A stretch of DNA of 33,140 nt from Bacteroidota bacterium (GTDB lineage: Bacteria; Bacteroidota; Bacteroidia; Chitinophagales; BACL12): positions 1 to 33,140 of the forward strand of contig JAKQVC010000242.1 in NCBI GenBank assembly GCA_029571985.1, read 5' to 3'. Below are positions 1-33,140 of this stretch, piece after piece. The translations under genes were made by a program, and so were the position numbers. Within the stretch, counting starts at the first letter, position 1, and each line of letters starts with the position of its first letter. A model generated the notes under the pieces. The model ran no database searches. It saw nothing but the letters and a program-made list of their open reading frames with translations, and had not been told where the DNA came from.

Positions 1-1
1 G

Positions 2-907
2 GATCCTGCGATTGGATGGACACATTCTGGAACGCAATATGACGAACGTTGGGCCTTTAACGTAAATGACGCCGGTGATGTAAATCATGATGGTTATGAT
101 GATTTACTTGTTGGTTCAAAATATTACGATACACCAACAGATACCAATGCCGGTAAAGCTGAGTTATTCTTAGGAGGGCCAAAAGGACCACAACGAAATC
201 CGACATGGACCTTCATTGGTTCAGGCTTTGCTTCTACTGTTGGTAACAACCTTTGTTCTGGTGGCGATATCAACGGCGATGGCTATATGGACATCATCGT
301 TACAGGTAATGAATATTCTGGTGATTTGGACCGTGAAGGTATTGTATACGCGTTCTATGGTCAGCCTCAACAATGTAATCCGCCTACACACCCAAGCATC
401 TATTTTATCACTCCAAACTCAGTTACTATTGGTTGGGATTGGTTGTATGGTGCTAAAAAATATAAGTTCTATATGAAGCGATTGGATGGACCAGCTCCGG
501 CTTATTCTATTCCTACTGAGGATAGCGTGATGACTATTGGCGGTTTGGTTCCAGGCGCTCACTACAAAGCTTATGTTACAGCATTGTGTGATGCCGGTTG
601 GACAGATAAATCACTCGTACTTGATTTCTATACACCTATGCATAAGGAAGGCGTGTTAACCAATATGGATGTATATCCAACATTGGCTTCTCAATCCGTA
701 CACGTGGCTTTGGGTACTACAACAGGCCCTGTAACTATTTCCATTATGGATCTGAATGGTAATATTGTATATAACCACCAGTATGTGATAGAGCAGTCAA
801 ATACCGTCATCGTTATTAATGAGGTGGCTGATTTACCTGCCGGAAATTACTTTGTCATCGCTCAGGGTGCTAATAATAAGCTGTCGAAGCAGTTTATTAA
901 GCAATAA
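2..907 (+). CDS. Secreted FG-GAP / fibronectin III protein with T9SS sorting domain (5' partial)
   Basis: Frame 2 is open from the window edge, so the N-terminus lies outside; 301 residues are visible. The first part has two FG-GAP (integrin-alpha propeller) blades with calcium-loop motifs: DVNHDGYDDLLVG and DINGDGYMDIIVTG. A fibronectin-III-like segment follows (from PPTHPSIYF to LVLDFYT). The last ~85 residues look like a type IX secretion type-A sorting domain: a conserved NMDVYPT box, a strand with IMDLNGNIV, then LPAGNYFVI and a terminal KQFIKQ. The protein should be exported by Sec, cross the outer membrane by T9SS and be attached to or released from the surface. No enzymatic domain is visible. 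An ATG at 287 is an internal methionine within a blade, not the start. Confidence 0.85.
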   Translation, partial: DPAIGWTHSGTQYDERWAFNVNDAGDVNHDGYDDLLVGSKYYDTPTDTNAGKAELFLGGPKGPQRNPTWTFIGSGFASTVGNNLCSGGDINGDGYMDIIVTGNEYSGDLDREGIVYAFYGQPQQCNPPTHPSIYFITPNSVTIGWDWLYGAKKYKFYMKRLDGPAPAYSIPTEDSVMTIGGLVPGAHYKAYVTALCDAGWTDKSLVLDFYTPMHKEGVLTNMDVYPTLASQSVHVALGTTTGPVTISIMDLNGNIVYNHQYVIEQSNTVIVINEVADLPAGNYFVIAQGANNKLSKQFIKQ

Positions 908-945
908 GCTATAACGGGAAGGCACCAGGCAATAAGCGATTACCA

Positions 946-1032
946 GTGTGTGCTGCAGATGTGCGAAACCGGTATCCGGGTAGTTTTATACTTGGATATG
1001 AGGTTGTATATTTGTAAATCTGCAGCACACAC
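946..1032. repeat. 15-bp perfect inverted repeat flanking the marR promoter
   Basis: GTGTGTGCTGCAGAT at 946-960 and its exact reverse complement at 1018-1032 are separated by 57 bp. The segment between them carries the -7 element of marR; the right arm covers the expected transcription start. There is no T-run after the right arm, so it is a poor terminator. Paired operator sites for the adjacent MarR regulator are the simplest reading. Confidence 0.6.
1007..1014 (+). promoter_or_regulatory. Bacteroidota -7 element of marR
   Basis: TATATTTG fits TAnnTTTG, 26 nt before the marR ATG. A T-rich stretch (984-987) lies 19 nt upstream, but a clear -33 TTG is lacking. Confidence 0.5.
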
Positions 1033-1040
1033 CATAACAC

Positions 1041-1490
1041 ATGAAGATAGAACAGGCCATTAAACAGGATAGATTTAATGATGAATATCATAAGTTGTTT
1101 TTAAATCTATTGTATACAGCCGGGTGGTTAAACATTCGTCAGATACAGTTTTTTAAGCAATACGATCTTTCTCCACAACAGTTTAATATTTTACGCATTC
1201 TTAGAGGTCAGTATCCGAACCCGGCAAGTGTCAATTTGCTGATTGAACGCATGTTGGACAAGATGAGCAATGCCTCTCGCCTCGTTGATAAACTTGACGC
1301 TAAAGGCCTCGTTGAGCGCAGAAAATGTGCCGCCGATAAACGTCAGGTGGATGTGGCCATCACCAAAAAAGGTATGAAATTACTTGAGCAGATTGATAAA
1401 GAAATCGGCAATCTGGATAATATGGTGGGCTCCCTGTCTAAACAGGAAGCTAAAACAATGAACGAACTTTTGGATAAAATGCGCGGTTAA
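1041..1490 (+). CDS. MarR-family winged-helix transcriptional regulator
   Basis: 149 residues, the usual MarR length. An N-terminal dimerisation helix precedes LSPQQFNILRILRG (about 43-56), then the HTH with recognition helix around 74-89 (KMSNASRLVDKLDAKGLVER) and the wing at 92-107 with the family D-x-R signature (ADKR, 98-101). The C-terminal helices complete the dimer interface. It is probably a dimeric cytoplasmic repressor; the ligand cannot be read from sequence. Its promoter is bracketed by a 15-bp inverted repeat (946-1032), consistent with autoregulation, which is common in this family. arfB follows after 9 nt and is probably co-transcribed. An opposite-strand frame at 909-1091 overlaps the start and is judged a shadow. 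Confidence 0.88.
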   Translation: MKIEQAIKQDRFNDEYHKLFLNLLYTAGWLNIRQIQFFKQYDLSPQQFNILRILRGQYPNPASVNLLIERMLDKMSNASRLVDKLDAKGLVERRKCAADKRQVDVAITKKGMKLLEQIDKEIGNLDNMVGSLSKQEAKTMNELLDKMRG

Positions 1491-1499
1491 TGCCGTTGT

Positions 1500-1910
1500 A
1501 TGTTTTCTCTCCCGGATATTGCAAAAGAATTTACTTATTACGCTGTTCGCAGCAGTGGTAAGGGTGGTCAACACGTCAATAAAACGGCGACAAAGGTTGA
1601 AGTGTATTTTTCTATTGCTGATTCAACCTTGCTGAGTGACGACCAGAAAGCAATCTTACTTTCTGTTTTAAAGGATATCATTCATGCTGATGGCAACCTG
1701 CGCATTACCTGTGAAGAAGCGCGCTCTCAGGCTGAAAATAAGAAAAAGGCTACCCAGAAAATGATTGCGCTGATTACAAAAGCGCTCACCCCAAAAAAGA
1801 AACGCGTTCCTACGAAAAAAACGAAGGCTGCAAATGAAAAACGTTTAGAAGAGAAACGAAAACAGGCAGTTCGAAAATCTACAAGACGCAGTTCTACATC
1901 TGAAGAGTAG
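1500..1910 (+). CDS. arfB: Peptidyl-tRNA hydrolase ArfB (ribosome rescue)
   Basis: 136 residues, close to the ~140 of E. coli YaeJ/ArfB. The catalytic GGQ is at 22-24 inside RSSGKGGQHVNKTATKVE, the signature of class-I release-factor-like proteins. There is no codon-recognition domain. The tail from ~97 is very rich in Lys and Arg, as in ArfB, where it enters the empty mRNA channel of stalled ribosomes. It hydrolyses peptidyl-tRNA on non-stop ribosomes. It sits 9 nt after marR and its 3' end overlaps the convergent hydrolase gene by 17 bp. The short length and basic tail argue against RF1/RF2. Confidence 0.92.
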   Translation: MFSLPDIAKEFTYYAVRSSGKGGQHVNKTATKVEVYFSIADSTLLSDDQKAILLSVLKDIIHADGNLRITCEEARSQAENKKKATQKMIALITKALTPKKKRVPTKKTKAANEKRLEEKRKQAVRKSTRRSSTSEE

Positions 1911-2622
1911 ACAGTGCCTTCTGAATCGCATCCGATACATCACCGGGCTGCGTCAAAGTCATCATATGTGAACCATTCAGGATAAGGGTATCTGCTTTAA
2001 TTTGTGCAGCAGGTAATGTATGATCGGCAGTGCCGTGAATTTGATAGATGCGGATATTAGTATTGTCGGCCTCTGTTCTATTCCAGCTTACAATTAAATG
2101 TACGGCGCGTTTCATAAAAAGTGCCGACTTGTCAGCAATCATCGCATTGCAAGTACTTCTCTCTAATTTTCTATCCGGTTCATATAAGGGTTGCAAAACA
2201 AAGGTGGAATATTTGAATAATCCGGATGGAATCCATTTATAAACAGGATGCTCACGATATCGCGCATAATCTTCCGGAATTTCTTCAGATGAACTGGCAC
2301 TGGATAATAAAATAACCATTTCAGGATGAATAAAGCGGGTCATTTCTGTAGCCACCATACCACCTAACGACACGCCCGCAATGGCAAAAGGCTTGGTAGT
2401 GTCAATATATGCCGACATACGTTTGGCATAGGATGTCATGTCTTCATTTTCTTCCGGCATAATAAAATGCAAGTGAACGGTATCAACGTATGTGGGAAAT
2501 TGCAGGTGACTAAAAATGCGATGGTCAGAACCCTGTCCCGGTATGAGATACAAAGTAAGGTGGTCTTGCGCCTGCAAACCATGCATCAGGATTAAACAGT
2601 ACATTGTTAACAACAGTCGCAT
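1894..2622 (-). CDS. Exported alpha/beta-fold hydrolase
   Basis: 242 residues with a cleavable signal (hydrophobic 2-16, then LQAQD). The core is alpha/beta hydrolase: oxyanion loop LIPGQGSDHR (26-35), nucleophile elbow GVSLGG with Ser85, acid Asp200 (HGTADHTLP) and His219 (NGSHMM). It should be a periplasmic or envelope esterase, lipase or related hydrolase; the substrate is not predictable. A near-match -7 element (TAATTTCG, 2627-2634 on this strand) lies 4 nt before the ATG. Its 3' end overlaps arfB convergently by 17 bp. A terminator at 2669-2696 separates it from the S51 gene upstream. Confidence 0.82.
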   Translation of the reverse strand: MRLLLTMYCLILMHGLQAQDHLTLYLIPGQGSDHRIFSHLQFPTYVDTVHLHFIMPEENEDMTSYAKRMSAYIDTTKPFAIAGVSLGGMVATEMTRFIHPEMVILLSSASSSEEIPEDYARYREHPVYKWIPSGLFKYSTFVLQPLYEPDRKLERSTCNAMIADKSALFMKRAVHLIVSWNRTEADNTNIRIYQIHGTADHTLPAAQIKADTLILNGSHMMTLTQPGDVSDAIQKALSTLQM

Positions 2623-2668
2623 GTCACGAAATTACGCATTTCTGCGATGCATCGCTTAATAGGCATAC

Positions 2669-2696
2669 AAAAAAAATCCCGGCACAAAGGCCGGGA
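2669..2696 (-). terminator. Rho-independent terminator of the S51 lipoprotein gene
   Basis: On the minus strand a perfect 7-bp stem (TCCCGGC/GCCGGGA, 6-nt loop) is followed by eight T residues. It lies 84 nt after the stop of the 2781..3821 gene. Confidence 0.85.
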
Positions 2697-2780
2697 CGGT
2701 AAGACATGAAAAAATCTTCTCAATCAAAATGCGCGTTAAAGCTGCAATTCAATTTACGCCGTAACTATCAGTTTTGAGGA

Positions 2781-3821
2781 TTATTGAGCTTCAAAAAAGG
2801 TTCCGTTTTCAGCCCAGAAATACCACCAGCTTCCACCGGTACCTGAGGCCCAGGTAATTAAATTAAAAGTATTGGTTCCGGTAACAGTGGCAGGTACTTT
2901 ATATACACGTACGGCTTGATTACTTCTGTTCCAGGTTAATGGCGTGCCGCTTACACATGTTTCAGGACCTAAGGTGTTTTTCTTGCAGAAGTAAACATTA
3001 TTTATTCCGTAAACATATCCAATGCCGTTTTCATCCACGCATACGGCTGTTTCTTCCTCAACCCCTATACCTTTCACATCAATACCATAATCCTTTACCA
3101 ATCTCGCCATGAAAGTTAAATGACGACCCTTGCGATCGGGACTGTTATAATGTGAATCTGTTATGGTATTGACTAAATATGGGTGGTCAATAAAATCATT
3201 ATAACCGATGCTTACTTTGTTGCTGTAAGGGTTATCTAGGGCATCATCAGATAATACGGTTCCTTTTGCCGCGTCAAAATAAGCATCTCCTAAAATGGCA
3301 AGACCGGCGCTGGTTCCACCAACCGGAACATGTTTTACGTTGATTAAATAATTAATCGCATCTTCCAGAATGGTATTTTTCCAATTGCTGACATAATCAT
3401 TTTGATCACCACCTGCAATAAATAAAGCTTCTGCCTGGATAATCGTATTATACACGCCTATATCACTGGCATCTTTTTTACCTTTTATCACTATGGATTC
3501 GACTGAATTAACGCCGCCCAATTCAGAAAAAATATACGGATTATATCCATCAGCACCTGTTGCGCGAATGACAACGAAATCGCCGCCACCACTTCTGCTG
3601 ATCATCCATTGAAATGCGGCATCTACATCCGTACTGCCACCCATCAGTACAGTGCCTGATTGTGTCGTGGTGGTTACATCAGCTGGGTCGCCGGTTATAT
3701 AACGGGTAATTTTGTAGGATGCACTGGTTTCAGCAGATTCCGTGAGTACATCTTCCACATCCACCGGCGAACAGGAAATGACCAGCGCGGCAGGAATCAG
3801 AAATAAGGGTAAAGTTCTCAT
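2781..3821 (-). CDS. Peptidase S51 / cyanophycinase-like lipoprotein
   Basis: 346 residues. The N-terminus is a lipoprotein signal (LVISC, Cys17), so it is exported and lipid-anchored. The body matches the S51 (dipeptidase E/cyanophycinase) fold: a GGDQ motif (137-140), nucleophile elbow GGTSAG with Ser171, a DSHYNSPDRKGRH segment (222-234) resembling the D-x-H...R...GR box of cyanophycinase, and GVEEETA (253-259). Cyanophycinases cleave beta-linked Asp-Arg dipeptides, and secreted versions exist in bacteria that use external cyanophycin. The overall motif set favours cyanophycinase-like over dipeptidase E, but substrate is unproven. It is a single-gene unit with its own terminator. A possible weak promoter is TAACTTTC at 3865-3872 with TTG 17 nt upstream. 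Confidence 0.85.
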   Translation of the reverse strand: MRTLPLFLIPAALVISCSPVDVEDVLTESAETSASYKITRYITGDPADVTTTTQSGTVLMGGSTDVDAAFQWMISRSGGGDFVVIRATGADGYNPYIFSELGGVNSVESIVIKGKKDASDIGVYNTIIQAEALFIAGGDQNDYVSNWKNTILEDAINYLINVKHVPVGGTSAGLAILGDAYFDAAKGTVLSDDALDNPYSNKVSIGYNDFIDHPYLVNTITDSHYNSPDRKGRHLTFMARLVKDYGIDVKGIGVEEETAVCVDENGIGYVYGINNVYFCKKNTLGPETCVSGTPLTWNRSNQAVRVYKVPATVTGTNTFNLITWASGTGGSWWYFWAENGTFFEAQ

Positions 3822-4099
3822 ATGTAAGTGTTTTGATTAGCTGCAGAGTCGCTATTCTGCTTTCGAAAGTTAGCTAATTGCCTGATTATCAACCGATAAA
3901 ACAGTCATATTTTACCAGGCTTTTGTGACATGCAAAAGGTCCTTCAACAAGTGCTGATGCACCTGATTGCACTATGTAAACACAGGAAATCTGCGTTAAT
4001 CTTGTGTATATACAGGCAATTTTGTGACATAAAAGGGTAGGGAAGAGCCCCTTGATACTCTCCGCCTGCAATGTCAAATCATGCTTGTCTACGAGAAGG

Positions 4100-5695
4100 C
4101 TATACGGCTTCCGTTTTAAACTCGCTGGTTGTGTGGAAGGAGATGTGGGGATGGTTTTGGATGGCCACATTTAACGCCCAGGCAGTTTCTGCCATATAAA
4201 CCGGATTGTTGTCCTTATCAAAATAAATATAATCTGTTTTTAAGCGCATAAATTCGTCGAGTTGCTTTTTATCGGTTGTCGTTAACCAGCAAGCCTTATT
4301 CATGCTTATCGGTTGAAAACGACATTTTGCGCCATATTCATGTTCGAGACGGTACTGGATTACCTCAAACTGAAGTTCACCAACGGTGCCTACTACTTTT
4401 TTGTGTCCGTTATTATGTAAAAATAATTGCGCTACCCCTTCATCCGTTAATTGTTCAATACCTTTCTCCAATTGTTTGGTTTTCATTGGATCCATGTTGA
4501 TGAGCTCCTTGAAAATCTCCGGCGAGAAACTTGGAATTCCTCTGAACATCACGTCTTCACCTTCTGTGAGTGTATCTCCAATTTTAAAATTACCGGTATC
4601 GTATAAACCAATAACATCTCCCGGAAATGCTTCGTCTACCACATCTTTACTTGAGGCTAAAAATGCGTATGGATTATTGAAGCGTAAATTTTTATCAAGA
4701 CGAACGTGATGATAAAAATTATTGCGTTCAAAATGTCCGGAACAAACGCGCAGAAACGCTATTCGGTCTCGGTGGCGCGGGTCGATATTGGCGTGTATTT
4801 TGAAAATAAAACCGGTGAATTTTGGTTCATCAGCTTCAACATGGCGTTTATCCGTATCTCTGCCTTGAGGCAATGGTGCGATCTGAATAAAGGTTTCCAG
4901 CAATTCCTGAACACCAAAATTATTAATGGCGCTTCCGAAAAATACAGGCGCAACTTCTGCTTTTAAATAGCGGTTCACATCAAATGTATCGTAAACACCT
5001 TCAATTAACTCAACATCATGTCGCAAGGTATCGGCATCCCGTTGACCTACTTGTGCATCTAAAGCAGTGTCCTGAATATTTTCTATGGTAAACACATCAT
5101 CTTCAACCCGCTGTGAACCTGGTCTGAAGAGATTGAGTTTTTTGTGATATAAGGAATAAACACCTTTGAAATACGTGCCGGTATTTATTGGCCAGGATAA
5201 TGGCCGCACTTTAATTTTTAATTTCTCTTCGAGTTCATCCAATAAATCAAAAGGATCTTTTCCATCGCGGTCCATTTTGTTGATGAAGATGATAACCGGT
5301 GTATTCCGCATACGACACACTTCCATCAATCGCTCTGTTTGCTCCTCAACACCCTTTACGCAATCGATAACCAGAATAACGGAGTCAACTGCGGTTAAAG
5401 TTCTATAGGTATCTTCAGCAAAGTCCTTGTGACCGGGTGTATCTAACAAATTCACCATGATGCCTTCATACACAAAACTCATTACTGAAGTCGCCACAGA
5501 GATACCACGCTGACGTTCAATTTCCATGAAGTCGCTCGTAGCCGATTTTTTTATCTTATTGCTTTTTACAGCACCTGCCACCTGTATCGCTCCACCATAT
5601 AAAAGGAATTTCTCAGTCAGGGTTGTTTTTCCGGCATCCGGGTGACTGATAATGGCAAATGTTCGCCTACGTTGTATTTCTGATTCAATGCGCAT
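4100..5695 (-). CDS. prfC: Peptide chain release factor 3 (RF3)
   Basis: 531 residues, as expected for RF3. GTPase motifs are clear: P-loop SHPDAGKTT (17-25), switch I RQRGISV (61-67), DTPGH (85-89) and NKMD (139-142), followed by the EF-Tu-like domain 2 and the RF3 C-terminal domain ([24 protein letters not shown] region). RF3 recycles RF1/RF2 from the ribosome after termination. The frame stays open to an ATG at 5797, but a -7 box at 5712-5719 lies between, and RF3 proteins begin close to the [19 protein letters not shown] region, so ATG 5695 is the start. It is divergent from the ICMT-like gene with 88 bp between them. Confidence 0.95.
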
Positions 5696-5711
5696 ATTAC
5701 TAAAACGGGTG

Positions 5712-5719
5712 CAAAGATA
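5712..5719 (-). promoter_or_regulatory. -7 element of prfC
   Basis: TATCTTTG on the minus strand is an exact TAnnTTTG match, 16 nt before ATG 5695. It decides against the longer N-terminal start at 5797. No -33 TTG is seen at the usual distance. Confidence 0.6.
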
Positions 5720-5783
5720 CCAATTGGCGGGCAGAGCGTTGGGGTTCATTAAATGGGTAAAATGTAGTATTGTTGCAGGATAT

Positions 5784-6242
5784 ATGGCAGCGCTCAAGGC
5801 ACAGGACTATCTGTTTGTTGGCATCCAATTGATAATCGGGGCCGTTTATGGGTTTTGTGCTTTTTTTGTGCAACACCCGCAAACATGGCCATTTAATCAG
5901 GCGGGCTGGTTGCTCATCATTTCCGGCATCTTGTTTACAGGATGGGCTGTTTGGCAAATCAGGCATCATATTACCATGTTTCCAACACCGAAAGATCATG
6001 CACAGCTTATAACAACCGGGGCTTTTGCCCGCGTCAGACATCCGATTTATTCCGGCATTTTATTGATTGCATTCGGTGGCGCCTGGCTGGCCGGTTCCTG
6101 GGTAATGATGGGATTAGGCGTAATGCTAAATGCTTTGTTCTATGTGAAATCCAATTATGAAGAAAAACGGTTGTCAGCCTTTTTTCCGGAATATCCTGTG
6201 TATATGCAGGAGACAGGTAAGTTTTTTCCAAAATTGAAATAA
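5784..6242 (+). CDS. Isoprenylcysteine/phospholipid methyltransferase-like membrane protein
   Basis: 152 residues with about four membrane segments. The C-terminal half has the ICMT/PEMT signature: [16 protein letters not shown], the RHPxYxG motif that binds S-adenosylmethionine, and [19 protein letters not shown], the E-x-x-L...F...Y-x-x-Y block. Bacterial members methylate small lipids or other membrane substrates; the substrate here is unknown. An upstream in-frame ATG (5652) lies inside prfC antisense and adds unrelated residues, so ATG 5784 is preferred. A near -7 element, TAGTATTG (5765-5772), precedes it. The queuosine-type transporter follows after 6 nt, so the two are probably one operon. 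Confidence 0.82.
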
Positions 6243-6248
6243 TATTGT

Positions 6249-7031
6249 ATGGATACGCAACATCATAATCCATTTACCAATAAGCCAGCTCAACTGCTGT
6301 TAATCTTAGGTGTTTTTTTTGTAACCAATGCTTTGATTGCCGAGTTTATCGGTGTGAAAATATTTGCATTGGAAGAAAGCTTTGGATTAAAACCATTCAA
6401 CTGGAATTTATTTGGAGAAACAGGTTCACTCAATTTTACAGTCGGCGTAATTCTCTGGCCTTTTGTGTTTATACTCACGGATATTATCAATGAATATTTC
6501 GGTATGAAAGGTGTGAAACGATTAAGTTATCTCGCCATATTATTTATTCTGTATGCCTTTGGAATTGTGTATGTTGCTATTCAATTAGCTCCCGCCGGAT
6601 TTTGGCCGGGTTCTTACAGCGATCAGGGCGTTCCGGATATGCAAAAAGCGTATGCAGCTATTTTCGGGCAGGGTATGTGGATTATAGCAGGAAGTGTTGT
6701 CGCATTTTTAATCGGCCAATTGGTAGATGTTTTTGTATTTCACCGCATCAAGAAATTTACCGGAGAAAAAAGTATTTGGATGCGCGCTACGGGCTCAACG
6801 GCGGTATCGCAACTCATTGATAGTGTGGTTGTATTATATATTGCGTTTGTGTTGGGGCCACCCGACTGGAGTATAGGATTATGGTTTGCTGTAGCTACCG
6901 TCAACTATTGTTATAAATTACTGGCAGCCATTGTGTTAACACCGGTGTTGTATTGGGTGCATACCATTATCGATAAGTATTTAGGCAAAGAATTAAGTGA
7001 ACGCATGCGCGCTGAAGCGATGGAATCTTAA
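6249..7031 (+). CDS. yhhQ: YhhQ/VUT-family queuosine precursor transporter
   Basis: 260 residues with six or seven hydrophobic segments. Family hallmarks are WPFVFILTDIINEYFG (70-85), a GQLVDVFVFHRIKKFTGEKSIW-type cytoplasmic stretch, and RATGSTAVSQLIDS with conserved Gly-Ser-Thr and Gln-Asp. These match the VUT/YhhQ family, which imports queuosine precursors (preQ0, preQ1 or q) across the inner membrane. The exact precursor cannot be read. It is translationally close to the ICMT-like gene (6-nt gap). Its stop overlaps the convergent dnaG stop in a shared TTAA (7028-7031), leaving no room for a terminator between them. Confidence 0.88.
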   Translation: MDTQHHNPFTNKPAQLLLILGVFFVTNALIAEFIGVKIFALEESFGLKPFNWNLFGETGSLNFTVGVILWPFVFILTDIINEYFGMKGVKRLSYLAILFILYAFGIVYVAIQLAPAGFWPGSYSDQGVPDMQKAYAAIFGQGMWIIAGSVVAFLIGQLVDVFVFHRIKKFTGEKSIWMRATGSTAVSQLIDSVVVLYIAFVLGPPDWSIGLWFAVATVNYCYKLLAAIVLTPVLYWVHTIIDKYLGKELSERMRAEAMES

Positions 7032-8953
7032 CGGATTACAGGTAACACAATCGTTCCCGTATCAGCAGATAATTTTTGAATAAACTGCTGTAATTGCATG
7101 CTTTCTTTTATACACATGATGATTTCATCGAGGGTTGAAGGGTCGTTTGCATCTTGTAATTCCTTCATTCGCGCTTCCACATCTGATTTCATGCGCAGGA
7201 TTTTTTTTAATTTAAGTAAGGAGATAGATTTCACAATATCTTTTCTTACTAAAAACTGCTTGTCGGTAATCGGTACATCGTGCATCTTGCCCCAATTATC
7301 GCTCAATTCATAAGGTGTTTGTAATAAATCAATGGCGAGTTGTCTGAGTTCAATATCATCATGATGCATGAAATGCGACTGCGGTAAAAAAATGCCCTGT
7401 TCAAATCCGGTTTTATAGGCTTCAACCATACGTGCATACACCGGGTGGTCAATTTCCACATCCGACAAGTTGCGTAAAATTCTCGCAATTGCATTTTCAC
7501 CTTCCACTTCGTAAGCGCTATTGTCTAACAGCAATCGGATAATATCGCGTTCCTGTGGTTCGTCAAAATGAAACGTGAAATTGTTTTGTTCGCGCTGAAT
7601 GACTGGTGTATCTGATGTTTCAGCGCTGGCTTTATCTTGCGGAGGCAACTTATCCATTGCCCCTTTGCGCAGAATTTTATTGGTTTCAGAAATCAGCAAC
7701 TGTTCTTCCACCTCCAGCATTTTAGCCGTTTGCTTTACGTATAGACTACGTGTAATGCTGTCGGGAATTTTTGCAATACTGGCTACAATATCTTTGATTA
7801 TAGCGGCAATTTTAACCGGGTCGCCTTTTGCTTCCGACAGAAATAAATCTGTTTTCAGATGGATTAAATCTTTGCGATTCTCTTCAACATATTTCCGGAA
7901 TCCTTCTCCACCTAATTTTTGCACTAATGTGTCCGGATCATCTTCAGCCGGTAACAGAACTACTTTTACATTTAAGCCTTCTTCAAGTGCAATATCCAAT
8001 CCGCGAAGTGCTGCCTTAACACCTGCTGCATCGCCGTCGTACAGAATAACCACATGTTGGGTATAGCGTTTAATCAGTCGAACCTGCTCCTGCGTGAGTG
8101 CTGTACCGGAAGAAGCGACCACATTTTCGATACCACCCTGATGCAGGGAGATAACATCCATATATCCTTCCACCAAAAAACAACTGTCCTGTTGCACAAT
8201 TGCTTTTCTGGCCTGGTGTATGCCGTAAACAATTTTGCTTTTGAAATAAATTTCTGTTTCAGGACTGTTTACATACTTCGGAATTTTTTTATCGGCACTC
8301 AGTGTGCGACCGCCAAAGCCGAGTACTTTTCCGCTGACGTTATGAATGGTAAATAATACGCGACCACGGAAAAAATCTTTGCCATATTGATTGCTTAACC
8401 CAAGTTGTTGCAATAACTCCAGCTTATACCCGGCCTGAATAGCTGTTTGTGTAAATACTTCACCTTCTGCCGGACAATAACCTAATTTAAATTTATCAAT
8501 TGTGTCGCGGGTGAGTCCTCGTTCTTCAAAATAGGAGAGACCTATTGAAGTGCCTTCTTCAGTTTGCAATAACTGCTCCTGAAAAAATTGTTGAGCAAAG
8601 GCATTGATAATGTATAAGCTTTCTTTGCGCGTTTCCTCCTGTAATTCTTCGTCTGTACGCTCAGTTTCCTCAACTTCAATGTTGTATTTATTGGCGAGGT
8701 AAACCAAAGCTTCGCGGTAGGTAAAGTGCTCGTGTTCCATAACGAACGAAACCGAATTTCCGCCTTTACCACAACCAAAGCACTTGTAAATGCCTCTCGC
8801 AACAGATACGTTGAAGGAGGGTGTCTTTTCATCATGAAAAGGGCATAACCCGATTAAATTGACCCCACGCTTTTTTAACCGGACAAAATCTCCAACCACC
8901 TCGTCGATACGGGCGGCATCCATTATGCGGTCAATCGTTTCTTTGGTTATCAC
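7028..8953 (-). CDS. dnaG: DNA primase DnaG
   Basis: 641 residues, normal for DnaG. The N-terminal CHC2 zinc finger has C37, H40, C58 and C61 (GLCPFHDEKTPSF ... YKCFGCGKGG). The TOPRIM core has VEGYMD (261-266), YDGDAAG (305-311) and DDPDTL (338-343). The C-terminal ~200 residues are the helicase-interaction part. It makes RNA primers at the replication fork. The start codon is GTG (8951-8953); the following ITKETI fits the family N-terminus, so GTG is preferred over the ATG ten codons later. The -7 element at 8958-8965 lies only 4 nt before GTG, suggesting a nearly leaderless mRNA. Confidence 0.97.
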   Translation of the reverse strand: MITKETIDRIMDAARIDEVVGDFVRLKKRGVNLIGLCPFHDEKTPSFNVSVARGIYKCFGCGKGGNSVSFVMEHEHFTYREALVYLANKYNIEVEETERTDEELQEETRKESLYIINAFAQQFFQEQLLQTEEGTSIGLSYFEERGLTRDTIDKFKLGYCPAEGEVFTQTAIQAGYKLELLQQLGLSNQYGKDFFRGRVLFTIHNVSGKVLGFGGRTLSADKKIPKYVNSPETEIYFKSKIVYGIHQARKAIVQQDSCFLVEGYMDVISLHQGGIENVVASSGTALTQEQVRLIKRYTQHVVILYDGDAAGVKAALRGLDIALEEGLNVKVVLLPAEDDPDTLVQKLGGEGFRKYVEENRKDLIHLKTDLFLSEAKGDPVKIAAIIKDIVASIAKIPDSITRSLYVKQTAKMLEVEEQLLISETNKILRKGAMDKLPPQDKASAETSDTPVIQREQNNFTFHFDEPQERDIIRLLLDNSAYEVEGENAIARILRNLSDVEIDHPVYARMVEAYKTGFEQGIFLPQSHFMHHDDIELRQLAIDLLQTPYELSDNWGKMHDVPITDKQFLVRKDIVKSISLLKLKKILRMKSDVEARMKELQDANDPSTLDEIIMCIKESMQLQQFIQKLSADTGTIVLPVIR

Positions 8954-8957
8954 CCTG

Positions 8958-8965
8958 CAAATGTA
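8958..8965 (-). promoter_or_regulatory. -7 element of dnaG
   Basis: TACATTTG on the minus strand matches TAnnTTTG exactly. The gap to the GTG start is 4 nt. Confidence 0.5.
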
Positions 8966-9052
8966 CGGTTAAGCCTTGTATTTAACGAAAACAGCCATTC
9001 ATTGCATATAGTGTAAAACTTTGGCACGATTGTGGAATATAATACAATAAAA

Positions 9053-9058
9053 AGGAGG
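9053..9058 (+). promoter_or_regulatory. Full Shine-Dalgarno (AGGAGG) before the DUF4476 gene
   Basis: AGGAGG sits 5 nt before ATG 9064. Bacteroidota genes seldom rely on strong Shine-Dalgarno pairing, and I saw no equally strong site at the other starts examined here, so this suggests high or independent translation. Confidence 0.7.
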
Positions 9059-9063
9059 AAATT

Positions 9064-9807
9064 ATGAAAACTATCTTACTCTCAGTTTTTTTCGTTGCAG
9101 GATTGATATATCCGTTAAAGGCAGCGTATCCTCCGGCAGCATGGCCTACCGGAAGTGTTCAGGCATTATCTACTTTAGAAATTAAATCCCAGGGTTCGCT
9201 TTATTTCAGTGTTTCAGTAGATGGCAGGATGTACCCGAATCCGGTAAAACATTTTTCTCTGGCTTCTATTCAGCCTGGTATGCATCGGATTGAATTATTT
9301 ACAGAAGTGCGACAAGGCTATCAGATAAACAGACAACGCATCTATGCCGGCGATGTGCAGATTGAAGCAGGGGCGTTAGTTACAGCGGTGGTGGATCAGA
9401 TGGGAAGGTTTTATGTGAAGTCTGTGAAATATTTACCTGCTTATACATCTCCGGTCTATGAACCTTATCCTGCATATCCGCAGTTTCCTGCCTATCCCGC
9501 CTGTGCAGTGCCAGGACCCATGCCGATGCAAAGTCAGGCCTTTAATCAGTTACTCACGGTTATCGACAACCAGTGGTTTGAAAGTGGCAAGTTGCAGGTG
9601 GCGCAGCAGGCTTTGTCTGCTAACTATTTCACAACTGCTCAGGTGGTTGATATGATGGAAAGGTTTTGGTTTGAGGAAACCAAGTTGGCGTTGGCTAAAG
9701 AGGCTTATACCAGAGTAGTGGATCCACAAGTATATTTTATGGTAAATGATGTGTTCTGGTTTAGCAGCAGCGTTGATGAATTAAATCAGTATTTGACAAG
9801 ACGATAG
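9064..9807 (+). CDS. Exported DUF4476 protein
   Basis: 247 residues. A signal peptide (MKTILLSVFFVAGLIYPLKA) is followed by a beta-rich N-terminal region (about 35-125), where a segment around GMHRIELFTEVRQGYQ looks like a small sandwich. A Pro/Tyr-rich linker (about 140-155: EPYPAYPQFPAYPACAVPGP) leads to a C-terminal DUF4476 domain (about 158-245). The domain shows two helical repeats: FNQLLTVIDNQWFESGKLQVA and VVDMMERFWFEETKLALAK. DUF4476 is common in Bacteroidota secreted proteins and has no known biochemical role. A full AGGAGG precedes the ATG and a strong terminator follows (9831-9860), so the gene is monocistronic. Confidence 0.85.
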   Translation: MKTILLSVFFVAGLIYPLKAAYPPAAWPTGSVQALSTLEIKSQGSLYFSVSVDGRMYPNPVKHFSLASIQPGMHRIELFTEVRQGYQINRQRIYAGDVQIEAGALVTAVVDQMGRFYVKSVKYLPAYTSPVYEPYPAYPQFPAYPACAVPGPMPMQSQAFNQLLTVIDNQWFESGKLQVAQQALSANYFTTAQVVDMMERFWFEETKLALAKEAYTRVVDPQVYFMVNDVFWFSSSVDELNQYLTRR

Positions 9808-9830
9808 TAGATTGGACATGTATGAAAAGG

Positions 9831-9860
9831 ACCCCGGCATTGATTGTCGGGGTTTTTTTT
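9831..9860 (+). terminator. Rho-independent terminator after the DUF4476 gene
   Basis: A 9-bp stem beginning ACCCCGGCA (9831-9839), closed with one G-U pair by TGTCGGGGT (9845-9853 region), has a 5-nt loop and ends in a run of eight T residues (9853-9860). Confidence 0.9.
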
Positions 9861-10174
9861 GATACTTTTTTTCACCCACTTCCGCATAGGATGTAGAGTG
9901 GTATTATTTGGTATGATTACACATCGGATGTAATTAAATGACCTGTTTCAGATGCGATGTTAGAGATTAAAGGTTTGATTTTAGGATCATTTCTAACAAA
10001 TGGCATCACTTCAGATGATTTGTCCCTGGATGCTAAATACGTAGCGGTACATTGCATAACTCAAAGTTCAAGTCTTGTCTGAGGAGTTTGTTTGACAGGT
10101 TGTATCGGTACAACTACAATCATCCAGCTTATAACTGTTACACTTACCCCATCTTTCTACCCAATAATATTGTT
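9861..10174. other. Intergenic stretch with no clear gene
   Basis: About 314 bp between the DUF4476 terminator and the promoter of the next gene. It holds no recognisable RNA gene, transposon end or obvious repeat. The only candidate is a 46-codon minus-strand frame (9917..10057), listed separately. It is one of the least dense parts of the window. Confidence 0.6.
9917..10057 (-). CDS. Possible 46-aa small ORF or gene remnant
   Basis: A minus-strand ATG frame in the long intergenic space encodes 46 residues, ending KPLISNIASETGHLITSDV. The composition is protein-like: few Cys, a hydrophilic centre VRNDPKIKPL and amphipathic spacing. No family is recognised. There is no exact TAnnTTTG element at the usual distance and no good ribosome site. 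It could be a short real gene, the end of a decayed gene, or chance. It would run against the plus-strand transcripts on either side. Confidence 0.2.
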   Translation of the reverse strand: MQCTATYLASRDKSSEVMPFVRNDPKIKPLISNIASETGHLITSDV

Positions 10175-10182
10175 TAATTTTG
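10175..10182 (+). promoter_or_regulatory. -7 element of the 10189 membrane-protein gene
   Basis: TAATTTTG matches TAnnTTTG. It overlaps a TTG codon at 10180 that would otherwise be a possible start, ruling that start out. Confidence 0.5.
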
Positions 10183-10188
10183 AGCGTT

Positions 10189-10701
10189 ATGCACGGTATG
10201 CGTTATGTCTTGTTTTGTTTGGCCCTTGTAATGGCCATGCAGGTGTTTGCTGAAAATCCTGTTGCCTATCAGCCTACCGGATTAGACACGAGTTCTATTG
10301 GATTGCAGGCTGCACCTGATGTCGTTGTAAAAGGCATGTTGGGAAGTCCTGCAATACATACTGTTCATGCACCATTAACCTCCATACAGCCTGCAGTAAA
10401 AGAAGATACGGTAAAAGAAGAAGAACCGGTTATTCAGCCACTGATACTCGCCGGTTCGGGTGCGATTGCAGTGGGCACAGGTTTAGGCATTGCCGGTGTT
10501 TTTGGCGCACCTATTCTGATTGGAATAGCCTTATTGTTTTTTGCAGCCGGTGCGTGGTTAACCGCTATCGGGTGGCGTAAACTTAAAGATGAACCTAAGA
10601 AATATAAAGGCGAGAAAATAGCCGTAATCAATTATTTGGTTATGGGTATTGTAGGCGTAGCAGCCTCTTTTTATTCGCTGTATGTTTTGTTTAGTGTCTG
10701 A
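10189..10701 (+). CDS. Hypothetical exported protein with C-terminal membrane segments
   Basis: 170 residues from ATG 10189; ATG 10198 (MRYVLF) is an equally good start. A signal peptide ends near MQVFA-EN. A low-complexity periplasmic stretch with acidic and Lys repeats (VKEDTVKEEEPV) precedes about three hydrophobic segments: a Gly-rich pair (PLILAGSGAIAVGTGLGIAG and GAPILIGIALLFFAAGAWL) and a C-terminal one (YLVMGIVGVAASFYSLYVLF). No domain is recognised. The architecture resembles small Bacteroidota envelope proteins of unknown role. The -7 box at 10175-10182 is 6 nt before ATG 10189. The gene ends 21 bp from the convergent propeller gene. Confidence 0.7.
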   Translation: MHGMRYVLFCLALVMAMQVFAENPVAYQPTGLDTSSIGLQAAPDVVVKGMLGSPAIHTVHAPLTSIQPAVKEDTVKEEEPVIQPLILAGSGAIAVGTGLGIAGVFGAPILIGIALLFFAAGAWLTAIGWRKLKDEPKKYKGEKIAVINYLVMGIVGVAASFYSLYVLFSV

Positions 10702-10722
10702 TTTTAATCACCAGCATTTCCT

Positions 10723-11760
10723 TTATTTATCCGGACGCAATATAGACATGCGACCAAAGGTGTTATTACCGGCAAAATAAACGGACAGTCCCTCAGGCGT
10801 AGATTGACAAACATTAAAGCCGTTTTCCCAAGTTTGTTTGCATCCATCCATTAAATGATAAAGCTGCGTACCTCCGGTTCCACAAATAACTGCCTCATCG
10901 TCATTTAATAAGGCTATGCTGCTCACATAAGTTAAACAATCTCTGGTTTGAAATAAAATAACCGTTTCAAAAGGCTCAGGAATTGCACGCTTACTATACT
11001 GCCATTGCCAAAGTGAAATACCAGTTGTAGCACCGGTGTAATCACCACCTCCTGCCAATAGTAATTTATTCGGACCCGTCGCTAAACAGAAAATACCGGA
11101 AGCCGGAGAGCCTGACAGGATGGGTGTTTCGAAGGATGTAAATGTTTTGCCACGATTATGACTTCTAAACAATTTTGCCTGTGCGCCCCCTGTTCCAAAA
11201 ACGATATTTTTTGCATCCACATATTGTATGGATGAACCACTTGCAGCAAAAGCAGCAAGACTGTCAGTTTGTTCTTTCACATAGCTGACCTCCCAATCCT
11301 TTCCCTGATTGCGTGTTTGCAACAATACAAAATGACCGTTTATCGGGTCGCCTATGCAGATGCCAGCGTTTTTGTAGAAATCCATACCATCTAAAAACCA
11401 AATACTACTATCTTGCCGAAAGGTTGTTTCCCATGTTTTACCGGAATCTACTGAGCGCAAAATAGCAGCTGGTTCCGTTGCGCTCATAATCAGGATAACA
11501 CCATCGTCAAACACCTCGATATCGCGAAGCTCTGCATTTTCATAACCTGGAATTTGCCACATCCGGATAGAATCACCGGCATTTTGAGTGTAACCGATAT
11601 AGCCATTACTACCACTAAACCATACGGTTGAATAATCCACAACACACATTCCCCGAATGCTGCTTTCAACTGGTAATGTTTTCGTTTTCAAATTATACTG
11701 CTGGGCTTGTACCGATAACACGGCAAGTAGCCATACACCCGAAAAAATTAGTGTTTTCAT
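10723..11760 (-). CDS. Exported Asp-box (BNR/Ycf48-like) beta-propeller protein
   Basis: 345 residues with a signal peptide (LLAVLSVQAQ). Three Asp-box turns are visible: SVDSGKTW (103-110), TRNQGKDW (149-156) and SHNRGKTF (200-207), spaced like propeller blades. This matches the sialidase-type BNR or Ycf48-like fold. The catalytic Arg triad of sialidases is not apparent, so an enzymatic role is not claimed; scaffolding or assembly is as likely. The ATG overlaps the stop of the upstream lipoprotein gene by 4 bp (ATGA), so the genes are translationally coupled. Confidence 0.8.
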   Translation of the reverse strand: MKTLIFSGVWLLAVLSVQAQQYNLKTKTLPVESSIRGMCVVDYSTVWFSGSNGYIGYTQNAGDSIRMWQIPGYENAELRDIEVFDDGVILIMSATEPAAILRSVDSGKTWETTFRQDSSIWFLDGMDFYKNAGICIGDPINGHFVLLQTRNQGKDWEVSYVKEQTDSLAAFAASGSSIQYVDAKNIVFGTGGAQAKLFRSHNRGKTFTSFETPILSGSPASGIFCLATGPNKLLLAGGGDYTGATTGISLWQWQYSKRAIPEPFETVILFQTRDCLTYVSSIALLNDDEAVICGTGGTQLYHLMDGCKQTWENGFNVCQSTPEGLSVYFAGNNTFGRMSILRPDK

Positions 11761-12491
11761 TTTTTTTGATAATCTGCAGGAATCTCAAATATCTTTTCAG
11801 GATATGTATGTTCTGACATTTCAATCACCTCAAACAGTCGGGTATATCTTGGATTTTTTACTTCCAGGCGCAATACCGCACCTGTGGCATACCCGATTAA
11901 TAAGTTTGGCGGAACAGCAACCTGATTAATTTCAGTTTGAATATCGTAACGTAATGCAGGGAAATTGATATCCTGCGCAACCCAAATATAGGCAGTGTCT
12001 TTATCCGGAATAATCCCACTGCGTAAAACCCGGTATTTTGTGCAGGGATGCCCCGCAATTAATTCTTCACCTGGCATAGCAGAAACGGTTGGCGCAAAAT
12101 GATCGGGCATTAAATCTTTTAATGCGGCACTCGGATCACCTAAATCAGAATATTCGCCGAGATAGGCTATTTTTTTAATCGTATCTAATTGCCAGGCCTC
12201 CTTAAGTTTCGGATATAATAAGATGTTGCCATTCGATAATCCGCCATGTTCAATTAATCGCATACTATCCGGTTTAAAATACATTTCAACGAATTCTGGG
12301 CTGAAAGTGGCAAGGGTGGCGGCCAACACAGAATCACCGGCAACAAATGAAGCCTGCACGACTATTTTTCCGTAAAAAATTTCCTTAGCAACAGCTGATT
12401 CAGGCGGTGTTTCAGTTTCTGTACTGTTTTCATGTTTACACCCTGTGCTCAAACAAAAAAGCAATGTTGTAATGGCGAATATTCTTAACAT
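11757..12491 (-). CDS. Hypothetical lipoprotein
   Basis: 244 residues with a lipobox (CLSTGC, Cys18) and an acidic post-Cys stretch (ENSTETETPPES). The rest is beta-rich. GEELIAGHPCTKYRV and TAYIWVAQDINFPALRY resemble the DUF4412/outer-membrane lipoprotein carrier-like style common in Bacteroidota, but I do not assign it firmly. It overlaps the propeller gene by 4 bp and follows the next upstream lipoprotein gene after 55 nt. A near -7 match, TATCTTTA at 12496-12503, lies 4 nt before the ATG and could be an internal promoter. Confidence 0.75.
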   Translation of the reverse strand: MLRIFAITTLLFCLSTGCKHENSTETETPPESAVAKEIFYGKIVVQASFVAGDSVLAATLATFSPEFVEMYFKPDSMRLIEHGGLSNGNILLYPKLKEAWQLDTIKKIAYLGEYSDLGDPSAALKDLMPDHFAPTVSAMPGEELIAGHPCTKYRVLRSGIIPDKDTAYIWVAQDINFPALRYDIQTEINQVAVPPNLLIGYATGAVLRLEVKNPRYTRLFEVIEMSEHTYPEKIFEIPADYQKK

Positions 12492-12546
12492 CCTGTAAAG
12501 ATAGGTCTATTGAACAGAATAGTGCCGGATACCGAAGCAGGATACC

Positions 12547-13089
12547 TTAAATGTAGGGATAAAACGAACGCATGGCATCATACATCTGAGCGCCTTTTGT
12601 ATCTGCGTATTGTTTTAAGGTGTACCCGACTAATTGAAAGAAGTATTCCTCCGTACGCACAACCGTGAGACAATACCAGATATCCAGCGTATCAAATTGG
12701 CCGGTAAAACGCATGGTTATAGCTTCGTGCCCATGAAATTGTGTGGTGTCCGTTTGACGTATTTCTGCATTTTGCAAGGTGCGTAAAACAGCCTGACTGG
12801 CATAGGTGGCATACTCGGCCGTTGTAATGGTAATACTGTCGTCCTCCGTATCCGGAATAAACTCTCTGTAAATAATAAAATTGCTGTTATTTAAACTATC
12901 GGTGTAAGCAATAGCAGCTCGCGGATTTAAGTGGCGATCGGCATACAGCCAGGGGGGGATATACAATTCAAACTGGCCTTTCTTTACCACATGCACAAAA
13001 CCATCGTAATCAGGTGTTCTGGTTTCCTGTTGACAGGCTGTAAATAATAAACCTGCCAGTATACTGTATAATAAGTAGCGTGTTACCAG
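12547..13089 (-). CDS. PsbP-like lipoprotein with apparent CTG start
   Basis: 180 residues if started at CTG 13087-13089. The first ATG/GTG/TTG-type codon in frame is GTG at 12996, inside the mature protein. The reading frame upstream of it encodes an evident lipoprotein signal (VTRYLLYSILAGLLFTAC, Cys19) with no ATG, GTG or TTG. An AAGGA-type purine site lies 5 nt before CTG, and CTGGTAA overlaps the stop of the upstream PD40 gene. The mature part starts with FELYIPPWLYADRHLNPRA and resembles PsbP/DUF1795-like Bacteroidota proteins; function unknown. Either CTG is used, or one base of an ATG/TTG is misread. Confidence 0.7.
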   Translation of the reverse strand: MVTRYLLYSILAGLLFTACQQETRTPDYDGFVHVVKKGQFELYIPPWLYADRHLNPRAAIAYTDSLNNSNFIIYREFIPDTEDDSITITTAEYATYASQAVLRTLQNAEIRQTDTTQFHGHEAITMRFTGQFDTLDIWYCLTVVRTEEYFFQLVGYTLKQYADTKGAQMYDAMRSFYPYI

Positions 13090-13952
13090 GCTTTTCCTTT
13101 TTTAAGTATATAATGCAAAATGCGATGTGTTTCTCCGTCGGTATGATAAATGTACATATTTTTTTTATCCGGACTAAAACTTAAGCCACTGACAAAATAA
13201 AAATCTTTGAACTCATCCGTAAATAATTCGGGCAATGAAAAGGGTTTACTGCGTGATGAACGGGTTGCTTTGTATATGCGGTTGTCGCCAATCAGGAAAA
13301 GTGTTTTTTCATTTGGTGATAGCCAGACACTCACAATTTCCAATTGTACGGAACCTGTAAAAACAACCGGAGCCGGAGATACAAATAGATTTTCGGTTGA
13401 TGTTCGTTCACTATACATCAGGGTATAATTACGTGTAAAATACAACCGCAGTCCATCACCGGATATCCAGGGATAGGCATCACTCTGAATAGGGTCGTTG
13501 AGGCCGGATAGAGGTTGAATTTTACCATAGTGATTATTGCCATCTTTAACCGCAATAGCTAACTCATTATCATTCCATCCGCTGTAGGCATTTACAACAA
13601 AAACAAGTTGTTCTTCGTTATCAGAAGCAGTTGCCTGAAAGATGCGTAGAGAATCAGGCGGATTTGGTAAATGCAGCTCTTCAGGCGGTGATGTTTGAGT
13701 ATGCCTGTTCAGGTAAATATGGTATAAGTCAGACTTTAAATCTACCTGATCTTCCAGGTTGCCGGAAATGAGTCCGACCAGATAGGCAGAGCCGTTTTTA
13801 TTGAGCTGTCCCGGACCTATTTCATACTGCGCAGGGATGGTAAGTGTGTCGCGGAAGGCGAATTTACCCTGCGTTTCATATGGGGATTGACCATTCGAGT
13901 CAAATACGTATAAAAAGCAGATAAATAGAGATACCTTTACAGAATTGAACAT
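13083..13952 (-). CDS. Exported PD40/WD40-like beta-propeller protein
   Basis: 289 residues with a signal peptide (hydrophobic 5-17, FDSNGQS). PD40-type strands recur: SDAYPWISGDGLRLYFTR (157-174), VSVWLSPNEKTLFLIGDN and VSGLSFSPDKKNMYIYH, as in TolB/PD40 proteins. A periplasmic or secreted propeller is inferred; there is no enzyme signature. A -7 element (13958-13965) lies 5 nt before the ATG. It is the first gene of a run 13083-12547-11757-10723 in which successive genes overlap or nearly touch. It diverges from the 13979 gene with only 26 bp between starts, so both promoters must overlap. Confidence 0.78.
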   Translation of the reverse strand: MFNSVKVSLFICFLYVFDSNGQSPYETQGKFAFRDTLTIPAQYEIGPGQLNKNGSAYLVGLISGNLEDQVDLKSDLYHIYLNRHTQTSPPEELHLPNPPDSLRIFQATASDNEEQLVFVVNAYSGWNDNELAIAVKDGNNHYGKIQPLSGLNDPIQSDAYPWISGDGLRLYFTRNYTLMYSERTSTENLFVSPAPVVFTGSVQLEIVSVWLSPNEKTLFLIGDNRIYKATRSSRSKPFSLPELFTDEFKDFYFVSGLSFSPDKKNMYIYHTDGETHRILHYILKKGKAW

Positions 13953-13957
13953 GTATA

Positions 13958-13965
13958 CAAATTTA
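13958..13965 (-). promoter_or_regulatory. -7 element of the PD40 gene
   Basis: TAAATTTG on the minus strand matches TAnnTTTG and lies 5 nt before ATG 13952. It occupies most of the 26-bp divergent spacer. Confidence 0.45.
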
Positions 13966-13978
13966 GGTATTTATAATC

Positions 13979-14608
13979 ATGGCTGACGTAATTTACCCAC
14001 TGGTAGTAGCCAGAATGAGCGATGAGGATGTGTTAGACGCACTTCGTCAGCAGGAAAAGTATGTTGATGAAATGCTCCTGGCATTGCTGGACGCTGTTGA
14101 AAAACGCCAGCTGCCATTTCCTGATGCCTCGGCACTCAGAGCTGAGATTCAGGCACGTGCAATCCCTGAGCCTGAACCTGAGCCTTTGGTTGAGGAAGTG
14201 GTGATGGAAGAGTTGCCGGTACTTTATTCTCAAACAGCAATTTTGGCCTTTACCATTTTCTTTACGCCTTTGTTTGGAGGTATTCTACTGGCCATGAATG
14301 TCAATCGCGTAAAAAAATCTTTAACCTGGCAGGTTGTTGCTATCAGTGTAGCGCTCACGATGGCTGTGGGTTTGGCAAACTGGTTTATACCTCAGGATAA
14401 TTTTATGTTGATTCTGGTGCCGATTGCTGCCGGATTTATTCTGTCAGAACTGGTATGGAATCGATTTATCGGAAAGGGTGTACCGTATATGCACCGAAAA
14501 GTGCTGGTGCCTTTAATTATTGCATTAGCAATTACACTTCCTTTGGCTTATTATATACAACAACATCCGGAAATTTTAGACATGCAAACTGTAAGCAATG
14601 AAAAATAA
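13979..14608 (+). CDS. Hypothetical membrane protein with PEPEPEP linker
   Basis: 209 residues. A soluble helical N-terminal domain (about 10-60) is followed by an acidic Pro-Glu linker (PEPEPEP at 63-69, then EEVVMEE). Four predicted membrane segments come next (about 84-106, 116-136, 142-160 and 174-194). YSQTAILAFTIFFTPLFGGILLAMN is typical of an uncharacterised Bacteroidota membrane family. No catalytic motif is seen. It overlaps the next gene by 11 bp and is divergent from the PD40 gene. Function is unknown. Confidence 0.7.
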   Translation: MADVIYPLVVARMSDEDVLDALRQQEKYVDEMLLALLDAVEKRQLPFPDASALRAEIQARAIPEPEPEPLVEEVVMEELPVLYSQTAILAFTIFFTPLFGGILLAMNVNRVKKSLTWQVVAISVALTMAVGLANWFIPQDNFMLILVPIAAGFILSELVWNRFIGKGVPYMHRKVLVPLIIALAITLPLAYYIQQHPEILDMQTVSNEK

Positions 14609-15221
14609 CCGAATTATACTGCTGATTGCTATTTTGATGTGTGCAGGTGTGCAACAGGCTAAGGCCGATTCACCTTTAACCTCAACTTATTTTGCTACGT
14701 ATTATTACGAATATCCGATTGTAGGTCAGGCTGAAACATCAAGAGGATTAAACGCAGCCATCATGGCTTATCTGGCAGACGACAACAATCTGTTAGATGT
14801 TAAAGCGGCAGTGATTAATGCGATTGGCTGGAATTATGAAAGCACAAGTAATGCCTCGCAATTTTGGGATTATCTGGCAACCAAGCATGGACTTACTTCG
14901 CAAACACTTACCATGAGTAGTTTAAATGCGCATGAATTGTTTTGCTATGGATATTTATTAGCATTGGATGATTATTTTAATGTAGATGCTGCCATTACAG
15001 CCTTAACACTGGCTGCAGAAAAAAATACAACAAGTTATACCATTGCCTTAGTACTGGCAATCACAGAGGCACAAAAAGCGATGGACTACGACTGGTGCGC
15101 TGTTTGGAAATATACCCGCGAAGTTTTAAATGACACCACACTTAAACGCGATATTAAAACAGCTGCTATACAATCGGTGGTAGATTATATGATTTTATAT
15201 AAATCAAGTTGTGCCGAATAA
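14598..15221 (+). CDS. Hypothetical exported all-helical protein
   Basis: 207 residues with a signal peptide ending QQAKA-DSP. The mature part is helical and Ala/Leu/Tyr-rich, with stretches such as NAAIMAYLADDNNLLDVKAAVINAIGWNYES and AELFCYGYLLALDDYF-like helices. Two Cys pairs (DWCAV, SSCAE near the C-terminus) could form a disulfide. No named family is assigned. The start overlaps the upstream membrane-protein gene by 11 bp, so they are co-translated; a shared envelope role is inferred. It ends 74 bp before the convergent GH113 gene, and no terminator hairpin is seen between them. Confidence 0.65.
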   Translation: MKNNRIILLIAILMCAGVQQAKADSPLTSTYFATYYYEYPIVGQAETSRGLNAAIMAYLADDNNLLDVKAAVINAIGWNYESTSNASQFWDYLATKHGLTSQTLTMSSLNAHELFCYGYLLALDDYFNVDAAITALTLAAEKNTTSYTIALVLAITEAQKAMDYDWCAVWKYTREVLNDTTLKRDIKTAAIQSVVDYMILYKSSCAE

Positions 15222-15295
15222 TTTATATTCAGCCTAAATTATTTTTTAGAGCGGTTTAAAATGCAACATCGCTATGATGCCCGCATTCACCAAAA

Positions 15296-17578
15296 TTACT
15301 TAGCACTGAACCAGGCCTTTACTGTTTCTTCTGCAAGCTTTCCGCAGGGATTGAAATCTTTTTGATAGTCGCCGGCATAGCCCATATAACTCGGCCATTT
15401 CCAGATGTAAACGCCATTAATCCAGGTTTCGTCAGCTATGGATGCCTGCATAATTTGGTAACAGCGTTGCTGTGCTTCTTCGCTATACGCATATTCATCG
15501 GCATCTTTGTGTGGCTCGAGCCAGGGTTGTGCGATGCTTTTAAAGCCAATTTCCGTAAACAATACCGGTTTTTTATACTGCTTGGTTACAGATTCTATTT
15601 TATCCAGATTTGCCTCAAATTGTGCACGTAATTCAGCATCTGTAGGATCCTGATGATCGGCGATTGGGTAATAGCAATTTACGGAAACAAAGTCGAGCGA
15701 TTCCCAAAAATCCACTTGTTCAAATTCTTTTCCCCAATTCGCAGCATAGGTAATATAACCGGAGTAAATGGTGCGTACTTTTTTAAATATGCTTTCCCAT
15801 TGTGCATGTTGACTTAAAGAAGCAGCCTGAAACTCGTTGCCTACGCATAAGATATCAATTCCATAGATCTCTGCAAACAAGGCATAGTGCATTATCCATT
15901 CTTCATAATATTCGAAGAAGGCATTCCAATCTGCTTCATTTTGCATGGAGATATCGCCTGTCCAGCCGAGCCATGACCACAATTGTGGTTTAACCATGGT
16001 GACCATACCATTTTGTTTCGCCTCATAACAGCTATGCCATACAGCAAAATCATTTTCCATACCGGCACCTTCTGTGTAATGGAAGCGCCCGGGTTTATTC
16101 ATGGAGCGAAAAGTACTATAAGGAATAACCGCCAGTGTATTACATCCTAATGATTTGAGCTTCGCGATGGATTTATCTGCTTCCGAACCCATATATCCGT
16201 TAAATACCTGATATCCTTCATGCGCAAAATTGAATCCATAAAGTCGTTCAGGTAATGCAGCTTTTTGTTTTGGTGTTGCTACAATGGATTGTGCCTGATT
16301 TTCGGCAAAGCGATACCACGCTTGTTGCATATTTAATAGTTGATCGGTGTTTCCTTTTCCAGTATACCAATCCTGAATAAGTTGAGGCTCGTTATTTTTA
16401 ACCAGGTATTGCACAAAACTGGCTGCAGCAATATGCATGAGATAATCGGATTCGCCTAAGAAAGCATCATTATTCAGCAGTGTAGATAAAGATGGCATGG
16501 CATCAGCTTCCAGAAGTTTCCCGGCCATGGATGCCACGTTAGCCTGCATCCAGTTTTCTGTTAAGTTCACAGCCAGGCCTTCCTGGATTGCATTTATTTT
16601 AGCAGGGCCCCAAATCATGGATAACGCCAGCATGGCAGGTTTTTCATCATACCATCCTGTGTATTCTTCGTCAATTACCGTATAAAGTGTATGCTCTTTA
16701 TAATCAATAATAGTTTGATCGGCATTATCCAATTGCATGGTTTTAGTTTCCGCATCCGGGAACAGGTGTATGGTGATATCAGTTGGAAGTGCTTTGTTGC
16801 AAAACGCTTCAACTGCGCGTAAATTATTCTGGATTTGCGCATCATAAGCAGTTAATTGAGCGCTTTCTAATCCATTATGGGCATAGTAATGTACAAGTCC
16901 TGATTTCGCAACTTCTTTACCTGTGTAATCAAATGCCCAAAGTTGGTCTTCTGACACCTGCCATCTGTTAGGTTCATCCTGACTGAAATTGCCTACGATA
17001 CTTCTATGGCCATTATGAAATACCTGATATCCCCAGTTATCCCAAAAAAAATAGCCCCATTCGCCCTGTAATTCCTGTTGAATGAATTCAACAACTACTT
17101 CCTCATGATTGCCAAAAATGACTGTGAGCGGCATTTGCGGATTAAATACATTTGGATAAAACGATAATTTAATCAGGTCGTTAGGTGCATTATAAGTCGT
17201 GTTATTAAAAGTAAACGAACCGGTTGCAAATTCTACCGGTATATTACCGCTGAGTCTGCGCATGGTTAAATGCTCTCGTGTGCCAATGATGTATAAGGGG
17301 AAATGTTGCACTTCATATTCTGTTAATTCATCGTCGCGTCGCAGTACTACTTTAAATCGCTCTGAAGGTTGTTTCATGGCGGCCATGCCGTTCACTAATA
17401 CATCGGCAATTGCATAATCTTCTTTTGCATACACGACAATGGCCGTATCTTCCTGGCGAAAATTATCTCGGAGTGTCGACATATCTGGCCAGGTATCCTG
17501 AGGTGTAAATTCTGATTCAGAGGAGGCTGTGCAGCTTACCAGTGCTACACTTACCACGAATATTATGAGATGGCGCAT
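15296..17578 (-). CDS. Lipoprotein: gluzincin-like region fused to GH113-like glycoside hydrolase domain
   Basis: 760 residues, lipobox LVSC (Cys16). Residues ~445-755 form a TIM-barrel like GH113 enzymes (endo-beta-1,4-mannanase and related activities). The expected acid/base is E582 (VGNEFQ) and nucleophile E676 (VLFTEIGF), at the ends of strands 4 and 7. Residues ~230-400 resemble the peptidase-MA/gluzincin fold: the EGLA motif is kept (IQEGLAV, E333) but no HExxH is found upstream (PAMLALSMIWG instead), so peptidase activity is unlikely. Residues ~30-220 are an unassigned beta-rich region. It follows lytR by 33 nt and a -7 element (17583-17590) lies 4 nt before the ATG, so it can be transcribed alone or by read-through. 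Substrate unknown. Confidence 0.8.
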   Translation of the reverse strand: MRHLIIFVVSVALVSCTASSESEFTPQDTWPDMSTLRDNFRQEDTAIVVYAKEDYAIADVLVNGMAAMKQPSERFKVVLRRDDELTEYEVQHFPLYIIGTREHLTMRRLSGNIPVEFATGSFTFNNTTYNAPNDLIKLSFYPNVFNPQMPLTVIFGNHEEVVVEFIQQELQGEWGYFFWDNWGYQVFHNGHRSIVGNFSQDEPNRWQVSEDQLWAFDYTGKEVAKSGLVHYYAHNGLESAQLTAYDAQIQNNLRAVEAFCNKALPTDITIHLFPDAETKTMQLDNADQTIIDYKEHTLYTVIDEEYTGWYDEKPAMLALSMIWGPAKINAIQEGLAVNLTENWMQANVASMAGKLLEADAMPSLSTLLNNDAFLGESDYLMHIAAASFVQYLVKNNEPQLIQDWYTGKGNTDQLLNMQQAWYRFAENQAQSIVATPKQKAALPERLYGFNFAHEGYQVFNGYMGSEADKSIAKLKSLGCNTLAVIPYSTFRSMNKPGRFHYTEGAGMENDFAVWHSCYEAKQNGMVTMVKPQLWSWLGWTGDISMQNEADWNAFFEYYEEWIMHYALFAEIYGIDILCVGNEFQAASLSQHAQWESIFKKVRTIYSGYITYAANWGKEFEQVDFWESLDFVSVNCYYPIADHQDPTDAELRAQFEANLDKIESVTKQYKKPVLFTEIGFKSIAQPWLEPHKDADEYAYSEEAQQRCYQIMQASIADETWINGVYIWKWPSYMGYAGDYQKDFNPCGKLAEETVKAWFSAK

Positions 17579-17582
17579 AATG

Positions 17583-17590
17583 CAAAGGTA
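17583..17590 (-). promoter_or_regulatory. -7 element of the GH113-like lipoprotein gene
   Basis: TACCTTTG on the minus strand matches TAnnTTTG exactly, 4 nt before ATG 17578. It suggests an internal promoter in the TonB-LytS-LytR-GH unit. Confidence 0.55.
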
Positions 17591-17611
17591 GCAGAATTGC
17601 CGGAGTGTTCC

Positions 17612-18358
17612 TTAGCGGTTTAACCAGGCTTTGAAGGCTGCAGAACGCTCTGCAGAAACAATGGTATCGCCGGATGGAGTAGGGTGGAGCGTAATTTTTA
17701 CCCGTGATTTTGAGTAGTGTACCATATCTCGAATAGCGGAAAAACACACAATATATTGCCTGTTGATTCGGAAAAATATATCGGGGTCTAATTGTGCTTC
17801 CAACTTATCCAGGGATTGATCAATGAGGTATTGCCGACCTTCCGTATCACACAGAAAATTCAGTTTATTATCGGCAAAAAAATAGGCAATTGTTTCAACC
17901 GGAACGGATTTTAGTTTTTGACCTGTACTCACCAGATATCGTTCCTGGTATTTTGGTTTTGATGTCAACATCCGCAAGGCCTGTTGTAAATCCGGATATG
18001 GACTGGTGCGCTGTCTGAATTTATGAATAGCAGCTGCAAGTGCTTCAGATTCTATCGGCTTCAGTAAATAATCAATACTGTTTACCTGAAAGGCTTTAAT
18101 AGCATACTGATCATAAGCCGTTGTGAAAATAACCGGTGTTAAAACCTGTATGCGTTCAAATATGCTGAAACTGATACCATCAGCCAAATGGATATCGCAA
18201 AAAATGACATCGGCATTTTCTTTCGGCAGTTGCAGAACGGCTTGCTCTACACTGTCGATGATGGCAACTACCTGCATATCTGCGTCAATCGATTCAACCT
18301 GACTGCGCAGCCATTCGGCAGCTAAATGTTCATCCTCTATAATTACAACACGTGTCAT
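17612..18358 (-). CDS. LytTR-family response regulator
   Basis: 248 residues. The receiver has E8/D9 (IIEDEH), phospho-acceptor D55 (VIFCDIHLADG), T79/T80 (VIFTTAYDQYA) and K100 (YLLKP). The C-terminal LytTR DNA-binding domain spans ~140-246 (SVPVETIAYFFADNKLNFL ... FFRINRQYIVCFSAIRDM). It binds DNA as a phosphorylated dimer; targets are commonly nearby, often outer-membrane genes. It starts 2 nt after the LytS-like kinase stop. Reading order on this strand is TonB receptor, kinase, regulator, glycoside-hydrolase lipoprotein. Confidence 0.92.
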   Translation of the reverse strand: MTRVVIIEDEHLAAEWLRSQVESIDADMQVVAIIDSVEQAVLQLPKENADVIFCDIHLADGISFSIFERIQVLTPVIFTTAYDQYAIKAFQVNSIDYLLKPIESEALAAAIHKFRQRTSPYPDLQQALRMLTSKPKYQERYLVSTGQKLKSVPVETIAYFFADNKLNFLCDTEGRQYLIDQSLDKLEAQLDPDIFFRINRQYIVCFSAIRDMVHYSKSRVKITLHPTPSGDTIVSAERSAAFKAWLNR

Positions 18359-18360
18359 TT

Positions 18361-19413
18361 TTACATTTCCTGTTCAATGATAGGAACATTGGCTACATAA
18401 TTTTGATCGCGCACATAAAATTGCGGTGCCGTTGCTGATAGCAAAGCATATCGGGCCAAGAGGTTTTGGTGACCAATGCCTGATTCTGGCGGCGTATCCT
18501 CCCGTAACTGTAAATTATTACTCACTACAATGGCATTACCTTCCTGATAGATTCGAATATGCAGTGGTTTTGATTTACTGATGACATTATGTTTAATGGC
18601 ATTTTCAACCAGCAGCTGCAGCGTTAAGGGTGGCAGGTATCCGGTGCAATTATCCAACTCGATGGAAGCCTGCAAACTATCGCCAAAACGAATATGATTC
18701 AGGTATAAAAAACTTTTGATGAAGGTAATTTCATCGCCACAGGGCACAACCATTGCATCTTTTTTATCGAGCACATATCGATAAACACGTGCCAGTTCCT
18801 GAATAAAGGCTTTGGCCTGGACTGGTGACTGGTCGACAAGCGATTGCAGAGCATTAAAACTATTAAATAAAAAATGCGGACTAATTTGTGTTTTAAGGCC
18901 TTCCAGTTGGGCGCGCATCATTTCCTTTTCTAATTGTTCGCGCGCAGCAATGCTGAGTTTGAGTTTGCTGATGTACTGATTGATTTCCATAACCAAATCC
19001 ACAATGATCACCAATACGGTTGCAAGAACCTGGTTAGAAAATATACGAGATGTTCTGCCTTCAACCGGTAAATGCAATATCCAACCATCAAATGCTATCC
19101 AAAATACATAGATGATAATATTGGAAGCAATTAATGAAACGAGTACACTTAAGATTATTCTTCTCGATTCGTTAGACTGTCCAAAGTAGGTATGCCCTTT
19201 TATATGTATATAAATATTCACAAAGAAAAGCGCAAAGGTGATGAGTACAGAAAAAATCCATGTGCTGATTAATCCCTGCCAGAACGGACCAATATCGCAA
19301 TTCGGAATATCCAGTACAAAGTAGCTGATGATTTGAAATACCGGAGGCACCAGCGAAACGATGCCGGTGCCTGTCAGTATATGTTTGAATGGTATGGTTT
19401 TGTTGTTCGTCAA
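18361..19413 (-). CDS. LytS-type (His_kinase/PF06580) sensor kinase
   Basis: 350 residues. About four membrane segments are in 10-145 with no large periplasmic sensor domain. A coiled segment (RAQLEGLKTQ) leads to the histidine site H180 in QISPHFLFNSFNAL, typical of LytS/YehU kinases. The N-box is LLVENAIKHNV (E270, N271) and the G-box SGIGHQNLLARY, indicating an intact ATP-binding fold. It overlaps the TonB receptor stop by 4 bp (ATGA), so its translation is coupled. The absence of a big input domain suggests sensing in the membrane or through a partner, possibly the TonB receptor. Confidence 0.92.
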   Translation of the reverse strand: MTNNKTIPFKHILTGTGIVSLVPPVFQIISYFVLDIPNCDIGPFWQGLISTWIFSVLITFALFFVNIYIHIKGHTYFGQSNESRRIILSVLVSLIASNIIIYVFWIAFDGWILHLPVEGRTSRIFSNQVLATVLVIIVDLVMEINQYISKLKLSIAAREQLEKEMMRAQLEGLKTQISPHFLFNSFNALQSLVDQSPVQAKAFIQELARVYRYVLDKKDAMVVPCGDEITFIKSFLYLNHIRFGDSLQASIELDNCTGYLPPLTLQLLVENAIKHNVISKSKPLHIRIYQEGNAIVVSNNLQLREDTPPESGIGHQNLLARYALLSATAPQFYVRDQNYVANVPIIEQEM

Positions 19414-21791
19414 AATGTAATGCGATATTGAGGAACAGGAAATACACCTAATTGGTAAATGGTATTTACCTGCTGATTAACCGGATTGTAGCGCTGGTAA
19501 AGTGGGTTTTGACGGTTGGTAATATTTTGCACATCAAAAGCCCATTCCTGTGAAGTGTGTTTTCCATCCATTTTAAAAGCGAGACGCATGTCCCAGCGAA
19601 AATAGTCTTTAAATTGCTCTTCAAAGGCACGATCCCAGTCGTACTCTGTTTCACCTGCCAGAATTGAAGCTTCTAAATCGATTGGGGTATAGCGTTGTCC
19701 GCCGGCCAAAGTTAATTTGGTATCGAAAACGATTGACTTTTTCGTCTTTTGTCCCGTGCGATCAGCAAATAATGTAAACTCTTTTCCGCCTACAAAATTT
19801 ACTACGTAATTACCGGAAAAAGCTGTTTGTCGTTCAATATCATCGCTGGCAATATAAGCAGACTGATACAATGAACCGGTAAATAAGAAGTATAGGCCTT
19901 TATCAAGGAATTTTTCGAGTGTTACTTCAGCTCCGTAATTTTTACCTGTTCCTTGATTGACAAGAAAGTCAGGTGAGCCAAATGTTAAACTACCTGTATT
20001 TAAAATAGAATAAGAACTGCTGTCGCGATCAATCAATACATCAAACAGCTGCTGATAATATACTTCTGACCTGAATCGCATGGTTGGAGAAAGCTGTCGG
20101 TCGTAACCCAACACAATATGATGCGCCTTAATAAAATCAAGGGAGTCGTTAGGCGTAATATATACACCCGGCATCACTTCCTCTGTTTTGAAATAAGTAG
20201 AAATAGGCGCCATCATGCTGTGCAAACCATATCCGAATGAAACGCTGTTTACATCATTAATAGCATACTTTAATCCTGCACGAGGTTCAATCGCATTGCT
20301 GCCGTTGAGTGTGAGGTATTGATCATGCAGACCAACCGTAAAGGCCAGTTGTTCGCTTATACGATATTGATATTGAACATAAGCCTGCAGAAGTGTCGTA
20401 TTGCCGTCGAAGGCTGTTAGCGTAACATAGCGATCAAGTTGCGCACGGTACATGCTATCCACCAGATCAATCACAAACATATCTCCACGAACGCCTGCCT
20501 GAATATTATGTCGCGCATTAAGTTTCAATTTATACATAAAATTGGCAGATAATCTGTATTGTGTGAAGTCTTGTCGGTAGAAATCAACCGGTTCGAAAGT
20601 TTCACTTGAAATGGAATCAACAATATCACTATTTACGGTAGCGGAAGCGGACAAGGTAAGTCGGGTATATGATTTATCGTTGATCAGATACTGGTGAGTA
20701 AATCCTGCCAGTCCTACTTTACTTCTGTCGTAAATATCCAGGTCGTTATTATAAATATTATCTACACTATCTTCAGATGTACTCGAAATGAGGTCAATAG
20801 AACTCACCCCGGCCATGCCAAAGAACGCGAAAGTGCCTGCTTTGTCGGTTGGAACATTCAGTCTCCAGGTTATATCCTGATAGTAGGGGATAGCTGTTCC
20901 GGTTCCGAAATTAATACCGATGGCACTCATAATGCCCAGGGTGGAGTATCGGTAATTAACCAGATAAGAAGCTTTTGATGATTTACTCAGAGGTCCTTCT
21001 GCGCCTAATTCAAATCCATTTAAACCAACCTGTCCAATAAATTCGTGTTTCTTGTAATTTCCATTGCGCATGCGCAGATCGAAAACCCCACTTAAGCCAT
21101 TTCCATATTCAGCCGGAAAAGCACCGGTCATAAAATCGCTGTTCGTAAGCACGTTATTATTTAACATGGAAACAGGACCGCCCGTGTTGCCTAAATCGCC
21201 AAAGTGATTTGGGTTTGGAATATCAATTCCTTCCAATCTCCACAATAATCCAACCGGAGAATTTCCTCTGATAATAATATCATTTACCGCATCATTGGCG
21301 CCGCGCACACCGGCAAAATTTTGCGCCATCCTGCTTACATCATTTCGTGCGCCCGCATACCGCATACTTTCTTCAATCGTAAATTGTCGCGTGCTTACTG
21401 TCGACATTTCATTATTGGTTTCCATTTTATTTTCGCGGCTATGCACCACAACAGCATCCATGCTCACAATTTGCTCGGCGAGTTCCAGGTTTACCACTAA
21501 TTCTTTTCCGGAGGTAAGTTCCAGATTGTTTACCACAAATGGCTCATAACCGATATAGCTGGCTTGCAGACTAATACGGCCAATGGGCACATCGTTAATT
21601 ACATAATAGCCGTTCTCATCAGTTGAGGCTGCTAAAAGCGGACTGGAGCCAACTACCAGCAGGTTTACACCTGGCAGGGTGGCTTTTGACTGGTTATCTA
21701 CTACCTGACCACGAATGGTTTGGGTGAGTTGTTGAGCCCGGGCAGATACTGCCACCAGACTCAGGGTTAATAGGAGAATAAATCGATGCAT
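19410..21791 (-). CDS. TonB-dependent receptor with CarboxypepD_reg domain
   Basis: 793 residues from ATG 21791. The frame extends to a GTG at 21821, but MHRFILLLTLSLVAVSARAQ is a clear signal peptide. A CarboxypepD_reg domain (about 25-110: IRGQVVDNQSKATLPGVNLLV ... IGRISLQASYIGYEP) precedes the plug (RNDVSRMAQNFAGVRGANDA, IIIRGNSPVGLLWRLEGIDI) and a short beta-barrel ending VPQYRITF. It imports an unidentified ligand across the outer membrane using TonB energy. No SusD partner is present, so it is not a standard Sus locus. An inverted repeat lies upstream in the leader (21805-21837). Confidence 0.9.
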   Translation of the reverse strand: MHRFILLLTLSLVAVSARAQQLTQTIRGQVVDNQSKATLPGVNLLVVGSSPLLAASTDENGYYVINDVPIGRISLQASYIGYEPFVVNNLELTSGKELVVNLELAEQIVSMDAVVVHSRENKMETNNEMSTVSTRQFTIEESMRYAGARNDVSRMAQNFAGVRGANDAVNDIIIRGNSPVGLLWRLEGIDIPNPNHFGDLGNTGGPVSMLNNNVLTNSDFMTGAFPAEYGNGLSGVFDLRMRNGNYKKHEFIGQVGLNGFELGAEGPLSKSSKASYLVNYRYSTLGIMSAIGINFGTGTAIPYYQDITWRLNVPTDKAGTFAFFGMAGVSSIDLISSTSEDSVDNIYNNDLDIYDRSKVGLAGFTHQYLINDKSYTRLTLSASATVNSDIVDSISSETFEPVDFYRQDFTQYRLSANFMYKLKLNARHNIQAGVRGDMFVIDLVDSMYRAQLDRYVTLTAFDGNTTLLQAYVQYQYRISEQLAFTVGLHDQYLTLNGSNAIEPRAGLKYAINDVNSVSFGYGLHSMMAPISTYFKTEEVMPGVYITPNDSLDFIKAHHIVLGYDRQLSPTMRFRSEVYYQQLFDVLIDRDSSSYSILNTGSLTFGSPDFLVNQGTGKNYGAEVTLEKFLDKGLYFLFTGSLYQSAYIASDDIERQTAFSGNYVVNFVGGKEFTLFADRTGQKTKKSIVFDTKLTLAGGQRYTPIDLEASILAGETEYDWDRAFEEQFKDYFRWDMRLAFKMDGKHTSQEWAFDVQNITNRQNPLYQRYNPVNQQVNTIYQLGVFPVPQYRITF

Positions 21792-21804
21792 AGCTTGTAA
21801 TTTC

Positions 21805-21837
21805 TGCAGCAAAACAAACACACCTGGGGCTGCTGCA
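21805..21837. repeat. Inverted repeat in the TonB-operon leader
   Basis: TGCAGCA (21805-21811) and TGCTGCA (21831-21837) are exact 7-bp arms with a 19-nt spacer, lying 14-46 nt before ATG 21791. It could be an operator for the LytTR regulator or a leader hairpin. Confidence 0.35.
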
Positions 21838-21889
21838 AAAGATTAATACGACGAACAGGTAAAATTACGCGATGAACCGGGTATTTTAA

Positions 21890-22030
21890 TCAAAAGGTGC
21901 GTTTAAACCAGTCGATAATAGCCGCACCGGCCACCAACCAGAGGATGCCTTTAATGAGAAAAAAGAAGAAACCGGCCCAACCTATGCGTTTGAGGTATAT
22001 TTTGGTTTTATCCGGAATTCTGAACGACAT
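21890..22030 (-). CDS. 46-aa small single-span membrane protein
   Basis: A minus-strand ATG frame of 46 residues: a basic N-terminus (SFRIPDKTKIYLKRIGWA), a hydrophobic span FFFFLIKGILWLVAGAAII and a basic tail (DWFKRTF). I recall similar short Bacteroidota proteins with a KxxGWAGFxFFLIKGxxW-like core; no function is known. Expression support is unusually good: TACCTTTG at 22038-22045 lies 7 nt before the ATG, with TTG at 22065-22067 exactly 19 nt upstream as a -33. The gap to the LOG stop is 19 nt. It is shorter than typical gene-finder cut-offs. Confidence 0.7.
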   Translation of the reverse strand: MSFRIPDKTKIYLKRIGWAGFFFFLIKGILWLVAGAAIIDWFKRTF

Positions 22031-22037
22031 CAGCTTA

Positions 22038-22067
22038 CAAAGGTAATTCTTAAACAAATCGTTCCAA
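22038..22067 (-). promoter_or_regulatory. -33/-7 promoter of the 46-aa membrane protein
   Basis: On the minus strand TTG (22065-22067), a 19-nt spacer and TACCTTTG (22038-22045) fit the Bacteroidota -33/-7 pattern. It is the best complete promoter I see in the window. Confidence 0.65.
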
Positions 22068-22793
22068 AAGAAGTTTGCGCGGTTTAACTTTTGTCAGGCG
22101 ATAATGTTGCTTCAGATAGAACGAAATATGGTTTACGGCTTCTTGTAAATCATCCGTAAATAATACCAGGTTTAAATCTTCCGGTGATACGGTTTTTGCT
22201 GCAACCATTTTCTGCAGCATCTCCCAAACATCTTTGTAATAATCTCTGCCAATCATTACAATCGGGAAATTACTGATGGTAGCCGTTTGAATGAGTGTGA
22301 GTGTTTCATAAAACTCATCCATGGTTCCAACACCACCCGGCATAACTACAAAACCATAAGAATATTTAACCAGAAGTACCTTACGCACAAAGAAATATCG
22401 AATTGTAACCCATTTATGCATATATGGATTTGGTTTTTGCTCATGAGGCAATTGAATATTACAACCCACTGAACGTCCTCCGTTTTCATAGGCGCCTCTG
22501 TTTGCCGCTTCCATAATGCCGGGACCGCCACCTGTCATAACCGTTAATCCTAGAGCACTGATGCGTTTACTTAGGTCATAAGCCTGTTTGTAATAATGGT
22601 GATCTTCCTTAAATCTTGCCGAGCCGAATACCGTAATACAGGGACCAATAAAGTGTAAGGCGCGAAAACCTTTAATAAATTCCCATAGCACACTGAAAGC
22701 AAAACTCAATTCCTCCCAACGCTTTCTTGGGCCGCTCAAATACTTTCCCTGCTTAGGTTCCAGCCTGATGTTCCATTCCGGGTCCATGATCAT
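22050..22793 (-). CDS. LOG-family protein (nucleotide phosphoribohydrolase-like)
   Basis: 247 residues from ATG 22793; ATG 22787 is an alternative. A TTG at 22817 would add eight residues but overlaps the -7 element (22815-22822), so it is rejected. LOG-family signatures are TGGGPGIMEAANRGAYENGG and MPGGVGTMDEFYETLTL (PGGxGTxxE). Characterised members hydrolyse cytokinin riboside 5'-monophosphates or other nucleoside monophosphates to base and ribose 5-phosphate. No plant partner is implied; many bacteria carry such proteins with unclear roles. A palindrome (22843-22859) sits over its -33 region. Confidence 0.88.
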   Translation of the reverse strand: MIMDPEWNIRLEPKQGKYLSGPRKRWEELSFAFSVLWEFIKGFRALHFIGPCITVFGSARFKEDHHYYKQAYDLSKRISALGLTVMTGGGPGIMEAANRGAYENGGRSVGCNIQLPHEQKPNPYMHKWVTIRYFFVRKVLLVKYSYGFVVMPGGVGTMDEFYETLTLIQTATISNFPIVMIGRDYYKDVWEMLQKMVAAKTVSPEDLNLVLFTDDLQEAVNHISFYLKQHYRLTKVKPRKLLLERFV

Positions 22794-22814
22794 AATGCTT
22801 GCTGATTTAGAAGT

Positions 22815-22822
22815 CAAAAATA
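22815..22822 (-). promoter_or_regulatory. -7 element of the LOG gene
   Basis: TATTTTTG on the minus strand, with TTTC 19 nt upstream (22842-22845). This excludes the TTG at 22817 as the start codon. Confidence 0.5.
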
Positions 22823-22842
22823 GTTCTTTCCCTTGCCTATTG

Positions 22843-22859
22843 AAACTGTGGCACAGTTT
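22843..22859. promoter_or_regulatory. 17-bp palindrome between LOG and OMP genes (candidate operator)
   Basis: AAACTGTG-G-CACAGTTT has perfect 8-bp arms and one central base. It overlaps the expected -33 of the LOG promoter and lies 27 bp before the OMP start at 22887. Confidence 0.6.
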
Positions 22860-22886
22860 TCGAATAGATATATAAAAATACAGGTT

Positions 22887-23507
22887 ATGAAAAGATTATG
22901 GATATTGGGTGCTTGCTTCTCTGCGACAAGCGTTTTTGCACAAGATTTTGATATGGGGATTAAAGGTGGTGTCAATTATGCGCAATCTGTAATTCTGGAT
23001 GTAGTGGGCACTTCCGGCGTAGATGTGGATGATCTTGAGTCGGAAAAGGGTTCTGCATTAGTGTATGGTGGATTTATGCGATTCACGGGTGACAAATGGA
23101 TTTTTCAGCCTGAAATTTTATTTAGCGAAAATAAATCATTGGTCAGCCTGGATGATGTTGATGTAGAAAACATGGAGCTCGAAGATTTGTTTACACTTTC
23201 TGTAGATAAAGTAGATGTGCCGCTTATTATTGGTTATCAGGCTTTTAGTACGATTCGACTGATGGGTGGACCGGTATTTACACATGTGCGCGCTTCAGGT
23301 GAGGATCCGCTATTCAGTTTAAGCGATATGACACTGGGTTATCAGGCTGGTATTGGTTTTGATGTGCAGAAACTCAGCTTTGATGCAAGATATGAAGGTA
23401 ATCTGGCAAAAGTGAAAGAATACGTAGAAACAGAAAATGGTCTGATTACAGTAGATACCCGTAAGAGCTTATTCCAATTTACTGTGGGATACAAACTCTT
23501 TGATTAA
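22887..23507 (+). CDS. PorT-like outer-membrane beta-barrel protein
   Basis: 206 residues from ATG 22887; the frame extends to 22833 but MKRLWILGACFSATSVFAQ is a standard signal peptide. The mature part has alternating hydrophobic strands of an OMP beta-barrel (PF13568-like): FDMGIKGGVNYAQS, WIFQPEILFSE, VPLIIGYQAF, LGYQAGIGFDVQKLSFDARYEG and LFQFTVGYKLFD at the end. Acidic loops (VGTSGVDVDDLESEKG, DVDVENMELEDL) are likely exposed. A structural or small-pore role is likely. It is divergent from LOG and its 3' end overlaps the convergent acyltransferase by 4 bp. Confidence 0.82.
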   Translation: MKRLWILGACFSATSVFAQDFDMGIKGGVNYAQSVILDVVGTSGVDVDDLESEKGSALVYGGFMRFTGDKWIFQPEILFSENKSLVSLDDVDVENMELEDLFTLSVDKVDVPLIIGYQAFSTIRLMGGPVFTHVRASGEDPLFSLSDMTLGYQAGIGFDVQKLSFDARYEGNLAKVKEYVETENGLITVDTRKSLFQFTVGYKLFD

Positions 23508-24376
23508 ACGGCCGGCATTTTGAGTTTCCAACGACGGTGCGACCATAAATAAGGGGCTGGATCCTGATCAATATCTTCTTCCAGCATGCGCATAAATCGT
23601 TGGGTAAGTTCGACCGGTTGCAAACGCTGCGGGTTTTCTTCCAACATGCGGAAGCGAATTTCATACTGATTGCGTTTTATGCGGTGAATAGTACTGTAAA
23701 CAACCACATAATCATATTGCCGGGCTATTTTTTCCATGCCGGTCACCACAGCGGTGTCCTGACGCACAAACTTCACCCAGTGATGTTCCTTTGGATTTGG
23801 CGATTGATCGGCTATCATCACCAATAAAGTTTGTCCCTGCTGATGATCAAGTAAGTGCGAAAGCAGTTTGCGTTTGGGTATTAAAAAAATACTCAGACGC
23901 GTTCTGCTTTTATACATCAGCCGTTCAAAATAGGGATTTGACAAGGGTTTATACGCTGCCTTCAACGGCATGGGGGTTCGTTTTGCGAGCGCACCTCCTC
24001 CCCATTCCCAATTCCCATAATGGCCTAAAACGAACATAACATTCCGGCCTTTATCAATTTGCTCCTGTACGATATCAAAATTGGTAATGCGGCACCAACG
24101 GGCAAGCTTTTTATCACTAATTGTAAAGGATTTTATGGTTTCCATCAGTGTATCGCATAAATACACATAGAAATCATCTGCAATCACTTTGATTTCAGCA
24201 GCTGTTTTATAGGGAAAGGCATTATGTAAATTCCGGTATACTACTTCCTTTCGATAGCCTCCGACATTTTTCAGAAAAAAGCGCAACACATTGCTGATTC
24301 CACGCAACACAAACATCGGCAGCACAGAAAAGAAATAGAGAAACGGCAGCAACAAATAAAACCCAATAGCACGCAT
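23504..24376 (-). CDS. LpxL/HtrB-like lipid A acyltransferase
   Basis: 290 residues from ATG 24376. The frame extends to ATG 24412, but a -7 element at 24383-24390 lies within that extension. An N-terminal membrane anchor (GFYLLLPFLYFFSVLPMFVL) is followed by the H-x4-E catalytic motif H119-E124 (VLGHYGNWEW), LVMIADQSPN and a C-terminal YLWSHRRWK, all typical of late acyltransferases of lipid A biosynthesis. It transfers a fatty acyl chain, probably from acyl-ACP, to a lipid A precursor at the inner membrane. Which chain and position are unknown. Confidence 0.9.
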   Translation of the reverse strand: MRAIGFYLLLPFLYFFSVLPMFVLRGISNVLRFFLKNVGGYRKEVVYRNLHNAFPYKTAAEIKVIADDFYVYLCDTLMETIKSFTISDKKLARWCRITNFDIVQEQIDKGRNVMFVLGHYGNWEWGGGALAKRTPMPLKAAYKPLSNPYFERLMYKSRTRLSIFLIPKRKLLSHLLDHQQGQTLLVMIADQSPNPKEHHWVKFVRQDTAVVTGMEKIARQYDYVVVYSTIHRIKRNQYEIRFRMLEENPQRLQPVELTQRFMRMLEEDIDQDPAPYLWSHRRWKLKMPAV

Positions 24377-24382
24377 GTGGGG

Positions 24383-24390
24383 CAAAATTA
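24383..24390 (-). promoter_or_regulatory. -7 element of the acyltransferase gene
   Basis: TAATTTTG on the minus strand lies 6 nt before ATG 24376 and decides against the upstream start at 24412. Confidence 0.55.
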
Positions 24391-24413
24391 GGAAATTTGG
24401 ATGGGAGTGCATA

Positions 24414-24431
24414 TATATGTGTACACATATA
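24414..24431. promoter_or_regulatory. 18-bp perfect palindrome at the pirin/acyltransferase promoters
   Basis: TATATGTGTACACATATA is self-complementary over all 18 bases. It ends 10 bp before the pirin -7 element, so it covers that promoter's -33 region. It lies 23 bp upstream of the acyltransferase -7 box. Confidence 0.7.
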
Positions 24432-24441
24432 ATGAACTATT

Positions 24442-24449
24442 TATATTTG
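24442..24449 (+). promoter_or_regulatory. -7 element of the pirin gene
   Basis: TATATTTG matches TAnnTTTG and lies 17 nt before ATG 24467. An ATG at 24401 in the same frame precedes the promoter and is not used. Confidence 0.6.
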
Positions 24450-24466
24450 AAAATCCTTTACCCAAT

Positions 24467-25354
24467 ATGAAACTCAGAAGCGTAAAAGCGCTGCAATATG
24501 CCGATATGATGGACATGGGCGGTATGCCTGTGCGTCAGCCATTGCCATCAGCCACCATTGAACATGCCGACCCATTCCTGCTGTTACACCATCATCAGGG
24601 AAAGGTGCAAGCCGGCCGACATCCACGGGAGGTTGGGGTAGGGCCGCATCCACACAGAGGGTTTAGTCCTGTAACCTTTATTTTTAAGGGGGATGTGCAT
24701 CATCGGGACAGCAGGGGCAATAGCGCTGTGGTGGCAGCAGGTGGTGTGCAATGGATGGATGCCGGCATGGGTGTTATGCATAGTGAGCGTCCATCCGCAG
24801 CACTAGCCAAGTCAGGTGGGGAACAGGAAATTGTTCAGTTATGGGTAAATACCCCGGCAGCACATAAAATGGATCAACCCAATTACCAGGCTCTGCAGAA
24901 GGAAGATATTCCGGTGGTGCAGGCAGATAAGGGCGAAGGAACTATTCAGGTGGTGGCAGGCAGGTATGCAGGTATTACGGGTCCGGCCCGCACGAAACTG
25001 CAATTGCTCATGTTGCGTGCTGATTTTTCTGCTGATGCGCAACATACCTTCGAAATTCCGACACACTTTCATACACTATTGTATGTAGTAAAAGGCCAAA
25101 TACATGTAGAAAAATATGGTCCGGTGCAGGCTTTGCATATGCTTGAATTTCAGGATGACGGAGAGGCCATTCAATTATCCACTAATCAGGCAACAACGTT
25201 TTTAATTTTAGCTGCTGAGCCTTTAAATGAACCGATTGTGCAATATGGACCCTTCGTTATGCGTAATCAAACCGAGATATTGCAAGCTATGCGCGATTAT
25301 CAAATGGGTAAAATGGGCATCTTAATTGAAGAATTTGAAGAACAAACTTCCTGA
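24467..25354 (+). CDS. Pirin-family cupin protein
   Basis: 295 residues, the usual pirin length. The N-terminal cupin carries the metal-binding set: H61 and H63 (VGPHPHRGF), H105 and E107 (GVMHSERPS). FSPVTFIFKGDVHHRDSRG and the pirin C-terminal cupin (ARTKLQLLMLRADFSADAQ, IPTHFHTLLYVVKGQ) follow. Bacterial pirins bind Fe(II) or another metal; some oxidise quercetin, others modulate partner enzymes, so the role is unresolved. An 18-bp palindrome overlies the promoter, suggesting a dedicated repressor. The gene converges with the T9SS gene with 6 bp between stops. Confidence 0.92.
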   Translation: MKLRSVKALQYADMMDMGGMPVRQPLPSATIEHADPFLLLHHHQGKVQAGRHPREVGVGPHPHRGFSPVTFIFKGDVHHRDSRGNSAVVAAGGVQWMDAGMGVMHSERPSAALAKSGGEQEIVQLWVNTPAAHKMDQPNYQALQKEDIPVVQADKGEGTIQVVAGRYAGITGPARTKLQLLMLRADFSADAQHTFEIPTHFHTLLYVVKGQIHVEKYGPVQALHMLEFQDDGEAIQLSTNQATTFLILAAEPLNEPIVQYGPFVMRNQTEILQAMRDYQMGKMGILIEEFEEQTS

Positions 25355-25360
25355 TACCAT

Positions 25361-27295
25361 TTACTCACGAACCACAACAAATTGCCTGTGCAAATTGTCC
25401 ACCGTAAATGTATAAACACCCGGGGCAAGATCAGGTAATGCAATATGTAATTTTGATTGTGTGCATACGCCTTCAGCTACACGTTCACCCGTAATTGAAG
25501 TGATTGACCATGATTTATTTTGAAAATCAGTTTGCAAGTAAACATATATATCGCTGCTTGCCGGGTTCGGAAATAATTGCAATGCAGGTTGTAAGAGATG
25601 ATTGATATCTGCAACTACATCTGCTGAATCAACAATTCCTGTGCCCATATTATAAAAGCTTCCCGAAGGTGTAATTTCCAATGTAACCGGGCGTACCATA
25701 ACATACGGATATGCTTCACCATCAATAACGGCATAAATATGTTGTGGAAACGTAACAGGTGTTTCTGTTACGCGTGTGTAAATGCCAAACCTTTCCTGTG
25801 CAAGAAAAATATGATAACCTAAAACACCTGTTTCATCTCCTGCAACAATATCGACATCCATCTGATTGTTAGTGCCATCCGAAAGCGTGGCCATTACCTC
25901 TTCAACGGGTGACACAGGATACATCCTAAGGGTAGGATCACCAAGTAAACTGATATGCGTCCATTTTGGAAATAAATTACTGATGTAGGTTGAATTATTA
26001 TTTTGCGTCAATCTGGCCGCCTCACCAATTGTTGCACCCATACCCATTTCATGTGTTTGCCAATGCGGGCGACCAGCCCATGCGTTTGTTAAGGTTGTGC
26101 CACCAGCCAGAGATGCACGCAAAAAATTATCGGGTGAATCCCAGTCACCGAAATAGCTGCCAAATAAAAAGCTGAATACGGTTTTAGTGGTATCAGCAGC
26201 AAAATCGGTAGAAGTGCCAACGCCGCTTGCGCCTTGAAACCATCCGCCACCGCAACCATAGCTCCACACATAGCTGGAATCACGCATCGTTGGAAAAAAA
26301 TCAAGTTCTGCAATGTGATCATTTCCAATCAGCGGTCCGAAATTTCTCCAACCGGATGCTGCGAATGCTTCACCTGCAAAGGCGCCAAAATTATCATCGA
26401 TAAGTGCACGTTGCGTAAAACGGGTTATGCCGTTTCGATACTGATGATTGTTATCCAGATATCTTTTCAACAAGACCGCTTCATCAACACCGAAAACAGG
26501 CAGATTAAACATATCGATACGACCAACTTGTAAATCCACTCTCGATTTAAACACATTCTGATCGTATTTTCCATCACCGGGCACATTCCAATTTTCTGTT
26601 CGTCCTGCAATTGTATTATTTATTGTTTCATCGGTATAATCGGCATCGATATCACCATAAATGCCATCTGCTGGCCATGCGCCCTGGTGTTCAGGGTGAC
26701 CATCCGGATACATATTTCCACTGTATAAAACAGGTACTCTTCCGAATAAAACAATGGCGTGAATAGTTGTATCTAAATTGGCTTCTGTATTAATCATTTC
26801 ATGCACAGCTATCGGTGTCATATCGCGTGCCACTGACAATTGACGAACACCCCACCCATCGCCTGAAATATCTTCCTTAAAGCGATAGAGTTCATTTTCG
26901 ATTGTTGCTATGATGGTTGTATCTACTACCAATAAACAGGTGCCTCTATAATCTGTTATACCTATTTCAATTCCGCTTAATACATATCCCTCGCCGGTTA
27001 TGCCGCTGGAAATATCTCTTGCCACTTTATAATTATAATAAATGCCTGGTTCAACATCCGTATCGGTATAGGTTACGGCAGTGCCATCATAAGTGGCAAC
27101 GGGTGTTCCCCAAGAAACTTCTTCGCGGCCTTTTTTATATATACGATATTCAGTAGCATTTGCATGTGCAGGCCAATGTAGCGTGATGGCGGATGGACTT
27201 ACTTCAGCTGAAATAAGAACAGCATAATCGGAAGTGAGCTGTGCCTGAACAAACAGTGAGCAAATGAGGCAGAGAGAAAGGAGGATTAATCGCAT
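25361..27295 (-). CDS. T9SS-secreted protein with Fn3 and degenerate C25-like region
   Basis: 644 residues from ATG 27295. The frame runs to 27376 over the upstream gene, but MRLILLSLCLICSLFVQAQ is a standard signal. A fibronectin-III-like segment (SAITLHWPAHANATEYRIYKK) comes first. A large region with peptidase C25 (gingipain-type) character follows, ending SLLGDPTLRMYP. Where C25 enzymes have a Gly-His-Gly and a catalytic Cys, this reads SYGCGGGWF and VFSFLFGSYFGDWDS, so the His is not evident and activity is doubtful. The last ~75 residues are a type-A T9SS sorting domain (LFPNPASSDIYV ... LAPGVYTFTV). It follows the ATP-grasp gene by 1 nt (TAACATG), so translation is coupled. Confidence 0.75.
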   Translation of the reverse strand: MRLILLSLCLICSLFVQAQLTSDYAVLISAEVSPSAITLHWPAHANATEYRIYKKGREEVSWGTPVATYDGTAVTYTDTDVEPGIYYNYKVARDISSGITGEGYVLSGIEIGITDYRGTCLLVVDTTIIATIENELYRFKEDISGDGWGVRQLSVARDMTPIAVHEMINTEANLDTTIHAIVLFGRVPVLYSGNMYPDGHPEHQGAWPADGIYGDIDADYTDETINNTIAGRTENWNVPGDGKYDQNVFKSRVDLQVGRIDMFNLPVFGVDEAVLLKRYLDNNHQYRNGITRFTQRALIDDNFGAFAGEAFAASGWRNFGPLIGNDHIAELDFFPTMRDSSYVWSYGCGGGWFQGASGVGTSTDFAADTTKTVFSFLFGSYFGDWDSPDNFLRASLAGGTTLTNAWAGRPHWQTHEMGMGATIGEAARLTQNNNSTYISNLFPKWTHISLLGDPTLRMYPVSPVEEVMATLSDGTNNQMDVDIVAGDETGVLGYHIFLAQERFGIYTRVTETPVTFPQHIYAVIDGEAYPYVMVRPVTLEITPSGSFYNMGTGIVDSADVVADINHLLQPALQLFPNPASSDIYVYLQTDFQNKSWSITSITGERVAEGVCTQSKLHIALPDLAPGVYTFTVDNLHRQFVVVRE

Positions 27296-27296
27296 G

Positions 27297-28190
27297 TTAG
27301 AAATAATTTTGGGAAATAAATTGAGCAAGTTTAGAGGCAGCATCCGGGTGTTTTCTAAACCACAATTCCGGCTCAATTAATTCCAATTCCATTAACAAGG
27401 GAGAGCCATGTATATCGCGTGTAAAATCAACACGAGCATAAGCAGGCAGAGTAGGGCATGAGGCAATGGCCAGCTCTGCAAAAGTAATTTCTTCTGCTGT
27501 GGGTGTATATGGATGCACCGTTCCTCCAAAATCATCCTGAACCCGAAAGTCGCCACTTTTTGCGCGTTTTAAAACGGCATGCGTGAATTGTCCACCCATC
27601 AGCATACAGGAAACTTCACCGAAAGAAAGTATTGCCTCCTGAAAGGGTTGAAACAACATCGCTTCCTGTGCAATTAATTCGCTGAATATCGGTTGAATCT
27701 GTTTAATGGTATCAGCCTCCACCACATAGGTATGTCGCGCTGCACCGGAGACAGCTGGTTTAATGATACCTCTGTTTACGTTTCCTAAAATATTTTCAAG
27801 GGTAAGTGAGCTGCCTTTCTCAATAAATTGTGTTTCCACAATTGGTACACCGGCTTGTTGTAAATCTGCCAGATAATGTTTGTCCATATTCCACCGAACA
27901 GTTTCGATGGCATTGATACAAATCGTTTTATCAGCGATGTGATTCAGCCATTGTGTAAATGCAGCAAAGCGATTAAAATAATCCCACATCGTTCTGAAAA
28001 TGATACATGTAGGTGAGGACCAATCAAATGCAGGGTCACTCCATGAAATGCGCTCAGCAGATAATCCGTGTTGTGCAAATGCATCTATCAGCAAGGCATC
28101 ATCACGCAGGATATTATCAATATAGTCGTTGGTATGCTGTGGATTTACATAGCGATCCTCAGTAACCAAAACGATATCGCGATGTGACAT
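27297..28190 (-). CDS. ATP-grasp ligase of unknown substrate
   Basis: 297 residues. The fold is ATP-grasp: an N-terminal Rossmann-like domain with RTMWDYFNRFAAFTQWL (66-82), the ATP-binding Lys in GIIKPAVSGAARHTYVV (K144), a loop KSGDFRVQDDFGG (211-223), and the metal-binding end ARVDFTRDIHG (D255) with LMELELIEPELWF (E268, E270). This set is that of the RimK/glutathione-synthetase-like, DcsG-like family, which makes an amide from a carboxylate and an amine via acyl phosphate. The substrates are unknown. It is flanked at 1 nt on each side by a small membrane protein and a T9SS protein. It has no signal peptide, so it is cytosolic. Confidence 0.8.
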   Translation of the reverse strand: MSHRDIVLVTEDRYVNPQHTNDYIDNILRDDALLIDAFAQHGLSAERISWSDPAFDWSSPTCIIFRTMWDYFNRFAAFTQWLNHIADKTICINAIETVRWNMDKHYLADLQQAGVPIVETQFIEKGSSLTLENILGNVNRGIIKPAVSGAARHTYVVEADTIKQIQPIFSELIAQEAMLFQPFQEAILSFGEVSCMLMGGQFTHAVLKRAKSGDFRVQDDFGGTVHPYTPTAEEITFAELAIASCPTLPAYARVDFTRDIHGSPLLMELELIEPELWFRKHPDAASKLAQFISQNYF

Positions 28191-28191
28191 G

Positions 28192-28539
28192 TTATTTGTT
28201 ATTTCGGGTAAAATAGGCAGCTGTTGAAGTCAACCCACCGATAATACCCATTGCAATTGCGACGATAAAGAATAAAGTGTACCCGTTTTTAAAATTGAAC
28301 AGGTTTGCCATTTTACCGGACATAATTGAATCGTTTGCTAAGTCTTTAAAGATATAAGCAACCATCCAGGTAATAAATACAATCAGCATGCCTGCAAAAA
28401 ATGCGCGCCAGGCAGATTGATAGTTGACGATAAAAGAAATGAGGAAGGTAAGCGGGGCAAATATCCACCACCATGGCAGGAACGTTTGTCCCGCCATACA
28501 CAGCGCAAAACCGGTGATGATACTGCCTAAATACTTCAT
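28192..28539 (-). CDS. Small hypothetical membrane protein
   Basis: 115 residues from ATG 28539. The frame extends upstream into the Ntn-hydrolase gene, but TGATATG at 28537-28543 places this ATG 1 nt after the previous stop. Four predicted membrane segments follow: LGSIITGFALCMAGQTF, WWWIFAPLTFLISFIV, WRAFFAGMLIVFITWMVAYIF and YTLFFIVAIAMGIIGGLTS. No named family. In context it might serve the same compound as the neighbours, for instance as an inner-membrane accessory. That is inference from coupling only. Confidence 0.7.
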   Translation of the reverse strand: MKYLGSIITGFALCMAGQTFLPWWWIFAPLTFLISFIVNYQSAWRAFFAGMLIVFITWMVAYIFKDLANDSIMSGKMANLFNFKNGYTLFFIVAIAMGIIGGLTSTAAYFTRNNK

Positions 28540-28540
28540 A

Positions 28541-31015
28541 TCAATTAAATCGAATCGAGAATTTTGCGTCTTTAGCTGCTTCTTCTTCGTTGGAATACAT
28601 ATGTAGTATGTAATATTTTCCTGTAGCCCAGCTATCAATAAAGTTGTCGTAATATTTACTACCCGGATTACCACTTTGTCCGCCCGGATAAACACCCACA
28701 GCCTGCACAGGTTCTGTTAATTCAACGATCATGCGCCAACTTGGTCCGTTGCGTTCGCTGGTCGCATTTACGATATTGCGATAACCTCCTGTATGTACAC
28801 CTGTTTTGCTAAATGCCGGAATCTGGCTCAGGTGCATTATCTGCGTGTTTTTATGCTTGTACCAAGTGAGCAACGATTTATCTTCCTTCCGCAGTGAATC
28901 AACAATTTGCACCATGGCCAAGAAACTTAATTCAATTATATCATCCAGTGTTTCTTTTTGATCGGTGGTTGCCTTTACATCATATAACGCATAATCAACA
29001 GGCCAAACCTGCATTGCGTTTACAGTATTATAAATATTCGGTTGAACATAGGCAATAACAGAGTCGCGCATTTCGTCCCATAACATTTGATATAAAGTAT
29101 CCCACCAAACCTGGAAATAGGTTGGTGCTTCAATATCAGGGTCATTCATAAATTTCCACTCCTGAAGTGCCGTATACACTTCGCATGCACTGTTGCCAGT
29201 ACCTTTTTTACAAGGTTCTGATAAATGTCCGAACATAACGGGCAATGCTTCATTTGCATGCAGATTAAAATTGTTCTGCTGCAATTGCTGCATGGTTTCT
29301 ATAGTAGCATCCTGTGTTTTTTCCAGCGATCTGTTGATGATGCGGTTTCGGTAAAATTCAAAATCAAATCCTGTATAATAATACGGATAGGTTTCGTCGG
29401 TGCCATGTTGATTCGCTGAAGAAACAAATCCGCGCTCCGGATTTAAAATATAGGGGTTGTGATCGTAAGGAATAAATCCTGTATAATAATCATCCGGATT
29501 ACTGCCATCTAAAATAAATCTGCCCTGATCCTGTTTTTTCAATGGCAAACGTCCTTGCTGGGTAATGGCAATATCACCATCCTGCGCAGCGAAAACAAAA
29601 TTTTGTGCAGGACAATTAAAATAACTGATGGCGTGTCGATAATCATTAAAATCGGTTGCCCTGTTCAGTAAATAAAACGTTTTAATAGGTTCTCCGGGTT
29701 CAAGTGCTGCCCAGCGCATGGCCAGATGCACGCGTTGTTTTTTAAATGGCGTAGCATCCGGTTCGCGATTAATCATTTCATCGTTGTAAACAATCGGACC
29801 GAATTGCGTATATAAAACCGTATCGATTACAGGATCGCCATCTCGCACCACAATGGTTTCTACACGTTTTTCAGTAGGTAACCATTTTTTACCAAACTTA
29901 TAATTCGTTTCCGTATCATCCTGAAATTCAACCGTATACCAGTCGCGCACATCAATTCCCGCGTTTGTTACACCCCAGGCTATATGTTCATTATAGCCAA
30001 TTACGATAGCAGGTGCGCCGGGTAAACTTACACCATAGCAATTGCTGTTTGGTGTTTGCAATTGAATCTCAAACCATAAAGAAGGCAGATTTAATTGCAG
30101 GTGCGGATCGTTTGCCAGAATGGGTTTTCCGGATTTACTTTTCGAACTGTCAATTGCCCAGTTATTGCTACCTACCTGATTACGTCCATGTTCTGTTTCA
30201 AAAATTTCCAGGACTTTTCTGAAATATCCACCTCTGATAGCCTGTTGTAAGGTGTCATTTGAAACAGCTGCAAAGTCATATGTTTTTTCCTTTGGAATGA
30301 TCGGGTCAATTCCGGCAGGCCTGTCAGGAAATAATAATTCGAAATCTTCTTTTGATAATAATTTGCGCAAATTGGAATACTCCATGTCATCATCGTAACC
30401 GGTGAGCGTGCTGCTCATGTATTGTAATAACAAAGCTGAGTTTAAAACCGTCCATGGTTCCGGTTTGTAATTCAGTAATTTAAACTCAATCGGCAATTCT
30501 TCATAACCATCGTTTAATATTTCATCGATGTATGCATTAACGCCATCCGCATAAGAAGTCAGGCATCCAAATAGAGCGCTATCGGCTTTCCATAATTCTA
30601 CATTGCGTTCAGCAGCGTAAACCATACCCATTCGGCGCTGTTCAAGGTCGTAAGCCACAAAACGATCTCCAAAAATTTCACTGAGTCGGCCACCGGCTGC
30701 ACGGCTTTGGATATCCATCTGCCAGAGGCGGTATTTGGCAGTTACATACCCTTGCATGAAATACAGCGATTGATCATCTTCTGCAAAAATGTGTGGCACC
30801 AGACGTTCGTCGAAGTACACTGAACCACCTACATTGGGCTTAATAACTGGCACCTCCACATCTGAAAAAGCTTGTTCAGTTTCAGCGTTGGCCATGAAGC
30901 CACGCACTGGATCCATGAGTTTGCCTAAAGGTGGCAAACCAGCGATGCCTGTATCCAAAATGAATATCAGGGCAACCGGGATCAGAAATAACAGAAAAAT
31001 CTTAAAATACCGCAT
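28541..31015 (-). CDS. Penicillin-acylase family (S45) Ntn hydrolase
   Basis: 824 residues with an N-terminal membrane anchor or signal (about 5-20). S45 architecture: an alpha part (VYFDERLVPHIFAEDDQSLYFMQGYVTAKYRLWQMD), a linker, and the beta subunit expected to start at Ser283 in VGSNNWAID, the autoprocessing and catalytic residue. LANDPHLQLNLPSLWFEIQL and AWGVTNAGIDVRDWY are conserved S45 stretches, and the end has GPSWRMIVEL and GVYPGGQSGNPGS. Such enzymes cleave amides (penicillins, acyl-homoserine lactones, other N-acyl compounds) in the periplasm. The natural substrate is not predictable. It lies 33 nt after chrA and 1 nt before the next gene. Confidence 0.9.
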   Translation of the reverse strand: MRYFKIFLLFLIPVALIFILDTGIAGLPPLGKLMDPVRGFMANAETEQAFSDVEVPVIKPNVGGSVYFDERLVPHIFAEDDQSLYFMQGYVTAKYRLWQMDIQSRAAGGRLSEIFGDRFVAYDLEQRRMGMVYAAERNVELWKADSALFGCLTSYADGVNAYIDEILNDGYEELPIEFKLLNYKPEPWTVLNSALLLQYMSSTLTGYDDDMEYSNLRKLLSKEDFELLFPDRPAGIDPIIPKEKTYDFAAVSNDTLQQAIRGGYFRKVLEIFETEHGRNQVGSNNWAIDSSKSKSGKPILANDPHLQLNLPSLWFEIQLQTPNSNCYGVSLPGAPAIVIGYNEHIAWGVTNAGIDVRDWYTVEFQDDTETNYKFGKKWLPTEKRVETIVVRDGDPVIDTVLYTQFGPIVYNDEMINREPDATPFKKQRVHLAMRWAALEPGEPIKTFYLLNRATDFNDYRHAISYFNCPAQNFVFAAQDGDIAITQQGRLPLKKQDQGRFILDGSNPDDYYTGFIPYDHNPYILNPERGFVSSANQHGTDETYPYYYTGFDFEFYRNRIINRSLEKTQDATIETMQQLQQNNFNLHANEALPVMFGHLSEPCKKGTGNSACEVYTALQEWKFMNDPDIEAPTYFQVWWDTLYQMLWDEMRDSVIAYVQPNIYNTVNAMQVWPVDYALYDVKATTDQKETLDDIIELSFLAMVQIVDSLRKEDKSLLTWYKHKNTQIMHLSQIPAFSKTGVHTGGYRNIVNATSERNGPSWRMIVELTEPVQAVGVYPGGQSGNPGSKYYDNFIDSWATGKYYILHMYSNEEEAAKDAKFSIRFN

Positions 31016-31048
31016 AATTCAAAATCGCCTAAAGTTAACGAATTCCTC

Positions 31049-32380
31049 TCAGCCAACTATCCACATCATCAACCCCATGGCGGCACTAATGCCTATCCAA
31101 AGAGGCATACTCACCTTGTACTTATGTAAGGCAATAATAGAAACGCCTATCCATATCAAAGCTGTTATATTCAGGGTTTGAAAATCTATTTCGGCAAACT
31201 GTTGGTGGTGTTTGCCAAATAAAACAGCCTCTGCAAAGTAAACAGTGAGGTTAAGTATCACCCCTGTAATCGCGGCGGTTACAAAAGTAAGGGCTTGTTT
31301 CACATGCGGATTATCCTGTGTGCGCTCAATAAGTGGTCCTCCTGCAAAAATGAATAGAAAGCAGGGCAGAAAGGTATAATAGGTGGTGGTAAATAGCCCC
31401 AAAGTGCCCAAGAGCAGGGAGTTTCCGCCAGTGGTATAACCGCCCATAAAGCCAACAAAAGCCAACACCATAATTAAGGGCCCGGGTGTGGTTTCGCCTA
31501 ATGCCAAACCGTCGATCATGTGCATGCTGTTCAGCCATTCATAGTGATACACTGCTTCCTGGGCCACATAAGGCAATACCGCATAGGCCCCACCGAAAGT
31601 GACAAAGGCAGCTTGTGTGAAAAAGGTAATCAGGTCATGCCAGAACGAGGCATACGCACCGCTAATGGCAAACAGATAAGGAATAAGCCATAGCGCAGAG
31701 AAAATGCCTATTTGCCGCAGAAGCTTTGACACCTGAAAACGGGTATGTGGAAGTGGGGAGGTTGTAGTTAAAAAATAGCCCTCCTCGTCTGTTCTGGTGT
31801 CTTTGGCTGCATGATTACCTGTGCTTTTACGCTTTTTGTTCAGGTATATGCTGATGAAGGCAATTGCGAAAGATGCGGCAAGTATCCAAATAAAGGAGAT
31901 TTTGAAGAAAAAAATGGCAATAAAACTGCCGATTGCCAGCAGGTAGTGCATCCAATCGGTTAGCGATCGTTTGCCAATTTTAATCATGGCGAGTAAAACG
32001 ATGGCTACGACAGCCGGTTTTAACCCGGTAAACAAGCTTTGCACCCAGGGGATATCGCCAACGGTAACATATAAAAGGCTGAGTATCAACAGAATACATG
32101 CAGATGGCAGCACAAACAGGATACCTGCTGCCAATCCACCGCGTGTGCCATGTAGCAGCCAGCCGGTATAGGTAGCTAGTTGTTGTGCTTCCGGCCCGGG
32201 CAGCAGCATACAATAATTGAGTGCGTGGAGAAATTTACGGTCGCTGATCCATCTCTTTTTATCGACGAGATAGCTATGCATGATGGCAATTTGTCCAGCC
32301 GGTCCGCCGAAACTTATCCATCCAAGTTTAAACCAGAATGCCAAAGCCTCTCTAAATGTAGGTTTAGCCGGGGCAGTCAT
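31049..32380 (-). CDS. chrA: Chromate transporter ChrA (two-domain CHR family)
   Basis: 443 residues, a full-length two-half CHR protein with about ten membrane segments. The first half has FGGPAGQIAIMH (24-35) and LLPGPEAQQLATYTGW (59-74); the second has TFGGAYAVLPYVAQEAVYHYEWL and ALGETTPGPLIMVLAFVGF. ChrA proteins export chromate, and the family also includes anion carriers of unknown substrate. No ChrB or reductase neighbour is present. A lipoprotein gene lies 14 nt upstream and the Ntn hydrolase follows after 33 nt, so they may share a transcript. The functional link between them is unclear. Confidence 0.88.
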   Translation of the reverse strand: MTAPAKPTFREALAFWFKLGWISFGGPAGQIAIMHSYLVDKKRWISDRKFLHALNYCMLLPGPEAQQLATYTGWLLHGTRGGLAAGILFVLPSACILLILSLLYVTVGDIPWVQSLFTGLKPAVVAIVLLAMIKIGKRSLTDWMHYLLAIGSFIAIFFFKISFIWILAASFAIAFISIYLNKKRKSTGNHAAKDTRTDEEGYFLTTTSPLPHTRFQVSKLLRQIGIFSALWLIPYLFAISGAYASFWHDLITFFTQAAFVTFGGAYAVLPYVAQEAVYHYEWLNSMHMIDGLALGETTPGPLIMVLAFVGFMGGYTTGGNSLLLGTLGLFTTTYYTFLPCFLFIFAGGPLIERTQDNPHVKQALTFVTAAITGVILNLTVYFAEAVLFGKHHQQFAEIDFQTLNITALIWIGVSIIALHKYKVSMPLWIGISAAMGLMMWIVG

Positions 32381-32394
32381 GGTCGGGTTGGTGT

Positions 32395-32790
32395 TTAATC
32401 AATATCGCTGTCGGAAATGGAAAAGGAACAGGTATGGTCAAAGCCATCGTCACCTTCCTGAGAAGCAGAGGTCCAATTGTTACTGTCGGCAATATCCTTG
32501 GTGACATCGAAACCGGGTTCTGCAACCAATGATAATCGGTTGATATATTGCTCGCATTCAGCGTTAGCGTCGTTTAATTCGTCGCCGAAGGAGTAGATTA
32601 CCTCGGAAGTGCCCGGGTTTAAAATCAGGGAGTCTGTAAACGTAAAGCCACCGCTACCATCCGTGATATATAATATAAGGGTATGCGTGCTTTCATTGCT
32701 TACTGTTTTTTCCCAGGTGGAGTAGGCATTGCACGACCATAAGAAGAGAGCAGAAATACTGACTGCTGTAAGGGTAATAATGGGTCTCAT
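32395..32790 (-). CDS. Hypothetical lipoprotein
   Basis: 131 residues from ATG 32790; the frame extends to 32826 but MRPIITLTAVSISALFLWSC is a lipoprotein signal (Cys20). The mature part is small, acidic and Ser/Asp-rich at the end (SFSISDSDID), with two more Cys (AECEQY and HTCSFS) that may form a disulfide. No family is recognised. A near -7 match, TATCTTTC (32799-32806), lies 8 nt before the ATG. chrA follows after 14 nt. Function is unknown. Confidence 0.7.
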   Translation of the reverse strand: MRPIITLTAVSISALFLWSCNAYSTWEKTVSNESTHTLILYITDGSGGFTFTDSLILNPGTSEVIYSFGDELNDANAECEQYINRLSLVAEPGFDVTKDIADSNNWTSASQEGDDGFDHTCSFSISDSDID

Positions 32791-32893
32791 GATGTTCGGA
32801 AAGATAGGAGGATTTATACAATCCACAAAGCGGAATCGTCACAATTACAGTGAAAAATCCTGCTTAACCGCCCACCACGCTGATTTTACGATG

Positions 32894-33140
32894 TCATGAT
32901 TTTTTCTGTAAATACAAATAATCCAAATAGTATATTACCTTGAGCGACAGGCCGTTAGTGTGTGGCGTCTGCATTGTTTTGGTGAAATTGCTCGCATAAT
33001 CGTCGGCACGAATGCCGTCTGACTGAAATACATTATCCTTCCAGATCACGTTCAGAAAGCTGCCGGGAGCAAACTGCCAGGCGTAAACGAAGTCGACATT
33101 AAATACATTGAAGTTCAGGTCATAGCTACCAGTGAAAGGG
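32894..33140 (-). CDS. DUF5916-type outer-membrane protein, C-terminus only (partial)
   Basis: A minus-strand frame is open to the window edge, giving the last 81 residues: FTGSYDLNFNVFNVDFVYAW, QFAPGSFLNVIWKDNVF, TPHTNGLSLKVIYYLDYLYL and a stop at 32894-32896. This matches the C-terminal barrel of DUF5916 proteins, which typically carry an N-terminal CBM9-like domain (outside this window). It is cut by the window end. No terminator hairpin is seen between its stop and the lipoprotein gene at 32790. Confidence 0.75.
   Translation of the reverse strand, partial: PFTGSYDLNFNVFNVDFVYAWQFAPGSFLNVIWKDNVFQSDGIRADDYASNFTKTMQTPHTNGLSLKVIYYLDYLYLQKKS

Follow-up and report, generated by a model that had tools for sequence, protein, structure and literature searches.

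A small membrane protein as putative dedicated partner of an S45 acylase clade in Bacteroidota

Acylases of family S45 are industrially important enzymes, whose natural roles are poorly understood; for PvdQ, His beta23 and Asn beta269 have been described as catalytic or oxyanion residues (PMC5474475). In this work, we describe a locus, contained in a 33,140-nucleotide stretch of Bacteroidota DNA, hereafter called the window, where an S45 acylase gene is immediately followed by the gene for a four-helix membrane protein. To our knowledge, no described S45 enzyme has an integral-membrane subunit, and a search of the open-access literature found no report of an S45 membrane subunit in Bacteroidota.

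The acylase gene opens a run of four genes, all located on the minus strand. It encodes an S45 (penicillin-acylase family) Ntn amidohydrolase of 824 aa (28541..31015), and is followed by the gene for the 115-aa membrane protein (28192..28539), regarded as a putative dedicated S45 partner on the basis of predicted structure, adjacency and fusion, by that for a 297-aa cytosolic, DcsG-related ATP-grasp enzyme (27297..28190), and by that for a 644-aa T9SS-tailed protein, containing FN3-like domains and a divergent C25/gingipain-like core (25361..27295). The three junctions, TGA T ATG at 28537..28543, TAA C ATG at 28188..28194 and TAA C ATG at 27293..27299, all feature an offset of +1. Genes, order, coordinates and 1-nt junctions, as given in the original prediction, were confirmed by inspection of sequence and ORFs; the protein classes proposed there (S45, ATP-grasp, T9SS tail, C25-like) were also correct, Pfam and NCBIfam returning Penicil_amidase, RimK-like ATP-grasp, Por_Secre_tail and a weak Peptidase_C25. 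On the same strand, a gene for a chromate transporter ChrA family protein (31049..32380; PF02417, 263 bits) lies 33 nt upstream of the acylase gene, and at the opposite side, 6 nt past the C25-like gene, is the end of a convergent pirin gene. A separate tight run, at 17612-21821 of the window, is composed of a LytTR-type response regulator, a histidine-kinase-like and a TonB-dependent-receptor-like gene, named by eye from sequence, and is kept in G001, the sole congener sampled.

The acylase matches PF01804 over residues 65-810 with 637 bits, well above the gathering cut-off of 21.3, and carries an N-terminal hydrophobic anchor. Alignments to PDB sequences place Ser283 at residue 1 of the beta chain; Ser283, His305 (beta23, as in PvdQ-type enzymes) and Asn535 are kept without exception across 33 homologues, and the enzyme, having an intact Ser/His/Asn site, is thus predicted to be active. 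The nearest solved sequence, by profile, is the Cupriavidus D-succinylase (344 bits), followed by penicillin G and glutaryl-7-ACA acylases and by PvdQ; the cut-off of the PvdQ equivalog NF051460 is not reached (66 vs 950 bits).

The association between acylase and membrane protein is deep, and extends across much of Bacteroidota. Among 80 further acylase loci fetched from the GTDB set, 79 of which assessable for the downstream neighbour, the membrane-protein gene directly follows the acylase clade in 75; one of the five loci lacking adjacency (L213) stops at a contig edge. The set includes named species of Echinicola, Algoriphagus, Marivirga, Aquimarina, Winogradskyella, Polaribacter, Chitinophaga and others. 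In an order-level sample, a membrane family of 110-150 aa, often missed by single-sequence search, was detected downstream of the acylase in nearly every genome. In a phylum sample of 395 genomes, a profile of this family found matches in 110, and 77 out of 96 strong matches lie downstream of an acylase, on the same strand and within 2 kb: for 75 of them the distance from the match edge is at most about 215 nt, for the other two 1.0 and 1.6 kb. All genomes of this sample containing an acylase match with E<=1.2e-135 also contain the membrane protein. In the remaining 19 cases, of which 18 belong to family f44 and one to f29, the membrane-protein gene is located apart from the acylase gene; 17 of these 19 genomes still feature a strong acylase match, and for family f44 in-trans use is possible. 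At five loci of this family (L237, L239, L240, L241 and L243) the membrane-protein gene was seen away from any acylase, the latter being encoded elsewhere. Where the two genes are adjacent in other species, their offsets, as measured in GTDB loci, are dominated by -4 and -1.

No other recurring neighbour of the pair was found within the 80 GTDB loci beyond small clades, the remaining neighbours differing from clade to clade. The ChrA gene, found upstream of the S45 gene also in G001 and in a member of the same family, G004, was considered as a conserved third gene and discarded, being restricted to the family and not kept in the wider set. Four members of family f49 (L137-L140, corresponding to genomes G308, G426, G161 and G169) feature a natural fusion, acylase and membrane family sharing a single ORF of 933-942 aa.

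The membrane protein matches no Pfam or NCBIfam family. Its AF2 model (pLDDT 91.7, pTM 0.82) comprises helices at residues 2-20, 24-37, 43-68 and 86-113, and a short one, 72-80, between helices 3 and 4, which reads as amphipathic in the sequence. Over 98 sequences, a net positive charge is carried by the N-terminus, by loop 2 and by the C-terminus, basic residues are missing from loop 1, and in loop 3 the charges balance out. The positive segments point to an N-in/C-in topology, which would therefore place on the periplasmic side the PWW turn as well as loop 3 and the short helix contained in it. Within the same set, conservation is highest at P22, W24-W25 and W58, at a Leu in position 73, which is Met in the window, and at glycines of helix 4. 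The four fused forms match the membrane profile only from position 12-20 on, that is without helix 1, and this fits the proposed topology, because a periplasmic acylase C-terminus can take the place of helix 1.

Structure search found no significant PDB relative of the membrane protein, so that the fold offers no mechanism. The top look-alike is the transmembrane bundle of the apolipoprotein N-acyltransferase Lnt (VIA Z 8.0, rmsd 4.1, 104 residues aligned), with a Foldseek E of 3.6, in the range of helical-bundle background. The modelled protein resembles Lnt residues 8-120 but has no catalytic domain, and the resemblance is a lead only; Lnt, FtsX and LolE are look-alikes at background level, from which we claim neither a relative nor the lack of one.

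Since their genes stay together across Bacteroidota, and are sometimes fused, acylase and membrane protein probably work as one membrane-bound enzyme. Pairing alone is no proof of a complex, and the 19 genomes of families f44 and f29 where the two genes are separated speak against one. From the computed gene pairing, co-occurrence, natural fusion, catalytic residues and topology pattern we infer, with moderate confidence, a two-component amidase, anchored in the inner membrane and facing the periplasm, formed by the S45 enzyme and a dedicated small membrane subunit in physical complex. The acylase would be held in the inner membrane by its N-terminus, with the catalytic domain exposed to the periplasm, and the four-helix protein would serve it as a dedicated integral-membrane subunit. 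Lying beside the acylase at the periplasmic side, the conserved PWW turn and helix 72-80 might provide the enzyme with a docking site at the membrane, and might give amphiphilic N-acyl substrates access to the Ser283/His305/Asn535 site. The N-terminal anchor and the membrane subunit suggest that the substrate is probably an amphiphilic N-acyl compound.

A more far-reaching version of this proposal, which we regard as tentative, is that the membrane protein represents a family of subunits, so far undescribed and dedicated to S45 enzymes, making the enzyme a membrane-embedded deacylase of N-acyl lipids, e.g. amino-acid or sulfono-lipids, whose delivery to the active site would be ensured by the PWW turn and the amphipathic helix. 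Amino-acid and sulfono-lipids are typical of Bacteroidota.

The main alternative is that the acylase requires the membrane protein as a chaperone or assembly factor, for its export, its insertion into the membrane or its autoprocessing, without keeping it as a stable subunit. Pairing and co-occurrence data apply equally well to such a factor, which could also act in trans where the two genes are separated. However, in the four fusions the membrane protein is fixed on the acylase C-terminus, an arrangement better suited to a subunit than to a transient factor, and we consider this alternative unlikely.

Less probable still is that, in the host genus, the four genes make up one pathway, where an N-acyl or peptide-like compound is made by the ATP-grasp enzyme in the cytosol and processed by the acylase in the periplasm, the C25-like protein acting as effector. 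This is the original prediction restricted to one genus; it had paired an amide ligase with an amide hydrolase within a four-gene unit and regarded retention of gene order elsewhere as support. The congener G001 does retain all four genes in the same order, with identities of 71, 88, 56 and 56% (a range given as 55-88% at the protein level), and the tight gaps suggest a single transcript. However, synteny between G001 and the window is not limited to these genes but extends from about 13 to 33 kb, which makes the retained order alone unspecific, and neither co-occurrence nor adjacency was found outside the genus. In G004, ChrA, S45 and membrane-protein genes are linked, an ATP-grasp homologue (40% identity) is located elsewhere and no C25-like gene is present. 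The G004 homologue (L105:2582-3442) is flanked by the orthologues of window genes 1041-1490 and 1500-1910, some 25 kb away from the position of ATP-grasp in the window, as if the gene relocates inside the syntenic block.

The wider samples agree with this picture. Of the 395 phylum genomes, 89 contain a member of the ATP-grasp family and 32 a member of the C25-like family, and the two are found together only in the genome the window belongs to, so that the gene-context check gives the four-gene pathway no support. Neither family is present in any of the 80 GTDB acylase neighbourhoods, and no recurring neighbour of ATP-grasp or C25-like genes was found at 18 relative loci. The pairing of ligase and hydrolase is thus a genus-level juxtaposition; the pairing within the unit that is conserved outside it links the S45 enzyme to the membrane protein. 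The ATP-grasp gene, whose family is scattered in its distribution, and the C25-like gene are additions made downstream in the host genus, and are probably co-transcribed with the pair; no link between them and the chemistry of the acylase was found, and the four-gene version should not be cited in favour of a novel biosynthetic route.

The identical junctions had been read as a sign of obligate termination-reinitiation and fixed stoichiometry. Junction statistics were collected over about 220 kb of the host genome, leaving out the four-gene finding itself, and defining as tight any offset between -12 and +12. By this definition 34 out of 78 codirectional gene pairs are tight, the commonest offsets being -4 (8 cases), -1 (5) and +6 (5); +1 occurs in three of the 34, two of which share the TGATATG string. 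For a tight four-gene run, the probability of one common offset at all three junctions is P ~0.02, and that of +1 at all three P ~0.0007: three matching +1 gaps are unusual in one preselected run, and unremarkable across the many operons of a genome. In G001 (locus L097) the corresponding junctions are TGA T ATG (+1), TAA AAG ATG (+3) and an ATGA overlap (-4). Wide differences in close relatives had been indicated as a result against the unit, and two of the three junctions have indeed changed in the closest one, only that between S45 and membrane-protein genes being unchanged; obligate coupling and a fixed stoichiometry are thus left unsupported. As +1 junctions are found elsewhere in the genome, -4 and -1 prevail between acylase and membrane-protein genes of other species, and two out of three change within the genus, the identical junctions were rejected as a functional signature.

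The last explanation, that acylase and membrane-protein genes are neighbours through ancestry only and share no function, is very improbable: adjacent genes can persist by descent, but here the surrounding genes turn over while the pair persists, the two are fused in family f49, and their presence is matched across the phylum.

The two additional genes may be described in their own right. The ATP-grasp enzyme matches the RimK-like ATP-grasp domain PF08443 just above threshold (21.7 bits vs a cut-off of 21), and features the invariant residues K144, E192, R253, D255, E268 and E270. Profile search matched PDB 6jil with 148 bits, and the DcsG equivalog NF058666 with 166 bits, below its cut-off of 360. 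In two genomes (L102:8492-9400 and L103:3415-4323) the ATP-grasp homologue lies directly against, or overlaps, the 3' end of a cysteinyl-tRNA synthetase-like gene, named by eye from sequence.

The C25-like protein has an N-terminal hydrophobic stretch, recognized by eye, and two FN3-like regions; it matches Por_Secre_tail PF18962 (28.5 bits vs 27) and falls just under the cut-off for TIGR04183 (19.9 vs 23). Judging from these sequence features, it is a T9SS cargo with a type A sorting domain. The best fold match of its core, from a model of modest quality (pLDDT 66.6), is to RgpB structures (E 6.6e-10), and the cut-off for Peptidase_C25 PF01364 is not reached (16.6 vs 23 bits). In the true C25 domains of this genome group, G-H and Cys are invariant. 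Among eight C25-like sequences, Cys348 is conserved in seven, and His200 and His203 in all; the profile alignment does not place the dyad. When C25 profiles were compared, the local alignment spanned the first half only, and the global one was obtained without dyad placement. The motifs PDGHxxHxxAWPxD and FGSYFGDxD are invariant in the family, as represented by the window member and loci L016-L024.

The new part of this locus is the membrane partner, not the junctions. That the partner is conserved, and sometimes fused, in Flavobacteria-, Cytophaga- and Chitinophaga-type bacteria suggests, for this large acylase clade, a site of action at the inner membrane, on something needing membrane access. 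The pairing narrows the hunt for the natural acylase substrate, offers a simple system of two genes for genetic and biochemical work, and gives a function-by-association label to a membrane-protein family so far unnamed.

Compared with known systems, the ATP-grasp enzyme has in DcsG, the D-cycloserine synthetase, its best sequence and profile match, and shares with it the R-x-D and E-x-E-L-x-E-P motifs; it differs in a family-specific DFRVQDDFGGTV motif, replaced in DcsG, and in the absence of a cycloserine gene cluster nearby. The C25-like protein resembles family C25 (gingipain R, PorU) in its best fold match to RgpB, its T9SS tail and a weak profile relation to true C25 domains. It departs from them in scoring below the PF01364 cut-off, in its distinct PDGHxxHxxAWPxD motif and in lacking GHG, invariant in most of the true C25 domains compared, and its family is possibly an uncharacterised offshoot of C25. 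The acylase itself conforms to S45 enzymes such as D-succinylase, PvdQ, penicillin G and glutaryl-7-ACA acylases in its full-length PF01804 domain, Ser beta1, His beta23 and conserved Asn; unlike them, it combines an N-terminal hydrophobic anchor with an integral-membrane partner of its own, encoded by an adjacent gene or fused to the enzyme.
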